Source of the DNA: Paenibacillus oralis
GTDB taxonomy: Bacteria > Bacillota > Bacilli > Paenibacillales > Paenibacillaceae
Length of the DNA stretch: 64,000 bases
Assembly: GCF_003863965.1 (NCBI RefSeq)
Contig: NZ_RRCN01000001.1
Span: 6,755,071 to 6,819,070 of the forward strand
Reading direction: 5' to 3'
The position numbers and the translations under genes were made by a program. Under the pieces are notes generated by a model. It was not told the origin of the DNA. It saw only the letters and a program-made list of their open reading frames with translations, and did not search any database. Shown here in pieces: positions 1 through 64,000 of this stretch. Each line of letters begins with the position of its first letter. Positions within the stretch are counted from its first letter, which is position 1.

Positions 1-541
1 GTTGAACCACGCTTTGCGGATCACGGCTGCGCGACAGACCACGCGACCAAGGGATAATGCAGAAAGTGCAGAAATTGTTGCAGCCTTCTTGAATTTTCAA
101 GAAAGCGCGGGTATGGTCGGCAAAATTCGGAACGTCCAGCTCTTCGAATTCGCGGGTTTTCATAATGTTGCGGACGGCGTTGATCGGCTTGCGCTGCTCC
201 TGGATTTGCTTCACGTAAGGGATAATTTTGTCCCGGTCCTGCGTGCCGATGACCAGATCGACGCCAGGGATATCCAAAATTTCCGCCGGGGACGTTTGCG
301 CGTAACAGCCCGTCACGGCCACGATGGCGTCCGGATTGCGGCGGACGGCGCGCCGGATGATCTGCCGGCTTTTTTTGTCCCCCGTATTCGTCACGGTACA
401 TGTATTAATTAAATAGACATCGGCGGTCTGTTGTTCGAAATCGACCTGCTCGTAGCCCTCGTTTTTAAACAGCTGCCAAATGGCTTCGGTATCATAAAAG
501 TTGACTTTACAGCCCAAGGTGTAAAATGCGACAGATGGCAT
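1..541 (-). CDS. mtaB: tRNA threonylcarbamoyladenosine methylthiotransferase MtaB (3' end cut by window)
   Basis: The product converts N6-threonylcarbamoyladenosine at position 37 of ANN-decoding tRNAs to the 2-methylthio form (radical SAM methylthiotransferase). The 180 visible residues hold the N-terminal UPF0004 domain, beginning MPSVAFYTLGCKVN, with the cluster cysteines in TLGCKVN, INTCTVTN and VTGCYAQ, followed by the start of the radical SAM domain with the CNNFCTFC motif (CxxxCxxC). The start is the ATG complementary to 539-541, with a run of six G about ten bases upstream. It lies three bases after the rsmE stop, so the two are co-transcribed. The C-terminal part, including the TRAM domain, is beyond the left edge. 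The identification rests on the family motifs and on the rsmE-mtaB order usual in Firmicutes. Confidence 0.93.
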   Translation of the reverse strand, partial: MPSVAFYTLGCKVNFYDTEAIWQLFKNEGYEQVDFEQQTADVYLINTCTVTNTGDKKSRQIIRRAVRRNPDAIVAVTGCYAQTSPAEILDIPGVDLVIGTQDRDKIIPYVKQIQEQRKPINAVRNIMKTREFEELDVPNFADHTRAFLKIQEGCNNFCTFCIIPWSRGLSRSRDPQSVVQ

Positions 542-544
542 CGT

Positions 545-1309
545 TCATATTCCCCCCATTTCTCCGGATTCATACATGATGCAGGTCAAAGCGGCCATGG
601 CGGCCGTTTCGGTCCGCAAAATACGGCGCCCCAAACCGACGGCAACCGCCCCTTTGGCTTCGGCTTCCCGCACTTCTTCTTCGGCAAAACCGCCCTCGGG
701 TCCAACCACAACGGCGATCTTGTAAGTCTGTTCGGGATTAAGCCGCTTAGCAAAAGGCTTCAATACGTCCCGCAGCTGCTGGCCGTGCTCTTGTTCATAA
801 CATAAGCACACCAGATCGTAGGAAGACAAAGCGGACAACAACCCGTCCCATTTCACCGGCATCTCCACCGCCGGAATTTTGCTGCGGTGCGCCTGCTCAG
901 CCGCTTCTTTGGCAATTTTCCGCCAGCGGCCGAGGCGTTTCTCTTCCTTCTTCTGATCGTACTGCACGACGGTACGCGCGGACAAAAAAGGAAGGAAAAC
1001 GGAAGCTCCAATCTCCGTGCACTTCTGGATTACGGTTTCCATTTTGTCGCCTTTCGGCAAGCTCTGGGCCACCGTCACTTGCAGCCACGGCTCTCCGGAC
1101 GCGGCCAGCGTCTCTATAATAGCCGCAGTCACCTGCTGCGGCTCAATTGTCGTTATTTCCGCGAGGACTTCACGGGATATTCCATCGCTAACGATTAGTT
1201 TGTCACCCGGTTTGGAGCGCATCACCTTGCCGATATGGCGTGCATCCTCCCCGACAATCGCCACTTCCCGTTCGCCGAACTGCGGCGGCTCCACAAAATA
1301 ACGCTGCAT
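545..1309 (-). CDS. rsmE: 16S rRNA (uracil-1498-N3)-methyltransferase RsmE
   Basis: Methylates N3 of U1498 in the 30S subunit. The protein has 254 residues, the usual size. The N-terminal PUA-like RNA-binding part begins MQRYFVEPPQF; the C-terminal SPOUT domain carries the knot motifs VVGPEGGFAEEEV and LGRRILRTETAA that bind S-adenosylmethionine. Two further ATGs lie six and nine bases upstream, but GAGG is nine bases before the ATG at 1309 and directly abuts the earliest one, so 1309 is preferred. mtaB follows after three bases. Upstream lies a non-coding repeat element and then the site-2 protease gene, so rsmE-mtaB may have its own promoter or continue from the prmA unit. Confidence 0.93.
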   Translation of the reverse strand: MQRYFVEPPQFGEREVAIVGEDARHIGKVMRSKPGDKLIVSDGISREVLAEITTIEPQQVTAAIIETLAASGEPWLQVTVAQSLPKGDKMETVIQKCTEIGASVFLPFLSARTVVQYDQKKEEKRLGRWRKIAKEAAEQAHRSKIPAVEMPVKWDGLLSALSSYDLVCLCYEQEHGQQLRDVLKPFAKRLNPEQTYKIAVVVGPEGGFAEEEVREAEAKGAVAVGLGRRILRTETAAMAALTCIMYESGEMGGI

Positions 1310-1336
1310 GCTCATCATCCTCGCCCTAAATATGCA

Positions 1337-1618
1337 AGTTCAAAAAGTCAGGTTTTCAGCACCGAAGCGTATGCTTACGATGTGCGTTTTTTCAAAACGC
1401 TTTAGGTCGGATGAAGCTAGGGACGTCAGGAGCGGAGCTAAACGTTTTCGGAGAAAACGGCTTCGGAAGCAAATGCTCGTAAGGGTACGTGAGCACCTGA
1501 AATGTTTCCGTAGGAAACATGCTTCGGAAGCATATGCTTAGGCCCGGCTGAATTCAAGATTCGATGCCGAATATGCTCCAAAGTTCTGCTTCGTGATCAA
1601 AAGCTGACTTTTTGAACT
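1337..1618. repeat. 282-bp dispersed intergenic repeat with perfect 15-bp terminal inverted repeats
   Basis: The ends AGTTCAAAAAGTCAG (1337-1351) and CTGACTTTTTGAACT (1604-1618) are perfect reverse complements. Inside are several short hairpins and a repeated CTTCGGAAGCATATGCT-like segment (about 1460-1477 and 1522-1539). An open frame crosses it, but it has no ribosome binding site and its peptide is only the translated repeats. A shorter copy with the same ends lies at 44996-45035. No transposase is present, so this looks like a small non-autonomous or REP-like element. It fills most of the 374-base gap between rsmE and the protease gene. Confidence 0.75.
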
Positions 1619-1683
1619 ACCTCTAAAATCACTAAATTACATCATACAACTTTTAATATGTTTGTTCCAGTCTTTCTCCCGCC

Positions 1684-2367
1684 TCAAGCCCCGAACAACA
1701 TCATGAAAAATTGGGCGAGTTGGAAGTACATTGAATAGGCCGCCTGATACAGGGGTTCGATCGTATACGCCCGCAGACCGGGAACAACCAGGATGATCAA
1801 AAAGATAAGGACGGACCATTGCTCAAACTGCTGCAATTTGCCGAGCACGCGGCGCGGGACAATATCCTCCAGGATACGGTATCCGTCCAGCGGAGGCAGT
1901 GGGATCAAGTTGAATAAAAATAAGAAAAAGTTCATGCCGCTGAACAGATTGAAAAAAATCATAATCGCTTGAAAAAGCCGCTCGTTCGTAATCGAATCCA
2001 ACACGCCAAACTTCGCCAGCATCACGTACACCAAGGTGCCCAGTACGCCGAGCAGCAAATTGCTGAGCGGTCCGGCCGCCGAGACGACCACTCCCATCAG
2101 GCGGGGCTTGCTGAAATTGTCCCGGTTGACCGGAACCGGCCTCGCCCAGCCGAAGCCGGCGATCAGCAGCAGAATGATCCCCAAAAAATCGAAATGGACC
2201 GCCGGATTCAGCGTTACGCGGCCAAGCAGCTTGGCCGTCGGATCACCGAATTTGTTGGCGAAATAAGCGTGCGAAAACTCATGTAACGTAAAGGCGATCA
2301 CCAGCGTGATCAAATAAAACGGAAGTTGGTCCAAAGGGACGCGTAATATTTGGTTTAAAAAATCCAT
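1684..2367 (-). CDS. Site-2 protease family (M50) integral membrane metalloprotease
   Basis: A 227-residue polytopic membrane protein of the rhomboid-unrelated M50/S2P class, YwhC-like. The zinc motif HEFSH (HExxH) sits in the first transmembrane segment (about residues 25-35), and the third metal ligand is in the NLIPLPPLDGYRIL segment, the family's LxPxxxxDG motif. The group is small and lacks a PDZ domain; natural substrates are mostly unknown. The start is the ATG at 2367, preceded by GAGG; a longer in-frame extension overlaps the end of prmA and is unlikely. It begins five bases after the prmA stop, so the two genes form one transcript. Confidence 0.85.
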   Translation of the reverse strand: MDFLNQILRVPLDQLPFYLITLVIAFTLHEFSHAYFANKFGDPTAKLLGRVTLNPAVHFDFLGIILLLIAGFGWARPVPVNRDNFSKPRLMGVVVSAAGPLSNLLLGVLGTLVYVMLAKFGVLDSITNERLFQAIMIFFNLFSGMNFFLFLFNLIPLPPLDGYRILEDIVPRRVLGKLQQFEQWSVLIFLIILVVPGLRAYTIEPLYQAAYSMYFQLAQFFMMLFGA

Positions 2368-2372
2368 GCAAG

Positions 2373-3341
2373 CTACCTCTTTCTCGCCACGAAAGCAACC
2401 CAATCCTCTTCCCGGGCCGTTTGCTCGATCTCAAACCCCGCGGCAAGCAGCGCTTCCTCTACGGCTTGTTCTTTATTTTTATAGATCCCCGAAGCGATAT
2501 AATATCCTCCCGGCTGCAGAGCCTGGAACACGTCATCGATAAACAGCAAAATGATCTCCGCCAAAATGTTGGCCACGACGACCCGGACCGGCAGCGACAC
2601 TTGCAGTTTGCCGCTTCCGCCGCCTTTCAGCACCGACAGCAAATCGCTTTCCACGACCTGGATCTTGTCCTCCAGCCCGTTCAGCTTCGTATTTTCGCTT
2701 GCGCTGGACACAGCCACCGGATCAAGATCAAGCGCCAGCACCCGGGAAGCGCCCAAACGGCAAGCGCCGATCGCCAAAATGCCCGAACCGGTTCCGACGT
2801 CGATTACTTCGTCCCCTTCGCGGATAACTCCCTCCAGCGTGCGCAAACACAAGGATGTCGTCGGATGTGTTCCCGTGCCAAATGCCATGCCGGGATCAAG
2901 CTCGATAAGTTTTTCCTCTGGCGACTGGGGCGCATAATCCTCCCAGGTCGGTTTGATCGTTAATTTATCGGATACCTTCAGCGGCTTGAAATACTGCTTC
3001 CAGTTGTTGGCCCAGTCATCTTCGCTCACATCTCTGACCGAAATTTCGGCTTGGCCCGGGTCGATATCATAACCTCTAAGCTCTTCGATCCGCTCCTTTA
3101 CCTCGGAGATGATCGCTTCGATATCCAGTCCCTCCGGAAAATAACCGCTGATTTTGGCTTCGCCCTCGGGAATGTCGTTGGGCGGAATTTCAAACCACTG
3201 GCCCAACGAGGTATCGCGCGGCTTATCGTTGTCGGCGTGCTCCTCGATCGTAACGCCCCCGGCCCCGGCTTCATGCAGAAAATTCGAGATCATTTCCACG
3301 GCTTCTTCCGTCGTATGTATAGTAATTTCTTTCCAAATCAT
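2373..3341 (-). CDS. prmA: Ribosomal protein L11 methyltransferase PrmA
   Basis: Trimethylates ribosomal protein L11. The 322-residue product starts MIWKEITIHT, and its ATG has GGAGGA at good spacing (complement of about 3349-3354). The N-terminal part is the substrate-binding domain; from about residue 170 comes the Rossmann methyltransferase domain with motif I DVGTGSGILAIGA, the acidic residue of LALDLDPVAV, and the VANILAEI active-site loop. A sigma-A promoter lies at 3379-3407. In related genomes prmA follows dnaJ directly; here about 4.7 kb of accessory genes lie between them. Confidence 0.95.
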   Translation of the reverse strand: MIWKEITIHTTEEAVEMISNFLHEAGAGGVTIEEHADNDKPRDTSLGQWFEIPPNDIPEGEAKISGYFPEGLDIEAIISEVKERIEELRGYDIDPGQAEISVRDVSEDDWANNWKQYFKPLKVSDKLTIKPTWEDYAPQSPEEKLIELDPGMAFGTGTHPTTSLCLRTLEGVIREGDEVIDVGTGSGILAIGACRLGASRVLALDLDPVAVSSASENTKLNGLEDKIQVVESDLLSVLKGGGSGKLQVSLPVRVVVANILAEIILLFIDDVFQALQPGGYYIASGIYKNKEQAVEEALLAAGFEIEQTAREEDWVAFVARKR

Positions 3342-3378
3342 CGCAAGTTTTCCTCCTTGACTCTCATGCATAAGATTT

Positions 3379-3407
3379 ATTGTACTATAGAATACAGATG
3401 GAGACAA
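3379..3407 (-). promoter_or_regulatory. Sigma-A promoter of prmA
   Basis: On the minus strand TTGTCT (complement 3402-3407) and TACAAT (complement 3379-3384) are separated by 17 bases, about 40 bases before the prmA start. It lies directly beyond the terminator of the upstream small gene, as expected for a new transcription unit. Confidence 0.65.
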
Positions 3408-3450
3408 AACAGGGCGGAGCGAACCGTTTTGCGGGTTCCTCCGCCCTGTT
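3408..3450 (-). terminator. Rho-independent terminator after the YfhD-like gene
   Basis: AACAGGGCGGAGCGAACC pairs with GGTTCCTCCGCCCTGTT around an eight-base loop, with one imperfect position. On the minus strand the stem is followed by a T-rich stretch. Confidence 0.7.
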
Positions 3451-3466
3451 CCATAGCCGTTTGAGC

Positions 3467-3643
3467 CTACAGCCGGTATTGTCCTTGCTGGCGCGCATCG
3501 GCTCGTTCACTGCGCTCCAGCGCCTCCCAATCCTCCTGATCGGCCAGCTCTTCGGAAAATTCCACGTCCTCGTTATGCCCGATCTTAAGCCGCGATTTGG
3601 CCGTCGTTCGTTTCGTCCGGCGATCCTGCTCGCTTTGACTCAT
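3467..3643 (-). CDS. Small charged protein, YfhD family
   Basis: A 58-residue, very hydrophilic protein that begins MSQSEQDRRTKRTTAKSR and contains HNEDVEFSEELADQEDWEAL followed by a basic, Gln-rich tail ERADARQQGQYRL. The VEFSxELAD core followed by an Asp/Glu-rich and ADxRQ end is what I recall of the YfhD family of spore-formers, whose function is not known. The ATG at 3643 has GGGAG eleven bases upstream. The gene is monocistronic, bounded by a terminator after it and a 54-base gap before it. It has no signal peptide or membrane segment. Confidence 0.7.
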   Translation of the reverse strand: MSQSEQDRRTKRTTAKSRLKIGHNEDVEFSEELADQEDWEALERSERADARQQGQYRL

Positions 3644-3697
3644 CCCTTCACAGCTCCCTTCACGAATATTCCGAACTGCAACGCTTGCGATTAATCG

Positions 3698-4066
3698 CTA
3701 GATCAGACCGCCCGCTTCCTCCACGATGCGGAGCGCCTGATGATGCACCGAATCGTCGACCACGGCGGTCAGCACAATATCGTGCCCGGTCGGCCCGCCC
3801 TGGCCGCCGTGGCTGAGCCCGCTGGCAGCCGGATCCGCCGCCGCCAATATACCCGCGGAACGGTTCGTGATCGCGGCGTCCTGCGTGATGGCCGCCAAGC
3901 TCGAAATGCTCCCGGTTACCGAATTTCCGGGATCATACCCCTCTCCCGGGTAACGGCTGAAGCGGTCGATCGACATGTCGACGACCCGCAAAGCGCTCAG
4001 CTTGCGCGCTGCGCCTTCCGCCTGCTCCGGACTTTTGAAATACGCCAAAATATTTTTTTCGCCCAT
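3698..4066 (-). CDS. Conserved hypothetical protein, possible YflT-like stress fold
   Basis: A 122-residue soluble protein starting MGEKNILAYFKSPEQAEGAA. The first 45 residues look like a beta-alpha-beta unit (ILAYF, then a helix, then VVDMSIDRFS), reminiscent of the small domain of heat-induced YflT-type proteins. The middle is rich in Gly, Ala, Ser and Thr, and the last 30 residues form a second unit (HDIVLTAVVDDSVHHQALRI). I do not recognise a characterised relative. An upstream in-frame extension lacks a ribosome binding site; the ATG at 4066 has AGGCAGGGA. Its neighbours are also small conserved proteins and give no functional hint. Confidence 0.6.
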   Translation of the reverse strand: MGEKNILAYFKSPEQAEGAARKLSALRVVDMSIDRFSRYPGEGYDPGNSVTGSISSLAAITQDAAITNRSAGILAAADPAASGLSHGGQGGPTGHDIVLTAVVDDSVHHQALRIVEEAGGLI

Positions 4067-4276
4067 ACGAATCCCTGCCTTTCGTTTCAGCTTGAAAATG
4101 AAGCTGCACCGCTGCAGTTCATGATAAGTAGGATGCAAATTTGGCCATGGCTTTATGCAATGATTGCCCAAGGTAATACCGCTATCAAAAAAATATTTTA
4201 AAATTGAAACGCCGGCGGCGCTCGTTCGTATTACTTGCTAGAGAACAGAACATACTTATCTGCATAGGAGGTATTT

Positions 4277-4723
4277 TTGCTTACGATGATGAAAAAATTG
4301 ATGTTGATTGCGATGGCCTTCACTTTATTTTTCGCCTTCACGACCCCCGATTTGGCCGATGCCAAGCGAGGCGGCTTCAAGTCCGGTCCAAGAACCTACA
4401 ACCCGTCGCCTAACAAGCCGGCTACCGGCGATTACCAGCGGACCGATGGAGCGACCGGCAGCAAAACGACCAACGGAACGGTGGGCTCCACGACGGGGCG
4501 AGGCTTTTTTAGCGGCGGCGGCTTTATGCGCGGCCTGATGGTCGGCGGACTGGCCGGTTTATTGTTCGGCGGTTTGTTTGGCAATATGGGCTTCTTCGGC
4601 AACTTGCTTGGACTTGCCGTTAATCTGCTCGCCATTTACGTGATCATCGCCGCCGCCGTGGCTTTGTACCGGCGTTTCAAGCGCCAGCCGCGTCAAGATC
4701 ACCCGCGTGGAGGAAGATACTAA
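4277..4723 (+). CDS. Secreted/membrane protein with Gly-rich membrane segments (Tim44-like small family)
   Basis: A 148-residue protein with an N-terminal signal peptide (KKLMLIAMAFTLFFAFTTPDLADA). A Gly/Thr/Asn-rich extracytoplasmic linker of about 55 residues follows, then two hydrophobic segments separated by GNMGFFGN (FMRGLMVGGLAGLLFGGLF and LLGLAVNLLAIYVIIAAAVAL), and a basic tail. This layout matches short proteins annotated as Tim44-like in Bacilli; the role is unknown. GGAGG at 4267-4271 is five bases before the TTG at 4277 but 14 before the first ATG (4286), so TTG is chosen, with doubt. The DUF2653 gene follows after three bases, which makes an operon. Confidence 0.65.
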   Translation: MLTMMKKLMLIAMAFTLFFAFTTPDLADAKRGGFKSGPRTYNPSPNKPATGDYQRTDGATGSKTTNGTVGSTTGRGFFSGGGFMRGLMVGGLAGLLFGGLFGNMGFFGNLLGLAVNLLAIYVIIAAAVALYRRFKRQPRQDHPRGGRY

Positions 4724-4726
4724 ATC

Positions 4727-5011
4727 ATGGTTCTCGGTATGGATGAAATCATCAACGCGATTTGTCTCCACACCGCGGACAGGACAAGAGTCCGTCCCAC
4801 CGACGTTCAGGTGGAATTAAGCTGGGACGAGGATACCGGTTATACCGCGGAGGTGTGGGTTAACGGCCGCAGCCGTTACCTGGTCGAATCCAATATCATG
4901 GAATCGATCATCCAATACGTTTATCGGGAATACGGAATGCGCACGTTTCGGGAAGACATTACGCTCGAACTGCACGAAGAAATCATCGCGATTATTCGGA
5001 AGGACCTGTAG
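4727..5011 (+). CDS. DUF2653 (YxcD-like) protein
   Basis: A 94-residue soluble protein that begins MVLGMDEIINAICLHTADR. The pattern of an N-terminal helix, then VRPTDVQVELSWDEDTGYTAEVWVNGRSRYL as beta strands, and a C-terminal helical ITLELHEEIIAIIRKDL matches the YxcD/DUF2653 family of Bacilli, whose function is not known. GGAGGA ends 12 bases before the ATG at 4727; a second ATG at 4739 is possible. It is the last gene of the two-gene unit started at 4277 and is followed by a clear terminator. Confidence 0.75.
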   Translation: MVLGMDEIINAICLHTADRTRVRPTDVQVELSWDEDTGYTAEVWVNGRSRYLVESNIMESIIQYVYREYGMRTFREDITLELHEEIIAIIRKDL

Positions 5012-5031
5012 ACTGCTTAAACGGCAAAATA

Positions 5032-5065
5032 AAGAACCTGGCCATCAATCATGAACCAGGTTCTT
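5032..5065. terminator. Bidirectional rho-independent terminator
   Basis: AAGAACCTGG (5032-5041) pairs perfectly with CCAGGTTCTT (5056-5065), followed by TTCTTT on the plus strand and preceded by an A-rich stretch. It serves the DUF2653 gene on the plus strand and the FMN-binding lipoprotein gene on the minus strand. Confidence 0.8.
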
Positions 5066-5086
5066 TTCTTTGGGAAGCCGCCTTTG

Positions 5087-5443
5087 TTATTTTTGGGCCC
5101 CTTCGAGCGCTTCAGCTACCGCTTCAATGACCGCTGCGCTGGATTTGGACGCGCCGGAGACAACATCGACTCCCTCAGTGGTTTGCTTTTCGATGATTTC
5201 CGGAATGGTCGTCTCCACCGCCGCGTCGATGATGCTCTGCGTTTCTCCGTGTTCGACAATTTCGATGTTGGCGATTTTCTTCCCCTTAATTTCAACGGCC
5301 ACTTTCACTTCGCTTTTTGCCCCTTGGGCGCTGCCTTCATAAGTACCGTCCACATAGTTTCCGCCTGCGCCGGAACAACCCGCCAAGGCCAGGGACGCGC
5401 CAAGTACAACCGTAAAAATTCCTATCTTTGCTTTTTTGGACAT
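5087..5443 (-). CDS. FMN-binding domain lipoprotein
   Basis: A 118-residue lipoprotein. The signal peptide ends in the lipobox LAGC (Cys at about residue 23). The rest is an FMN-binding domain with the SGASKSS motif, in which the last Ser or Thr normally carries FMN joined by a phosphoester bond made by ApbE. It lies 56 bases after a secreted flavocytochrome-c-like reductase, and such pairs form membrane-anchored extracytoplasmic electron-transfer modules: the FMN protein passes electrons to the FAD protein. No ApbE gene is in the window, so the flavinyl transferase must be encoded elsewhere. Confidence 0.88.
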   Translation of the reverse strand: MSKKAKIGIFTVVLGASLALAGCSGAGGNYVDGTYEGSAQGAKSEVKVAVEIKGKKIANIEIVEHGETQSIIDAAVETTIPEIIEKQTTEGVDVVSGASKSSAAVIEAVAEALEGAQK

Positions 5444-5499
5444 ATTGAATTTGATCTCCTTTTGATCTCCTTAATTGATATCAGGTTCAGCGCCCGCGA

Positions 5500-6930
5500 T
5501 TAGTTCAAAGCTTTGACGGCTTCCTGGGCGGCGATGCGCCCGAACGTTACGATGTCGGCCAGCGCGTTGCCGCCGAGGCGGTTGGCGCCATGAACGCCCC
5601 CGGTAACTTCGCCTGCCGCGTACAGATTGGGAATCACGGCACCCGATTCGTTCAGCACCTCAGTCTGGGTGTTGATCGCCACGCCGCCCATCGTGTGGTG
5701 GATTCCCGGCGTCACCTTGATGGCGTAATAGTTCCCTTTCGTAAAGTCAAGCCGCATGTCGTCCCGCTGGAAATCTTCGTCAGCACCTTTGTTTTTCATG
5801 TCGGCGTATCGTTTTACGCTTTGTTCCAGCGCAGCGGCATCGACACCGATTTTGGACGCCAGTTCCGCAACTGTTTGCCCTTCCTCAACCAAGCCCATTT
5901 CAAAATACGTCTCGGTTGCGCCCAAATTTTGACGCAACTCGTCATTAAAAATCAAGTAAGCGATACCGTCTTTTTGCGCCAAGATATTTTGGGATACGAC
6001 GTCCCGCGTCAGCAATTCGTTCGTAAACCTCGCCCCTTCCTGATTGACCAAAATCGCTCCGTCGCCGCGCACCCCCTCGGTGATCAGCACGCCTTCACCA
6101 GGAATCGTTGTCGGGTGGATTTGAATCTGTTCCATGTCCACCAGCTTCGCTCCAAGCGCCTGGGCAAGCCCGATGCCGCTGCCTTGCGCTCCCGGCGCAT
6201 TGGTCGTCGTGAATCCCTGCAGTTCGGGTTTGTATTTAACAACCATGTCCAAATTGGCCCCGAAGCCGCCCGTGGTTAAAATAACCGCCTTGGCGTCGAT
6301 AGAAAAGGTTTTGCCGTCCTTGTCCGTCCCTTTGACACCGCTCACCTTACCATCCTTGTCCGTCAAGATTTCCGTCACTTCGTGCTGCAGCCGGACATCG
6401 ATTTGCAATTCCTCCAGTTTCTTTTTCAGAGCCACAACGATAAAGTTCCCCGCCGCTTCGCCGCCTTCAGGTCTATGGATGCGCGGAACGCTGGCTCCGC
6501 CGGCCTTTCCGACTTCCGACAACTCCGCACCGTTCTCTTTCAGAAATTCCACCGAATCTTTGGCATTTTCCGTCAGCACTTTGACCAAATCGGGATTATT
6601 GAGATTTTTGCCCCCTTTCATCGTGTCTTCAAAATGAAGTTCCGGGCTGTCTTCGATCCCTTGAGCCTTCTGGTATTCGGTACCTGCCGCGTTTAAGCCG
6701 CCTTCCGCGCGAACCGTATTCCCGCCGACCATCGGCATTTTCTCCAGCAATATCACCTTGGCCCCCAAACTTTGCGCTTCGATGGCCGCCGTCATTCCGG
6801 CTCCACCGGCACCGATGACGACAATGTCCGCGGAGTCTCCGCTTTTTCCGCCGCAGCCCGGCAAAATCAACATTGCCGCCAAGACTATGGCCAGCATTTT
6901 CGGCGCCCAAACTGTCTTTGTGCTTTTCAT
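5500..6930 (-). CDS. Secreted flavoprotein reductase (fumarate/urocanate reductase-like), lipoprotein
   Basis: A 476-residue FAD enzyme of the flavocytochrome c / soluble fumarate reductase family. The signal peptide ends in LPGC, so it is probably a lipoprotein outside the membrane. The FAD-binding motif is VVIGAGGAGMTAAIEA, with VILLEK closing the first Rossmann unit. Active-site candidates are all present: QIHPT, FTNELLTRD, GIHHTMGG and GGVHGANRLGGNA, which correspond to the His/Arg set that binds and reduces fumarate-like substrates. There is no heme domain; the FMN lipoprotein downstream probably supplies the electrons. The substrate could be fumarate, urocanate or another enoate. The ATG at 6930 is preceded by GGAGAGGG. 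A predicted Rex operator lies 50 bases upstream. Confidence 0.85.
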   Translation of the reverse strand: MKSTKTVWAPKMLAIVLAAMLILPGCGGKSGDSADIVVIGAGGAGMTAAIEAQSLGAKVILLEKMPMVGGNTVRAEGGLNAAGTEYQKAQGIEDSPELHFEDTMKGGKNLNNPDLVKVLTENAKDSVEFLKENGAELSEVGKAGGASVPRIHRPEGGEAAGNFIVVALKKKLEELQIDVRLQHEVTEILTDKDGKVSGVKGTDKDGKTFSIDAKAVILTTGGFGANLDMVVKYKPELQGFTTTNAPGAQGSGIGLAQALGAKLVDMEQIQIHPTTIPGEGVLITEGVRGDGAILVNQEGARFTNELLTRDVVSQNILAQKDGIAYLIFNDELRQNLGATETYFEMGLVEEGQTVAELASKIGVDAAALEQSVKRYADMKNKGADEDFQRDDMRLDFTKGNYYAIKVTPGIHHTMGGVAINTQTEVLNESGAVIPNLYAAGEVTGGVHGANRLGGNALADIVTFGRIAAQEAVKALN

Positions 6931-6979
6931 CTCGAATTCCCTCTCCTTTTCTGGTTGCAAGCCTTTCATTCAAGAAACA

Positions 6980-6997
6980 TTGTGCAATATTTCACAA
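6980..6997 (-). promoter_or_regulatory. Predicted Rex (NADH/NAD-sensing repressor) operator
   Basis: On the minus strand the sequence is TTGTGAAATATTGCACAA, an imperfect palindrome matching the Firmicute Rex box TTGTGA-N6-TCACAA at all but one position of the arms. A possible -10 hexamer TACAAT (complement 7003-7008) lies just upstream, so the site would cover the transcription start of the reductase. An Fnr-type reading (TGTGA-N6-TCACA) fits equally well in the core. Confidence 0.6.
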
Positions 6998-7083
6998 ATG
7001 TAATTGTAAGAGGAAAATCTGAGTTCGGCCAGCTTATGTAAGTACAGAAACCGATAAGTAAGTAATGTAAGCACGCCGTCTTT

Positions 7084-7791
7084 TTAAAAATACAGGGAAA
7101 CCATGCTGGATTTTTCCGGCACAGTCCAGAACTTATCGAGCGGCCTGCCCCCGGTTCCGTAATTGATCTCCGTTTCGAGCGCGCCGATGCCCGCCAGAAA
7201 ATCAAGGTATTTGCGCACGGAAACGCGGGAGATTCCGACAGCCCGGGACAGCTCATTCGTCGAGAACCCCGAGCTGTCCTGCCGGGCAATCGCCTCCCAG
7301 ACCATCTGCAGAGTCCCCGAGGTCAGCCCTTTGGGGAGAGGACGGAATGCGGCCTGACGATCGCCGCGCCAGATCAAACGGTCAACATCGTTTTGGCTCA
7401 TCACCCGACACGAATTCATCGCATGGTACGAATCGCGGTACAATTCCAGCGATGTTTTGAACCGCGAGAAATGAAACGGTTTGATCAGATAGTCAACTGC
7501 GCCGTACCGCCGTGTTTTTATAATGCTTGCCGGATCCCTGGCGGCCGAAATGATAATGACATCGATATTTTGGGCGCGGCTGCGGATATAGTTAAGCAAA
7601 GCGAAGCCGTTCTGCCGGCGCATGTACAACTCAAGCAAAATCAGCTGCGGTTTGACCCGTTCCACCAGCCGTTTGGCCGTTTCGGCCGACTCCGCCGTAC
7701 CCACGCAGCGGAAACCTTCCACCAGTTCCAGGTAACTTTGGTTGAACTTCGCCACCATCGGATCTTCTTCCACGATCAAGACCCGGATCAT
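7084..7791 (-). CDS. CitB/DcuR-type response regulator with Glu in place of the phosphoacceptor Asp
   Basis: A 235-residue response regulator: a receiver domain (residues 1-120), then a C-terminal winged helix-turn-helix of the CitB class (STNELSRAVGISRVSVRKYL). Acidic pocket residues are present in VEEDP, and the conserved Lys in KPFHFSRF. The expected phosphoacceptor position reads LILLELYM, with Glu54 instead of Asp (codon GAG), which suggests phosphorylation-independent, perhaps constitutive, activity. Family members control uptake and use of C4-dicarboxylates and citrate, which fits the reductase gene next door. The ATG at 7791 has AGGAGG seven bases upstream. No sensor kinase gene is nearby. 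Confidence 0.85.
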   Translation of the reverse strand: MIRVLIVEEDPMVAKFNQSYLELVEGFRCVGTAESAETAKRLVERVKPQLILLELYMRRQNGFALLNYIRSRAQNIDVIIISAARDPASIIKTRRYGAVDYLIKPFHFSRFKTSLELYRDSYHAMNSCRVMSQNDVDRLIWRGDRQAAFRPLPKGLTSGTLQMVWEAIARQDSSGFSTNELSRAVGISRVSVRKYLDFLAGIGALETEINYGTGGRPLDKFWTVPEKSSMVSLYF

Positions 7792-7993
7792 ATGGCCGCC
7801 TCCTTTGGCGCAAACGGAAAGTTCAAAATAAACCGGGTGCCGGTTGTTTGCAGACGGAATTTTGTTCTTCTCATCATGTTGCTTCCTCCCGTCGGTAAGC
7901 ATGTCCATAAACTTATTCTACCGAGGGGCCGGAAAAATGGCTATGAGGTTAAGTACTCCGGATGGGGGAACCTGAAATCGGCAGGACCCAAAC

Positions 7994-8055
7994 AAAAACG
8001 CGCGGGCGTAAAGGAGTCCTTTCTTGCAGAACTCCCTCCGCCCGCGCGTGTTTTT
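7994..8055. terminator. Strong bidirectional terminator after dnaJ
   Basis: An 11-bp perfect stem, ACGCGCGGGCG (7998-8008) with CGCCCGCGCGT (8039-8049), is flanked by five A on one side and five T on the other. It ends the hrcA-grpE-dnaK-dnaJ transcript on the minus strand. Confidence 0.85.
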
Positions 8056-8060
8056 CCTTA

Positions 8061-9182
8061 TTATTCGCCGCGAAACGCCCGTTTCATGCGGTCAAAAAAC
8101 GTTTGTTCATTTTCATGCGTAGCTTCGCCTTCCAGCGAAGCGAATTGGCGCAGCAATTCTTTCTGCTCTTCGCTCAGCTTTCGGGGCGTCATCAAAACCA
8201 CTTTGACGTGCTGATCGCCCTGGCCGACGCCGCGCAGTCGCGGAATCCCTTTGCCTTTCAGGCGGAAATACGTGCCAGTCTGCGTGCCGGCCGGAATCTT
8301 CAGCTTCACCTTTTCCGACAGCGTCGGAATTTCGATCTCGTCGCCAAGCGCGGCCTGCGCAAACGTAATCGGCACTTCCAAATAAACGTCGTCGCCTTCC
8401 CGCTCGAAGTACTCATGAGCTTTCACGCGGATCACGATATACAAATCGCCGGGAGGGCCTCCGCGAAGTCCGCCTTCCCCTTCGCCCGTCATCCGCAGTT
8501 GGGCGCCGTCGTCAACCCCCGCCGGAATCCGGACGTGGATTTTACGCTGCTTCTTGACCTTGCCGCTGCCGGAGCAGGTTGGACATTTCTCCTTGATGAT
8601 CTGCCCCCGGCCGCCGCAGGCCGAGCAGGAACGCCGGTTGACCATGCGGCCGAAAGGCGTGTTCTGCACGACCTCCTGCTGCCCGGTTCCGTGGCAGACG
8701 GAGCAAACCGTCGGTTTGGTTCCCGGTTTTGCGCCGGTGCCGGAGCACGTATCGCAGTTTTCGGTACGCGGGATCGAAATATCGGTTTCTTTCCCGAAGG
8801 CCGCTTCCTCGAACTCGATCGTCATCGTATATTGCAAATCGTTCCCCCGCTGCGGCGCGTTCGGGTCGCGTCTGCCGCCGCCACCGCCAAAGAACATATC
8901 GAAAATATCGCCAAATCCGCCAAAATCCGTACCGGAAAATCCGCCGCCCATGCCCTGGTTCGGATCCACATGTCCGAATTGGTCGTAGCGGGAGCGTTTG
9001 CCCTGATCACTGAGGACGTCATAGGCTTCCTTCACTTCTTTAAACTTCGCTTCCGCATCCGCCGCTTTGTTCACGTCCGGGTGATATTGACGGGCCAGCT
9101 TGCGATAAGCTTTTTTGATCTCCTCTTCGCTGGCGGTTTTCCCGACGCCCAACACTTCATAATAATCGCGTTTTTCTGCCAT
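8061..9182 (-). CDS. dnaJ: Chaperone DnaJ
   Basis: J-domain co-chaperone that stimulates DnaK ATP hydrolysis and delivers clients. It has 373 residues: a J domain with HPD (in YHPDVNK), a Gly/Phe-rich linker, the zinc-finger domain with four CxxCxGxG repeats ([32 protein letters not shown]), and the C-terminal client-binding domains. The start chosen is ATG at 9182 ([12 protein letters not shown]), preceded by GGTGGAAGG; an upstream in-frame extension has no family match. It is the last gene of the heat-shock operon and is followed by a strong terminator. Confidence 0.97.
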
Positions 9183-9340
9183 CCTTCCACCCCCGTCTTG
9201 ACTCTCTCGAACCAGCCGCGTCAGCACCGTTCCCTTAATCCGGCAAAAGGAAAGTCAAAGTGCGGAAGCCGCCCGCTCTTTGACCTTCCCAGTTCACCCA
9301 ATTGTATTCAATGCTTTGCCGGTCCGTGATATCTTAAGCT

Positions 9341-11206
<1,866 letters not shown>

Positions 11207-11248
11207 TTAAATAGGTGCATGTTTTGCTATGTGTTTTCAGCATGTGTT

Positions 11249-11887
11249 TCAGCCGCTGACTTTGACCATCGCCGGGCGCAGCACTTTGTCCTTCAACAAA
11301 TATCCCTTTTGCACGACCTCGACGACGATGCCTTCCTCGTGTTCCTCGGATTCCACCTGCATGATCGCCTGATGGAATTCGGGGTTAAACGGCGTGCCCT
11401 CAGCTTCCATCGCGGTGAGTCCTTCCGCTTTCAGCACACCTTCGAGCTGGCGGAAAATCATCTCCACGCCCTTGGAATACGAGCTGTTATCCGCACTTTC
11501 GCCCGCGGAGCTGATCGCTCTTTCGAAGTTATCGATCACGGGCAGCAGTTCGGTAATCAGCTTGGCGGAAGCGTATTTTCCAAGCTCTTCTTTTTCCTTC
11601 AACGTCCGGCGCCGGAAATTATCAAAATCGGCTTGGGTGCGAAGCAGCCGCTGTTGGTATTCTTCGTTCTCCGCCTGCAATTTTGCCAGTTCGGGGCTCA
11701 TATCGGAGCCGCCTTCCGCAGCGGAACCTGCGGCTTCGTTTTCGTTTACCTGTTCCTGCTGAAGCGTTTCGTCCTGCCTGCCTGCTTCCGTTTCCAGGTT
11801 TTGCTCATCTTTAACGTTATCGTTCATCTCTTGTTCTTCCTCTACACTGTGATTGATGTTGTCTTGAATTGGCTGTGATTCCTTCAA
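11249..11887 (-). CDS. grpE: Nucleotide exchange factor GrpE
   Basis: Releases ADP from DnaK. It has 212 residues: an acidic, low-complexity N-terminus of about 70 residues, a long coiled-coil helix (LAKLQAENEEYQQRLLRTQA), and a C-terminal beta domain ending in LLKDKVLRPAMVKVS, the usual GrpE end. Two starts are possible. The GTG at 11896 lies inside the Shine-Dalgarno sequence, while the TTG at 11887 has GGAGG eight bases upstream, so TTG is chosen. It lies between hrcA and dnaK in the same orientation. Confidence 0.95.
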   Translation of the reverse strand: MKESQPIQDNINHSVEEEQEMNDNVKDEQNLETEAGRQDETLQQEQVNENEAAGSAAEGGSDMSPELAKLQAENEEYQQRLLRTQADFDNFRRRTLKEKEELGKYASAKLITELLPVIDNFERAISSAGESADNSSYSKGVEMIFRQLEGVLKAEGLTAMEAEGTPFNPEFHQAIMQVESEEHEEGIVVEVVQKGYLLKDKVLRPAMVKVSG

Positions 11888-11933
11888 GATGTTCACCTCC
11901 TTAACATGCAGTTAGGGCCATAGTTCATGCATG

Positions 11934-12965
11934 TTAATGCAGCCGGGACAAAAATTTGCTCAAGTCCTTCGATAAAATGTCCAAAATTCGAATCACCCGA
12001 CCATATTCCATCCGGGTTGGCCCAAGAATGCCGATCGTCCCAACCGTTTCCCCTTCAATTTGATACGTTGCGGTGATCAGGCTGCAGTTGGCGAAAGCTT
12101 CATGGGCGTTTTCCGTGCCGATCCTCACTTGAATGCCCGAGCCGAGGGAGGCCGAAGACATCATTTTCGTCAACGTCGGCGTCTCCTCCAGCAGATCCAG
12201 GATGCTCTTCACTTTGTCCACATCGCGGAATTCCGGCTGCGTCAGCATGTTGGTAGCTCCGCTCAGGAACAGGCGCTGCCCGTCCGAACCGCTGCCCAGC
12301 ACTTGATCAAGCACCTTCATCAGCTCTTCAAAATGCTCGATATGCCGCTGCATTTCCTGGCCGATTTCGTTATAAAGGGCGGTCTTCAATTTGTAGATCG
12401 GCAATCCCGCAAGCTTAACGTTAAGCAGATTGACCACTCTTTCCATCTCCGAAACCGATACGCCGGCCGGAATGGACACGGTTTTGTTCTCCACTTGTCC
12501 CGTATTCGTAACCAGGATCGCCACCGCCGTGTTCTCGTTCAGCGACAGCAACCCGAAATGGCGCAAAGACGTATGAAAAACTTCCGGCCCCAGCAGGATG
12601 GAAGTGTAATTGGTCATATGGGATAGAATCGTGCCGGCATGCTGAATGACCTGTTCCGCCGCATTCAGCTTCTCGGCGAAAAACGCCTTGAGGGTTTTAA
12701 GCTCTTCCGGCGTAATCAAATTAAGCGGAGTCAGGTGATCCACATAGTAACGGTAGCCTTTAATGGAAGGTATGCGTCCCGCCGACGTGTGCGGCTGCTC
12801 CAAAAATCCGAGCTCCTCCAAATCCGCCATCTCGTTGCGGATCGTCGCCGGGCTGTACCCGACATCTCCACGTTTGGAAATACTCCGGGATCCCACCGGC
12901 TCCGCCGATCGAATATAGTCATCCACAATCGCAGTCAATATCATTCTTTGGCGTTCCGTTAACAT
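11934..12965 (-). CDS. hrcA: Heat-inducible transcription repressor HrcA
   Basis: A 343-residue repressor that binds CIRCE elements and needs GroEL for activity. The N-terminal winged helix-turn-helix begins MLTERQRMILTAIVDDYIRS and contains the DNA-contact region VGYSPATIRNEMADLEELG and HTSAGRIPS; the C-terminal domain with TRMEYGRVIRILD is typical. The ATG has GGAGGGATTGCC just upstream. First gene of its operon and autoregulated: the CIRCE lies 35 bases before the start and a sigma-A promoter just beyond it. Confidence 0.97.
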   Translation of the reverse strand: MLTERQRMILTAIVDDYIRSAEPVGSRSISKRGDVGYSPATIRNEMADLEELGFLEQPHTSAGRIPSIKGYRYYVDHLTPLNLITPEELKTLKAFFAEKLNAAEQVIQHAGTILSHMTNYTSILLGPEVFHTSLRHFGLLSLNENTAVAILVTNTGQVENKTVSIPAGVSVSEMERVVNLLNVKLAGLPIYKLKTALYNEIGQEMQRHIEHFEELMKVLDQVLGSGSDGQRLFLSGATNMLTQPEFRDVDKVKSILDLLEETPTLTKMMSSASLGSGIQVRIGTENAHEAFANCSLITATYQIEGETVGTIGILGPTRMEYGRVIRILDILSKDLSKFLSRLH

Positions 12966-12999
12966 GGCAATCCCTCCTGATCCAACTATTTATCGTTCG

Positions 13000-13026
13000 T
13001 TAGCACTCGTTAGCTTAGAGTGCTAA
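13000..13026 (-). promoter_or_regulatory. CIRCE operator (HrcA binding site)
   Basis: TTAGCACTC, nine bases, GAGTGCTAA: a perfect match to the CIRCE consensus. It lies between the promoter and the hrcA start, in the expected 5' untranslated position. Confidence 0.97.
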
Positions 13027-13037
13027 TCGCTAATACA

Positions 13038-13067
13038 AAAATACCAAACCGACCTGACGATTGTCAA
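13038..13067 (-). promoter_or_regulatory. Sigma-A promoter of the hrcA operon
   Basis: On the minus strand TTGACA (complement 13062-13067) and TATTTT (complement 13038-13043) are 18 bases apart; the CIRCE begins 11 bases downstream of the -10 element. The promoter fits tightly between the hrcA leader and the end of the GNAT gene. Confidence 0.7.
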
Positions 13068-13068
13068 G

Positions 13069-13536
13069 TCAGTCCAGTATCTTAAGCACAGCTATTTCGT
13101 CGCAGCAGTGCTGCTTCGCGCAATTCACGCAGTCCGTCCAAACTTTTTCCGGGAAAATTTCTTTATTTACAACCGTAAAACCGTTTTTCACAAAAAATGA
13201 AACCTCGTAGGTCAACGCCATCACTTTAGGGATCGCCAGCTTCCGCGCTTGTTCGACCAGCTTCTCCACCAGCATGGAGCCGAGGCCGCGCCCTTTGTAC
13301 CCTTCGGCGATGCCGAGCGAACGGATTTCCACAAGCTCCTCGCCGAGCTTGCACAGCGAGCCGCAGCCAACGACACGGCCATCCACTTCCGCGACAACGA
13401 AATCATTGATCTGACGTTCGAGCACTGCGCGGGAACGCGGCAGCATAATCCCTCTTTTGGCATATTCATCAATCATTATAAATAGAGGTTCGACGTCCTC
13501 AAGTTTCGCCTGTCTGCATACGGCAACGGCTTGCAT
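13069..13536 (-). CDS. GNAT family N-acetyltransferase (ArgA-like)
   Basis: A 155-residue acetyltransferase that begins MQAVAVCRQAKLEDVEPL. The acetyl-CoA-binding motif is GYKGRGLGSMLVEKL (Q/RxxGxG/A type) after the beta strand VEIRSLGI, and the C-terminal EIFPEKVWTDCVNCAKQHCCDEIA carries a Cys cluster typical of the N-acetylglutamate-synthase-like GNATs of Firmicutes. A role in the arginine pathway is plausible but not proven by position, because the neighbours are hemW and hrcA. The ATG at 13536 has GGGGGA eight bases upstream. Confidence 0.82.
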   Translation of the reverse strand: MQAVAVCRQAKLEDVEPLFIMIDEYAKRGIMLPRSRAVLERQINDFVVAEVDGRVVGCGSLCKLGEELVEIRSLGIAEGYKGRGLGSMLVEKLVEQARKLAIPKVMALTYEVSFFVKNGFTVVNKEIFPEKVWTDCVNCAKQHCCDEIAVLKILD

Positions 13537-13650
13537 AGCTTTTCCCCCTCGATCTCCCAAGTCATGTAATATGAATAAATATACATGATAAGGTATAAAA
13601 CTTCAAGCCATTTCTTGTCGGCCCTAAAGGATATACATGAGCCCAAAAAA

Positions 13651-13692
13651 AGGGCAGCCGCCTCGCTTCATAATCAAGCTGGGCAGCTGCCT
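13651..13692 (-). terminator. Probable terminator after hemW
   Basis: On the minus strand a GGCAGCTGCC-containing arm pairs imperfectly with GGCGGCTGCCC and is followed by seven T. It lies 36 bases after the hemW stop. Confidence 0.6.
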
Positions 13693-13727
13693 GTTTTCTC
13701 TGTTCTATGATTGAATATATCCGGCTG

Positions 13728-15008
13728 TTAAATCGTTAATACGCCAATAAACTCGGCAAACACTTCATTGCCGAACAATACGCCTTGTTGACTAAGGCGA
13801 TAGCCGCCTTGATCCTCGTGCTGCTCCAGGAGTCCGGCCGACAGCATCTTTTGCAGCGGTCCGGCAAAAATCTCTTCCAATTCGCTGTCCGCGCCAAACT
13901 GGGAGCGGAAGTCCTCCTTGCGGATGCCGTTCAGCATGCGCAACCCGACCATCACGAAATCTTCCATCGCTTCCTCGCGGGACACGGCGAACTGTTCGAG
14001 CCGGGGCAGCCCTTGGCCGGCCGCCTCGACATAAGGATTCACGCCTTTAATGTTGACGTGCCGCTGCCTTGATACGTATCCGTGCGCTCCCGCGCCCAAA
14101 CCGTAATAGTCCTCATTGCGCCAATAAGTGATGTTGTGGCGGCTTTCGTAGCCCGGCTTGGCGAAATTACTGATTTCGTACTGTTTGCGTCCCGCCTTGG
14201 CCATCCGCTCCATCAGCAGCAGATACATTTTCAGTTCGTCTTCTTCGCTCGGCAGGGGCAACTGGTTTCTCTGATACAGCGTATGGAACAGCGTGTTCTC
14301 TTCCACTTTAAGGCTGTAGATCGAGTAATGGGGCAGCCCCAGCTCAAGCGCGCGGGTAACGCTGTAGTCCAGCATTTCCACCGTCTGGTTCGGCAATCCG
14401 AACATCAGGTCGATCGACAGATTGTCAAGGCCGGCGGCGCGGGCGTTCTCCAAGCTGCGGTACACGTCGTCGGTGTTGTGAATCCGGCCGATCCCGCTCA
14501 GCAGCTCGTTCTGGAAGGCCTGGACGCCGAAGCTTACCCGGTTGACCCCGCCTGCCTTCATGACGGCCAGTTTTTCGCGGTCGGTCGTTCCGGGATTGGC
14601 TTCCATCGTAAACTCGATGTCGCTCGCCCAACGCGGGAAATGCTTCCGCACCGAAGCCAGGAAAAACTCCATCTCCTGCGGATTCAGCACGGTCGGCGTT
14701 CCGCCGCCGACAAAAATCGTCCGGATCTCGCCGGGCGGCGTTTGGCTTACGGTCAGCTCCATCTCGCGGTCCAGCGCCTTCAGATAGTCCATCACCGGCT
14801 GATCCTTCAGCACGTAGGAGTTAAAGTCGCAATAAAAGCATTTATTGGTGCAAAACGGAATGTGTATATAAACGGCCTGCGGCGCCCGCTTTTTTTCATT
14901 GTTAGACGCGGCGCTTACCGCCGCCGGCTGACCGCTGGACATAACGCTGCCCGCCGTCTGCTCAAGGTCCGGCATTCCCGGTCCCTGCCGCTTCGTCTGT
15001 TGGTCCAT
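13728..15008 (-). CDS. hemW: Heme chaperone HemW (coproporphyrinogen-III-oxidase-like radical SAM protein)
   Basis: A radical SAM family protein that delivers heme to membrane targets and is often misnamed HemN. It has 426 residues with the cluster motif CTNKCFYC in IPFCTNKCFYCDF; it has CxxxCxxC but not the fourth cysteine region that marks true HemN. Family motifs IFVGGGTPT, EANPGTT, VSFGVQAF, SIDLMFGLPNQT and GAGAHGY are present. About 40 polar residues precede the core, longer than in most relatives. AGGAGG is seven bases before the ATG at 15008 and only one before an ATG at 15014, so 15008 is chosen. It follows lepA on the same strand, as in Bacilli. Confidence 0.93.
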   Translation of the reverse strand: MDQQTKRQGPGMPDLEQTAGSVMSSGQPAAVSAASNNEKKRAPQAVYIHIPFCTNKCFYCDFNSYVLKDQPVMDYLKALDREMELTVSQTPPGEIRTIFVGGGTPTVLNPQEMEFFLASVRKHFPRWASDIEFTMEANPGTTDREKLAVMKAGGVNRVSFGVQAFQNELLSGIGRIHNTDDVYRSLENARAAGLDNLSIDLMFGLPNQTVEMLDYSVTRALELGLPHYSIYSLKVEENTLFHTLYQRNQLPLPSEEDELKMYLLLMERMAKAGRKQYEISNFAKPGYESRHNITYWRNEDYYGLGAGAHGYVSRQRHVNIKGVNPYVEAAGQGLPRLEQFAVSREEAMEDFVMVGLRMLNGIRKEDFRSQFGADSELEEIFAGPLQKMLSAGLLEQHEDQGGYRLSQQGVLFGNEVFAEFIGVLTI

Positions 15009-15014
15009 GGTCAT

Positions 15015-15374
15015 GCCTCCTAAACTTTTAATTATTTCATATTATATAGTAGAAAAATTCAAAACCGAAAATCGTTCCGCCTATGTGCGTTGCAGCAGCG
15101 CTCGTGGCAGCGTCTGTGACAACGTCATGGTAACATCACGCTCTCGCAATGGGCACTAGCGGTAAAAAAGGGCGCTATTTACGGCGGTTCTACAGATTCA
15201 TCAGCAATAGAGGAAAAATGTGGCGTTATTTTTGGCAACTTCGGCTATTTTCGATCAAAAAACTTGTTGCGCGCAAAAATAAGGGCATAAAATTCCGCTA
15301 TTTTACCGAAGGACCCCCGTTTAGCAAAATAGCGACATAAATTACCGCTAACAAGCCCGCCTCCCAGCTCTTAT
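15015..15374. repeat. Gene-free stretch with a degenerate intergenic repeat
   Basis: From about 15165 to 15350 the sequence repeats variants of a CATAAAATTCCGCTATTT / AAATAGCG motif in both orientations; the same 20-base core, with two differences, recurs at 32762-32781. No convincing gene is present: the open frame at 15149-15340 lacks a ribosome binding site. The hemW promoter should also lie here, but I see no clear -35/-10 pair. Confidence 0.5.
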
Positions 15375-15376
15375 TT

Positions 15377-15408
15377 GAAAGAGGAAAGCCCCGCGGCTTT
15401 CCTCTTTC
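15377..15408 (-). terminator. Stem-loop after lepA
   Basis: GAAAGAGGAAAGCC (15377-15390) and GGCTTTCCTCTTTC (15395-15408) are a perfect 14-bp inverted repeat with a four-base loop, about 110 bases after the lepA stop. The T tract is short. Confidence 0.6.
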
Positions 15409-15518
15409 ACCATGTTCAATCGCTTTTAACTTGCCTTGTCACCGCGGCGCTCGCAAGCTCATTAGCTTGCCAGCGGTACCCAGGCATAACAGGCATATTA
15501 TCGCTTGCCCTTCTTCGC

Positions 15519-17336
15519 TTAATTGTCGTCGATCTTCAGCACGGCCATAAACGCTTCCTGCGGCACCTCGACGCTGCCGACCTGCTTCATGCGCTTTTTG
15601 CCTTCCTTCTGCTTTTCCAGCAGCTTGCGCTTCCGTGAAATGTCGCCGCCGTAACACTTGGCGAGGACGTTTTTGCGCATCGCCTTGACCGTCTCGCGCG
15701 CGATGATCTTCGTCCCGACCGAGGCCTGAATCGGCACCTCGAACATTTGGCGCGGAATCAGCTCGCGCAGCTTCTCGCAAATGATCCGGCCGCGATGATA
15801 AGCGCGGTCGCGGTGCACGATGAAGGACAACGCGTCCACCTGCTCGCCGTTGAGCAAAATGTCCATCTTCACCAGGTTGGACTGGCGATAACCCGACAGC
15901 TCGTAATCGAACGAAGCGTATCCTTTCGTGCCCGATTTCAACTGGTCGAAAAAGTCGTAAACGATCTCCGACAGCGGGATTTGGTACGTAATCGTTACGC
16001 GCGTCGTATCCAAATACTCCATATTTACAAACTCGCCGCGTTTGTTTTGACACAGCTCCATCACCGTTCCGACATAATCGTTCGGCACGATGATCGCCGC
16101 CTTGACGAAAGGCTCCTCCACGTGGTCGATTTTACCGACTTCCGGATAGTTGGACGGGTTGTCGATCGAAATCGTCTCGCCGTTCGTCAGCGTCACTTTG
16201 TAAATAACGCTTGGCGCGGTCGTGATCAGCGGAATGTTGAATTCCCGTTCGATCCGCTCCTGGATGACGTCCATGTGCAGCAGGCCGAGGAAGCCACAGC
16301 GGAACCCGAAGCCGAGCGCGCTGGACGTTTCCGGCTCGAAGCTGAGTGAAGCGTCGTTGAGCTGCAGCTTCTCCAGGGCTTCGCGCAGATCGTTGTAATC
16401 CGACGTTTCGATCGGATACAGACCGCAGAAGACCATCGGGTTGATTTTGCGGTAGCCCGGCAGCGCTTCGGGGGTCGGATTTTTCGCGTCCGTCACCGTA
16501 TCCCCGACCCGGGTGTCGCCGACCGTCTTGATGCCGGCCACGATAAAGCCGACATCGCCGACGTTCAGTTCGTCCACGATCGTCATCCGCGGCTTGAACG
16601 CGCCAACCTCGATCACCTCGAACGTTTTGTCCGTCGCCATCATTTTGATTTTCGAGCCGGCTTTAATATGGCCGTCGATGACGCGCACATACACGATAAC
16701 GCCTTTGTACGGATCGTAATGCGAATCGAAAATGAGCGCTTTAAGCGGCCGGTCCGGATCGCCCGACGGCGCCGGCACCTTCTGCACGACCTGCTCCAGG
16801 ATTTCCTTGATCCCGATCCCCGCTTTGGCCGAAGCCAGCACGGCCTCGCTGGCGTCGAGCCCGATGACGTCCTCGATCTCCTGCTTCACCCGGTCAGGAT
16901 CGGCACTGGGCAAATCGATTTTGTTGATAACCGGCAAAATTTCCAGGTTGTTGTCCAACGCCAGGTAGACGTTGGCCAGCGTTTGGGCCTCGATCCCCTG
17001 GGCGGCGTCCACGACGAGCAAAGCGCCTTCGCAGGCTGCCAAGCTGCGGGAAACCTCGTAAGTGAAGTCGACGTGTCCCGGCGTGTCGATCAGGTTCAGC
17101 AAATATTCCTCCCCGTCGTCCGCGCGGTAAGCCAACCGCACCGCCTGCAGCTTAATCGTAATCCCGCGTTCCCGCTCCAGATCCATCTGGTCGAGCACCT
17201 GCTCCTGCATTTCCCGGGAGGAAAGCGCCCCGGTATACTCCAGAATCCGGTCGGCCAGCGTCGATTTGCCATGGTCTATATGTGCAATGATACAGAAATT
17301 CCGAATTTTTTGTTGTCTTGCTCTAATATCAGTCAT
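15519..17336 (-). CDS. lepA: Elongation factor 4 (LepA)
   Basis: Ribosome-associated translational GTPase of 605 residues, close to the family length. G motifs: AHIDHGKST (G1), the switch GITIK, DTPGH (G3) and NKIDLP (G4). Later EF-G-like domains and the unique LepA C-terminal domain, with [19 protein letters not shown] and [16 protein letters not shown], are present. The ATG at 17336 ([10 protein letters not shown]) fits the family; a 12-residue upstream extension does not. A sigma-A promoter is at 17376-17404. In Bacilli lepA follows gpr-spoIIP-yqxA; here the mannan locus (17.4-28.6 kb) has come between them. Confidence 0.97.
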
Positions 17337-17375
17337 CCTTACCCCCACCACAGATCGTTGAAGTACAATCAATTT

Positions 17376-17404
17376 ATTATATCAGTTGCGGGGTCAAGCA
17401 TCAA
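17376..17404 (-). promoter_or_regulatory. Sigma-A promoter of lepA
   Basis: TTGATG (complement 17399-17404), 17 bases, TATAAT (complement 17376-17381), 40 bases before the lepA start and directly after the esterase gene. Confidence 0.65.
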
Positions 17405-17434
17405 TCGGTACTGTCGCACAGTCTCCATGTTTAT

Positions 17435-18391
17435 CTATAACCTCAGCATCTCCTGCAGGACACGGTCGCTTAAATAAGGCAAATATTCATGGCCGTATTC
17501 GTGATAAACGACAAGCTCTTTCTCGGAAACGATTTTGTTATACGCGGCAAACTGCGTGTACGGCGGACAAATCGAATCGGCCAAACCCGTGACGAAAATA
17601 ACCTTCGCCCGGATGCGGTCGGCCAGATTTTGAATGTCGATATACCCCAGCTTGTTGAAAAAGGCCTCCTGCGTCCGATGCAGCGGGTCCATAAACCGGA
17701 AATAATACGCGAGTTCTTCATAGGCCGAGGTATTGACTTCCATTTCCCAGGCTTTCTTATAGTCGGTCAGGAACGGGTAAACCGGGATCGCCAGCTTCAC
17801 CCGCGGCTCCAGCGCAGCGCAGGCTACCGTAAGCGCTCCGCCCTGGGAACACCCATGCACGCCGATCCGGCCGGGATCGACCTGCTCCATCGACATCAAG
17901 ATCCGGACTGTCTGAACCAAATCGAGAAAAACATTGCGATAGTACAGCTTATCCGGGGTTTCTTCACCGACACCGCGGATAATATGGCCTTTCAGCGTCG
18001 TCCCTTTCACGGTCAGATTGTCTTCGGACAACCCGCCCTGCCCCCGGCAGTCCAGCGCGATCACGGTGATGCCGTGGGCGGCGTACGCAGCTTTGTCGAA
18101 CCAGTCCCCGCTCCCGGTGTGGTAGCCGTGGAAAAGTGCAAGCCCCGGCCCTTTACGCTGGAGCGCTCGCGGTTTGACGTATTTGGCGTGCACCCGTGCT
18201 CCGCCGACCCCGATAAAATAAAGATGATAGCACTCCGCCAGCGGCGTCCGGAAATCGGCGGCTTCCAATTCATAATCCAACGGCTGAGCATCCAGCTCCA
18301 TCAGCGCCCGTTCCCAATAGTCATCAAAATCCTTTGGTTTCGGGCTGCTCCCCTGGTATTTCAGCAAATCTTCGATTCTATCATTGGCCAC
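17435..18391 (-). CDS. CE7 family acetyl esterase (acetyl xylan esterase / cephalosporin-C deacetylase type)
   Basis: A 318-residue cytoplasmic alpha/beta hydrolase without a signal peptide. CE7 signatures are present: the oxyanion and structural motif CRGQGG, the nucleophile in GCSQGG, the acid in FVTGLADSICPP and the catalytic His in GHEYLP. CE7 enzymes remove acetyl groups from short sugars. As last gene of the mannan minus-strand operon, the likely job is deacetylating imported acetylated manno- or glucomanno-oligosaccharides so the phosphorylases can act. GTG start with GGGGAG nine bases upstream. It begins 23 bases after the GH130 stop. Confidence 0.9.
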   Translation of the reverse strand: MANDRIEDLLKYQGSSPKPKDFDDYWERALMELDAQPLDYELEAADFRTPLAECYHLYFIGVGGARVHAKYVKPRALQRKGPGLALFHGYHTGSGDWFDKAAYAAHGITVIALDCRGQGGLSEDNLTVKGTTLKGHIIRGVGEETPDKLYYRNVFLDLVQTVRILMSMEQVDPGRIGVHGCSQGGALTVACAALEPRVKLAIPVYPFLTDYKKAWEMEVNTSAYEELAYYFRFMDPLHRTQEAFFNKLGYIDIQNLADRIRAKVIFVTGLADSICPPYTQFAAYNKIVSEKELVVYHEYGHEYLPYLSDRVLQEMLRL

Positions 18392-18414
18392 GATAACAAT
18401 CTCCCCGCCTATAG

Positions 18415-19437
18415 TTACATTCTACCGATTTCCGCGTCATCGCCAACATCTTCATGCGTCGTTTTCACGTAGTCGACGATCTCCTGCACGGTCGTATAGG
18501 CCAAACCCACATAGGTGTCGGCGGCCCCGTAATAAATCGCGATTTTGCCGCTTGCGGCATCAGTCAACGCTGCGCAAGGGAATACGACGTTCGGCACAAA
18601 TCCGCGCTCTTCATACCATTCTTCCGGCGTCAGCACGTAAGTGCTGGAGCGGTATTTCACGCGGGACGGCTCCTCACTGTCGAGAATGACCGCCCCCATG
18701 CTGTATACAAGACCGTTGCACGTACCGGTGACACCGTGGTAGAACATCAGCCAGCCTTCGGACGTTTCGATCGGAGCCGGACCGCCGCCGATTTTCACCG
18801 ATTGCCACCAGCCTTGGCCGCCTTTGGTCAACACATGGCGGTGTTTGCCCCAATAGACGAAATCCGGACTTTCGCTCAGGAATACGTCGCCAAAAGGCGT
18901 ATGGCCGCTGTCGCTGGGGCGGGACAGCATGACAAAGTTGCCGCCGATTTTTCTCGGGAACAACACGCCATTACGGTTGAACGGCAGAAACGGATTTTCC
19001 AGACGCACGAACGTTTTGAAATCCTGGGTTTGGGCTACGCCGATCGATGCGCCGTAAAAATCCGTACACCAAATTATATAGTAGGTATTCTCCACCTTCA
19101 CCAGCCGCGGATCATAAGCATAGTTCGGCTGAAACGGCTCGCCGGTCTCATCGACAAAAGGAATGCGCTTCTCGTCGATCTTCCAGTCGTAGCCGTCCTC
19201 GCTCCAGCCCACATGCAGATGCGGGCGGCCGTTGATCGTTTCGGCGCGGAATACACCAACAAAACGGCCTTCGTACCAAGCGACGGCACTGTTGAAAATG
19301 CGGGCGATGCCTTTGGCCGGATTTCTCGGGACAACGGGGTTGCCGCTGTGTCTCCATACCGGTCCTACCGCGCCTTCGGGTTTATTTTGCCATGGGATGT
19401 TCGGCAGATTCTCTCCAATGATTTTTACTGTGTTCAT
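18415..19437 (-). CDS. GH130_2 phosphorylase (beta-1,4-mannooligosaccharide phosphorylase)
   Basis: A 340-residue five-bladed beta-propeller glycoside phosphorylase. Key segments: RHSGNPVVPRNP, IFNSAVAWYEGRFVGVFRAE, the general acid region YDPRLVKV, PSDSGHTPFGDV, and the phosphate-binding GGGPAPIETSEGW with MFYHGV. The pattern fits subfamily 2, whose members release mannose-1-phosphate from the non-reducing end of beta-1,4-manno-oligosaccharides. It lacks a signal peptide and so acts in the cytoplasm. The ATG at 19437 has AGGGG eight bases upstream; a 20-residue extension upstream overlaps the permease and is not likely. It complements the GH130_1 enzyme at 26260. Confidence 0.87.
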   Translation of the reverse strand: MNTVKIIGENLPNIPWQNKPEGAVGPVWRHSGNPVVPRNPAKGIARIFNSAVAWYEGRFVGVFRAETINGRPHLHVGWSEDGYDWKIDEKRIPFVDETGEPFQPNYAYDPRLVKVENTYYIIWCTDFYGASIGVAQTQDFKTFVRLENPFLPFNRNGVLFPRKIGGNFVMLSRPSDSGHTPFGDVFLSESPDFVYWGKHRHVLTKGGQGWWQSVKIGGGPAPIETSEGWLMFYHGVTGTCNGLVYSMGAVILDSEEPSRVKYRSSTYVLTPEEWYEERGFVPNVVFPCAALTDAASGKIAIYYGAADTYVGLAYTTVQEIVDYVKTTHEDVGDDAEIGRM

Positions 19438-19474
19438 AAGGTTGCCCCTTCCATTCAATATTTTTAAGTTCGAA

Positions 19475-20308
19475 TTATTTGACCGAGCCTTGCGCAAAGC
19501 CGTTGTAAATGTATTTTTGCAGGGTGATAAACGCGACCAGAATCGGCACGATCGTGATCATGATCCCCGCGCAGATGACCTCCCACTGTGAGCCGTAAGG
19601 TCCTTTAAACTTGAACAACGCGGTTGAAATCACCTGCAGATCCTCGCTCGGCATATACAGGAACGGCGTGTAAAAATCGTTGTAAATGTTGACGCCTTTG
19701 ACGATAATGACCGTGACGATGGCCGGCGCCAGCAAGGGCAAAATGATTTTCCAGTAAATCGTGAAATACGACGCTCCGTCCAGCATGGCCGATTCGTCCA
19801 GCGACTCGGAGATCGAGTCCAAAAACTGCATGAAAATGTAAACGGCGATAATGTCGGTGCCTAGATACAGCAAAATCGGCGCAAACCGGGTATCCACCAA
19901 ATGCAGGAAGTTGATGATCCGGAAGGTCGCGACTTGCGTCGTTACGCTCGGAATCAGAGTAGCCAGCAAAAATGCCCCCATCAACAGCTTGTTGCCGCGG
20001 AAATTAAAACGGTTCAGCACATAAGCGATCATCGAGCCGATCAGCGTGGCGCCGATAACCGAAATGACGACGATGATGACCGTATTTCCGAATCCAAGCA
20101 GCATTTTCCCGTTAATAAACGCCTTGGAATAGTTCGCGAAGTTCAGCCAGTTTTCCGGAGGAGTCAGGGGGCTGGCAGCACCGTATTCCTTGTTCGTCTT
20201 AAATGAAGCAAACAGCACGACGACGATCGGAACGAGGGCGGCGAAGGCGCCGAGCAGCAAGCTTACGTATTTAATGAACGTGGCGGCGCCATATTTCAGT
20301 CTGTACAT
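19475..20308 (-). CDS. Carbohydrate ABC transporter permease (MalG type)
   Basis: A 277-residue inner-membrane permease with six predicted membrane helices and the EAA loop ESLDESAMLDGASYFTIYWKIILP, which contacts the ATPase. Its C-terminus FITLQKYIYNGFAQGSVK is the classic MalG/LacG end. It pairs with the upstream MalF-type permease (three-base gap) and with the binding protein. No ATPase gene is present; such importers usually borrow a shared MsmX-type ATPase encoded elsewhere. Confidence 0.93.
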   Translation of the reverse strand: MYRLKYGAATFIKYVSLLLGAFAALVPIVVVLFASFKTNKEYGAASPLTPPENWLNFANYSKAFINGKMLLGFGNTVIIVVISVIGATLIGSMIAYVLNRFNFRGNKLLMGAFLLATLIPSVTTQVATFRIINFLHLVDTRFAPILLYLGTDIIAVYIFMQFLDSISESLDESAMLDGASYFTIYWKIILPLLAPAIVTVIIVKGVNIYNDFYTPFLYMPSEDLQVISTALFKFKGPYGSQWEVICAGIMITIVPILVAFITLQKYIYNGFAQGSVK

Positions 20309-20311
20309 GGC

Positions 20312-21187
20312 TTACTTCTCCTCCTTGATCAACAAGCGCTGCAGCAGCGTCACGATGATGACGATAAACAACAGGACAACCGCCATCGCGGAGGCGAGGC
20401 CCAGCTTGTTATATTTAAACGCGGTGGTGACCGTCTGGATGACGAACGTGTTGCTGCCGTTGGAGCCGCCGGTCATAATGTATGGAATATCAAACGCGCT
20501 GATCGCGCCGCTGATGGCCAAAATCAGATTGAGCTGCAGGATTTTCATAATACTCGGCAAAATAATGTGACGGAATTGGTGCCAGCGGTTGGCGCCGTCG
20601 ATTTCGGCCGCTTCATAGATATCGGATCCGATCGAGGAAATCGCCCCGAGGAAAATAATGAAGTTAAAGCCCATATACCTCCACAGGGATGCCCCCGCCA
20701 GCGAAATGTTGATGATATTCGGGTTTTTCAGCCAGCCCTGCGTGTAGGCGCCGAGCCCGACCGTTTGCATCAGGGTGTCCAGCGTTCCGTCGGGACGGAA
20801 GAAGAACAGAAAGATAAACCCGATCGCCACCCCGTTTAAGAGATAAGGAAAAAACAGCACCCCTTTAAAGAAGTTTTTGAACCGGACCTTAAAGCTTAAG
20901 ATCGTGGCGAAATACAGAGCGAGCGCCATCTGGACGAAGGTGGCCCCGAAATAATACAAGCTGACTTTAAACACGGAAAAATATTTGGAATCGGTAAAAA
21001 TCGTCTTGTAGTTTTCAAATCCAACGTAGTCATAATGCTTGCTGTAGCCGTTCCAGTCGGTGAAACTGTACTTGAACATGTTAAATACCGGCAAATAGGC
21101 AAAAGTGAACAATAACACGACCGGAACCAGCGAGAAGGCAAAAATAATCACTTTTCGCTGCGTTTTGTAGCTTAGGTTTTTGAACAC
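20312..21187 (-). CDS. Carbohydrate ABC transporter permease (MalF type)
   Basis: A 291-residue permease starting MFKNLSYKTQRKVIIFAFSL, with about six membrane helices and the EAA loop DIYEAAEIDGANRWHQFRHIILP. GTG start with GGAGG eight bases upstream. It lies 48 bases after the binding-protein gene and three bases before the MalG-type permease. Together they would import manno-oligosaccharides. Confidence 0.93.
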   Translation of the reverse strand: MFKNLSYKTQRKVIIFAFSLVPVVLLFTFAYLPVFNMFKYSFTDWNGYSKHYDYVGFENYKTIFTDSKYFSVFKVSLYYFGATFVQMALALYFATILSFKVRFKNFFKGVLFFPYLLNGVAIGFIFLFFFRPDGTLDTLMQTVGLGAYTQGWLKNPNIINISLAGASLWRYMGFNFIIFLGAISSIGSDIYEAAEIDGANRWHQFRHIILPSIMKILQLNLILAISGAISAFDIPYIMTGGSNGSNTFVIQTVTTAFKYNKLGLASAMAVVLLFIVIIVTLLQRLLIKEEK

Positions 21188-21235
21188 CTCTCACACCTCC
21201 AAAAATCCTGCAAAACACCTTGTTCTGAACGTTGT

Positions 21236-22585
21236 TTATTGGACGAATTTCACGCGGGATTTCACCCAGGCGTCGTTCAGATCCTTCATAATATCGTCGT
21301 AGGATTCGTCGAGGTTGCCGATCGCGGCTTCAACGATACGTTTTTTGAATTCAGGCTGCCACAGTCCGATTTCCGCATCCTTGTCGATCTTGTCCACCAA
21401 ACCTTCTTGTCCCGGCTGCGCCGGGGTTTGAAGCTCGAATTTCACGTCCGTGCCTTCGAATTGCTTCAGCGTGTCGGGAAGCGGGGCGCCCACCACCGGG
21501 CTCATGCCTCCGGCTTGTTCCGTCGGATATCCGGATTCGTTGATGAACCAGTCGATCCATGCTCTGGCTGCCGCTTTGTTTTTGCTGTGTTTACTAATTC
21601 CGAGGGTGTAGTCGTCAGCCAGCGGCATGATTACCTCGCCGGCATTGGTCGGGAACGGCATGTAAGCGATATCGTCTTTGTTTTCGGCAAGGCCCTGAAC
21701 CTGTCCGATCGCCCAGGAGCCAAGCACCATGGCGCCGATTTTACCGCCCGCCATATCGGCTTTGGAAGCTTCCCAGTTCGTGGTCGTTGGATCGTCTTCG
21801 ATCAAACCTTGTTTTGCCGCGTCGTACATCACTTTATAAAGCTCGTAGTGCGGCTGGCCGGGCACGAAGTTATCGTCCGTGTTCGGCTGTTTGATGTTGA
21901 CATAGTTGACATCGCCGGCAACCGTGGTCAGTACGGCTTCCCATTGCGTCAACGGCCAGCTGTCCGCATAGTTGGTGTACAGCGGAATCGCGTCGCCTTT
22001 GTCTTTGATCTTCTGCAAAGCGGCCAAAAATTGCTCCGGCGTTTTTGGCGTTTCCGTTACGCCAGCTTCATTGAGCACTTTTTTGTTGTACAGAACGCCG
22101 GAGAAATTGACGGCGATCGGAATCCCGTAGACTTGGCCGTCGACCGTTCTTTCTTCCAGACCGATATACTGCTTGCGGAGTTCTTCCAGCGTGCCGAGCG
22201 GTTCAAAGAACTCCGGCGTGTCCGCCAGCGGAATGCTCGTCGGCAGCAGCAAAACGTCACCGTAATCGTCGGAGTTCATCCGGACCGTGATTTGCCCTTC
22301 ATAATCGGACAGCGCTTGGAAGTTCACTTTTACGTTCGGATATTTTTGATTGAACTGTGCGGCATAATCTTTGAACACCGTGTCCACGATATCCGTTCTT
22401 TGCGTGATTACGGTAATTTCTCCGGAGATTTCATCCCCCGCTTGTTGTTGCGTCCCGGCGTTTCCCGTCCCGGCTCCGCCGCCTTTATCGTTCCCGGCCG
22501 CGTTATTGTTGCCTCCGCAGCCGGCCAGCATAGTAAGTACAAGAAGCAACGCCATGAGTCCGATAAAAACTTTACTTTTTTTCAC
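21236..22585 (-). CDS. Sugar ABC transporter substrate-binding lipoprotein (manno-oligosaccharide locus)
   Basis: A 449-residue family 1 extracellular solute-binding protein. The signal peptide ends in the lipobox LAGC (Cys at about residue 23), then a Gly/Asn-rich linker and the two-lobed domain with ITVITQRTDIVDTVFKDY, VNFSGVLYNKKVL and MVLGSWAIGQ typical of oligosaccharide binders. First gene of the minus arm of the mannan locus; it has its own promoter (22639-22667) and a palindromic operator (22616-22631), divergent from the LacI gene. Confidence 0.92.
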   Translation of the reverse strand: MKKSKVFIGLMALLLVLTMLAGCGGNNNAAGNDKGGGAGTGNAGTQQQAGDEISGEITVITQRTDIVDTVFKDYAAQFNQKYPNVKVNFQALSDYEGQITVRMNSDDYGDVLLLPTSIPLADTPEFFEPLGTLEELRKQYIGLEERTVDGQVYGIPIAVNFSGVLYNKKVLNEAGVTETPKTPEQFLAALQKIKDKGDAIPLYTNYADSWPLTQWEAVLTTVAGDVNYVNIKQPNTDDNFVPGQPHYELYKVMYDAAKQGLIEDDPTTTNWEASKADMAGGKIGAMVLGSWAIGQVQGLAENKDDIAYMPFPTNAGEVIMPLADDYTLGISKHSKNKAAARAWIDWFINESGYPTEQAGGMSPVVGAPLPDTLKQFEGTDVKFELQTPAQPGQEGLVDKIDKDAEIGLWQPEFKKRIVEAAIGNLDESYDDIMKDLNDAWVKSRVKFVQ

Positions 22586-22615
22586 TTTTTTAACCCCTTT
22601 CAGTTTTATAAAATT

Positions 22616-22631
22616 AAGTTATCGATAAACT
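22616..22631 (-). promoter_or_regulatory. Candidate LacI-family operator at the transporter promoter
   Basis: AAGTTATCGATAAACT contains the perfect ten-base palindrome TTATCGATAA with a central CG, the hallmark of LacI-family sites. It begins about seven bases downstream of the -10 element, so it would cover the transcription start. The LacI gene lies divergently next to it. Confidence 0.55.
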
Positions 22632-22638
22632 ATCTCAG

Positions 22639-22667
22639 ATTCTATAATGAACGCGCTTACTGGTCAA
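22639..22667 (-). promoter_or_regulatory. Sigma-A promoter of the mannan transporter operon
   Basis: TTGACC (complement 22662-22667), 17 bases, TAGAAT (complement 22639-22644), 54 bases before the binding-protein start. Confidence 0.55.
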
Positions 22668-22841
22668 TAATAAAATTTATTTTAGTTTATGATTTAAGCA
22701 ATAAATAAAGTAATTATTAACTTAATTTATTTTTGTTTTCTAGCTTATCTTTATATTTCTGAACGATAAATGTATACTGGGAGTTAGATAATCGGCTGAT
22801 TCCTTTTGGATACGATGAACAGGATGGTGAATTGTGAATTC

Positions 22842-23852
22842 ATGAAAAGCAGCGTAACGATGAAAGATATCGCCAGCAAATTGGGAGTCAGCAGCGTGAC
22901 GGTATCCAAGGCGTTGAACGATAAGGAAGGCGTCAGCGACAGCCTGAAGCTGAAAATCAAAAAGGTGGCCGGCGAGATGGGCTACCGCTTTAACTCTGCG
23001 GCCAAATCGATTAAAGAAGGGCTTTCCTACAATATAGGGGTCATGATTCCGCAGCGGTTTACGGGGCTGCAAGAATCGTTTTACCTGCGGGTCTATCAGC
23101 AAATCGCCATTCAGCTCGATCACTACGGCTATTTTGGCATATTGAATATTTTAAGCAGCGAAGACGAAGAAGAGCTGAACTTCCCGCGGGTATACAGCGA
23201 AAATAAAGTAGATGGCATTATCGTATTGGGCCAAGTCAGCAAAAAGTATATCGAAACGGTGCAAAATATGGAGCTGCCCAAGCTGTTTCTCGATTTTTAC
23301 GACGAGCACGCCGCGATCGATTCGATCGTTACGGATAATTTTTACGGCGCCTATGAAATCACCAATTATTTGATTCAGTGCGGACACCGCGATATCGCCT
23401 ACGTGGGCAACATTTATTCCACCAGCAGCATCCAGGACCGTTATCTCGGCTACTACAAGTCGCTGCTCGAGCACGGCATGGTTTTTGAAAACCGGCTGCT
23501 GCTGAACGACCGCGACGAGCACGGTAGATATATCGATATCGAGTTTCCGGAAAAAATGCCTACCGCCTTCGTCTGCAACTGCGATCAGGTCGCTTACAAT
23601 CTGTGCGAGCGCTTGAACGCCATGGGTTACCGCGTGCCGGACGACTGCTCCGTGGTCGGGTTCGATAATGACGTGTACGCTACATTAGCTAATCCGCAGC
23701 TGACGACGGTGGAAGTTGACATCGAGCAGATGGCCCGCACATCCGTCAAAACGATTATGGATAAAGTGGCCAACCCGAACCGCCACATCGGCCGCCTGCT
23801 GGTGCACGGGAAAATCATTTATCGGGATTCGGTTAAAAAAATCAATCTATAG
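22842..23852 (+). CDS. LacI family transcriptional regulator (mannan locus)
   Basis: A 336-residue repressor. The helix-turn-helix plus hinge is VTMKDIASKLGVSSVTVSKAL, with the hinge GYRFNSAAKSIKEG, followed by a periplasmic-binding-like sugar-sensor domain (YNIGVMIPQRF, VDGIIVLGQ, VGFDNDVYATLANPQLTTV). The start is uncertain: several ATG/TTG codons lie within 36 bases, and the ATG at 22842 fits the family N-terminus with a weak GGATGGTGA upstream. It lies between and divergent from the transporter operon, so it probably senses mannobiose or a derivative and controls both arms. Confidence 0.9.
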   Translation: MKSSVTMKDIASKLGVSSVTVSKALNDKEGVSDSLKLKIKKVAGEMGYRFNSAAKSIKEGLSYNIGVMIPQRFTGLQESFYLRVYQQIAIQLDHYGYFGILNILSSEDEEELNFPRVYSENKVDGIIVLGQVSKKYIETVQNMELPKLFLDFYDEHAAIDSIVTDNFYGAYEITNYLIQCGHRDIAYVGNIYSTSSIQDRYLGYYKSLLEHGMVFENRLLLNDRDEHGRYIDIEFPEKMPTAFVCNCDQVAYNLCERLNAMGYRVPDDCSVVGFDNDVYATLANPQLTTVEVDIEQMARTSVKTIMDKVANPNRHIGRLLVHGKIIYRDSVKKINL

Positions 23853-23870
23853 CTGCCTGACTGCATTAAG

Positions 23871-23896
23871 AACCGCCATCACCGGCGGTTTTTTTG
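23871..23896 (+). terminator. Rho-independent terminator of the LacI gene
   Basis: AACCGCC (23871-23877) pairs with GGCGGTT (23884-23890) around a six-base loop, followed by a run of T. Confidence 0.85.
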
Positions 23897-23987
23897 CGTT
23901 TGACAGTGTACCCCCGCTAACAAACCACAAAATTAAATTGTTGAATTCTCCTTATATCTAGATATATAGTAATGACATAATCATCAT

Positions 23988-24021
23988 TTGTTATCTAATT
24001 TTATATAACAAACTATAACAA
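23988..24021 (+). promoter_or_regulatory. Candidate operator with inverted and direct ATAACAA repeats before the mannanase gene
   Basis: TTGTTAT (23988-23994) and ATAACAA (24005-24011) form a perfect inverted repeat around ten bases; a third ATAACAA follows at 24015-24021. It lies 38-71 bases before the mannanase start. The same TATAACAAA word occurs upstream of the second LacI gene (28679-28687). The function is a guess. Confidence 0.35.
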
Positions 24022-24058
24022 AAATTCGGAAATTCAAACTGATGAGGTGAGCTCTTCT

Positions 24059-25018
24059 ATGAATTCGTTAGCGCCTTATGTGGCCGGGATGACCTGGGGG
24101 TTTATGGGCGTTAGAGGCACCTGGGGCAATGAAGCCGCGGACCGTTCCATGGAAACCATGGTGAAATCGACTGGAGTCAACTGGACGGCGATCGCTTTTT
24201 CCGCGCTGCAAGCAACGGCTTTCTCGACGGAAATTCCTTACTGGAAGGAACCAACAGTAACCGATGAGGAAGTCAGGTGGGCGATCGGCAAAGCCAAGTC
24301 GCTTGGCTTGAAGGTATGCCTGAAACCGATCGTGAATTGTGCGGACGGCACTTGGCGGGCGCATATCAACTTTTTTGACAAAGATGTTCCGTGCGAACCC
24401 AAATGGTCCGACTGGTTTGCCTCTTATCGCGCCTATATTGTGCATTTTGCGGAAATCGCCGAGGAAACGGACTGTGAGATGTTCTGCATCGGCTGCGAGA
24501 TGGTCCAGACCGACCGGCGTGAGCGCGAATGGCGGGAACTGATTGCCGAAGTAAGAAAAGTGTTTAAGGGGTTGGTCACTTACAATTGTGACAAATACCA
24601 GGAGGATAACGTCGCTTGGTGGGATGCCCTCGACATTATCAGCTCCAGCGGCTACTACCCGATCGACGATTGGGAACGGCAGTTGGAGCGGATTGAAAGC
24701 GTTGTACAAAAGTACGAAAAACCTTTTTTCTTTATGGAGGCCGGCTGTCCAAGCCGAACCGGTGCGGCGAAAATTCCGAACGACTGGACGCTTATCGGCG
24801 ACGTCAACGAAGCCGAGCAGGCCGATTATTACCATACGATGCTGCAAAAATGCGGAGAACGCGACTGGGTGCGCGGCTTCATGCTGTGGGATTGGCCGGC
24901 GCAGCTTTACGCCCCCAAGCAAGCCGCAGCCGATGACGGCTACTGCATTTACGGCAAACAGGCCGCAGCCGTCGTCGCCGAGGCATACGCCGACAAACTG
25001 AATTTATTTGGGCGATAA
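24059..25018 (+). CDS. GH113 endo-beta-1,4-mannanase
   Basis: A 319-residue TIM-barrel enzyme that hydrolyses beta-1,4-mannan chains. It resembles the GH113 mannanases: start MNSLAPYVAGMTWGFMGVRG, the acid/base Glu in MFCIGCEMVQTDRR, TYNCDKYQEDNVAWWDALD, and the nucleophile Glu in FFMEAGCPSR. There is no signal peptide, so it would cut oligosaccharides inside the cell. GAGGTGA precedes the ATG at 24059; an upstream GTG lies within that site. It is first in the plus-strand trio with the epimerase (15 bases later) and the GH130_1 phosphorylase. Confidence 0.88.
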   Translation: MNSLAPYVAGMTWGFMGVRGTWGNEAADRSMETMVKSTGVNWTAIAFSALQATAFSTEIPYWKEPTVTDEEVRWAIGKAKSLGLKVCLKPIVNCADGTWRAHINFFDKDVPCEPKWSDWFASYRAYIVHFAEIAEETDCEMFCIGCEMVQTDRREREWRELIAEVRKVFKGLVTYNCDKYQEDNVAWWDALDIISSSGYYPIDDWERQLERIESVVQKYEKPFFFMEAGCPSRTGAAKIPNDWTLIGDVNEAEQADYYHTMLQKCGERDWVRGFMLWDWPAQLYAPKQAAADDGYCIYGKQAAAVVAEAYADKLNLFGR

Positions 25019-25033
25019 GGAGGCTCATTCCCC

Positions 25034-26224
25034 ATGGATACACACCATTGGATGGAACAACTGCAGTTGGAGCTGCAGGACAACATTTTGCCATTTTGGC
25101 TCGATCATACGATTGATGCCAAGCATGGCGGGTTTATCGGCTTCATCGATCAGCAAATGAAAACCGAGAAACAAGCCGACAAAGGACTGGTGCTCAACGC
25201 CCGGATCTTGTGGACTTTCGCTTCCGCCTACCGTCTCTTTCCTACCGCAAAATATCTGGAGATGGCGCAGCGCGCCTGCGATTATCTGGTGGAGCATTTC
25301 CTGGACCGCGTGTATGGCGGCTTGTACTGGATGGTTGACTACGAGGGGCGCCCTGCCCAGGATAAAAAGCAGGTTTACGGTCAAGCGTTCGTCATTTATG
25401 CCCTAGCCGAATATTACCGCGCAACCTCTAACAAGGAAGCTCTGGACTTGGCGGCGGACATCTACCGCCTGTTGGAGAAACACAGCTATGACCCCGTCCA
25501 TAAAGGGTATATTGAAGCTTTGTCCCGCGACTGGAAGCAAACCGGCGACTTCAGCCTCAGCAACAAGGACCTCAACGAAAAGAAATCGATGAACACCCAT
25601 CTGCACGTGCTGGAAGCGTACACCAACCTGTACCGGGTATGGAAATCCCCCGAGCTGCAGCACAGTCTATCCGAGTTGATCGAAGTGACGCTGGATCATA
25701 TCATCGATCCGCATGGCGCCCATTTTTGGCTGTTTTTCGATGAGGCTTGGCAGGTCAAAAGCCGCCATATCTCCTACGGGCATGATATCGAAGGCAGCTG
25801 GCTGCTCGTCGAAGCCGCCGAGGTGGTTGGCGACTCCGCCCTGCTGCAGCGTGTGAAGGAAACGGCCGCGGCCATGGCGGAAGCGGTTTATAACGAAGGC
25901 GTAGACAAAGACGGGGGCATTTGGAACGAGGCTGACCCAAGCGGCCTGACCGATACGAACAAGGATTGGTGGCCTCAGGCGGAAGCGATGGTCGGCTTCT
26001 ATAACGCCTATCAGTTGACCGGCGACGAGCGGTACCGGACCGCCTCGGCAAACTCCTGGAAATTCATCCAAACGTACCTGATCGACCGGGAGCGCGGCGA
26101 ATGGTTCTGGGGCGTGGATCAGGGCGGCCTTCCCCTGCCGGGAGAGCCGAAGGTCAGCCCTTGGAAATGCCCGTACCACAACAGCCGGGCTTGTCTGGAA
26201 ATGCTGGAGCGTTTGCAGCGATAG
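25034..26224 (+). CDS. Cellobiose/mannobiose 2-epimerase (AGE superfamily)
   Basis: A 396-residue (alpha/alpha)6-barrel epimerase that inverts C2 at the reducing end of beta-1,4-disaccharides. Motifs: MNTHLHVLEAYTNLYRVW, the catalytic His region SYGHDIEGSWLLVEAA, WWPQAEAMVGF and KCPYHNSRACLEM, which together mark cellobiose 2-epimerases rather than GlcNAc 2-epimerases. In this locus it would turn Man-Man into Man-Glc, the substrate of the next enzyme. ATG at 25034 with AAGGAGG upstream. Confidence 0.92.
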   Translation: MDTHHWMEQLQLELQDNILPFWLDHTIDAKHGGFIGFIDQQMKTEKQADKGLVLNARILWTFASAYRLFPTAKYLEMAQRACDYLVEHFLDRVYGGLYWMVDYEGRPAQDKKQVYGQAFVIYALAEYYRATSNKEALDLAADIYRLLEKHSYDPVHKGYIEALSRDWKQTGDFSLSNKDLNEKKSMNTHLHVLEAYTNLYRVWKSPELQHSLSELIEVTLDHIIDPHGAHFWLFFDEAWQVKSRHISYGHDIEGSWLLVEAAEVVGDSALLQRVKETAAAMAEAVYNEGVDKDGGIWNEADPSGLTDTNKDWWPQAEAMVGFYNAYQLTGDERYRTASANSWKFIQTYLIDRERGEWFWGVDQGGLPLPGEPKVSPWKCPYHNSRACLEMLERLQR

Positions 26225-26259
26225 AACTTATAAGTTTGATTTTATAGGAGGAAAAAAGA

Positions 26260-27453
26260 ATGAGTTTGTTTGAGGAAAGAAAGCAGCAACTGACGGAGCG
26301 TTACGAGCAACTGATCAACCGCCGCAACGAAAAGCTCCCTTATGGCAACGGGATTTACGATCGCTACCGCTATCCGATTTTGACCGCGGAACACGCCCCG
26401 CTGATCTGGAAATACGACTTTAATCCGGACACGAACCCGTATTTCATGGAGCGTCTTGGCGTAAACGGCGTATTCAACCCCGGGGCGATTGAGCTGAACG
26501 GCAAATTTTATCTCGTGGCCCGGGTCGAAGGTGTGGACCGCAAATCGTTTTTCGCGGTGGCGGAAAGCGATAACGGCGTGGACGGCTTCCGCTTCCGGGA
26601 TCATCCGATCGTGATGCCGGAAACCGAAGATCCGGACGTGAACGTGTACGACATGCGGCTCGTGCGCCACGAAGACGGCTGGATTTACGGTCTGTTCTGC
26701 ACGGAGCGGAAAGATCCGGACGCCCCGCGCGGCGACCTGTCAAGCGCCGTGGCCCAATGCGGCATCGCCCGCACCAAGGATCTCGCCGCCTGGGAGCGCC
26801 TGGCCGACCTGAAGACGAAATCTCCGCAGCAGCGCAACGTCGTGCTGCACCCGGAATTCGTGAACGGCAAATACGCGTTCTACACCCGGCCGCAGGACGG
26901 CTTTATCGATGCGGGCTCCGGCGGAGGCATCGGCTGGGGGTTGTCCGATTCGATCGAAAACGCGGTGATCGAAGAGGAAATCATCGTTGACGACCGGAAA
27001 TACCATACGATTAAAGAGGTCAAGAACGGCCAAGGTCCGGCTCCGATCAAAACGGAAAAAGGCTGGCTGCACGTCGCTCACGGTGTGCGAGGTACGGCGG
27101 CCGGGCTGCGGTACGTGCTGTACGCCTTCCTGTCGGACCTTAAGGAGCCGCAGCGCGTAACGTTTCGTCCCGGCGGCCATCTGATCGCGCCGGAAGGCGA
27201 AGAACGCGTCGGCGACGTCTCGAACGTCGTGTTCTGCAACGGCGTCATCGCCCGCGATAACGGGGACGTGTTCATTTATTACGCCTCCTCCGACACGCGC
27301 ATCCATGTCGCCACCTCAACCAAGGACCGGCTGCTCGACTATGTGCTGAACACACCGGAGGACCCGCTTCGTTCCTACGCTTGCGTTCAGCAAAGACTCA
27401 GCCTGATCGAGCGCAACGAGCGGTTTTTGGCTGGCCTGAAAAAGATAAAGTAA
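26260..27453 (+). CDS. GH130_1 4-O-beta-D-mannosyl-D-glucose phosphorylase
   Basis: A 397-residue five-bladed beta-propeller. It matches subfamily 1: [34 protein letters not shown], the general acid in [11 protein letters not shown], and the phosphate-binding [19 protein letters not shown]. Reaction: Man-beta-1,4-Glc plus phosphate gives mannose-1-phosphate and glucose. An N-terminal helix ([20 protein letters not shown]) fits the family. Ribosome binding site GGAGG precedes the ATG. The order epimerase then phosphorylase is the known beta-mannobiose pathway. Confidence 0.93.
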
Positions 27454-27458
27454 GATGC

Positions 27459-27493
27459 AAGACCGCCGGAGGAATTTCGTCCCCGACGGTCTT
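27459..27493 (+). terminator. Stem-loop after the mannosylglucose phosphorylase gene
   Basis: AAGACCG and CGGTCTT pair, extended by an inner CCGG/CCG match; the T tract is weak. Confidence 0.5.
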
Positions 27494-27537
27494 CTGATGC
27501 GCAAACGGTAACCTCTGCCGGAATAGAGGTAAGCGGG

Positions 27538-28620
27538 TTATTTCCGCGCGGTTCCGGCTGCCCGCTGCGGCTCGGAGGAGGAATTGCGGTACACGCTCTC
27601 CACCGAAATCATGATTTTCTCCTGCGGCGCGCCCGGATAGGCTATCCGGTCCATCAGCTTCTTCACCGCCCGCTGGCCGAGATCCTCCTTCGGCACGTTG
27701 ATGGTCGTGATCGACGGGACGTTTTGCGCCGCGTCATCGATGTTGTCGAACCCGGTAACGGTGATATCTCCCGGGACCGATAAACCCAGCTCGTCCAAGA
27801 CGGAGCACACGTTCACGGCGATCGCGTCGTTTGCGCACACCAGCGCCGTCGGAAGGGAGCGCGCTTTTTTCCGGCGCTGAATCCAGGCGGCCACATCGTC
27901 ACGGAACGCGCCGGTCTCCACTCCTTCCAGCTTCAGCATCGGATCGTCAGCCCCTTGCGGGGTCAGGCCGTTCTCTTCCAAGGCGCTCCGAAAGCCGATC
28001 CACCGGTCGCGGAAGCTTCTCGAAAACGCGGAGCTTCCCGCGAAATGCAGCTCGCGGTGTCCCAAACCGATCAAGTGGTTGGTCAGCCTCGCCATGCCGT
28101 CCAGGTTGTTGGCAAAAACCGTATCGCACGGAATCAGCGGATCTTCATGGTCGACGAGCACCATCGGCAGTCCGCTTCGGTGCGCCTCGAGCAGCAGGGA
28201 GGTCGCGATCTGACCGACGCCCACCATGCCCAGAATGCCCTCCGGGTTCAGGATACTCATGAAGTTCTCCCCCCGCGGCTCCGAAATGATAATCATCCCG
28301 AGTCCCTGCTGCTCAAGCTCCCGGGATATCCCCTCCAGCAATTTCCCCCAATAAAGCGAATCCTTGTTTTGAAACCGGATATTGGGCATCAGCACCAGCA
28401 CCGATTGTTTGCCGGGGGACGCGGAAAGCTGCGGCCCTGGAGATACGTTTGTTTTAACGTACCCGTTCTTTTGATTAAAATAGCCAAGCCTGGAAGCGGC
28501 CTGAATGACCCGCTCCTTGGTAGTCTCGCTGACTCCGCCTTTACCGGACAAGGCCTTGGAGACGACGAACTTCGAGACGCCCAAATGATCGGCAATTTGC
28601 TGCATCGTAACTTTTTTCAA
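27538..28620 (-). CDS. LacI family transcriptional regulator (second)
   Basis: A 360-residue repressor with the helix-turn-helix VTMQQIADHLGVSKFVVSKAL and a PBP1-like effector domain (VLVLMPNIRFQNKDSLYWGKL, LVCANDAIAVNVCSVLDELG, VTGFDNIDDAAQNVPSITTINV). Starts at TTG (28620) with GGAGGT 11 bases upstream; no nearer ATG is placed well. It is convergent with the mannan trio and probably belongs to the same locus, giving dual control, but its target is not shown by position alone. TATAACA and TGTTATA inverted words lie in its upstream region (28679-28703). Confidence 0.88.
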   Translation of the reverse strand: MKKVTMQQIADHLGVSKFVVSKALSGKGGVSETTKERVIQAASRLGYFNQKNGYVKTNVSPGPQLSASPGKQSVLVLMPNIRFQNKDSLYWGKLLEGISRELEQQGLGMIIISEPRGENFMSILNPEGILGMVGVGQIATSLLLEAHRSGLPMVLVDHEDPLIPCDTVFANNLDGMARLTNHLIGLGHRELHFAGSSAFSRSFRDRWIGFRSALEENGLTPQGADDPMLKLEGVETGAFRDDVAAWIQRRKKARSLPTALVCANDAIAVNVCSVLDELGLSVPGDITVTGFDNIDDAAQNVPSITTINVPKEDLGQRAVKKLMDRIAYPGAPQEKIMISVESVYRNSSSEPQRAAGTARK

Positions 28621-28741
28621 GCGGATTCCTACCTCCGGAATAGTCTTACTAACGGTTCAAATAACAATCTAACAATAGTATAACAAAGCTCGCTCCTGTT
28701 ATAAACCGTAAATCCGTAAACTTCCCGGAGACCGTAACCCG

Positions 28742-29296
28742 TCATTCCGTCTGGTCGAATAAAGAGGCGACCCAATGGATGCTCTTTTGGGATGCCTGCT
28801 GCAGCAAATGCGCCGCTTTGTCGGCGAAGCGGTCCACGGTCGGCGGCGTTTGCGGCGGCAGCAGCAGATCCGCAGGCGTCTGCATGGCGGAATTTCCTCC
28901 GGATGGGCCGGTCTGACCTCCGTTCACCGAAGTGGAGCCAGGCGCGCCATTGCTTCCGGTTCCCGTTCCATACCCGCCGTTTGCGCCGTAGTAATTGTAG
29001 TTATAATTCCCATAGCCGTAACCTGCGCCGGTAGCCGCGCTCCCTCCCTGCCAGCCGGACCAGCCCGAAGCCGGGTTCGCTGGCCAAGCCGAGGAAGCGT
29101 AGCCCGGTACCCCGCCCCCGTAAGCCTGGGGAAGCTGGCCGTTTGCACCGTTTGCACCGTTTGCGCCGGCTTCGCCGCCGGAATAACCCGGACCGTATAC
29201 GGTTGCGGTCCCGCTATCCGCCAGTTGCATCCCCAACGTCACGCCCGCCGCTAGCAGAATGCCGTAAAGTAATGTTTTTCGCATCGTTTTGGCCAT
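28742..29296 (-). CDS. YqxA-like (DUF3679) membrane-anchored protein with Gly/Tyr/Asn-rich insert
   Basis: A 184-residue protein. The N-terminal membrane anchor MAKTMRKTLLYGILLAAGVTL, followed by GMQLADSG, resembles the YqxA/DUF3679 family, and the location next to spoIIP and gpr is where yqxA lies in Bacilli. Residues 30-130 are low complexity (GANGANGANG, YGYGNYNYNYYGANGGYGTG), which is unlike the short Bacillus protein; an amphipathic C-terminus (VDRFADKAAHLLQQASQK) follows. The ATG at 29296 has GGGAGG eleven bases upstream; a TTG six bases earlier is an alternative. The function is unknown, probably sporulation-related. Confidence 0.6.
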   Translation of the reverse strand: MAKTMRKTLLYGILLAAGVTLGMQLADSGTATVYGPGYSGGEAGANGANGANGQLPQAYGGGVPGYASSAWPANPASGWSGWQGGSAATGAGYGYGNYNYNYYGANGGYGTGTGSNGAPGSTSVNGGQTGPSGGNSAMQTPADLLLPPQTPPTVDRFADKAAHLLQQASQKSIHWVASLFDQTE

Positions 29297-29351
29297 AATC
29301 AAGCTGCCCTCCCGAATCTGAGCCTTTATTCCCTTTCAAGTTCTCATAACT

Positions 29352-30671
29352 CTATGACTTCTTGCTTGTCTGCGCCGTTTTGCCCGCTTCTTGCTTCCCG
29401 CCGCCTTTCGTCAAGGAGCCGGCTTTTTCCGCCTCTTGGCCTTCCCAATACAGGTCGGCAAGGATGCCGGCGAGCACTTTGGCGGTCCGATCGAGCTCCT
29501 CCCGGGTGTTGTCGATCCCGCCGATTTCGATCAGCACGCTGTTCGGCGACAGGGACTGGTTGTATTCCCCGTTGCCCTGCGAAGACGTTTTGCCCCAAAT
29601 GCCGCGCGAGATGCCGGGATACGACTTCTCCATGCGCTCGTGGATGGAGCTGGCAAAGGCTTCGTTTTTACGCCAATTTTCGTTGCCGTGTCCGATGATA
29701 AAATACACCTGTGCGTAGGACTGTCCGCCGATCGTCGTCGTCGTTTTGTCGTGACGCTGCGAATCGCGGTGAATGTCGATAAAATACTGGAGCTGCCCGT
29801 TTTCGGCCATCGCCGTTTTGACCGTCTCCCGCGAATATTTATATGAATAGTTGTAGTTGTAATTGCTTACTTTGGCCGCATAATTTTCGTACGAATGCAG
29901 CGTTGCCACGCCCTTCCGCTCAAGCTCCCTGGCCAGGAAATCGCCGACCAGGCTGACGTTTTTCATCTTTTCCGCGGAGCTCGGGTTGTCGACGTTCGAC
30001 CCCAGGACCGGATTATACGATTCCTGCGGGTGGGAGTGGTAGATCATGACGATGTTTTTGTTGCCGGGTTTGACCGAAGGCTCCTCCGCGTCCTCCTTCC
30101 CCGGATCCTGAGCATCGGGAGCACCGCCATTCCCCGGCGCGCCTTCCCCGGCGTCTCCGCTTGGGTTCGTCCCTCCCTGGCCTTCCTCGTCCGGCTCCTG
30201 ATGATCCGGGGCGCTCCCTTGCGCCCCTGTTCCGGGCCGGTAATCTTCAGGCGCCTGCGCCAGCCCGTTGCCCGATCCGGTCCGCAGCAAAATCGGGCTG
30301 TCCGCGCCAAGTCCCGGCACCTCGCGGGCAACCAGGCTTTTCGGATCGGACGGGTTCACGTCGGTCAACAGTTGGAACACGAAATTCGTCATGTGTCTTC
30401 CCGAAATCGCGGGCGTTTCGTCGGATGGGGCCGCATGCGGAAGCTCCATCCCGACCATCTCCATAAAGAAACCGCTGGACAGGGAAGCCGCAAGCCCCTT
30501 CATCGAAGAAACCGGCGAGGTGTTGAGCTGTTTCTCGGCAATCCCGAATACCCCAAGCAGAATAAAAAATACGACCGACATCACCGTCATCAGCAAAAAG
30601 GTCCTCCCCATCGCCAGCACATAAAGCAGGTTCCGTCTTAGTTTCGCAATGTTCAATGCTCTAAATTTCAT
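29352..30671 (-). CDS. spoIIP: Stage II sporulation protein P (SpoIIP)
   Basis: A peptidoglycan amidase/endopeptidase that works with SpoIID and SpoIIM during engulfment. It has 439 residues: an N-terminal membrane segment (about residues 20-45), the conserved extracytoplasmic part, a Gly/Pro/Asp-rich linker of about 70 residues (roughly 145-215), then the catalytic domain with IYHSHPQESYNP, DIHRDSQRHDKTT and NSVLIEIGGIDNT. The ATG at 30671 has GGAGGA about ten bases upstream. It follows gpr on the same strand, the standard order. Confidence 0.95.
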   Translation of the reverse strand: MKFRALNIAKLRRNLLYVLAMGRTFLLMTVMSVVFFILLGVFGIAEKQLNTSPVSSMKGLAASLSSGFFMEMVGMELPHAAPSDETPAISGRHMTNFVFQLLTDVNPSDPKSLVAREVPGLGADSPILLRTGSGNGLAQAPEDYRPGTGAQGSAPDHQEPDEEGQGGTNPSGDAGEGAPGNGGAPDAQDPGKEDAEEPSVKPGNKNIVMIYHSHPQESYNPVLGSNVDNPSSAEKMKNVSLVGDFLARELERKGVATLHSYENYAAKVSNYNYNYSYKYSRETVKTAMAENGQLQYFIDIHRDSQRHDKTTTTIGGQSYAQVYFIIGHGNENWRKNEAFASSIHERMEKSYPGISRGIWGKTSSQGNGEYNQSLSPNSVLIEIGGIDNTREELDRTAKVLAGILADLYWEGQEAEKAGSLTKGGGKQEAGKTAQTSKKS

Positions 30672-30757
30672 TTTCGCATGTCCTCCTCCAGCCGCTTTCA
30701 AACTTCATATCCCAAATCTATGAACCTATTTGCTAGGGTAGAACCTCAAATTCTCCC

Positions 30758-30793
30758 AAAAAAAAAGAAATCCGCTAGATTTGGCTAGCGGAT
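30758..30793 (-). terminator. Rho-independent terminator of gpr
   Basis: ATCCGCTAG (30770-30778) pairs with CTAGCGGAT (30785-30793); on the minus strand it is followed by TTTCTTTTTTTTT. gpr and spoIIP are therefore largely separate units. Confidence 0.85.
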
Positions 30794-30855
30794 CTTGTTC
30801 ACCGGTTTGTAAAAACCGTGTTCAGTTTTTGAGTTTGGGGGGCGGCTGCTCGGAA

Positions 30856-31872
30856 TCAATGAGTATAGGACGCTACGTTTTCCGGCGTAACGGCTTCGTG
30901 CAGGGAGATGTTGAGCCCGCTTGCGATCACGTTCGCGACATCCTCGATAAATTCGTCGATCTCCTTTGGCGTGACGATGAGGTCATGGCCGAGCGGGTCC
31001 AGCACCTCTTTGACGAGTCCCAATCTTTCGTTTTCGCTGAGCTCGGTAAGCAAACCCATGATCTGCTTCGTTTGCGACTGCTTCCCTTCACCGGCTTCCT
31101 GATTGAAATGCGACTTCATCAAATCGAAGACATTGTTCACGATCGTGGAAGCGTAGCAAACCGTGGGTACGCCGATCGCGATGCACGGGATGCCGAGAAT
31201 CTCCTTCGTCAGCCCCCTTCTTTTATTGCCGATGCCGGATCCGGGGTGGATGCCGATATCGGCGATTTGAATCGTTGTGTTCACCCGCTCGAGCGAACGG
31301 GAAGCCAGCGCGTCGATCGCGATGATCAGATCGGGCCGGGTCCGGTCCACGATGCCCTGCACCACTTCGCTCGATTCGATGCCGGTAACCCCCAGCACCC
31401 CGGGGGCAACGGCGCTGACCTGACGGTACCCCGGGGCCACCTGATCCGGCGCGAGCTCAAAGTAATGGCGGGTCACCAGCACGTTTTCCACGACTAAAGG
31501 GCCCAGGGCGTCAGGCGTCACATTCCAGTTCCCGAGCCCGACGACCAGCGTCTTGGCGTTGCTGCCGATGCCGATTTTATTTAAAAAGGCGGTGAATTCT
31601 TTGGCAAAAGCGGCGGAAACCTTCTCCTGCAGTTCGGTATCCTGATTGCGAAGCCCCGGAACCTCGATCGTAATATAGTGGCCTTTGACCTTTCCGATTT
31701 GCCGCGAGGCAGCTTCATTGGTCACGTCAAGCCGGGTGATTTTAATGCCGTCCTCCTCGGTTACGTCCTCGCTTAGGCCTTGCACCGGCCCGCCGTGAGC
31801 CGTTTCGGCCATCTCCTTCGCTTCAACGGCCAGATCGGTACGCACGGAATATTCCCGTAAATCCAAATCCAT
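30856..31872 (-). CDS. gpr: Germination protease GPR
   Basis: An aspartic-type protease that degrades small acid-soluble spore proteins at germination; it is made as a zymogen in the forespore. It has 338 residues starting MDLDLREYSVRTDLAVEA; the propeptide cleavage region is near this N-terminus. Family segments: VGLGNWNVTPDALGP, VAPGVLGVTGIESSE, IAIDALASRS and IHPGSGIGNKRRGL. GGAGGT is eight bases before the ATG. A SigG-type promoter lies upstream at 31905-31935. Confidence 0.96.
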   Translation of the reverse strand: MDLDLREYSVRTDLAVEAKEMAETAHGGPVQGLSEDVTEEDGIKITRLDVTNEAASRQIGKVKGHYITIEVPGLRNQDTELQEKVSAAFAKEFTAFLNKIGIGSNAKTLVVGLGNWNVTPDALGPLVVENVLVTRHYFELAPDQVAPGYRQVSAVAPGVLGVTGIESSEVVQGIVDRTRPDLIIAIDALASRSLERVNTTIQIADIGIHPGSGIGNKRRGLTKEILGIPCIAIGVPTVCYASTIVNNVFDLMKSHFNQEAGEGKQSQTKQIMGLLTELSENERLGLVKEVLDPLGHDLIVTPKEIDEFIEDVANVIASGLNISLHEAVTPENVASYTH

Positions 31873-31904
31873 CCCATAAGACCTCCATTTCCTCTAGTTG
31901 CCTT

Positions 31905-31935
31905 TATTGTGCGGGAGAGGCAAAGCGATTATTCA
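31905..31935 (-). promoter_or_regulatory. Forespore SigG/SigF-type promoter of gpr
   Basis: TGAATA (complement 31930-31935), 18 bases, CACAATA (complement 31905-31911). This fits the SigG pattern TGnATA and CATAnTA with two mismatches. Known control of gpr by SigF/SigG in Bacillus supports it. Confidence 0.6.
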
Positions 31936-31967
31936 TCCGCTCATCGATCCTTGCACCCATGAATTTA

Positions 31968-31996
31968 TTGCTTTTTACGGGGCTGCGTGATAAAAT
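31968..31996 (+). promoter_or_regulatory. Sigma-A promoter of rpsT
   Basis: TTGCTT (31968-31973), 17 bases, TAAAAT (31991-31996), 54 bases before the rpsT start and divergent from the gpr promoter. Confidence 0.6.
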
Positions 31997-32050
31997 GTTT
32001 TAAGTTGTGAATCATCTGGGATGATATATGCTTTACAGGAGGTGAATGCA

Positions 32051-32326
32051 ATGCCTAACATTAAATCCGCAATCAAACGTGTGAAAACAAACGAAAAGCG
32101 CCGCGCGCTCAACGCTTCGCAAAAATCCGCCCTGCGTACGGCCGTGAAAGCTGCCGACAGCGCTCTGGCGACTAACGAAGTCGAAGCAGCCAAAACTGCT
32201 TTAGCCGCTGCTACCAAAAAATTGGACAAAGCCGTAACGAAAGGCCTGATCCACAAAAACGCAGCAGCCCGCAAGAAATCCCGCTTGGCTAAAAAATTGA
32301 ACGCCCTTACGTCCCAACAAGCGTAA
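32051..32326 (+). CDS. rpsT: 30S ribosomal protein S20
   Basis: A 91-residue, Lys/Ala-rich helical protein of the small subunit. It begins [18 protein letters not shown] and contains [21 protein letters not shown], both diagnostic. The ATG at 32051 follows GGAGGTG. Single-gene unit on the plus strand between gpr and holA, as in Bacilli, with a strong terminator. Confidence 0.98.
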
Positions 32327-32370
32327 GCGCCGTTATTTATAAGAGCATTTAACAACTAAGCGCAAAAAAA

Positions 32371-32399
32371 CCTGAACGATTTTCGTTCAGGTTTTTTTT
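32371..32399 (+). terminator. Rho-independent terminator of rpsT
   Basis: CCTGAACGA (32371-32379) pairs with TCGTTCAGG (32383-32391), with eight T after it and seven A before it. Confidence 0.92.
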
Positions 32400-33085
32400 G
32401 GTTCCTTTCCTTTCGGGCCCTCCCTTTTCGGGGGTTCGGGTTGTTCTTGCTGCCGGCGCCCCGCTTGGAGGCTAACGGACCTGGACGCCCTTATTGGCCT
32501 GAAAAGGCGCCGTTTTCATTTCTAAGGGACTAGTAGAATGATCCGGAAATAATATGGCTTATCTGCGGACAGGGGCCATGGATCGCTTTGTTCTATATTA
32601 GTCTCGTGCTCAGTATCGTCCGTCCCCATAAAATAGCGGAACTTTAGGGTCTTATTTTCCGAATGTGAGCCTATTCATCACGATAGGGGAACTTTTGGGT
32701 CTTATTTTTCAATGAACAGGTCGAAAGGCGGCCTTTCGCCACTAAATCGTGAACATAGCGCCATAAAATTCCCCTATTTCACGCTACATGGGGGGGATCA
32801 CTGAAATAGCGCCCTTTTTTTCCTTTAAGTTGTCACCCGAGATTTTCAATAGGCTAATTTTTCCGTTTTCTCAAGTCTTCACTTGCATCATGCTAACGTT
32901 ATTTCCAAAATCGTCTACTAGAGAGCCGCTATTAGCTCGAAAAAGGCCGGATTCGTGCATTTTAGTACATTTTGAAACCGTTGATTTCATCGAAATAGCG
33001 GCGCTGGAGTCCGTTAGGATTCGCCTTACACGTTATTTCCGGATCGTTCTGCCAGCTCCGGCCGGAAGCGGCGTGTACGTGCAGG
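32400..33085. repeat. Gene-free 0.7 kb with two degenerate intergenic repeat families
   Basis: A CTAACGGACxxxGGCG-type unit occurs at about 32471-32520, similar to units at 39535-39620. From 32620 to 33010 there are repeated AAATAGCG / CATAAAATTCCCCTATTT units in both orientations, similar to 15165-15350. No reading frame with a ribosome binding site or codon-like composition is present. Confidence 0.5.
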
Positions 33086-34105
33086 TCATGCCCCCAATTT
33101 AAGCAAAAACAGCTCCAAACCAAGCACTTTGTCAACGCCGCCGCTTTTCATCCGGTAATCCAGTTCGGCGAGATCGGAGATGATTTCCCGCAGCCGCCCG
33201 GCTTCGAACTTCCGCGCCTGCTCGCCGGCCAGCTTGACGACGTAAGGGTGCAGGCCGAGCTGCGAGGCGATTTGCTGCTGCGAGTAGCTTTGCCGGCCCA
33301 GATCCTTCACCTGCATCATAATCCGGAACTGGCGGGCGATCAGCGCCGCGATCTTGATCGGTTCTTCACGCTGCTTAAGCAGCTCGTAGAAAATGCCAAG
33401 CGCCTTCTCCAGCCGCAGCGCGGCGATATGCTCGACCATCACAAACACGTTCTGCTCCGTGCTGCGGGCGACAAGCTGCTCAACGGCGGCCGTGTCGATC
33501 GTGCCCCCGGCTCCGGCGTACAGGCACAGCTTGTCCGCCTCCGCCACCAGCGCGGCCATGTGCACGCCGCCGGCCGCGATCAGCGCCTCCGCGGCTTCCT
33601 TGCCGATCCGGCAGCCGCGCTTCTCCACCTCGTGAACGACCCACTGCACGAGTTCGGCCCCGCCCAGCGGCATAAACGACAAGGCCGTTCCGGAAGCCTT
33701 CATCGCCTTCACGATCTTTTTACGTTCGTCCAGCTTCTCAGCGTATACGACAAACACGATCACGCTATGCTCCGCCGGATTGCTGATATACGCCTGCAGC
33801 GCCTCCAGCTTGTGCTCGATTTTGCCGCCCTCTTTGCCCGCCGTAAACAACCCGGCGTCGCGGACGACGATCAGCTTGCGCTCGACGAGAAAAGGCAGCG
33901 TCTCGGCCTCCTCCACCACCGCTTCAATCGGCGTCTCCGCCAGATCGAACACCGCCATGGCGAAGTCCTTCTGGTCCCGGTCGACCAGCTTGTCCTGCAG
34001 CAGCCCGACAAACTCCTGCATTTGATATTTCTCCGTGCCATAGCATAAATATAACGGGGAGATGCGCCCCTGTTTGATATCCTTTACCGCTGTTTTTGCG
34101 TCCAA
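33086..34105 (-). CDS. holA: DNA polymerase III subunit delta
   Basis: Clamp-loader delta subunit that opens the sliding clamp. It has 339 residues starting MDAKTAVKDIKQGRISPLYLCYG. Typical segments: YQMQEFVGLLQDKL, ETLPFLVERKLIVVRDAG, and the C-terminal collar domain with FYELLKQREEPIKIAALIARQFRIMMQVKDL. Position between rpsT and comEC matches Firmicute gene order. Confidence 0.95.
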   Translation of the reverse strand: MDAKTAVKDIKQGRISPLYLCYGTEKYQMQEFVGLLQDKLVDRDQKDFAMAVFDLAETPIEAVVEEAETLPFLVERKLIVVRDAGLFTAGKEGGKIEHKLEALQAYISNPAEHSVIVFVVYAEKLDERKKIVKAMKASGTALSFMPLGGAELVQWVVHEVEKRGCRIGKEAAEALIAAGGVHMAALVAEADKLCLYAGAGGTIDTAAVEQLVARSTEQNVFVMVEHIAALRLEKALGIFYELLKQREEPIKIAALIARQFRIMMQVKDLGRQSYSQQQIASQLGLHPYVVKLAGEQARKFEAGRLREIISDLAELDYRMKSGGVDKVLGLELFLLKLGA

Positions 34106-34191
34106 TTCGGCCTCTCCTTCCGCAAACGCATTGCCTATTCCTTATGATACTTCGAAATCGGCCAATAGTCCAAGTCCGGCGCCAAAAGCAA

Positions 34192-34230
34192 ACAGAGAGA
34201 CCTCTGCCTCGCGGCGAAAGGTCCCTCTGT
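34192..34230 (-). terminator. Terminator after the anti-sigma gene
   Basis: ACAGAGAGACCT and AGGTCCCTCTGT pair at 11 of 12 positions around a 15-base loop; the minus strand continues with TTTGCTTTT. The rest of the 311-base gap 34106-34416 holds nothing I recognise. Confidence 0.65.
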
Positions 34231-34416
34231 CCCAGAACATCTATATAAACGCGGGCAGAAAAGCTCTAGAAACTTTCCCGCCTGCGGTCATACGACGATC
34301 AGGGTTCCAATCCTTTGTCTCTATATTTATAACCTATTCCATATCTCCCAAAAAGGTGACTGCCTTAATGCACTTGCCCCGCCCAATTTTGTGAGTTTCT
34401 TTGTCTGATTGAGCGC

Positions 34417-35706
34417 TTACGGCTGATCAGTTGAGCTGCCATTTGTGGAGGCTCCATTTGTAGAGGCTCCGTTCGTAGAAGCTCCGTTCGTGGAGGTAGC
34501 GTCCGTGGAAGCCCCGTTCGCGGAAGTATCCGCCTTGGATGCCGCCTCGACCGAATGGCTTGTCACGGTTCCATCTTTTGCAGTCTCATAGGTAAAAGTT
34601 TTGCTGTCCTGCGACCATTCGCCCTGAACCCATTCTCCACCCAGCGTATGATCGGAAACAAGCGTTTTTTTCTGATCGGACTCTTTTTTGTAAATATACA
34701 GATGTCCGTCCTTCACCTCAGCCTCGTAAGCTCCGTCCGGAGAAGCCCAGGTAGTCGGGGCTTTAGGCGTGGCGGCAAACCCCATCATCGATTGATTCGG
34801 ATCCGCTTCATTGACGATACCCTGCTGCACAACCCCCGGTTGCAGGGTCTTTCCGGCATCACCGTTCGCAGCACCGGAGGTTCCGGGCCGGTCGCCCGAC
34901 GCTTCGGTATTATCCGCCCCGTTCTGAGCCGGTCCTCCTCCGCCATTGCTTGCCAGAGCGCCGGTCGCGTCAGCCAGCGCTTCTTCCTCCGGGGTTTCCT
35001 TCCCCTTGGCAGGATCGCCGGAATCCGGAGCGTCCGCTGTCCCTTTCTCGGGATGACTCCCGGTTTCGCCACTGTTTGCGGAGGACTTATGTTCTTCTTC
35101 AGGCGGAGCCGTCTGCGCCGGATCGCTTGACCCGCTTTGACCGCCGGCCGAGCCCGCATCTGCCCCATCCTTGCTTATGAACAGCCGGGCGATATCCTCC
35201 GGTTCGTCCGCCGCCCCCGCATCGTCCGCGCTTTGCGATTGATCGCTTGCGCTCTTCAAGGCGATTTCGGCGCTGGGAACCGTTCGCGGCTCATACTGAT
35301 AAATAAACACGCCCAAAATCAACGCCGCCGCCACGCTAAGCGACCCGTACCGATAAATGCGGGCGCGGCGCGAAGCTGGGCCTTGCTCGCGTTCCTGCTT
35401 GCCGCTGCGGCTCAGCGCAGGGGAGCTTTCGGTCATCATCGGCAGGGCGTCCATTTCGGATACGCTGCCTTCCCGGCGGGCCTGATCGATCGCGTCCAAT
35501 TGCGGAAGAATCGCATCAACCAGGCTGTAATTCGGGACGACCTTCGGCAGATCCTCGAGCTGCGCGGACAGCTTGTTCAGCCATTCAAACTGCTCGGCGC
35601 AATCCTGGCAATGATGAATATGTTCAAACAAAAGAGAAGTTTCCTCTTCGTTCAAATCCCGATCGAGATAACGATTCATCCATTCCACCGCCTCCTGGCA
35701 ATTCAT
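34417..35706 (-). CDS. Anti-sigma factor with zinc-finger (zf-HC2) domain and long repetitive tail
   Basis: A 429-residue single-pass membrane protein. The cytoplasmic N-terminus holds the zinc-binding HIHHCQDC motif (HxxxCxxC) of ZAS-type anti-sigma factors; one membrane helix lies near residue 122 (YGSLSVAAALILGVFIYQY). About 170 residues rich in Ser, Gly, Ala and Asp follow, then a small beta-rich segment (WASPDGAYEAEVKDGHLYIY) and a tail of STNGA repeats encoded by 15-bp repeats. Its start overlaps the sigma-factor stop by four bases (ATGA), so the pair is translationally coupled. The extracellular part probably senses envelope stress. Confidence 0.87.
   Translation of the reverse strand: MNCQEAVEWMNRYLDRDLNEEETSLLFEHIHHCQDCAEQFEWLNKLSAQLEDLPKVVPNYSLVDAILPQLDAIDQARREGSVSEMDALPMMTESSPALSRSGKQEREQGPASRRARIYRYGSLSVAAALILGVFIYQYEPRTVPSAEIALKSASDQSQSADDAGAADEPEDIARLFISKDGADAGSAGGQSGSSDPAQTAPPEEEHKSSANSGETGSHPEKGTADAPDSGDPAKGKETPEEEALADATGALASNGGGGPAQNGADNTEASGDRPGTSGAANGDAGKTLQPGVVQQGIVNEADPNQSMMGFAATPKAPTTWASPDGAYEAEVKDGHLYIYKKESDQKKTLVSDHTLGGEWVQGEWSQDSKTFTYETAKDGTVTSHSVEAASKADTSANGASTDATSTNGASTNGASTNGASTNGSSTDQP
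34433..34522 (-). repeat. 15-bp tandem repeat (about six units) encoding STNGA
   Basis: Units of the form GAGGCTCCATTTGTA recur with a 15-base period at the 3' end of the anti-sigma gene, in frame. They encode Ser-Thr-Asn-Gly-Ala repeats, with copies differing at one to four positions. Confidence 0.75.
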
Positions 35707-36251
35707 CCTGATACACCACCTTTCTGATAATCTCGAAGTAAATGCTGCAGCTGCTGCCTGGCCCTAAACAGATAGGATTTAACGGTGTTCAGGGGCAGGT
35801 TCAGACTATCGGCAATTTCGTTATAGGAAAAGTCCTGCAAATATCTCAGTACAACCACCGACCTGTGATGCTCCGGGAGCTGCTCGATCGCGGTGCGGAT
35901 ATCCTCGGCCAAATAGCCGGACATCACCTCCCGCTCAACGCTGTCGTTGCCCTGAAACACCATTTCATGCTCTTCGATCGAAACCGTCGGTTTGTTCCTT
36001 CGAAATTTGTCAATGCAGATGTTCGTCACGATTCGCTGCACCCAAGTTTTAAATTGAGCTTTCTCCTCATATGAATCAATTTTGGTATAAATGCGGATCA
36101 GCGCCTCTTGAGCGGCGTCGTGCGCATCCTGCTCGTTATTTAATATATAATAGGCTGTCCGGTACACATGCTGTTCAATCTCTCGCAATAGGGTGATTAG
36201 AGCGTCGCGATCGCCCTCTTGAGCGGCTCTGATGAGACCTTGCTCCACCAC
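35703..36251 (-). CDS. ECF-subfamily RNA polymerase sigma factor
   Basis: A 182-residue sigma-70 group 4 factor. Region 2: AYYILNNEQDAHDAAQEALIRIY and FKTWVQRIVTNICIDKFRR; region 4: LPEHHRSVVVLRYLQDFSYNEIADSLNLP with the helix-turn-helix NTVKSYLFRARQQL. GTG start with GGGGGAG close upstream (two GTGs in tandem). It overlaps the anti-sigma gene. A likely self-recognised promoter is at 36279-36307. The regulon is unknown. Confidence 0.93.
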   Translation of the reverse strand: MVEQGLIRAAQEGDRDALITLLREIEQHVYRTAYYILNNEQDAHDAAQEALIRIYTKIDSYEEKAQFKTWVQRIVTNICIDKFRRNKPTVSIEEHEMVFQGNDSVEREVMSGYLAEDIRTAIEQLPEHHRSVVVLRYLQDFSYNEIADSLNLPLNTVKSYLFRARQQLQHLLRDYQKGGVSG

Positions 36252-36278
36252 AAAGGCTCCCCCTTCCTTGCAACTACT

Positions 36279-36307
36279 CAGACGCTAGCGTCCGACAAAA
36301 TGTTGCA
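36279..36307 (-). promoter_or_regulatory. Candidate autoregulatory ECF promoter
   Basis: TGCAAC (complement 36302-36307), 17 bases, CGTCTG (complement 36279-36284). The AAC plus CGTC pattern is that of ECF sigma promoters, 28 bases before the sigma gene. Confidence 0.5.
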
Positions 36308-36396
36308 ATGTTGTTACTATTTTAGAAAAATATTTATTTGGAATAAAAAAGTCCGTGAACCCTGCATATCCCATTAATCTCACCTAAGAATACCAA

Positions 36397-36446
36397 AAAA
36401 AACAGGACCCGTCATCCATGCTTCCACGCGGCCTGACGAAATCCCG
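36397..36446 (-). terminator. Probable terminator of comEC
   Basis: On the minus strand a GGA...CGTCA arm pairs with TGACG...TCC and is followed by TGTTTTTTTT. It ends the comEA-comEB-comEC run before the sigma-factor gene. Confidence 0.6.
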
Positions 36447-36454
36447 GAGAATCA

Positions 36455-39337
36455 TTATTGCGCAAGCTTATAACGAATCTGAATCCGGCCTTCCCGCACC
36501 TTCAGCTGCACTCCGCCCATCCGGTCGGTGCGGAAAATGCGGGTGCCCTGCGCTTCAAGCCGCTCCATGACCGTCGGATGCGGATGCCCGTAACTGTTGG
36601 ACGCGCCGGCAGAGATCAGGACGGCCTCCGGCCGCCAGTACGCCAGCCACTCGGCCGAGGTCGACGTTTTGCTGCCGTGATGAGCCACCTTCATCACCTC
36701 AACGGGCTGTCCGTCTTCCGTCCCGACCATCTCCAGCACTTCCTGCTCCGCCGCTTCGTCCATATCGCCGGTGAATAAAAACCGGGCTCCGTTCATCTGC
36801 AGCAGGAACACAATTGACCGGTGATTTTGGTTCTCTTCGAACGGAATCGCTTCTGCTTTAGCGGCTACGGCTTGAGGATATAAAATGTCAAGCTTCGTTT
36901 CGGCGTCCGGCTTTAAAGTCATGCCGCGAGCCGCCGAATAGACCGGGATGTCCCGGGACAGAGCGGTTTCCATCAACTTCTTCATGGTGGCGGATTCGGC
37001 CAGGCTTCCGTTAATTACCAGCGCTTCCACTGAAAATTCCTCGATCACAGCCTGCAATCCGCCGATGTGATCCTGATCGCCATGGGTTAAAATGATGGCG
37101 TCCAGGCGGTGGACGCCCCGTTTTTTTAGCAGCGGAACGACCGTCTTCGCTCCGACTTCAAACGGTTCCCTCCTGTTCCTCCAGCTATCGGATGCTTTGC
37201 GGAACGAAACGGTGCCGCCGCCGTCCACGAGAATGTGAACGCCTGACGGCGCCGTAATGAGCGCGCAATCCCCTTGTCCCACATCGATAAATTCGATGTG
37301 TCCGACGCCCTTGGCATATGCCGGCCGGTACCCGGTTACGATCAGCAGCGCAAGGCTACCCGTTATTGCAATGCGTAAAACTCCCCTGCGCCGTATGGCG
37401 GCCCATCGCCATACCTTTAAGGCAAATGACGTAACGGATTCCCCCTTGAGCCTGCCCCAGCCGCCGGCATTCCACCGGTGCTGATCCCAGCCGCCCCCCT
37501 GTTGGCTGCGACCATGCCGGTTTAGCCGTATCTCTGTGCTCGAGGAAGTCAATCCAGCCGGAACTGGCGAAAGCGGCACCGTTTCATCATCCATGACTCC
37601 GGCTCCGGCCGCCGATAAATTCTGCTTTTCCCGCCGTGAGCTCCAATAAAAAAGCAAAAACACGGCCAGGTAATATCCGGCGATCCACAGTAAGGAAGGG
37701 GATTTCCAGTAGGTCATGAAGCCGCTTCGTTCACCGAGCCAGCCTGTGGCCCAAAACGTCGCCGAGTTCACCAGCCGTACCGGAACAGCCGCCCAGACAC
37801 CAAGCCGGTATGCGAAAAAGCTGAGCAGAAGCGCCGCCATCCCCAAAGGCAGCGCCAGCGCACCGATGACGGGGACAATCAGCAAATTTGCCGCCAGCGA
37901 CAGCAGGGAAAACTGGTTAAAATAGTAGATCGTTAAAAGAAACGAAACGATTTCCGCGGCCAGCGTAATGGCTACGGTCCCCCGGATTTTGGGCGCAAGC
38001 CAGCCGAAATAAGGTGAGATCAGCGGGACAAAAACGATCAGCCCGGCGGTGACCGCAAACGAAAGCTGGAAGCTGACGTTCAGCAAAAAATAGGGGTCCC
38101 AAAGCAGCATCATAAGCGCCGCGGCCGACAGCACATTGATGCTGTCCTTGAGCTTCCCCCGCCTCAGCAAATAGATGCCGAGCATCGTCATGATCCCGGA
38201 GCGGATCACGGACGGCGAAAATCCGGTGATCAGCACATAGGCTGGGACAAAAAACAACACGACGATCAGCGCAGTCTCCCGGCTGACCCGGCATAAACGC
38301 AGCAGCCAAAAAACGATCCCCACATTGATCGCCACATGACTGCCCGAAATCGCCAAAATATGCGTCATGCCAAGCTGGGTGAACTCCGCGTATTTCTCCG
38401 GTTCCAGCTCATCCTGAAGCCCGATCAGCAAGCCCTTCATGTAACCGGCCTGCCAGCCCGGAAACAAGCGTTCGATCCGCGCGCCCAAATAAGCGCGAAA
38501 GGCGTCGATCTCCCCGAACAGTGCGGCAGCACTCCATTTGCCGGGGAGCACGTTTAACGCGGATGCACCGGACACCTTGACCAGCCAATGGATGCGCTGG
38601 TTATGCAAATAGCGGCGGTAGTCGAAGCCCTCAAAGTTGCGGGCCGGCTCCGGCCGCTCAAGAGTGCCTTCCAAAGCAATGTGCTGCCCACGCCGCCAGG
38701 AGGCGGCCGTACTCAGCTCCTCCTCCGCCTCCAAACGCAGCTGTACCGCCACCTTCTCACCGCCAGGGATGTCCCCTTCCTCCAGCGCTTCCTTCAAGGC
38801 GCCTTCGCCGGAACGGGCGATCCGGAGGAGCCGCAGCGTAAAGTCGGCCCGGTCGCCATCGATGTCCACCGGCGAAACGATCGTGCCTTCCATCCGCACG
38901 GCGAGCTCGTCAAGGAGGTCCTGATCGGCGGACAGGTCGGTTAGTCCGTCAGATGTCTCCCGTTCGCCGGACAACTCGGCGGTTAATCCGTCAGACTCCC
39001 GTTCGCCGGACAGCTCGGCGGTTAATCCGTCAGACTTCCGTTCGCCGGACAGCTCGGCGGTTAGGCCGACAACCGACTCTTTCCCACCGGTCAAAGCATG
39101 TTCAATCTGGCTCGTATTTCTGGCTTCGTTGTACTGCCAGTAGGCCGCTCCTAAAGAAAATGCCAGCCACAGCACCGCCAGCCTTCGCCAAGGCCAACGT
39201 CCCATCACCAACAGCGCCGGACAAACCAGCGTAATTCCGGCCCACAGCAGCCAAAACCGGCCGCCGCCGAGCAGTATGGTCAAACCGCTGCCGGCTATCC
39301 AGCAGCAAACAATAGCGGTTAAAGGTCTGCGGAACAT
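36455..39337 (-). CDS. comEC: DNA internalization competence protein ComEC/Rec2
   Basis: A 960-residue membrane channel for uptake of single-stranded DNA. Order: N-terminal membrane helices and a DUF4131/OB-type part (about 1-290), the competence membrane domain (about 300-580, GLLIGLQDELEPEKYAEFTQ and LGMTHILAISGSHVAINVGI), and a C-terminal metallo-beta-lactamase-like nuclease domain with THGDQDHIGG, FTGDMDE and KVAHHGSKTS. About residues 84-140 carry an in-frame tandem repeat not usual for the family. The ATG at 39337 has GGAGGA upstream. Downstream of comEB, though a 480-base gap with a terminator separates them. Confidence 0.95.
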   Translation of the reverse strand: MFRRPLTAIVCCWIAGSGLTILLGGGRFWLLWAGITLVCPALLVMGRWPWRRLAVLWLAFSLGAAYWQYNEARNTSQIEHALTGGKESVVGLTAELSGERKSDGLTAELSGERESDGLTAELSGERETSDGLTDLSADQDLLDELAVRMEGTIVSPVDIDGDRADFTLRLLRIARSGEGALKEALEEGDIPGGEKVAVQLRLEAEEELSTAASWRRGQHIALEGTLERPEPARNFEGFDYRRYLHNQRIHWLVKVSGASALNVLPGKWSAAALFGEIDAFRAYLGARIERLFPGWQAGYMKGLLIGLQDELEPEKYAEFTQLGMTHILAISGSHVAINVGIVFWLLRLCRVSRETALIVVLFFVPAYVLITGFSPSVIRSGIMTMLGIYLLRRGKLKDSINVLSAAALMMLLWDPYFLLNVSFQLSFAVTAGLIVFVPLISPYFGWLAPKIRGTVAITLAAEIVSFLLTIYYFNQFSLLSLAANLLIVPVIGALALPLGMAALLLSFFAYRLGVWAAVPVRLVNSATFWATGWLGERSGFMTYWKSPSLLWIAGYYLAVFLLFYWSSRREKQNLSAAGAGVMDDETVPLSPVPAGLTSSSTEIRLNRHGRSQQGGGWDQHRWNAGGWGRLKGESVTSFALKVWRWAAIRRRGVLRIAITGSLALLIVTGYRPAYAKGVGHIEFIDVGQGDCALITAPSGVHILVDGGGTVSFRKASDSWRNRREPFEVGAKTVVPLLKKRGVHRLDAIILTHGDQDHIGGLQAVIEEFSVEALVINGSLAESATMKKLMETALSRDIPVYSAARGMTLKPDAETKLDILYPQAVAAKAEAIPFEENQNHRSIVFLLQMNGARFLFTGDMDEAAEQEVLEMVGTEDGQPVEVMKVAHHGSKTSTSAEWLAYWRPEAVLISAGASNSYGHPHPTVMERLEAQGTRIFRTDRMGGVQLKVREGRIQIRYKLAQ
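38940..39078 (-). repeat. 39-bp in-frame tandem repeat inside comEC
   Basis: GTTAGTCCG/GTTAATCCG starts recur at 38940, 38982, 39021 and 39060 (spacing 42, 39 and 39). The encoded units read GLTAELSGERKSD, GLTAELSGERESD and GLTAELSGERETSD, plus a diverged fourth. All spacings are multiples of three, so the reading frame is kept. Confidence 0.9.
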
Positions 39338-39800
39338 TCTAAGTCCTCCTTCCTTTCAGATGGCGGCCACTGACTTAAATCTTCGCCATCGTTTAAGAGC
39401 TCCCGCCTCCAACAAGCCCCCTTCCCGGCCTGCGGTCAGGCTCTGATCTATACTCCGATACAGGGAATAAAAGAGTTTTTAAGAAAAACGCCTGTCGGCG
39501 TCCTTTAGTGGCTCTGACTTCTACTTTGGTTGCTCTAACGGACACCAGCGACCTTATCCGCCCATTTCCCGGGTATTTCCCAGCCTAACGGACACAGGCG
39601 ACCCTATTTCGCTCTAAACCCGTTCATCCAGGCCGATTTGAGGTAAATAAGGTCTTCTGTGTCCGTTACATTTTGCAAACCCCCGTTTTTTGAAAATAAC
39701 GGCTCTGGTGTCCCTTAGCCCCCTGATTCCTCTTCTCCTCCCCTCTCTACCTGCGCATCGCCCTCATCCACCCCGAAAAGTTATAAATTCTATAATGTTA
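39338..39800. repeat. Gene-free stretch with degenerate CTAACGGAC repeats
   Basis: Units CTAACGGACACCAGCGACCT (39535), CTAACGGACACAGGCGACCC (39594) and an inverted GTGTCCGTTA form (about 39658) recur, interspersed with GGTCTTCTGTGTCCGTTA-like words. No gene is supported. Related units lie at 32471. The comEC promoter is not evident. Confidence 0.5.
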
Positions 39801-39807
39801 AGAAAAA

Positions 39808-39843
39808 AAGCACCCCACCCGCCCTTGGGCGGATGAGGTGCTT
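39808..39843 (-). terminator. Rho-independent terminator downstream of comEB
   Basis: AAGCACC pairs with GGTGCTT and the inner CGCCC with GGGCG; on the minus strand it is followed by seven T. comEC therefore probably has its own promoter. Confidence 0.8.
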
Positions 39844-39852
39844 CCTGCATCC

Positions 39853-39998
39853 ATGTAAATCGCTGGGTATATCCTTATAAATCGTCGCGTATATCCTTAA
39901 ATCGTTGCGTATTTCCTTATAAATCATCGTATATATCCAATCATCACGTCTATCCTTATAAATCACGCGCATATATCCGTACAAATCATAGTATATTT
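39853..39998. repeat. About seven degenerate tandem copies of a 20-23-bp unit
   Basis: Variants of TAAATCGTCGCGTATATCCT recur head to tail with slightly variable length (units begin near 39856, 39878, 39899, 39921, 39939, 39959 and 39982). A minus-strand open frame through it gives an IYKDIRNDL-like periodic peptide but has no credible start signal. Confidence 0.7.
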
Positions 39999-40015
39999 GT
40001 TCGGCCTGCTGCCGG

Positions 40016-40534
40016 TTATTCCTCCACACCGGCAACCGTTTCCGGCGGCGGCTGGTACGATTCCAAACGGCGGAATCGGATGCCTTTTTGCTTCATCATG
40101 GCCGTCACCTTGCCGGAATCTTTGGGATAAGGCCGGTGAAACACGATTTCCGTAATGCCGCTGTTGGCCAGCATGTTGGCGCAGGTCCAGCAAGGCTCGT
40201 CCGTAACGTAGACGCTGGAACCTTCCCGGTCGATGCGGTCGGTGAACAACAGCAGGTTTTGCTCGGCGTGAATCGTGCGTACGCAGCGTTGCTTTTTCAC
40301 CATTTTTTCTTCTCCGTTTTCGATGACGACTTCGTATTCCTCCGCGATCATGCAGCCGGCTTCCGAGCAATCGGGAACGCCCGAAGGAGCTCCGTTATAG
40401 GCCGTCCCGAGCAGCTTTTTGCCCTGGACGAGAACGGCTCCGACATGCCGGCGGCTGCAGCGCGACCGCGTTGACACCATATATGCGATATCCATGAAAT
40501 ACGTATCCCAATCTTTGCGTTGATCCGGATTCAT
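40016..40534 (-). CDS. comEB: dCMP deaminase ComEB
   Basis: A 172-residue zinc-dependent deoxycytidylate deaminase; it converts dCMP to dUMP. Zinc and catalytic motif: TIHAEQN (His and Glu) and PCWTCANML (two Cys); the substrate-binding AYNGAPSGVPDC is present. It starts MNPDQRKDWDTYFMDIAYM. Lies 19 bases after comEA, as in the Bacillus comE operon, although it is not needed for DNA uptake there. Confidence 0.95.
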   Translation of the reverse strand: MNPDQRKDWDTYFMDIAYMVSTRSRCSRRHVGAVLVQGKKLLGTAYNGAPSGVPDCSEAGCMIAEEYEVVIENGEEKMVKKQRCVRTIHAEQNLLLFTDRIDREGSSVYVTDEPCWTCANMLANSGITEIVFHRPYPKDSGKVTAMMKQKGIRFRRLESYQPPPETVAGVEE

Positions 40535-40553
40535 CCCTTTGGCTCTCCTGTTC

Positions 40554-41291
40554 TTACAGTCTGATATATGGCTTCATTTTTCCCAGCATTTTGTCCCCGA
40601 TCCCTTTCACCTTCGTCAAATCGCTTAAGGAAGCGAAGGGGCCGTGCGCGGTGCGGTAGTCGATGATGGCCTGCGCTTTTTTCTCGCCGATGCCGGGAAT
40701 GTCCTGGAGCTCGGTAAGCCCCGCCTGATTGATGCTGATCAGGCTGGTGTCCACCTGCTGCTGCGGTGCAGCGGATGAAGCCGGGCTGCCGGCCGTAGAA
40801 GCGGCGGCTGTTCCGGCTGCCTGTTCGCCCATATTCGGCGGGTTACCGGCAGTGGCATTGCCTGTTGCCGGATTGCCGTCAGCCGGGTTGCCGGCAGTCA
40901 GTTCGCCTGCCTGTTCGGAGGCCGCACCGGCGGCCGAACCCGATGCTGAACTCGCTGCCGGGCCCGACGCCGCAGCGGTATTTGCCGCCGTCCCGCCCGC
41001 AGCCGTTCCATCCGTGCCGCCACCTGCTGCACCCCCGCCGGCTGTTCCCGTGCCTTGCGCCGCTCCGCTCTGATCCGCCTTGCCGGCGTCCCCTGCCTTG
41101 GCAGCGCTGCTTGCCGCCCCGCCCTCAGCTCCGGCAGACGCCTCCTCGGCCTGCAGCGCCGAAGCCACCTCGGCGTTTAACGGAACCCAGCCTTCAATCC
41201 CGGCCGGTTTGCTTCCGCCCACCGCAAGCAGCATCAGGCCGGCGCCAATAACGGCGGATACGACCGCTGTCAGCACATACTCTTTTCTCAT
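40554..41291 (-). CDS. comEA: Competence DNA receptor ComEA
   Basis: A 245-residue membrane-anchored protein that binds incoming double-stranded DNA. One N-terminal helix (YVLTAVVSAVIGAGLMLLAV) is followed by about 110 residues of Ala/Gly/Ser/Thr/Pro-rich linker with GNPA-type repeats. The C-terminal helix-hairpin-helix domain of about 60 residues (INQAGLTELQDIPGIGEKKA ... KVKGIGDKMLGKMKPYI) follows. The linker is longer than in Bacillus. ATG at 41291 with GGGGTGG seven bases upstream; a TTG-started 18-residue extension lacks a ribosome binding site. Confidence 0.93.
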   Translation of the reverse strand: MRKEYVLTAVVSAVIGAGLMLLAVGGSKPAGIEGWVPLNAEVASALQAEEASAGAEGGAASSAAKAGDAGKADQSGAAQGTGTAGGGAAGGGTDGTAAGGTAANTAAASGPAASSASGSAAGAASEQAGELTAGNPADGNPATGNATAGNPPNMGEQAAGTAAASTAGSPASSAAPQQQVDTSLISINQAGLTELQDIPGIGEKKAQAIIDYRTAHGPFASLSDLTKVKGIGDKMLGKMKPYIRL

Positions 41292-41511
41292 GCCGTGCCA
41301 CCCCAATCTTAAAAGAATCTGCCCGGTAAGGTCATGAAGATCCAATCAAGATGCATACATATTTATACAGGTGAAGTAGAAACGATTGGTCCGCCGGCAA
41401 TAACCGGGGGCAAATGGCCGTTCGTTTCTAACGTGAAAATTGAGTTCGCTGTGAAGCTATGATCCATGATGGCAACGAAAAGTGCGTCACGCACGGAAAG
41501 GGGAACCCCGG

Positions 41512-42462
41512 ATGAAAGTCGCCTTCATCGGAACCGGATCCATGGGAAGCTTGCTGATTGAAGCTTTCTCGCGTTCCGGTGCGCTGCTCCCGCATCACAT
41601 CTGTGCCAGCAACCGTTCTCCCCTCAAAACAAAACGGCTGGCCCAACGTTATCCCGGACTAAAAATATACGGAAGCAACGCGGAAGCCGCACGGGACAGC
41701 AAAATCATTTTCCTGTGCATCAAACCCCTGGATTACCCCGAGGTTATCGCGGAAATCAGGGATGTGCTCGATGACAAACAGATCGTCGTATCGATTACGA
41801 GTCCGGTGCAAATCGAAACTTTGGAACAGGCCCTCCCGGCCAAAATCGCCAAAATCATTCCCAGCATTACGCACTCCGTGCATAGCGGAGCTTCGCTCTG
41901 CATGTACGGAAAGCGGATCCGGCCCGAGGACCGTCTCCTGCTGGAGCAGCTGATGTCTTCCGTCAGCACGCCGTTTACGCTAAAAGAAACCGAAACCCGC
42001 ATCGCTTCCGACATCTCCAGCTGCGGCCCCGCTTTCATCGCCTACATGCTGCAGCTGTGGGCGGAAGCCGCCGGAGAGCAGACCGGCCTAACGCGGGCGA
42101 ATGCGATCACGCTCGGCTCCGAAATGCTGCTCGGAACGGGCAAGCTATTGACTGAAGGCGGATTAACCACGGAGGAGCTTATCGAGCGCGTCGCCGTCCC
42201 CGGCGGCGTTACCGCCGAGGGGCTGGCCGCGCTGGAAGCCGGTCTTCGCGGCGTGTTCGCCGAGCTGATCGAAGCGACGCACCGCAAGTATGATGAAGAC
42301 CTCGGCAAACTGCACGCGCTGTTTAATCCGTCATCACCTGGCGGCGAAACGGCAGCCGATGACGAAGGAGAAGAGACTTCTTCATCCCCGCAACAGGCGG
42401 CCGGCAGCCCCCTATCCAAGGCGGATCCGCCGGAAGGTTCGGGGGCCGCTACCCTGCCTTAA
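41512..42462 (+). CDS. comER: ComER, pyrroline-5-carboxylate reductase family protein
   Basis: A 316-residue NAD(P)-binding protein divergent from comEA, the place comER occupies in Bacilli. Rossmann motif VAFIGTGSMGSLLIEA, then IIFLCIKPLDYPEV, IIPSITHSVHSG, and the dimerisation domain with SCGPAFIAYMLQLWAEAA and VAVPGGVTAEGL, as in ProC. It is not clear that it makes proline; Bacillus ComER is linked to sporulation and biofilm control. About 45 polar residues at the C-terminus (ETAADDEGEETSSSPQQAAG) are an extension. The ATG at 41512 has AAAGGGG upstream. Confidence 0.88.
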   Translation: MKVAFIGTGSMGSLLIEAFSRSGALLPHHICASNRSPLKTKRLAQRYPGLKIYGSNAEAARDSKIIFLCIKPLDYPEVIAEIRDVLDDKQIVVSITSPVQIETLEQALPAKIAKIIPSITHSVHSGASLCMYGKRIRPEDRLLLEQLMSSVSTPFTLKETETRIASDISSCGPAFIAYMLQLWAEAAGEQTGLTRANAITLGSEMLLGTGKLLTEGGLTTEELIERVAVPGGVTAEGLAALEAGLRGVFAELIEATHRKYDEDLGKLHALFNPSSPGGETAADDEGEETSSSPQQAAGSPLSKADPPEGSGAATLP

Positions 42463-42513
42463 GCCGGGTGGCTCGTAATCGGTCGCCGTCAAAGCAGCAA
42501 CAGCCGCAGTCTT

Positions 42514-44955
42514 TTAGCCGACGACAATGTTGACCAATTTGCCCGGAACTGCGATCACTTTACGGATCGTCTTGCCAGCAACAGCCTGCTGCACGTTCGG
42601 CAGGCTTAAGCTGTGTTCCTGCATGCCCTCCTGGTCCAGGTCTTTGGAAATTTTCGTACGGTCCACGATTTTGCCGTTCACCTGCACGACGATTTCCACT
42701 TCCGCTTCGACCGTCCAAGCCTCGTCATGGGAAGGCCATGGCTGGTACGTGATCGTTTCGGTATGCCCAAGACGCTCCCACAGCTCTTCCGCCAAATGAG
42801 GCGCCAGCGGGGACAGCAGCTGCGCGAAGTTTTCGGCCGCGGCTTTCGGTACGGTATCCGTTTTATAAGCATCGTTTACGAAAATCATCAGTTGGCTGAT
42901 CGCCGTATTAAAGCGCAGGTTATCCAAATCCTCGGTTACTTTTTTGATCGTTTTGTGCCAGGTGCGTTTGAAGTCGTCGCTGCCGCCGTCCGCGGTGATT
43001 TTCGGATTCAGGCTGCCGTCTTCGGCGACGAAGAGGCGCCACACCCGCGACAGAAAGCGGTGAATGCCTTCCACGCCGTTCATGTTCCACGGTTTGGTCG
43101 CTTCCAGCGGACCCATGAACATCTCGTACACGCGAAGCGTATCCGCGCCGTACTCGCCCACGATTTCGTCCGGATTGATGACGTTGCCGCGGGATTTACT
43201 CATTTTCTCGTTGTTGGTGCCCAGAATCATCCCTTGGTTCACGAGCTTGTGGAACGGCTCCTTCGTGGTCACCACGCCGAGATCGTACAGCACCTTGTGC
43301 CAAAAGCGGGCGTACAGCAGGTGAAGCACGGCATGCTCGGCGCCGCCGATGTACAGGTCGACCGGCATCCACTCCTGCTGCTTCTCTTTGGAGCACAGCT
43401 CCTTGTCGTTATGCGGATCGATGTACCGCAGATAATACCAGCAGCTTCCCGCCCACTGCGGCATCGTGTTCGTCTCGCGGCGCGCCGGCAGGCCGGTCTC
43501 CGGATCGGTCGTATTGACCCATTCCGTGACGTTCGCGAGCGGCGATTCCCCGGTGCCCGACGGCTTGATGGCGTCGACGTCCGGCAATACCAGCGGCAGT
43601 TGATCTTCCGGCACCGGCTTCATCGTTCCGTCCGCGAGATGGAGGATCGGGATCGGCTCGCCCCAATAACGCTGACGGCTGAACAGCCAGTCGCGCAGGC
43701 GGTACGTAACTTTGCCGTGCCCTTTGCCGCTTTCCTCAAGCCAGGAAATCATTTTCTTGATCGCTTCCGCGTTGCCCAGTCCGTTCAGGAAACCGGAATT
43801 GACGTGCGGACCGTCGCCCGCGTACGCTTCTTTCGCCAAGTCTCCGCCTTCGACCACTTCAATGATCGGCAGATCGAATTGTTTGGCGAACTCATAGTCT
43901 CGCTCGTCATGCCCCGGCACGGCCATGATGGCCCCGGTGCCGTAGCCGGCGAGCACGTAATCGGCGATCCAGATCGGCAGCTTGGCGCCGTTCACCGGAT
44001 TGACCGCGTAGGCACCGGTGAATACGCCGGTTTTTTCCTTCGCCAGATCGGTCCGCTCCAGGTCGCTTTTGCGCGCGGCTTGGTCTTGATAGGCCTGCAC
44101 AGCTTCGCGTTCGGCTTCCGTCGTGATCGTTTTGACCAGTTCATGCTCCGGTGCAAGCACCGCGTAGCTGGCCCCGAACAAGGTGTCCGGGCGCGTCGTG
44201 AACACAGTCAGCGCCGCGTCATGGCCATCGATCGCAAAAACGACTTCGGCCCCCTCGGATTTGCCGATCCAGTTCCGCTGCATATCCTTGATGCTTTCCG
44301 ACCAGTCGAGCTCTTCCAGGTCTTCCAGCAGCCGTTCCGCATATTCGGTGATTTTCAGCACCCACTGGCGCATCGGCTTGCGGATGACCGGATGGCCGCC
44401 GCGTTCGCTTTTGCCGTCGATCACCTCTTCGTTCGCCAGCACCGTGCCCAGCGCAGGGCACCAGTTGACCGGCACCTCGGCCACGTAAGCGAGACCTTTC
44501 TTATAAAGCTGGATAAAAATCCACTGCGTCCATTTGTAATACTCCGGATCGGTCGTGCTGATCTCGCGGTCCCAGTCGTAGGAGAAGCCCAGCGATTTGA
44601 TTTGGCGCCGGAAATTGTTGATGTTCTTGACCGTAATGTCGCGGGGATGCTCGCCCGTATCGAGCGCGTGCTGCTCGGCCGGCAGGCCGAAAGCGTCCCA
44701 GCCCATCGGGTGGAGTACGTTGTAGCCGCGCATCCGTTTATATCGGGAGACGATATCCGTCGCCGTATAACCTTCCGGGTGGCCTACATGAAGGCCCGCT
44801 CCCGAAGGATAAGGGAACATGTCGAGCGCGTAAAACTTCGGTTTGCCAGCCTCTTCCCGTGTTTTGAACGTGTGATGCTCATCCCAGTAAGCCTGCCATT
44901 TCGGTTCGATGTCCCGAGCCCGGTAAACGGCATGAGGCGTGTTATTATCCGCCAT
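42514..44955 (-). CDS. leuS: Leucine-tRNA ligase
   Basis: Class I aminoacyl-tRNA synthetase of 813 residues. Signature HIGH-type motif [11 protein letters not shown]1 editing domain with [12 protein letters not shown] and [19 protein letters not shown], then KMSKS ([10 protein letters not shown]) and the anticodon-binding C-terminal domain. ATG at 44955 ([20 protein letters not shown]) with GGAGGA at good spacing. Expression is controlled by the T-box leader at 45049-45357, which senses uncharged leucyl tRNA. Confidence 0.97.
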
Positions 44956-44995
44956 AATCGAAAATCCTCCTTGAACAACTAACATTTTAGTGAGG

Positions 44996-45035
44996 GTTCA
45001 AAAAGTCAGGTTTTGAAAAGATGGCTTTTTGAACT
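44996..45035. repeat. Short relic of the 282-bp dispersed repeat
   Basis: GTTCAAAAAGTCAG and GGCTTTTTGAACT flank only 13 bases; the ends match those of the element at 1337-1618. It lies between the T-box terminator and leuS. Confidence 0.6.
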
Positions 45036-45048
45036 GCCTTTAAACCAA

Positions 45049-45357
45049 AAAACTCCCGCCCCGTAGCGTATCATCGCTAGGGACGGGAGGAAATTCCCGT
45101 GGTACCACCCTAGTTAGCGTAGGACATGCTTTGTCCTCGGCTCACTTTGGACCCTTAACGCGGGCGAAACGGCGATGTTCATGCGGCCGGCAAGGAAGCT
45201 GTCAGCGTATCCGCCGATACCGCAATTGCACCGCACTCCGAGGCGAGTTCATTCCGCAGCCAACCGGCTTGCACCTTCCGCCGGCTCTCTGAATGGTCTG
45301 TCCGAAAATACTGATTCCTCATCACTGCTTTGCAATATCCAGCTTTAAAATTGATTA
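45049..45357 (-). ncRNA. T-box leader (leucine) of leuS
   Basis: Read on the minus strand. Stem I contains AGAGAGCCGG and GGTGCAAGCCGG words and the specifier region GAACUCGCC; the specifier codon is CUC (complement 45245-45247), a Leu codon. The T-box proper AGGGTGGTACCACGGG follows, then the terminator helix CTCCCGTCCCTAGCG ... GGGGCGGGAG with six T (45049-45091). It is read through when uncharged tRNA-Leu binds. Confidence 0.93.
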
Positions 45358-45363
45358 TAGATT

Positions 45364-45393
45364 ATTATATCCAATCCGTCTCCCCAAAGTCAA
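45364..45393 (-). promoter_or_regulatory. Sigma-A promoter of the leuS T-box transcript
   Basis: TTGACT (complement 45388-45393), 18 bases, TATAAT (complement 45364-45369), a few bases before the T-box RNA. Confidence 0.75.
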
Positions 45394-45455
45394 CGGCAGT
45401 CTTCGGCTAAACCAGGGCACAGGAACGAATGGCCCCGCCGCCGGATTACGCCGGA

Positions 45456-47738
45456 TCAACTCTTGTTTACCCGGCTCAGCAAAGCTTCCATGTCTTTTTC
45501 CCGAAGGCCGCCCTTGCTTAGCGTGACAAGCGCGCGCAGCGGCAGGAAATGAAGATCGGCCGCGGCGATATCAGCCGGTTTGTCCTCCGGAAATATCCCG
45601 CTATTCAGCTTGAATTGCTCGATAAGCGCCAGTGTCAGCTGGTCCGGATCGGCTTTCGTCAACAGATCGCCCAAAGTCGAGTTGCGTGTAAACGAAGGTC
45701 TTATCTTGGCGGCACTCTCCACATAAACCGCTTCGGCCGCGGCGATATCCCGGGACGAACGTCCGATCATAATATCGAAGAAGCCGCTCTCCACATGCCA
45801 GTCGCCCAGCTCCACATCGTAATAGGCAAACGCTCTTTTGTTCAGCTCAAAAATTACCGTCTTCTCTTCACCGGGCTGAAGCTCGACCTTTTCGAAGCCT
45901 TTAAGCTCCTTCGGCGGACGGGCCACGGACGTTTCCCGGTCGCTTACGTACAACTGCACGATTTCCTTGCCCGGCACCTCTCCGGCGTTTTTGATCCGCA
46001 CGCTGACCGTCAATGTCTCATTTCCCCGGATTCTGGAGCTGCTGAGCGTCAAACCGGAGTATTCAAACCGGGTATAGCTCAGGCCGTGTCCGAACGGAAA
46101 CAGCGGTTCGAGCGCTTTAGCGTCATAGTAGCGGTAACCGACGAACACCCCTTCCTTGTATTCGGCGCGGTCCTTTTCCCCCGGGAAAAACAGGTAGGAA
46201 GGGTTATGCTCAAGCGCCGCCGGAAAAGTTTCGGCCAGCTTGCCGCTCGGATTGACATCGCCGAACAGCAGGTCGGCCACCGCCCCTCCGGCCGCCTGAC
46301 CGCCCAAATAAGCCTCCAGCACGGCCCGGGTTTGGCCGATCCAGGGCATTTCCACCGGTGAGCCGTTGCTCAACACCACGACCAGATTGCTTTGGACTTT
46401 GGCCACCTCTTCGATCAGGCGAATATGATTGTCCGGCAAACGCAGATGGCTGCGGTCATATCCTTCCGTTTCGTACCGATCCGGCAAGCCGGCAAAAATA
46501 ACGGCAACTTCTGCCTTGGCGGCGGCTTCCGCGGCTTCCGCCAGCAAAGCGGCATCCACCTCGTCATCGTCCGGATGGTATCCCTGTGCATAAACGACCT
46601 GTGCCATATCTTTTACTTTGCGTCTGATTTCGTCATAAGCGATATCCAGCCTGGTCGGCACGATGTGCGAACTGCCGCCGCCTTGAAATCTCGGCCGCTG
46701 CGCGAAGCCGCCGATGACGGCGATGCTCGCTTCCTTGGAGAGCGGCAGGGTTCCTTGCTCGTTTCTGAGCAGCACCATGCTTTCGGCGGCCACTTTTCTG
46801 GCCAGGTCATGATGCCCGGCGGCATCAAACGAAGCTTGCTTCCGTTTTGCCGCATGGCCCTTAAAGGCCAGTTCCAGCAGCACTTTGACCGCTCTGTCCA
46901 GCTGCTCTTCAGGGAGTTCCCCGCTTTGCACGGCTTGAACGATTTTGACGTCGCCTTCTCCGAGATTATACGGCATTTCCAGATCGAGCCCGGCCAGCAG
47001 GCCGGCTACCCGCTCGTTTACCGCGCCCCAGTCGGAGATCACAGCGCCCTCATATCCCCATTCCTTCCGCAAAATATCGGTCAGAAGCCGCTTGTTCTCG
47101 GCGCAGTATTCTCCGTTCACCCGGTTGTAGGCAGTCATCACCGTCCACGGGCGGGCCTTTTTCACCGCACCTTCAAAGCTGGCCAGATAAATTTCCCGCA
47201 GCGTCCGGTCATCGGCAACGGCGTCCACCGTCATCTTGCGGTACTCCTGGTTATTCAGCGCAAAATGCTTGAGCGAGGTTCCGACCCCCTGACTCTGTAC
47301 CCCTTCGATATGACTGGCCGCCATCTCCGAGGACAAATAAGGGTCTTCCGAGAAATATTCGAAGTTTCTCCCGCAAAGCGGACTGCGCTTAATGTTGGCG
47401 CCCGGCCCGAGCAATACCGATACGCCCTCGGCCTGGCATTCCTTGCCGAGCGCTTCCCCCATTTGCCGGATCAAGGTCCGGTTCCAGGTGCAGGCCAGCC
47501 CGGCGGCGGAAGGAAAACAGGTGGCCGGCAGGCTCTGTCCCGCGGCCAAATAATCCGCATTATCCGCTTCCTTGCGCAGGCCATGGGGCCCGTCCGCCAT
47601 CCGGATCGAGGGAATCCCCAGCCGGTCTATTTCCTTCAAGCGCCAAAAATCCTGGCCCGAGCAAAGGCTTGCTTTTTCCTCCAACGTCAATTGCGTGAGA
47701 ATCCGTTCTATCGACTGCTCCATCATTTCCTCCGCCAT
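45456..47738 (-). CDS. GH3 beta-glucosidase (bglX/bglB-like)
   Basis: A 760-residue family 3 glycoside hydrolase without a signal peptide. Domain order: TIM barrel ([25 protein letters not shown], nucleophile Asp in VISDWGAVN), alpha/beta sandwich ([32 protein letters not shown]), and a C-terminal fibronectin III-like domain ([20 protein letters not shown]). The length and order are those of GH3 beta-glucosidases with the catalytic barrel first. The ATG at 47738 has GGTGG seven bases upstream and overlaps the GH13 gene by 16 bases, so translation is coupled. It would hydrolyse beta-linked disaccharides or glycosides imported by the cell. Confidence 0.92.
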
Positions 47739-49408
47739 CTGAAAACCACCGCCTCATACGGTCTTAATGCATTTTCGTCCCGGTTTTCGTAATTGGACAG
47801 GACCCGTTCGCCGTCCAGCGGAATTTCCTCGAGCTGCTGCAGGGAGACGGACTGCCCGGTAAAATTGCACAAAACGATCCAACGTTCGCCGTTATAGGTG
47901 CGCTGGTAGGCCCCGACCTCCTTGGATTCCTTGCAAAGGTCGTCATAGTATCCGTAAACCAAACTCCGGTGCTCCCGCCGCAGCGCAATGAGACGGCGAT
48001 AGAACTGCAGCACCGAATCCTCGTTTTTCATATTCTCCTCGACATTGATCTCTCTATAATTGGGATTCAATTTGATCCAAGGCGTTCCGGAGGTAAAGCC
48101 GGCTTCCCGCTCGCCGTTCCACTGCATCGGGGTCCGCCCGTGATCGCGGCTCCGTTTGCCGAGGTAGTCCAAAATCTCCTCCGCCGGCCGCCCTTTGGCT
48201 GTCTCATCCCGGAACAGGTTGAGGCTGCCGATGTCGCGGTATCCATGAATGTCGTCAAAAGGACAGTTGGTCATGCCGATCTCTTGCCCTTGATAAATGA
48301 ACGGCGTTCCCCGCATCAAAAAATAAAACGCCGCAAGCATTTTGGCGGACAAGGCGCGATATGTCCCATCGTTGCCGAATTTGGATACCGAGCGGACATG
48401 GTCGTGGTTTTCCAGGAACAATCCCATCCAGCCATGGCGGTTGGATTCCTGCTGCCATAACGACAGGGCATCCTTGAATTTTTTCATGTCCCAATCGATG
48501 AACTCCGCTTTGCCGCCAGGTTTGATGTCCAAATCCACATGATTAAATTGGAACAGCATCGTAAACACGCCGTCCGTCTCATCCACAAAATCGCCGATTT
48601 GTTCAAGCGGTACTCCCGGAGCTTCGGCGACCGTAATCGCCCCTCTTGGCTCCAGAGCTTCCTGCTTCATCTCGCGCAGAAAATCGAGGATGCCCTCCTG
48701 ATTCAAGCTGACTTTTTCAATGGGGGCAAAATTCCGCCCGGGTTCGGCTTCAAGCTGGGGAAATTGGGGATTTTTCTTAATGTATGTAATCGCGTCGACG
48801 CGGAACCCGGCAATCCCTTTATCCATCCACCAGTCGATCATCGCGTAGAGTTCCCGTCTCACTTCGGGATTCTCCCAATTTAAATCCGGCTGTTTGGGAG
48901 AGAAGCAGTGCAGAAAATATTCGCCGCTTTGCTCGTCATACTCCCAGGCCGATCCGCCAAATCCGCATTCCCAGTTGGTCGGCTCCTTGCCGTCCTTACC
49001 CGGCCGCCAAATATACCAATCCCGCTTGGGACTGTCCTTTGCGGAACGCGATTCGATAAACCAGGCATGCTCGTCCGACGTATGGTTGGCGACCAGGTCC
49101 ATCACCAGCCGAATGCCCCGCTTCCCGGCTTCCGCAATCAGCTCGTCCATATCTTCCATCGTTCCGTATTCGTCCAAAATCCCGTGATAATCACGGATAT
49201 CGTATCCGTTATCGTCGTTTGGCGAATCGTATACCGGGGAAAGCCACAGCAAATCGATGCCAAGGTATTGCAGATAATCGAGGCGTTCGATAATGCCCCG
49301 CAAATCCCCGATCCCATCGCCGTTCGAGTCTTGGAAGCTGCGCGGGTAAATCTGGTACGCGATGCTTTCCTTCCACCACTGTTGTCTCTGTTCTTTCCGA
49401 TCGTTCAT
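47723..49408 (-). CDS. GH13 alpha-glucosidase (oligo-1,6-glucosidase family)
   Basis: A 561-residue cytoplasmic alpha-amylase-family enzyme. Conserved regions: [24 protein letters not shown] (nucleophile Asp), TVAEAPG (acid/base Glu) and [12 protein letters not shown] (third Asp); the [12 protein letters not shown] motif marks the oligo-1,6-glucosidase subfamily. The residue after the nucleophile is Ala rather than Val, which in this subfamily points to alpha-1,4 rather than alpha-1,6 preference; that is an inference. ATG start with GGGAGGG. Co-transcribed with GH3 and the sugar-binding lipoprotein. Confidence 0.9.
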
Positions 49409-49452
49409 GGTAGCCCTCCCACTCTATTTCCAGCTCTCTTTATAACAAGCGG

Positions 49453-49476
49453 GGGATAAGCCAAACGGCTTATCCC
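49453..49476 (-). terminator. Intercistronic stem-loop between binding protein and GH13
   Basis: GGGATAAGCC pairs perfectly with GGCTTATCCC around AAAC. There is no T tract, so it is more likely an mRNA-stabilising or attenuating hairpin that keeps binding-protein levels above the enzymes. Confidence 0.6.
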
Positions 49477-49520
49477 TCGGATCATTTTTTCTAGTCAGAA
49501 AAAAATATGAAAACGTTACC

Positions 49521-50834
49521 TTATTTGGTCTTTTTCCAGTATTCCTCAAATTCCTTGGCAACGCCCGCGCGATCGATGTTGCCGGTCAAATATTTCTGCA
49601 GCGTTGCTCCCATGGTCGGATAACCGTCCGGCGGGAAATACAGATTCATCCATTCCAGCGTTTGCTGCTTGTCCATGTAAAACAATAGCGACTGCGACAA
49701 GCTGTCTTCCGGAATAATTTTAAAGTTGTTGAACGCAGGGATGGCGCTGAATTGATTGACATAGTAATCCTGGCCTTCCTCGCTGCTGACCATCCAGTTC
49801 AAGAAGTCTTTGGCGGCAGCCTGTTCTTCCGGGGTGGACTGTTCTTTGTCGATACTCCAATACAACGAGACGCTGGCCGAAATTTGGCTGTTGCCGTAAT
49901 CATCGGCGTTGTTGCTTACAGGGACCGGCAGGAAACCGTATTCTCCATCCGGATCCGCTTCTTTAAGCTGCGGGTAAGCCCAGTTGCCCATAAACCACAA
50001 CGCCGCTTCCCCATCGGCCAACTGCAACGGCGCTTCATCGTATTGCGCGGAAAGCGGAGCATCCTTGGCCTTGTTGTACTGTTTCATCAAATCGAAGGTA
50101 TCCATCCAGCCGTTAAACACCGCGTTGTTGGCAAGATCAACGTTCCCGCTCTTCATATCCGCAAGGAATTTGTGGCGCGCTTCGCGGTCCGACGACTGAT
50201 CAGTAAACAGAATGTTGGAAAAATGAGCCCCTAACGACCAATCGAGCGGAGTTACGGTAATCGGTGTAATGCCGGCCGCCTCGATTTTTTCAAAGAGTGC
50301 TTTCAAGTCATTAATGGTTTTAACGCTTGACGGATCGAAGCTGCCGCCCGTCACTTTATCCAAAACAGCCTTATTGTAAATAAAGCCGAAGGCTTCCACG
50401 GACATGGGCATACCCAGAACCTTGTCATCGTATGTAGCGTAATCCAGCGTGCCCGGCGAGGCGTTCTTGACCCACTCCTGATCGGACAAATCAAGCAGCT
50501 TGTCCTGCATCAGCTCCAACTCTTGCCCGATGCTCATTACGGTAGGAGCGTTGTTCGACGCATACAGCGTGGTCATTCTTTCATAACCGTTCGCCCCCGA
50601 CAGAGGTATAATGGATACCTTTACTTTGTCCTGGGATTTGTTGTAATCGCTTACCATCGATTCAAACGGCTTGGCGATTTCTTCCTTGCCGACCAAAACG
50701 GTAATATCAACCGTCTTGCCTGACGCCCCATTCTCCGTTGCACCTGCATTGCTGCTTTTGCCCCCGCCTCCGCAAGCTGACAACACTGTCATAATTAATG
50801 CCAAGGCGATGGAAAGTGACATCCATTTCTTCAT
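49521..50834 (-). CDS. Sugar ABC transporter substrate-binding lipoprotein (no permeases adjacent)
   Basis: A 437-residue family 1 solute-binding protein with a lipoprotein signal (lipobox LSAC) and a Gly/Ser linker. Segments VDITVLVGKEEIAKPFESMV, VEAFGFIYNKAVLDK, WFMGNWAYPQL and DFLNWMVSSEEGQDYY are usual for oligosaccharide binders. It is the first gene of an operon that continues with GH13 and GH3, but no MalF/MalG permease gene follows. It must use permeases encoded elsewhere, or they were lost. It has a consensus promoter and a LacI/cre-type operator. Confidence 0.9.
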   Translation of the reverse strand: MKKWMSLSIALALIMTVLSACGGGGKSSNAGATENGASGKTVDITVLVGKEEIAKPFESMVSDYNKSQDKVKVSIIPLSGANGYERMTTLYASNNAPTVMSIGQELELMQDKLLDLSDQEWVKNASPGTLDYATYDDKVLGMPMSVEAFGFIYNKAVLDKVTGGSFDPSSVKTINDLKALFEKIEAAGITPITVTPLDWSLGAHFSNILFTDQSSDREARHKFLADMKSGNVDLANNAVFNGWMDTFDLMKQYNKAKDAPLSAQYDEAPLQLADGEAALWFMGNWAYPQLKEADPDGEYGFLPVPVSNNADDYGNSQISASVSLYWSIDKEQSTPEEQAAAKDFLNWMVSSEEGQDYYVNQFSAIPAFNNFKIIPEDSLSQSLLFYMDKQQTLEWMNLYFPPDGYPTMGATLQKYLTGNIDRAGVAKEFEEYWKKTK

Positions 50835-50891
50835 TTTGTTTCCCCCAGTCTTCGTTTTTTGGAATGAATAAAATGTGTGAGCTCAATCTTT

Positions 50892-50919
50892 ATTATAAAT
50901 GTATCCGTTTTTATGTCAA
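50892..50919 (-). promoter_or_regulatory. Consensus sigma-A promoter of the binding-protein operon
   Basis: TTGACA (complement 50914-50919), 16 bases, TATAAT (complement 50892-50897): both hexamers are perfect. Confidence 0.8.
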
Positions 50920-50930
50920 ACGTTTTCACA
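50914..50930 (-). promoter_or_regulatory. cre/LacI-type operator overlapping the -35 element
   Basis: The minus strand reads TGTGAAAACGTTTGACA, an imperfect palindrome around a CG, close to a CcpA site (TGWAANCGNTNWCA) with a one-base shift in the right half. Binding would block the -35 element. Confidence 0.5.
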
Positions 50931-51101
50931 AAAAAATATTGGCGGTAAATACAGATTTAAAAACAGTAAAAAAGGCCGTAACCCGCGAAAATATAGTAAC
51001 GTTAACACATTTACGGTGTACGGGGTCCATAAAAAAATAATGCGTAAAGCCAATAAAAATATAATGAATAAACCGATCGTGAAAAAAATTTTTAAACTCT
51101 C

Positions 51102-51130
51102 TTTACAAATTATAATAAAACGAGTAAAAT
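51102..51130 (+). promoter_or_regulatory. Promoter of the tRNA-Pro gene
   Basis: TTTACA (51102-51107), 17 bases, TAAAAT (51125-51130), 24 bases before the tRNA. The rest of 50931-51101 is AT-rich and holds nothing I recognise. Confidence 0.55.
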
Positions 51131-51154
51131 TACATATTGTTATGACTCCACTAA

Positions 51155-51228
51155 CGAGACGTGGCTCAGCTTGGTAGAGCGCTTGCTTCGGGAGCAAGAG
51201 GTCGCAGGTTCAAATCCTGTCGTCTCGA
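51155..51228 (+). tRNA. tRNA-Pro (anticodon CGG)
   Basis: A 74-base cloverleaf: acceptor CGAGACG/CGTCTCG, D arm GCTC/GAGC with AGCTTGGTA loop, anticodon arm CTTGC/GCAAG with loop TTCGGGA (anticodon CGG, reading CCG), T arm GCAGG/CCTGT with TTCAAAT loop. CCA is not encoded. It is a single-gene unit with promoter and terminator. Confidence 0.95.
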
Positions 51229-51233
51229 TTGAA

Positions 51234-51260
51234 AAAACCCTTGTGTATCAAGGGTTTTTA
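51234..51260 (+). terminator. Terminator of the tRNA-Pro gene
   Basis: AAAACCCTTG pairs with CAAGGGTTTT, with a T-rich tail. Between here and the dehydrogenase gene (51261-51543) I see nothing else. Confidence 0.85.
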
Positions 51261-51543
51261 TTTTTATTTATGAAAATCCCCTGCTAATTTGATCGCCATC
51301 TAATATGATGCCGAATTGGTTCCTTTTATCACACTAAATCACCTTATGCCCCCTTTAACCATCGTTCGAACACTTCCTTATCAATGAGTCCCTGACCATA
51401 CTGCATTTGTTTTTTTAGAATAGACTCTTAAACGAAGGGACCACAACATGCTCAAGGTATATTTCCAAAGCGGAATTCGAATGATATCGGGTAGTCTCTG
51501 TATGAAGCAGTGATTCCAACGATATCAGCCAAAGGAGATTTCT

Positions 51544-52575
51544 ATGATCATGAAAGCAGCAGTTGTCACGAAGGATCAAAACGTCCGCATCGAGGACAAG
51601 CAGCTTCGTCCCCTAAAGCACGGCGAGGCTTTGGTCCAAATGGAATATTGCGGGGTATGCCACACCGATTTGCATGTTAAAAACGCGGACTTCGGCGACG
51701 TAACGGGCCGGGTGCTGGGACACGAAGGCATCGGTAAAGTCATTGAACTGGGCGAAGGGGTCACGAGCCTGCGCGTTGGGGACCGGGTCAGCATCGCATG
51801 GCTATTCGAGAGCTGCGGACGCTGCGAATATTGCCTGACGGGCCGGGAAACGCTGTGCCGCGAGGTCAAAAATGCGGGATATACCGTAGACGGCGCGATG
51901 GCGGAGCAATGCATCGTCAGGGCGGATTACGCGGTCAAAGTGCCGGAGCAGCTCGACCCGGCCGCCGCGACCAGCGTCACGTGCGCCGGGGTGACGACCT
52001 ACAAGGCGGTTAAGGTCAGCGGCATCCAACCCGGACAGTGGATCGGCATCTTCGGCATCGGCGGCTTGGGCAATCTCGCTGTACAATACGCGAAGCACGT
52101 GTTCAACGCCAAAGTAGTGGCTTTCGATATCAGCGACGAGAAGCTGGAGCTGGCGCTGAGTGTCGGTGCGGATTATGCCGTGAACAGCCTGAAGGGAAAT
52201 CCTGCCGACAAAGCCAAGGAGCTGACCAACGGAACCGGCCTAGACGCCACTGTCGTTACCGCCGTGGCCAAGAAGCCGTTCAACCAGGCGATTGACGTGG
52301 TCAAGGCGGGCGCGCGAGTCGTAGCCGTAGGCCTTCCGACGGACAAGATGGACCTGGACATTCCGCGTCTCGTCCTGGACGGCATTCAGGTCATCGGTTC
52401 CCTGGTCGGAACCCGCGAGGACCTGAAGGAGGCTTTCCGCTTCGCTGCAGAAGGAAAAGTCGTACCGATCGTCAGCAAGCGTCCGATCGAGGACATCAAC
52501 CATATCTTTGAGGAGATGGAGGAAGGCAAAATCCAGGGCCGCATGGTCATTGATTTCACCACTTCTTCCCGATAG
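51544..52575 (+). CDS. adhP: Zinc-dependent alcohol dehydrogenase AdhP
   Basis: A 343-residue medium-chain dehydrogenase that oxidises ethanol and related alcohols, or reduces aldehydes, with NAD. Catalytic zinc ligands are in CGVCHTDLH and GHEGIG; four structural zinc Cys in [18 protein letters not shown]-binding [16 protein letters not shown] with the acidic residue in [16 protein letters not shown] precedes the ATG at 51544. Single gene; it has no clear link to its neighbours. Confidence 0.93.
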
Positions 52576-52684
52576 AATCCAAAAAGCGGTCAACGTTAAA
52601 ACTGTTTTAAATTACATGACTACTCCGTTACGGATTATTAAATCTCCAAGGAGTGGTCTTTTTGTGGCTTAAATTTGCCATTCG

Positions 52685-52795
52685 TCAAGTATAAAAATTA
52701 TTTCTGCAAAAGCAATGAGTAAGTATGCCTGAAATAATACCCAAAGCAATTTGGATACCGTATCCATTATCTAAGATAAACGATTCTAAACTCAT
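52685..52795 (-). CDS. Putative 36-residue hydrophobic peptide
   Basis: The minus-strand frame starts at ATG 52795 with AGGAGAG seven bases upstream and encodes MSLESFILDNGYGIQIALGI followed by ISGILTHCFC and a short polar end. It has one possible membrane helix. It is divergent from the holin-like toxin 140 bases away. I know no family for it; the strong ribosome binding site and hydrophobic centre are the only evidence. Confidence 0.4.
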   Translation of the reverse strand: MSLESFILDNGYGIQIALGIISGILTHCFCRNNFYT

Positions 52796-52824
52796 GTTTT
52801 CTCTCCTTATATATCAAGAAAAAA

Positions 52825-52846
52825 GAAGCAGCATTTCTGCTACTTC
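52825..52846 (-). terminator. Possible terminator of the antisense RNA
   Basis: AGCAG and CTGCT pair (52827-52841), extended with a bulge; the minus strand continues TTCTTTTTTCTTG. It could end the RNA started at 53164-53192 after it has covered the whole toxin gene. Confidence 0.35.
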
Positions 52847-52860
52847 CGTACTACAAAACA

Positions 52861-52869
52861 TGTTATAAT
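52861..52869 (+). promoter_or_regulatory. Extended -10 promoter of the holin-like toxin
   Basis: TGTTATAAT combines an extended TGn with a perfect -10 hexamer (52864-52869); the -35 element is poor. The toxin start is 65 bases downstream. Confidence 0.55.
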
Positions 52870-52933
52870 TAGACAAGCAATAGAAAGGCTTGCAAGGGCG
52901 GTCGGCGCATCTTCCGGAAGGGAGGTGAAGCCT

Positions 52934-53047
52934 GTGGAGATTAGAGACGCTTTGACGATCATGATCAGTTTTGGTGCGCTTATCATTGCGCTACTGACGC
53001 TGGTTGTTGCCATCGTCGTAGCGATTAATCAAAGCACAAAGAAATAG
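52934..53047 (+). CDS. Putative holin-like toxin (type I toxin-antitoxin, TxpA/BsrG-like)
   Basis: A 37-residue peptide beginning MEIRDALTIMISFGALIIAL and ending in a polar NQSTKK tail, with one membrane helix. The ALTxMISFGxLIIALLT pattern is that of the Hol_Tox (putative holin-like toxin) peptides of Firmicutes, known in Bacillus as membrane-damaging type I toxins silenced by antisense RNA. GTG start with GGGAGGTGA upstream. Structured 3' sequence and an opposed promoter (53164-53192) support a toxin-antitoxin arrangement. Confidence 0.75.
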   Translation: MEIRDALTIMISFGALIIALLTLVVAIVVAINQSTKK

Positions 53048-53126
53048 ACCGCCCTCGGGAAAGGTTTCGGTCTAATTCTAAATCAATCCAAATCAAGCTA
53101 CCGCCCTTAAAAGCGGCTATTGCTCG

Positions 53127-53153
53127 GGGAGTCCGTGTCACAGCACGGCTCCT
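53127..53153. terminator. Stem-loop shared by toxin mRNA and antisense RNA
   Basis: GGAGTCCGTG and CACGGCTCC pair with one mismatch around a short TCACAG loop, downstream of the toxin frame and close to the antisense start. Confidence 0.55.
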
Positions 53154-53163
53154 TAGTACTTTC

Positions 53164-53192
53164 ATTGTAACATCGAGTTCTGGATGTATCAA
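53164..53192 (-). promoter_or_regulatory. Promoter of the predicted antitoxin antisense RNA
   Basis: TTGATA (complement 53187-53192), 17 bases, TACAAT (complement 53164-53169) with an extended TG. Transcription would run leftward through the 3' part of the toxin mRNA. Confidence 0.65.
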
Positions 53193-53315
53193 GATATCGA
53201 TACATTATGTTCGTAAACTGATATTTTTCATCTACATCTTCATACATACCACTTACCGCTTTTCTTGGCTTGAATGAGGAACTGCAATAATATCTTGCGA
53301 AAGCTGCTAATAACC

Positions 53316-54731
53316 TTAAAACAAAGGCGAAAATAGACGAGCGAATGCTTCTTTGTACTTTTGGAGCTGCGGACGTTTTTCATATTGGGATAATTCAATT
53401 TCCTTGCTTGCACTTAGATCCCTACAGAAATCACGAACTAACTGGTTAACGGTCTTCCCGTCATAAAAGATCGCATTCAATTCGAATTGTCCACAAAAGC
53501 TGCGATTATCCATATTGGCTGATCCGGAGCACGCCAGATCATCGGCAATGACCACTTTCGAATGAATGAACCCTTTCTCATATAAAAAAAAGCGTGCCCC
53601 GGTTTGCAGCAATTCCTGGATATAGGACAAAGAAGCCAAGTAAACGACTTTTGAATCTGGAACAGCAGGCAATATGACCTTAACGTCAACTCCACTGATA
53701 GCAGCTGTTTTCAATGCCAAGATGACCCCGGGCTCCAGCACGAAATAGGGCGATTCAATATAAATCCTTCTCTTAGCGGAAACGAAGCAGGAGAAAAAGA
53801 GGTTGAGTATCGGTTTATCCGGACCGCTTTTTACGATTTGAACCCATTCTTTCCCCTTACTTTCTTGAAGCGGATAGTATTCTGGGTCGGCCAGTAATAT
53901 ACCTTTCACGAAATACCAATCGGTCAGAAACGTATATTGAATCCACCAAACCGCATTACCTTCGATACGGAAATGAGTGTCCCTCCAGTAGCCGATTTTC
54001 GGATCTTTCCCTAAATATTCATCCCCTATGTTTAAACCGCCAAAATACCCGATTCTGCCGTCCACGACGACAATTTTCCGATGGTTTCGATAATTGAGAC
54101 TTCTAGTAAAAAAAGAGATTAACGGAGGTGAAAAGCATCCAGTTTCTACACCGGCCTCGTGTAATCGATTCACAAAAGACTTTCTCAACTTATGAGAGCC
54201 GATCCCATCATACATCAGCTTTACTTTAACTCCTTCTTTGGCCTTTTGGATCAACAATTGTTGAAAGCGAAAGCCGAGCTCATCGTCACGGATAATATAA
54301 AATTCGATATGAATATGGTGCCTGGCCAAGGAGATGGCCTGCAGCATATCTTCAAAGGCTTCTTCCCCTGCCGCGTACACAGTCGTTTCATTGCCGACGG
54401 CAACAGGGAAGGATGCCGCGTGTTCCAGTATCGAATGTATCCTGTCATTAGGCAAAGCTGCAGGGTTTACTCCCCCTTCGATCCGCTGACGTTCGCAACG
54501 CTCTGATAAATGTTCTCTAACTTGCTCCAGCCTGATGTGATCTGCCGGATTTATTGGGCGTTTGAGGATATATTCTTTTCCTATAAAAAAATAAAGCAAA
54601 TAACCGAACAACGGAAATAAGAACAAGATGACAACCCAGGTGACCGCTTTATATGGGCGCGAATATTCAAAAATTACCACTGCGGCAATTTGGAAAACCA
54701 ATAATAAAAGAGCTAAAATAATCCAAATCAA
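53316..54731 (-). CDS. cls: Cardiolipin synthase
   Basis: A 471-residue phospholipase D-superfamily enzyme that joins two phosphatidylglycerols into cardiolipin. Two N-terminal membrane helices (residues 1-55) are followed by two HKD motifs: NHRKIVVVDG and IHSKVVIADD (HxKxxxxD). FYIIRDDELG and GGLNIGDEYLG are also typical. TTG start; GGAGGTGA is about 13 bases upstream, rather far, so the exact start is uncertain. The gene stands alone on the minus strand. Confidence 0.92.
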   Translation of the reverse strand: MIWIILALLLLVFQIAAVVIFEYSRPYKAVTWVVILFLFPLFGYLLYFFIGKEYILKRPINPADHIRLEQVREHLSERCERQRIEGGVNPAALPNDRIHSILEHAASFPVAVGNETTVYAAGEEAFEDMLQAISLARHHIHIEFYIIRDDELGFRFQQLLIQKAKEGVKVKLMYDGIGSHKLRKSFVNRLHEAGVETGCFSPPLISFFTRSLNYRNHRKIVVVDGRIGYFGGLNIGDEYLGKDPKIGYWRDTHFRIEGNAVWWIQYTFLTDWYFVKGILLADPEYYPLQESKGKEWVQIVKSGPDKPILNLFFSCFVSAKRRIYIESPYFVLEPGVILALKTAAISGVDVKVILPAVPDSKVVYLASLSYIQELLQTGARFFLYEKGFIHSKVVIADDLACSGSANMDNRSFCGQFELNAIFYDGKTVNQLVRDFCRDLSASKEIELSQYEKRPQLQKYKEAFARLFSPLF

Positions 54732-54866
54732 TGATTTAGTCTCACCTCCAAAGTAAAGGGTATCACAAGTCCTTATGTATTATTCATTTTGCATAATTCA
54801 ACTTTATTAGGACATAATTTTGTTGGAAATCCCGAAAAACCCCAACAGGAGGATGAGATCAACTCC

Positions 54867-55481
54867 ATGTATCTGGCTCCGCGATTGTACCACTCTGTTG
54901 TTCGCCCGCGATGGTTTACCGAAAGATATATTCACGACCATATAAAAAGCCATTTCGCTATGGATAATAAAATGGTTCTTGATTTTGGCTGCGGCACCGG
55001 GGCAAATTGCTGCATGAGTCCTGTCGATAAGTATTATGGCATCGATGTCAATTCGAAGAGAATCGAATTTGCTAAGCGGTTGTTTCCGAACTATACATTT
55101 ATGGCATTCGACGGGAAACGTATCCAAATACCGGATCAAACGGTTGATCTCATATTGATTGTTGCAGTTCTTCATCATATACCAAACGAGCTTATCAGCC
55201 ACTATTTACATGAGTTCCGTAGGGTTTTGAAGCCTGAAGGGAATGTGGCTGTCATTGAACCTTATTTATGTCAGAAAAGCAAATTCAATAATTGGTTTAT
55301 GACCCGATTTGACGACGGAAATTATATCCGAAATGAGGACGATTACCTTCGGTTATTTATAAATCAGCAGTATGACTGTCGGGTGTTGAAAAAATTCAGA
55401 AAGTGTTTTCTATATAACGAGGTCTTTTTTACTGCCAAGCCTAAAGGAAATTCTTCAACAAACTACAAACAATTTCAATAA
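54867..55481 (+). CDS. Class I SAM-dependent methyltransferase
   Basis: A 204-residue protein, MYLAPRLYHSVVRPRWF, with motif I VLDFGCGTGANC, the acidic residue of YYGIDVNSKRI, and VDLILIVAVLHHIP and FRRVLKPEGNVAVIEP, as in the Methyltransf_11 group. The substrate is unknown. The frame extends 26 residues upstream to a TTG without a ribosome binding site; the ATG at 54867 has GGAGG about 14 bases upstream and fits the family N-terminus better. Confidence 0.8.
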   Translation: MYLAPRLYHSVVRPRWFTERYIHDHIKSHFAMDNKMVLDFGCGTGANCCMSPVDKYYGIDVNSKRIEFAKRLFPNYTFMAFDGKRIQIPDQTVDLILIVAVLHHIPNELISHYLHEFRRVLKPEGNVAVIEPYLCQKSKFNNWFMTRFDDGNYIRNEDDYLRLFINQQYDCRVLKKFRKCFLYNEVFFTAKPKGNSSTNYKQFQ

Positions 55482-55487
55482 TAAAGA

Positions 55488-55526
55488 AGCAGTAGCCATG
55501 TTGTCTTTACAAGCATGGCTACTGCT
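55488..55526. terminator. Bidirectional terminator between methyltransferase and dehydratase-like genes
   Basis: AGCAGTAGCCATG and CATGGCTACTGCT form a perfect 13-bp stem with a 13-base loop, with T- and A-rich flanks. Confidence 0.85.
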
Positions 55527-55557
55527 CTTTCTTCTGGAAAAATTCGCGATCCAATCC

Positions 55558-57198
55558 TTATATCCTCTGAACGTTCTGCTGGTTTCTTCGGAGTTCAATC
55601 CCCGCTGTGAATCTCGCCAAGCCGTATACCCCATTCGCTGCCGTACAAGCGACGACGTGTCGGTTTGCCCGCAGCGGATCGGCGAATTTTGAAAAGTACT
55701 TCTTATGCTGGAGCCCGTCGGCCGTCAGCTTTTTTTGCTCCAAGGCCGCTTCGAATTCCCTCTGGGCCACCTGCTTCGCTTTAAACAGCATCATCTGTAT
55801 GCGGCTGTATACATTGATCGCTCCGTCCCCCGTCGTTTCGATCGGCAGAAAGATCGCGTCGGGGTATCTTTCGGTGATCAGCGATTGCACCCCGTCGGAA
55901 ACGCCTGAAGAAGGCATGCAGCCGAAAGGCTTGACCGAAATGGTCATGTTTACTTTCCGCTTCACAACGTTCAAAATCAGCTTGCCGACCTCCATATGCC
56001 CCTCTCCGCCGCGCACCTGGTTATTGTAGTGTTCATGGGCGGCGCGGGCGATCTCCTCCATGTCGGGAAGGTGGTAGCCCCGAAGGCCGATCGATTTAGC
56101 ATAGGTTTGAAACAGGACGCGAACGGCGCGATCCGCGAGCCATAACATGCGCAGCCGCGAGTGCGGCTTTTTCCCTTTCAGGCCATGCTTCCCGCCGTCG
56201 GCTTCGCGCAGGGAGATTCGTTTGAGCGTATCGTAGCGCGCAGCCCAGATGAGGAATAAAATCCAGGCTGTCATCGACTGTACCTCCACCTCAGCCCCCT
56301 CGCTTTCCAAAAAGCGCTGCAGTTGATAGTTCCCGTCACCCTCGGTCGTCATCGCCCAAAACTCGCCGATAATGCTCACCTTCGGCTTGACCCGGGTACG
56401 GTCCACGCGCACGGCACGCAGTTCTTTGCGGCAGCGGAGCAAAGCCGGAACCAGCCGTTTCCGCTCGCTTAAGGCTTCATACAATAGCCGTTTGCAGCGT
56501 TCCAACGCGGCGTCCGTCGCGCCTTCTTCTACCTCATAGGGACGAATCCGGTAAGCCAGCGCATTCAGAATGTCTCCCAGCAAAATGGCTTTCAGAAAAC
56601 CGATAAAAAACGAGACATCCAGCTTCAGCGCCGATTCGCCGCCGGTCGCCTGCTTCAGGCCGTCCGTCTGTTGGAACAACAGCACGCGAAAACCGTCGAA
56701 CCCCGCGTCCCGCAAGGCCTTCCGGTACTCCGTCACATAGGTGCCGAAGCGGCAAGGACCGCAGGATCCGCTGCTCACGAACAAGTAATTGCCAACGATC
56801 TCTTCCTTGGATTTGCCTTCCACATCGCGAAGGTAGCATAGGTACTTAATCAAATTGCCAACCGTGAAATACGTCGGGTTGCATTGCCCGCGGTTGCCGA
56901 ATTCCTTGCCGTAGCGCAGCGACTCGTTGTCCGGACATTCCATATGCCTTATCCGGTACCCGAGCCCTTTCAACGCCCCCTCCGTCAAATAATCCTGGGC
57001 CATTGTCAGCCCTCCGAACAGAATCGTCGTGGCGGCTTTGTCTTTGGCCAAAAACTGGCGCGGTACGGGGTCAAACCAATGCTGTTTAGCCTCTTGATCC
57101 AGGCCCAGCAATTTTTCCTGCTCTTTTTGATACTCCGCCAGAATGTCCTCGATAGAGGACGGTGCGGAGGGTTTAATTTTTCTTTTGGCAACAGCCAT
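55558..57198 (-). CDS. 2-hydroxyacyl-CoA dehydratase D-component-like protein
   Basis: A 546-residue protein of the HgdA/HgdB-like (2-hydroxyglutaryl-CoA dehydratase) superfamily, which binds iron-sulfur clusters that receive electrons from an ATP-driven activase. Candidate cluster cysteines occur in NRGQCNPTYF, SSGSCGPCRFGTY and KPFGCMPSSG. It is longer than HgdA/HgdB (about 400-480). It starts 22 bases after the activase gene, so the two form an operon and probably a complex. The substrate is unknown; no acyl-CoA metabolism genes are adjacent. Confidence 0.82.
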   Translation of the reverse strand: MAVAKRKIKPSAPSSIEDILAEYQKEQEKLLGLDQEAKQHWFDPVPRQFLAKDKAATTILFGGLTMAQDYLTEGALKGLGYRIRHMECPDNESLRYGKEFGNRGQCNPTYFTVGNLIKYLCYLRDVEGKSKEEIVGNYLFVSSGSCGPCRFGTYVTEYRKALRDAGFDGFRVLLFQQTDGLKQATGGESALKLDVSFFIGFLKAILLGDILNALAYRIRPYEVEEGATDAALERCKRLLYEALSERKRLVPALLRCRKELRAVRVDRTRVKPKVSIIGEFWAMTTEGDGNYQLQRFLESEGAEVEVQSMTAWILFLIWAARYDTLKRISLREADGGKHGLKGKKPHSRLRMLWLADRAVRVLFQTYAKSIGLRGYHLPDMEEIARAAHEHYNNQVRGGEGHMEVGKLILNVVKRKVNMTISVKPFGCMPSSGVSDGVQSLITERYPDAIFLPIETTGDGAINVYSRIQMMLFKAKQVAQREFEAALEQKKLTADGLQHKKYFSKFADPLRANRHVVACTAANGVYGLARFTAGIELRRNQQNVQRI

Positions 57199-57220
57199 GG
57201 TCGAACCACTCCTTGTGAAT

Positions 57221-60200
57221 TTATATCGCTCCAGCCTGCTTATCCTGCTTCACCCCCAGAAGTTCCGCGCGTTTTTGCTCCAGACGCTGCTGCAGCTCGG
57301 CTTTTTTGCGGGCCAGGTCCTCAAGGCGCTCCTCATGAAGCCCCAGGCTGTGGGCGTACGTTTTGACCCGGATCTTGATCGAGCCCCCCGGCTTGTTGGC
57401 ATCGATCTCATGCAGCGCGGAGTATGGGGTGCCGGCGGCGCTGATGATCGAATCGATCAACCCGTAGGTCGGCGCGTCATGGCCGCATTTGAAGCTGGAC
57501 AAGTCCAGCACCGCCACGTTCGGATGACGCGCAGCAAATTTGGCCGCCCATACTTTTTGCACGCTGTTGGAACTGAAATTTTCCGGCCACACATCGCTGA
57601 CTTCAAGCGCATATTGGACCCGCCCGCTCGTTAGATCGCTTGCGAAAAAGCGGCGCAGCCAGGCTTCGTCTTTGGGAATGGAGCGCATCGACAGAATAGG
57701 ATAGCCGAGCACCTGGAACTCTTCGAGCACGCCGTGATTCAGGCCGGGATCGGAATGGTAAGGCCGCCCGATCATCAGAATGGCCAGACGGTTTTCCCGT
57801 TCGACCTGCTCCAGGATCTGGCGCCCCTTCTCCTGCATCTCCGCGTCGAACAGCTCCAGCGCTTTCCAAGCCTGCTCCACGGCAAAATCGCTTTCGTCCT
57901 CGGTGATCTGCAGATGTTCGGCAAACGCCTCATATAGCTGCCTTTTCATTAGATTCCGTTCGATGAACGTCACCGCCGGATCGAGATAGGCGATTCCGCG
58001 CGCGGCAAAGAAATCCACTTCCTTGGTAAAGGCAGCTTTGATCACGTTGGGAGCGCCGGCTACAATCGGACAGCTGGTCGAATCCATTACGTTGTTCAGA
58101 TGCGTCGGGATATGAGTGATGCACGGAAAAAAGACGTAATCCAGCGCTTTTTGCTCATGGTGCTTAAACAGCAGGTTGTGCACGTGGGCCTGGGCCACCT
58201 TCGACGGATAACACGGGTCGATCGAACCGTATTTACCGCCTTCCTGCCACATTTCCTCGCTCGTATGGTCGCTGAACACGATGTTTTTTCCGCCGATGCC
58301 CAGCGTCTCGAAATACGTCCGCCAAAAAGGCGCCGTCGACCAAATGTTCAGCACGCGGGGAATCCCGATCCGGATTCGGGCACGCCGCTCCATCGCCTCG
58401 GCGGAAGAACGCGCAAACCGGCGCCCGCCGGGCTCGGCGCGCTTACCCAACAGTCCCAGGAGGCCGTGTTTGTGCCGGGCGTCCTCCGCCTTCGGCTGCG
58501 CTTGGGGCAATGGCTCCGGATCGTAAAAATGCTGAAACATCCGGCGCGCCTCGTATTCGACGAGATTAGGGTAATGCTTTTTCAGCTCCTGGCGCTCTTT
58601 GGTCAATTTGACGACCGCTTCCTGATCCTCCACCGTTCCCTTTTCGCAGGAGAAGCCGGATATGTAACGGGCGGTTTGGCCGTCCGGCGTCTCGGAGTCG
58701 ATAAAGGTGCGGCTGCAGTGGTTGGGGCAGAAATTGCAGCGGGTCGATTCGTCGTTGCGGCTGGTATAGCGCAGATGGATCGCGGAATCCAGGCCCAAAA
58801 AGGTGGAATATCCCCGCCGCTTGACCACGCGCAGCGTCTCCATTGCCGCTCCGATGGCGCCCGCTTCTCCCGGATGCGGATGAACGTAAATTTCCGCATC
58901 AGGGACCCGTTGCTTAATATAATCGACCTGGGCCTTGACCGCGGCCAGATTATACTGAGTGCCTCCCTGTAACACGAATTTGCGGCCAAGTTCGGCCATC
59001 CGCGGAATCTGCACGACGTATTGCCATATGTTTTTCGGCAGGACGAGGGCGAGTCCGGCCAGCAATTCCTCTTTGGAATATCCCTCTTTCTGGAAATTCA
59101 CACGATCCGCGTCGAGAAACACCGCGCAGCCGTAAGAAAACTTGGGGCTGAGATCGGCGTTAAAAGCCGTATCCGCGTAACTCTGAACCGGAATGCCGAA
59201 CTGGTCGGCCATCGCCTGCAGCAGCATCCCGTTTCCGGCCGAACATTGATTGGACAGCTTAAAGTTTCGGATGTCTCTGTTTTTCAAAAAGAGCACCTTG
59301 ATATCCTGTCCCCCGATGTCGCAGATGACGTCGATATCTCCGAATTGGTGAACGGCGCTCATCATATGGGCTACGGTTTCGACGATGTTGACGTCCGCCT
59401 TCAACGTTTTTTCGAGAACATCCGCGGCGTATCCCGTAGCGCCGAAGCCAATAATCTCCAGCTCGGCCCCCTGTTCCCGGACCTTGCTATGGATGCGCAG
59501 CAGCATTTCCTTTGTGTCTTCCAGCGGGTTCCCCTTGGAAAGCTGGTATTCTTTCAGCAGGATGCGGCCGCGTTCATCTACCAGAACGGCTTTGGACGAA
59601 GTGGACCCGCCGTCCAGGCCAATCACCGCTCGCACTTGCTGTCCCGGAACGAACACGGCCGGCTCAAACCGGGGAATGCTGTAATTCCGGCGGAATTGCT
59701 CCAGTTCCTCATCGGTCTCCACCAAGGGAGGACCCGCTTTCTCGCCGAGCTTGGCTTTACGCCCGTGGGCGATAAATTCCTTCAGCCCTTCCAGTCCCTG
59801 ATACACCCCGACGTCCGCCGGTTCGTGAAGGCCGTACAGCACGGCTCCGTAAGCGGCGTAATACTGTGAATTGTCCGGCACAAAAATCAGGTCCTCAATC
59901 GGCACATCCTTCGGATAATCGTATCCCCGTTCCCGCCAGGTCTGGGGTATCCGCTGCCTCCAACATTCCTGCAGGAAAGGCAGGTAAGTATTCGGCCCTC
60001 CCAGGAGAAGTACGCGGTGGCGTAACGTATTGCCGCGGGTAAGCACCGACAGATTCTGCATCACGATCGCATCCGCCAGCGAGCACATGATTTCCCCAGA
60101 AGGAATGCCGCTCTTTACCAGATTGACGATATCCGTTTCGGCGAATACCCCGCATTTTGCGGCTACATGATGCAATTTCGAAGCGTCAAAATGCAGCTTG

Positions 60201-60694
60201 CCCACCTCTTCCATAGGCATCCCCACCTTGATCATGCATTTATCGATCGTGGCGCCGGTGCCGGACGCGCATTTGTCGTTCATGGACGTGATCGCCTGCT
60301 TGTTTCCCGTCTCCTCGTTTTCCTTAAATATGATGATCTTCGCATCCTGGCCGCCAAGCTCGATGACGCTCCCGACATCGGGATGCAACCGCTCCACCGC
60401 CATGGTGAGCGCGTTGACTTCCTGCACGAATTTCGCTCCGATATGCGGAGCGATAGGCCCGCTGCCGGAACCTGTCGCGAAAACGCGAACGTTCTCTTTC
60501 TTGACGTCCGGAAACTCGTTGCCGATAGCGACCAAGAGCTCCATCACCTTCTCCGCCTGCTTCGTATGATGGCGTTGATAGTCCGACCAAAGGATTTCTT
60601 TGCTGTTCGTATCCACCACTGTTGCTTTGACTGTGGTTGAGCCAACGTCGATACCGATAATCAAGGAGCCCGCCCCTTGGTCGATATAACTCAT
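57221..60694 (-). CDS. Double-ATPase acyl-CoA dehydratase activase-related protein
   Basis: A 1157-residue fusion. Two BadF/HgdC-type actin-fold ATPase domains: domain 1 (about 10-290) with IIGIDVGSTTVKATVVD, NDKCASGTGATIDKC and AAKCGVFAETD; domain 2 (about 355-640) with AVIGLDGGSTSSKAVLVD, NQCSAGNGMLL and SYGCAVFLDADRVNF. In each, one or two Cys would hold a shared 4Fe-4S cluster. A DUF2229-like region with CNFCPNHCSRTFID and a C-terminal HgdB-like part (IGRPYHSDPGLNHG, FKCGHDAPTYGLID) follow. It would use ATP to push electrons to very low potential. ATG at 60694 (MSYIDQGAG) has AAGGGG upstream; a GTG six bases earlier is worse. Confidence 0.85.
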   Translation of the reverse strand: MSYIDQGAGSLIIGIDVGSTTVKATVVDTNSKEILWSDYQRHHTKQAEKVMELLVAIGNEFPDVKKENVRVFATGSGSGPIAPHIGAKFVQEVNALTMAVERLHPDVGSVIELGGQDAKIIIFKENEETGNKQAITSMNDKCASGTGATIDKCMIKVGMPMEEVGKLHFDASKLHHVAAKCGVFAETDIVNLVKSGIPSGEIMCSLADAIVMQNLSVLTRGNTLRHRVLLLGGPNTYLPFLQECWRQRIPQTWRERGYDYPKDVPIEDLIFVPDNSQYYAAYGAVLYGLHEPADVGVYQGLEGLKEFIAHGRKAKLGEKAGPPLVETDEELEQFRRNYSIPRFEPAVFVPGQQVRAVIGLDGGSTSSKAVLVDERGRILLKEYQLSKGNPLEDTKEMLLRIHSKVREQGAELEIIGFGATGYAADVLEKTLKADVNIVETVAHMMSAVHQFGDIDVICDIGGQDIKVLFLKNRDIRNFKLSNQCSAGNGMLLQAMADQFGIPVQSYADTAFNADLSPKFSYGCAVFLDADRVNFQKEGYSKEELLAGLALVLPKNIWQYVVQIPRMAELGRKFVLQGGTQYNLAAVKAQVDYIKQRVPDAEIYVHPHPGEAGAIGAAMETLRVVKRRGYSTFLGLDSAIHLRYTSRNDESTRCNFCPNHCSRTFIDSETPDGQTARYISGFSCEKGTVEDQEAVVKLTKERQELKKHYPNLVEYEARRMFQHFYDPEPLPQAQPKAEDARHKHGLLGLLGKRAEPGGRRFARSSAEAMERRARIRIGIPRVLNIWSTAPFWRTYFETLGIGGKNIVFSDHTSEEMWQEGGKYGSIDPCYPSKVAQAHVHNLLFKHHEQKALDYVFFPCITHIPTHLNNVMDSTSCPIVAGAPNVIKAAFTKEVDFFAARGIAYLDPAVTFIERNLMKRQLYEAFAEHLQITEDESDFAVEQAWKALELFDAEMQEKGRQILEQVERENRLAILMIGRPYHSDPGLNHGVLEEFQVLGYPILSMRSIPKDEAWLRRFFASDLTSGRVQYALEVSDVWPENFSSNSVQKVWAAKFAARHPNVAVLDLSSFKCGHDAPTYGLIDSIISAAGTPYSALHEIDANKPGGSIKIRVKTYAHSLGLHEERLEDLARKKAELQQRLEQKRAELLGVKQDKQAGAI

Positions 60695-60917
60695 GAACAC
60701 ACCCCTTACTTCAATTCATTTACAATTTAAATTGCACAAAAATAGTGACATTTATCACCCAAGATAATGTTCATAATAAATTTCCAATTATCCGCTGGAT
60801 TGCATCATTTAAATGTGCGAAGAAACAATCCTACTTGTGAAAAATTTCATATCCCTTTTCTATGAAATTTGAAATATAATAAAAAGATATTTATAAAAAT
60901 AAAATTGGGGGAGCACT

Positions 60918-62267
60918 ATGAAACCATCACAAAATAACCCAGTGCAGGGAAGAAACGACCGTTTTTCCTCAACTGGTTTTATATTGGCCGCCATCGGAAG
61001 TTCCGTGGGTCTGGGCAATATGTGGAAATTTCCGTATATTACGGGCGAAAACGGAGGCGCCGCATTCTTTCTGCTGTTCATCGTCTGTTTGGTCCTGATC
61101 GGCTTGCCTTTGCTTTTGGCCGAACTGGCTATCGGAAGAGCAGGCAGAGGCAGTGCATCTACGTCCTTCGTAAAAGCCGGCGGGGCCAAAATCTTTGGTC
61201 AACTCGGTTTGCTGCAGGTGATCGCGCCTTTTCTTATCCTGACCTTTTACGTCATCGTTGCCGGCTGGACACTCCATTATGCCGTGCAGTCCTTCAGCGG
61301 AGCGCTATACAGCAATTCCGACTATAGTGGACAATTCAGCTCGTTTTCCCAAGGCTACATGCCGATCATTTGGCAGGCGGCGGCTATCCTGATCACCGGG
61401 TTGGTTGTGGGTAAAGGGATATCCGGAGGTATCGAAAAATTCAACAAAGTGCTGATTCCCGGCCTGATCATTCTCCTGATCGTATTGATGATCCGTGCCG
61501 TAACCTTGCCCGGAGCCGGAGCTGGCGTATCCTTTTTTCTCCAGCCCGATTTCTCGAAATTAAGCCCGGAAGCGGCATTGGTAGCGCTCGGACATGCCTT
61601 CTTCTCGCTGTCGCTCGGGATGGGTATTCTGCTTACCTACGGAGCTTACGTGGACAAGCGTCAATCTCTAGGTACGGCCACTCTCGCGATCGGAACCGGA
61701 GACTTGATCTATGCGTTTATTGCGGGGCTGATTATTTTCCCTACAACCGCTTCATTCGGCATTCAGCCCGATGCGGGTCCGTCCCTTGTTTTCATCGCGC
61801 TTCCTGCCGCATTCTCGGCGATGCCGCTGGGCGCATTCTTTGGCGGGCTATTCTTCGTGTTGCTGGCGATAGCCGCATTAACTTCCTCGGTTTCACTGCT
61901 TGAAGTACCCGTATCCTACGTCATGGACCGTTGGGGCTGGGGGCGTGTGAAGTCGGTAGTAATCATCAGCATATTAGTGCTGCTGGTCGGACTTCCTTCC
62001 GTCTTGTCCTTTGGAATCATACCGGCATTCACGGATATGGGCGGTAAAACGTTCTTTGACTGGCTCGATTTCATCACATCGAATATTCTGCTGCCGATCG
62101 GCGGCCTTATTACTACAGTCTTCGTAGGATATTTCTGGAAAAACGCTGCGGAAGCCGCCGGGCTCAAAGCGGGCTGGTTCCGGGTATGGCTGTTCATGGT
62201 GCGGTATATCGCTCCGGTTCTCGTGTTCCTGGTACTGCTGCATACGACCGGAATTCTTAAATTTTAG
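60918..62267 (+). CDS. Sodium-dependent amino-acid transporter (NSS/SNF family)
   Basis: A 449-residue symporter with about eleven membrane helices, like LeuT and MhsT. The sodium and substrate site in TM1 reads AAIGSSVGLGNMWKFPY; the GENGGAAFF end of TM1 and SLSLGMGILLTYGAY in TM6 fit. The substrate is probably a hydrophobic or aromatic amino acid. ATG with GGGGGAG upstream. Single-gene unit with a strong terminator. The 217 bases before it hold only AT-rich sequence without a clear promoter. Confidence 0.93.
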   Translation: MKPSQNNPVQGRNDRFSSTGFILAAIGSSVGLGNMWKFPYITGENGGAAFFLLFIVCLVLIGLPLLLAELAIGRAGRGSASTSFVKAGGAKIFGQLGLLQVIAPFLILTFYVIVAGWTLHYAVQSFSGALYSNSDYSGQFSSFSQGYMPIIWQAAAILITGLVVGKGISGGIEKFNKVLIPGLIILLIVLMIRAVTLPGAGAGVSFFLQPDFSKLSPEAALVALGHAFFSLSLGMGILLTYGAYVDKRQSLGTATLAIGTGDLIYAFIAGLIIFPTTASFGIQPDAGPSLVFIALPAAFSAMPLGAFFGGLFFVLLAIAALTSSVSLLEVPVSYVMDRWGWGRVKSVVIISILVLLVGLPSVLSFGIIPAFTDMGGKTFFDWLDFITSNILLPIGGLITTVFVGYFWKNAAEAAGLKAGWFRVWLFMVRYIAPVLVFLVLLHTTGILKF

Positions 62268-62274
62268 CAATAAA

Positions 62275-62318
62275 GGGCAATCTTCAGGCCGCTGGCGGCC
62301 CGGAAGATTGCCTTTTTT
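62275..62318 (+). terminator. Terminator of the NSS transporter
   Basis: GGCAATCTTC pairs with GAAGATTGCC, with an inner GGCC/GGCC match and six T after it. Confidence 0.9.
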
Positions 62319-62367
62319 GCGTTTTTTCACTCAATCAGAGCACGTCAATTAGTTTTGTGCACATTCC

Positions 62368-62381
62368 AGACCAATTAGTCT
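62368..62381 (+). promoter_or_regulatory. TetR-type operator, upstream copy
   Basis: AGACCAATTAGTCT, an imperfect palindrome matching the GACynATnrGTC pattern of the second copy; the centres are 23 bases apart. Confidence 0.5.
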
Positions 62382-62389
62382 AAATATAT

Positions 62390-62418
62390 TTGACTGATCA
62401 GTCCGAAAATGATATAGT
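62390..62418 (+). promoter_or_regulatory. Promoter of the NmrA-type gene with overlapping TetR operator
   Basis: TTGACT (62390-62395), 17 bases, TATAGT (62413-62418). The perfect palindrome GACTGATCAGTC (62392-62403) overlaps the -35 and spacer, so repressor binding would block RNA polymerase. Confidence 0.7.
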
Positions 62419-62490
62419 AAGTACATACCTTAGATTACTGTAATCCGTTAGTATTGATACCTCCAAAAAATGAATAAAGGAGCTGTTTTC

Positions 62491-63360
62491 ATGAATTCCG
62501 AATCATCAAACCGCATTCTTCTTAGCGGGGGACAAGGGAAAACATCCTCCCGCATCGCGCAGCTGTTAATAAGCCAAGGTTATTTCATTCGAACTGCCGG
62601 ACGCAACGCATCCCAAATGGATCATGCACAGGCGGACCATGTGTATTTCGACTGGTATGATGATACCAACCACGAGGTGGCCTTGCAGGGCATCAGCGCA
62701 GTTTATCTTGTTGCGCCGCCGGATATGCATCCGGAAAAAGTCATGATCCCCTTCATTCGCAAAGCACTCGGCGCTTCCATTCGCAGATTCGTTCTGCTGT
62801 CCAGCGCATCGGTACCCGAGCATGGGCCGGTATTTGGACTGGTGCATCAGTACCTGAAGGAGCATGCACCTGAATGGGCCGTACTTCGCCCCTCTTATTT
62901 CATGCAGAATTTTACCGAAGCAATGCATGGGCATACGATACGTCAGCAGGGAGAAATCATAACTGCTGCCGGCGACGGCAAAGTCGGATTCGTGGATGCA
63001 GAAGATATTTCCGCAGTAGCCTTTCATGCGTTAACTGACAAGATACCTCATAACGCGGAGCATATCATTACCGGACCTCAATCGCTTAGCTATGATGAAG
63101 TCGCCGCAACGATTAACAGGCTTACCGGCCTTGCTGTCAAGCATCGCTCGATTAATGAAGAACAGTTGGCGCAGACCCTTACCTCTGCAGGAGTCCCTGC
63201 GTCTTATGCCGATTTTCTTGCGAAGTTGGAACTCCGGATTCGTGTGGAAGGGTCCGAAGATCAGGCAACGGACACTGTACTGCGCGTAACAGGACGTGAA
63301 CCGCGTTCACTGGAGAATTTCATCCGGGAGAATAAAACCTGGTTTCAATCGGCCTCATAA
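62491..63360 (+). CDS. NmrA-like / atypical SDR NAD(P)-binding oxidoreductase
   Basis: A 289-residue protein with an N-terminal NAD(P)-binding motif (ILLSGGQGKTSSRIA, GxxGxxG type), then VYLVAPP, RFVLLSSASV, VLRPSYFMQNF and FVDAEDISAVA, the pattern of NmrA-like proteins and azoreductase/EasG-type SDRs. The substrate is unknown; TetR control and a convergent regulator gene suggest a detoxification role. ATG at 62491 with AAGGAG eight bases upstream; an in-frame ATG at 62470 lacks a site. Confidence 0.83.
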   Translation: MNSESSNRILLSGGQGKTSSRIAQLLISQGYFIRTAGRNASQMDHAQADHVYFDWYDDTNHEVALQGISAVYLVAPPDMHPEKVMIPFIRKALGASIRRFVLLSSASVPEHGPVFGLVHQYLKEHAPEWAVLRPSYFMQNFTEAMHGHTIRQQGEIITAAGDGKVGFVDAEDISAVAFHALTDKIPHNAEHIITGPQSLSYDEVAATINRLTGLAVKHRSINEEQLAQTLTSAGVPASYADFLAKLELRIRVEGSEDQATDTVLRVTGREPRSLENFIRENKTWFQSAS

Positions 63361-63403
63361 TTAGAACCTGTATCCAGCCAATCTTTATTTATAAGAAACA
63401 TAC

Positions 63404-63456
63404 AAAAGGGATATCCTTCACCGGTCATTACAGATGACACAAGGGATAGCCCTTTT
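63404..63456. terminator. Bidirectional terminator between NmrA-type and TetR genes
   Basis: AAAAGGGATATCCTT pairs with AAGGGATAGCCCTTTT around a 20-odd-base loop, with a mismatch near the middle; T-rich flanks both ways. Confidence 0.7.
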
Positions 63457-63468
63457 CTTTGTACTGCT

Positions 63469-64000
63469 TTATTCGATTTTACCTTCACTTCGCTTCAAAA
63501 CGGACAGTGCAATGTGCATAATGCTGATTAGTTCCGGTTCATCCATTCCCAGCTTCGCCGCATATACCAGGGCATATCGTTCATGCGCCAGAAACCGGGA
63601 CAAGTCTTCAATATTCAATTCCGGACTTATTTCGCCTTGTTCAACCGCTCGCTCCAGCAGCGTATAAAAGGACTGCTCCACCTCTTTGGTATTCGCCTGT
63701 AGATAGGCGGCCAACTCCTCATCGTGAGGCGCCCGCTCAATAGCACTGCTGATGATAAAGCACTCCCGGCACAACTCCGGGTCGGCTAGAACCCGGATCA
63801 TCATAGTGTAAGCCAACTTCACTTTATCGATAGCGTTCCCCGGCTCATTCAAAAGTTTCTGTAGGTCACGTTTTTTTTGATCCATATAGTATTTTACAGT
63901 CGTCAGGAATAATTCGCGTTTCGTGCCGTATGTGTCATATATACTCTGACGGGCAATGCCCAGCCCGGTTATCAAATCCGGCAGCGAAGTGCCTTCGTAG
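63469..64000 (-). CDS. TetR/AcrR family regulator (5' end cut by window)
   Basis: The visible 176 residues start inside the helix-turn-helix: YEGTSLPDLITGLGIARQSI then YDTYGTKRELF, followed by a TetR C-terminal domain (YMDQKKRDLQKLLNEPGNAI, CRECFIISSAIERAPHDEEL) typical of the AcrR/YcdC-like group. The frame runs without a stop to the right edge, so the first 15-25 residues are missing. It is convergent with the NmrA-type gene and probably binds the GACTGATCAGTC-type sites in front of it. Confidence 0.9.
   Translation of the reverse strand, partial: YEGTSLPDLITGLGIARQSIYDTYGTKRELFLTTVKYYMDQKKRDLQKLLNEPGNAIDKVKLAYTMMIRVLADPELCRECFIISSAIERAPHDEELAAYLQANTKEVEQSFYTLLERAVEQGEISPELNIEDLSRFLAHERYALVYAAKLGMDEPELISIMHIALSVLKRSEGKIE

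Follow-up and report, generated by a model that had tools for sequence, protein, structure and literature searches.

Two adjacent genes of Paenibacillus oralis, here called A and B, are predicted to form a two-gene ATP-driven reductase of the PlsA/PlsR/Ger type that comes from a separate deep clade, and we think it fairly probable that, when oxygen is limiting, the pair converts ester bonds of phospholipids into ether bonds. The pair is a deep branch of a known kind of enzyme; the lineage of cardiolipin synthase that accompanies it is a new lead. The window (the whole stretch of DNA that was analysed, 64,000 nucleotides) contains the following features.

53316-54731, minus strand: cardiolipin synthase, of a lineage found beside the pair or its remnants in the genomes examined
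54789-55481, plus strand: SAM-dependent methyltransferase, convergent with gene B and 77 bp from it
55558-57198, minus strand: gene B, 546 aa, putative second reductase lobe
57221-60694, minus strand: gene A, 1157 aa from ATG, with two PF01869 activase domains and PF09989 (DUF2229)
60744-60759, minus strand: Fnr/Crp-type box GGTGATAAATGTCACT, one mismatch to TGTGAN6TCACW, a candidate regulatory site
60836-60851, palindromic: second Fnr/Crp-type box TGTGAAAAATTTCATA, one mismatch to TGTGAN6TCACW

The sequence-only reading had described open reading frames of 1157 and 546 residues; both are present, and Pfam finds two activases and a DUF2229 in the larger, with matches (two PF01869 stretches, and PF09989 at residues 775-1005) far above the cut-offs. 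Gene A precedes gene B by 22 bp on the same minus strand. The motif AAGGGG stands 7 bases before the ATG of A, and a GTG two codons further upstream is an alternative start that would give 1159 aa. Across the host genome (8.1 Mb, 4 contigs) gene A is the single DUF2229 match, and two of the seven places that match PF01869 are its activases; one of the other five exceeds the cut-off (a 333-codon frame) and four fall below it. Protein B matched no Pfam or NCBIfam model at E 0.001 and no PDB sequence at E 1. The parts of the two proteins, with their cysteines, are these.

Protein A, from about residue 11: activase 1, C142 and C181
Protein A, residues 357-620: activase 2, C484 and C523
Protein A, C653-x2-C656-x3-C660...C683: four-cysteine segment
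Protein A, Pfam 775-1005, extending beyond C1070: DUF2229 reductase lobe, C828, C875 and C1070
Protein A, residues 1103-1156: long C-terminal helix (structure model)
Protein B, residues 51-475: BCR/HAD-like fold, C106, C149, C427 and C146

The sequence-only reading had placed the relatives of the pair between acyl-CoA dehydratases and double-cubane reductases; by architecture the closest characterised systems are instead PlsA/PlsR and Ger, whose targets are the ester bonds of phospholipids (PMC13274423, PMC12838417, PMC11150832). PlsA-PlsR of Clostridium perfringens is described as two genes of about 4.2 kb, and PlsA as a single ORF in Enterococcus, Lactococcus and Bifidobacterium (PMC12838417). 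The pair has the PlsA-PlsR gene order, two PF01869 activases and PF09989 followed by a gene for a second reductase lobe. The likeness to Ger, judged from published descriptions, is of the same kind: Ger of Thermotoga and Desulfatibacillum has the same domain make-up (PMC13274423, PMC11150832, PMC8788747), and in T. maritima and D. alkenivorans it is described as a PlsA homologue with two activation domains (PMC13274423), as found in protein A, although the 159-kDa Ger of D. alkenivorans is a single protein (PMC11150832) and the system described here is encoded by two genes.

Fused PlsA-like proteins of 1403-1481 aa are collinear with nearly all of protein A and with roughly residues 45-480 of B. 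A and B are also collinear with two-gene PlsA/PlsR-like operons (975-1006 and 421-485 aa), of which L171, L172, L173, L175 and L176 have both genes while only A was found in L170 and L174. Identity to the PlsA/PlsR-like proteins is about 28-31% for A and 23-27% for B, and the two-gene proteins are shorter than A by roughly 150 residues and than B by 60-125; the proteins of L177 and L178 resemble A less (25-27%) and show no match to B. Fourteen cysteines are common to all aligned rows, eleven in A and three in B, and the PlsA/PlsR-like proteins have them in both lobes and both activases. C106, C149 and C427 of B recur in the 11 PlsR-like rows, whereas C146 is confined to this clade; C153, C458 and C244 of A (the last inside an insertion) are likewise clade-specific. 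Judged by these alignments, the pair carries a full set of conserved candidate cluster cysteines, which appear able to place clusters. No close orthologue with a known substrate was found.

The two fused activases and the conserved candidate cysteines bear out the earlier suggestion that this is probably an ATP-driven, low-potential electron-transfer system of the BCR/HAD type. We propose that within A the two activase domains pair up as a pseudodimer around one [4Fe-4S] cluster (C142, C181, C484, C523) and that ATP hydrolysis would drive single low-potential electrons into two reductase lobes. These lobes are the DUF2229 of A (C828, C875, C1070) and protein B (C106, C149, C427); in either one, a putative three-cysteine cluster would leave an iron site open. 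In the lobes, a fatty-acyl ester of a glycerophospholipid would be reduced at its carbonyl, with loss of water, to a vinyl ether (plasmalogen; reviewed in PMC9702350) or an alkyl ether. Ger and PlsA are described as indistinguishable by sequence today, with no known signature for the alkyl-ether product (PMC13274423). The adjoining dedicated cardiolipin synthase would make or use the ether phospholipid as cardiolipin, and in Paenibacillus, Fnr would turn the genes on at low oxygen. D. alkenivorans produces ether cardiolipins (PMC11150832). Against the proposed reading, carrying a homologue is no guarantee of the product: Ger2 of D. alkenivorans gave no ether lipid in E. coli (PMC11150832), and some lactic acid bacteria with plsA homologues made no plasmalogen (PMC12838417). 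PlsAR homologues of an acidobacterium were put forward for ether bonds by proposal only (PMC10087280).

The resemblance to HgdB that the sequence-only reading saw holds for protein B at the level of the fold. Without exception, the best 20 Foldseek matches of B are chains of DCCP, 2-hydroxyacyl-CoA dehydratases or class I benzoyl-CoA reductases (E between 8e-5 and 0.04, probability 0.66-1.00), so that B has the BCR/HAD superfamily fold, at modest TM-scores of only 0.26-0.51. No such resemblance was seen for the DUF2229 lobe, whose profile gave no match to that of B (probability 0.3%), and the idea that this lobe is a homologue of B was dropped. The two-lobe picture therefore draws on the published description of PlsA, in which a figure legend names the reductase lobes Red1 and Red2 (PMC12838417), and on the cysteine pattern. 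The Foldseek list of protein A consists of activases and ASKHA kinases throughout and is uninformative on DUF2229.

As the best fold matches of B include DCCP, and the window's B has nine cysteines, the pair might be a double-cubane-cluster reductase of acetylene, azide or hydrazine, comparable to DCCP with its activase DCCP-R. Only four cysteines of B, however, occur in 30/30 aligned clade rows (C235 in 27/30, C88 in 25/30, C256 in 23/30), against six ligands described for BzdN, and the six-cysteine ligand set of the double-cubane [8Fe-9S] cluster is not conserved through the clade in these rows. Furthermore, DCCPs are described as homodimers (PMC11971306), whereas here there are two different lobes and two activases; we regard this reading as extremely improbable. 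A 2-hydroxyacyl-CoA dehydratase or benzoyl-CoA reductase is also very improbable. The superfamily is held in common, the activase domains resemble HgdC and HadI, and the class I BCRs BzdNOPQ and MbdONPQ and the 2-hydroxyisocaproyl-CoA dehydratase with its activator have activase and BCR/HAD folds as in the pair, but these enzymes are built from separate subunits, act on acyl-CoA substrates and have family models that the pair fails. The class I BCR activase NCBIfam equivalogs gave 115.8, 100.4 and 98.4 bits against cut-offs of 578, 380.2 and 312.85, and PF06050 (HGD-D), the model for the dehydratase subunits, matched neither B nor anything else in the whole host genome. None of the seven scanned neighbour proteins of the pair is encoded by an acyl-CoA gene, in agreement with what had been noticed from the sequence. 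Both readings were rejected on cysteines, family models and context.

Relatives of B were collected from one genome per GTDB species, and the best 80 of 362 were taken as named loci. These best 80 comprise 51 Bacillota, 24 Myxococcota, 2 Pseudomonadota, 1 Planctomycetota, 1 Nitrospirota and 1 unassigned, with identities to the window of 62-92% for A and 56-85% for B. In 76 of the 80, A lies upstream of B on the same strand with less than 700 bases between them, a conservation of the pair that is far beyond chance; two of the four exceptions (L119 and L152) start near a contig edge, and the other two (L158 and L118, a second, cut copy) are without A. Within the window's order the B family is scattered, being found at E 1e-30 in 16 of 149 genomes, a count that takes in the host itself and a short remnant in G466. 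B has matches in 24 of 59 near genomes: ten (own included) carry the close kind, at 75% or more, and in 15 the match is a relative of 25-29% identity, lying in 13 of these in an open frame of 1405-1472 codons. One genome (G028) has both kinds, as does Bacillus sp. B15-48 (L117).

A quick maximum-likelihood tree was built from 96 A-type proteins, the clade rows being complete, free of stops and 1120-1270 aa long. It unites the 64 clade members (SH-aLRT 100) and separates them from a PlsA-like group of 30 by a stem of 2.62 changes per column; neither group takes in L177 or L178. The clade is thus placed apart from the PlsA-like clade, not inside it, in a tree whose rows hold no experimentally proven PlsA or Ger sequences, whose PlsA-like anchors are genome-derived rows and Listeria, Haliovirga and Collinsella proteins annotated no more precisely than as dehydratase or activase, and whose root is unsure because the branches are long. 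Compared with PlsA-PlsR, this clade occurs in Bacillales and Myxococcota, with a cardiolipin synthase alongside in the Paenibacillus group. The low identity to PlsA-like proteins together with the long stem leaves room for a change of substrate. The clade might use the same electron-transfer machine to reduce another lipid-borne group, such as one within an acyl chain, in a head group or on a polyprenyl lipid, in which case the link to the synthase would reflect membrane lipids generally and not ester-to-ether reduction. The stem, the greater length of A and B relative to the two-gene PlsA/PlsR-like proteins, the coexistence of a fused PlsA-like protein in two genomes (G028 and L117) and the presence of a PF01663 phosphodiesterase, a methyltransferase and a cyclopropane synthase near some loci all speak for this possibility, which we nevertheless consider unlikely, as the candidate cluster cysteines and the gene order match those of PlsA/PlsR-like proteins.

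The reaction, which had seemed wholly unknown from the sequence, is now directed towards phospholipids by the collinearity with PlsA/PlsR/Ger and by the neighbourhood of the Paenibacillus-group orthologues. The largest neighbour cluster apart from the pair is a cardiolipin synthase (19 of 85 loci), which in the window lies 830 bp from the pair, at 53316-54731, and is absent from the sequence-only reading. It stands within 1 kb of the pair in 16 of the 51 named Bacillota loci, all in the Paenibacillus group, which has 23 named loci (with the window counted, it is 17 of 24); it was found within 1 kb at 0 of 28 other Bacillota loci and at none of 29 others. Some of the flanks examined are cut short by contig ends. 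Its position varies among the 16 loci, divergent upstream in 11, tandem downstream in 4 and convergent in 1, and L084 and L107 have a second copy. Many synthase-linked loci are related to one another. Fourteen of the 16 linked synthases, the window's, the two second copies and that of L083, at 6.9 kb, form a clade of 18 apart from the two other synthases of this genome; a second lineage comprises the synthases of L103 and L128.

A control search for the window's synthase covered the 149 genomes with a limit of E 1e-140, and matches of 55-100% identity were confined to six genomes, all among the 16 pair-carriers; the next best match was 50%. One of the six, G466, has a complete A and a B cut to about 92 residues. 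Another genome, G407, was scored as lacking the pair; it holds broken synthase pieces (58-67%, below the control limit) that adjoin a 114-residue remnant of A (L221), so the synthase lineage is tied to the pair or its ruins. Control and named-locus counts are not independent, because several genomes are common to both. The synthase is a probable functional partner of the pair. Orthologue neighbourhoods, proposed earlier as a check, thus yielded the cardiolipin synthase in the Paenibacillus group, but nothing conserved across the whole clade. Outside the Paenibacillus group no conserved neighbour was found and the pair is self-contained, as would be expected if its substrate were small or not a lipid, if it served no fixed pathway and if its neighbours were coincidental. 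This reading is quite unlikely, given that one synthase lineage lies beside the pair in three arrangements and, at 55% identity or more, is present among the 149 genomes only in pair-carriers.

For the reading in which ester bonds become ether bonds at low oxygen, the region upstream of A is also of interest. Both boxes lie in a 223-bp region that is shared with a divergent transporter gene, GGTGATAAATGTCACT being 50-65 bases upstream of gene A. The window as a whole has 9 matches to TGTGAN6TCACW at one mismatch, compared with 3.29 expected, and 1 of 100 shuffles had as many. Six of the 48 upstream regions (0.01 expected) have a perfect TGTGAN6TCACA box, namely those of L081, L082, L083, L084, L086 and L107, all Paenibacillus and three of them close relatives; these boxes lie 63-84 bases ahead of a point near the start codon, set 16 codons before the DVGSTT motif. 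With up to two mismatches the count is 14/48, against about 5 expected and 11 in the largest shuffle. No box at one mismatch or fewer precedes the nine fused PlsA-like genes of the order (L071-L079), and Rex, Fur and NsrR patterns were found in 0/48 upstream regions. A short sigma-E-like pattern in 12/48 was discarded as too degenerate and had no control; recurrent 9-mers reached 8/48, the shuffle maximum being 7. Among the Crp/Fnr proteins of the host, L193 has a C-terminal cysteine pattern, which we take to be that of Bacillus Fnr, and L191 an N-terminal one. Together with two anaerobic ribonucleotide reductases, these proteins suggest that the host can probably live without oxygen. It speaks against the preferred reading that the synthase link is seen only in the Paenibacillus group and that the window's boxes each have one mismatch.

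Paenibacillus, Cohnella, Brevibacillus and Aneurinibacillus are mainly aerobic genera. If the ester-to-ether reading is correct, such genera could make ether phospholipids via an oxygen-sensitive kind of enzyme, and a cardiolipin synthase lineage would be specialised for ether phospholipids. More tentatively, and with real doubt, we suggest that a third clade of ester-to-ether reductases, acting with a cardiolipin synthase of its own (in some genomes also with a methyltransferase and a phosphodiesterase), may build ether cardiolipins at low oxygen in spore-forming, largely oxygen-respiring Bacillales, with related chemistry in Myxococcota, Nitrospirota and Planctomycetota. This would bear on which bacteria make the ether lipids of soils and waters, which serve as temperature proxies (PMC13274423). 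The clade would also offer a sister group, in one tractable operon, for working out vinyl-ether versus alkyl-ether formation. Since published tables of Ger homologues cover these groups, the genes may have been seen before: five Paenibacillaceae and one Bacillaceae species are tabulated with both Mss and Ger homologues (PMC13274423), and Ger homologues are counted, at a 30% identity threshold, in 61/347 MAGs of Myxococcota, 14/23 of Nitrospirota and 53/684 of Planctomycetota (PMC11868695). Some of these published counts may be this clade. In the literature examined we found no statement on the function of this clade and, beyond incidental co-mentions, nothing that joins Paenibacillus with plasmalogens or ether lipids.

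The convergent methyltransferase is a possible partner of the pair. It was rejected as a dedicated one, since it is enriched in pair genomes yet not exclusive to them (10/16, against 10/133 others; elsewhere in the genome in 7 of those 10). A PF01663 phosphodiesterase lies within 2 kb at 8 of the 51 named Bacillota loci; its link to the pair was likewise rejected, for it also adjoins the methyltransferase in pair-less genomes (L216, L217, L219). At some loci a cyclopropane synthase adjoins the pair.

Copies of the cluster that are decayed, cut or split were found at three of the loci examined:

L221 (genome G407), 7186-13130: decayed cluster remnant
L225 (genome G466), 5579-11229: complete gene A with a cut gene B
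L228 (genome G406), 5476-8918: matches to gene A in two overlapping frames

The remnant at L221 retains, in order, the methyltransferase, a cardiolipin synthase that is broken in two, a fragment of gene A of 114 residues and then a PF01663-family phosphodiesterase. At L225, gene A is whole and gene B is reduced to about 92 residues, with a fragment of a second cardiolipin synthase directly behind it, a junction that looks as if it were the product of a deletion. The overlapping frames that match gene A at L228, of 872 and 277 residues, may reflect a sequencing error, a pseudogene or a frameshift.

The methyltransferase also occurs together with a PF01663-family phosphodiesterase in genomes that lack the pair (L216, L217 and L219). 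The cardiolipin synthase of L216 is nearer the second lineage, with 62% identity to the synthase of L103.

Two further genes lie near the pair, one in a Bacillota MAG and one in the window:

L123, 11790-12941, same strand as the pair, downstream: cyclopropane fatty acid synthase (PF02353)
window, 60918-62267, divergent: sodium-dependent (SNF family) transporter

A match 96% identical to this synthase is likewise downstream of the pair and on its strand in a second Bacillota MAG (L124). The transporter gene and gene A share the region between them, together with the palindromic Fnr-type box that lies in it.

Three Anaerobacillus loci (L126, L127 and L129) carry a diverged copy of the pair, at 65-71% identity. 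Since L121 and L126 both come from one named strain, that strain has two pair copies. The fused PlsA-like proteins of Haliovirga and Collinsella (L181 and L182) group together, on long branches, below the remaining PlsA-like proteins; in Collinsella, a TetR-family regulator is immediately behind the fused gene.
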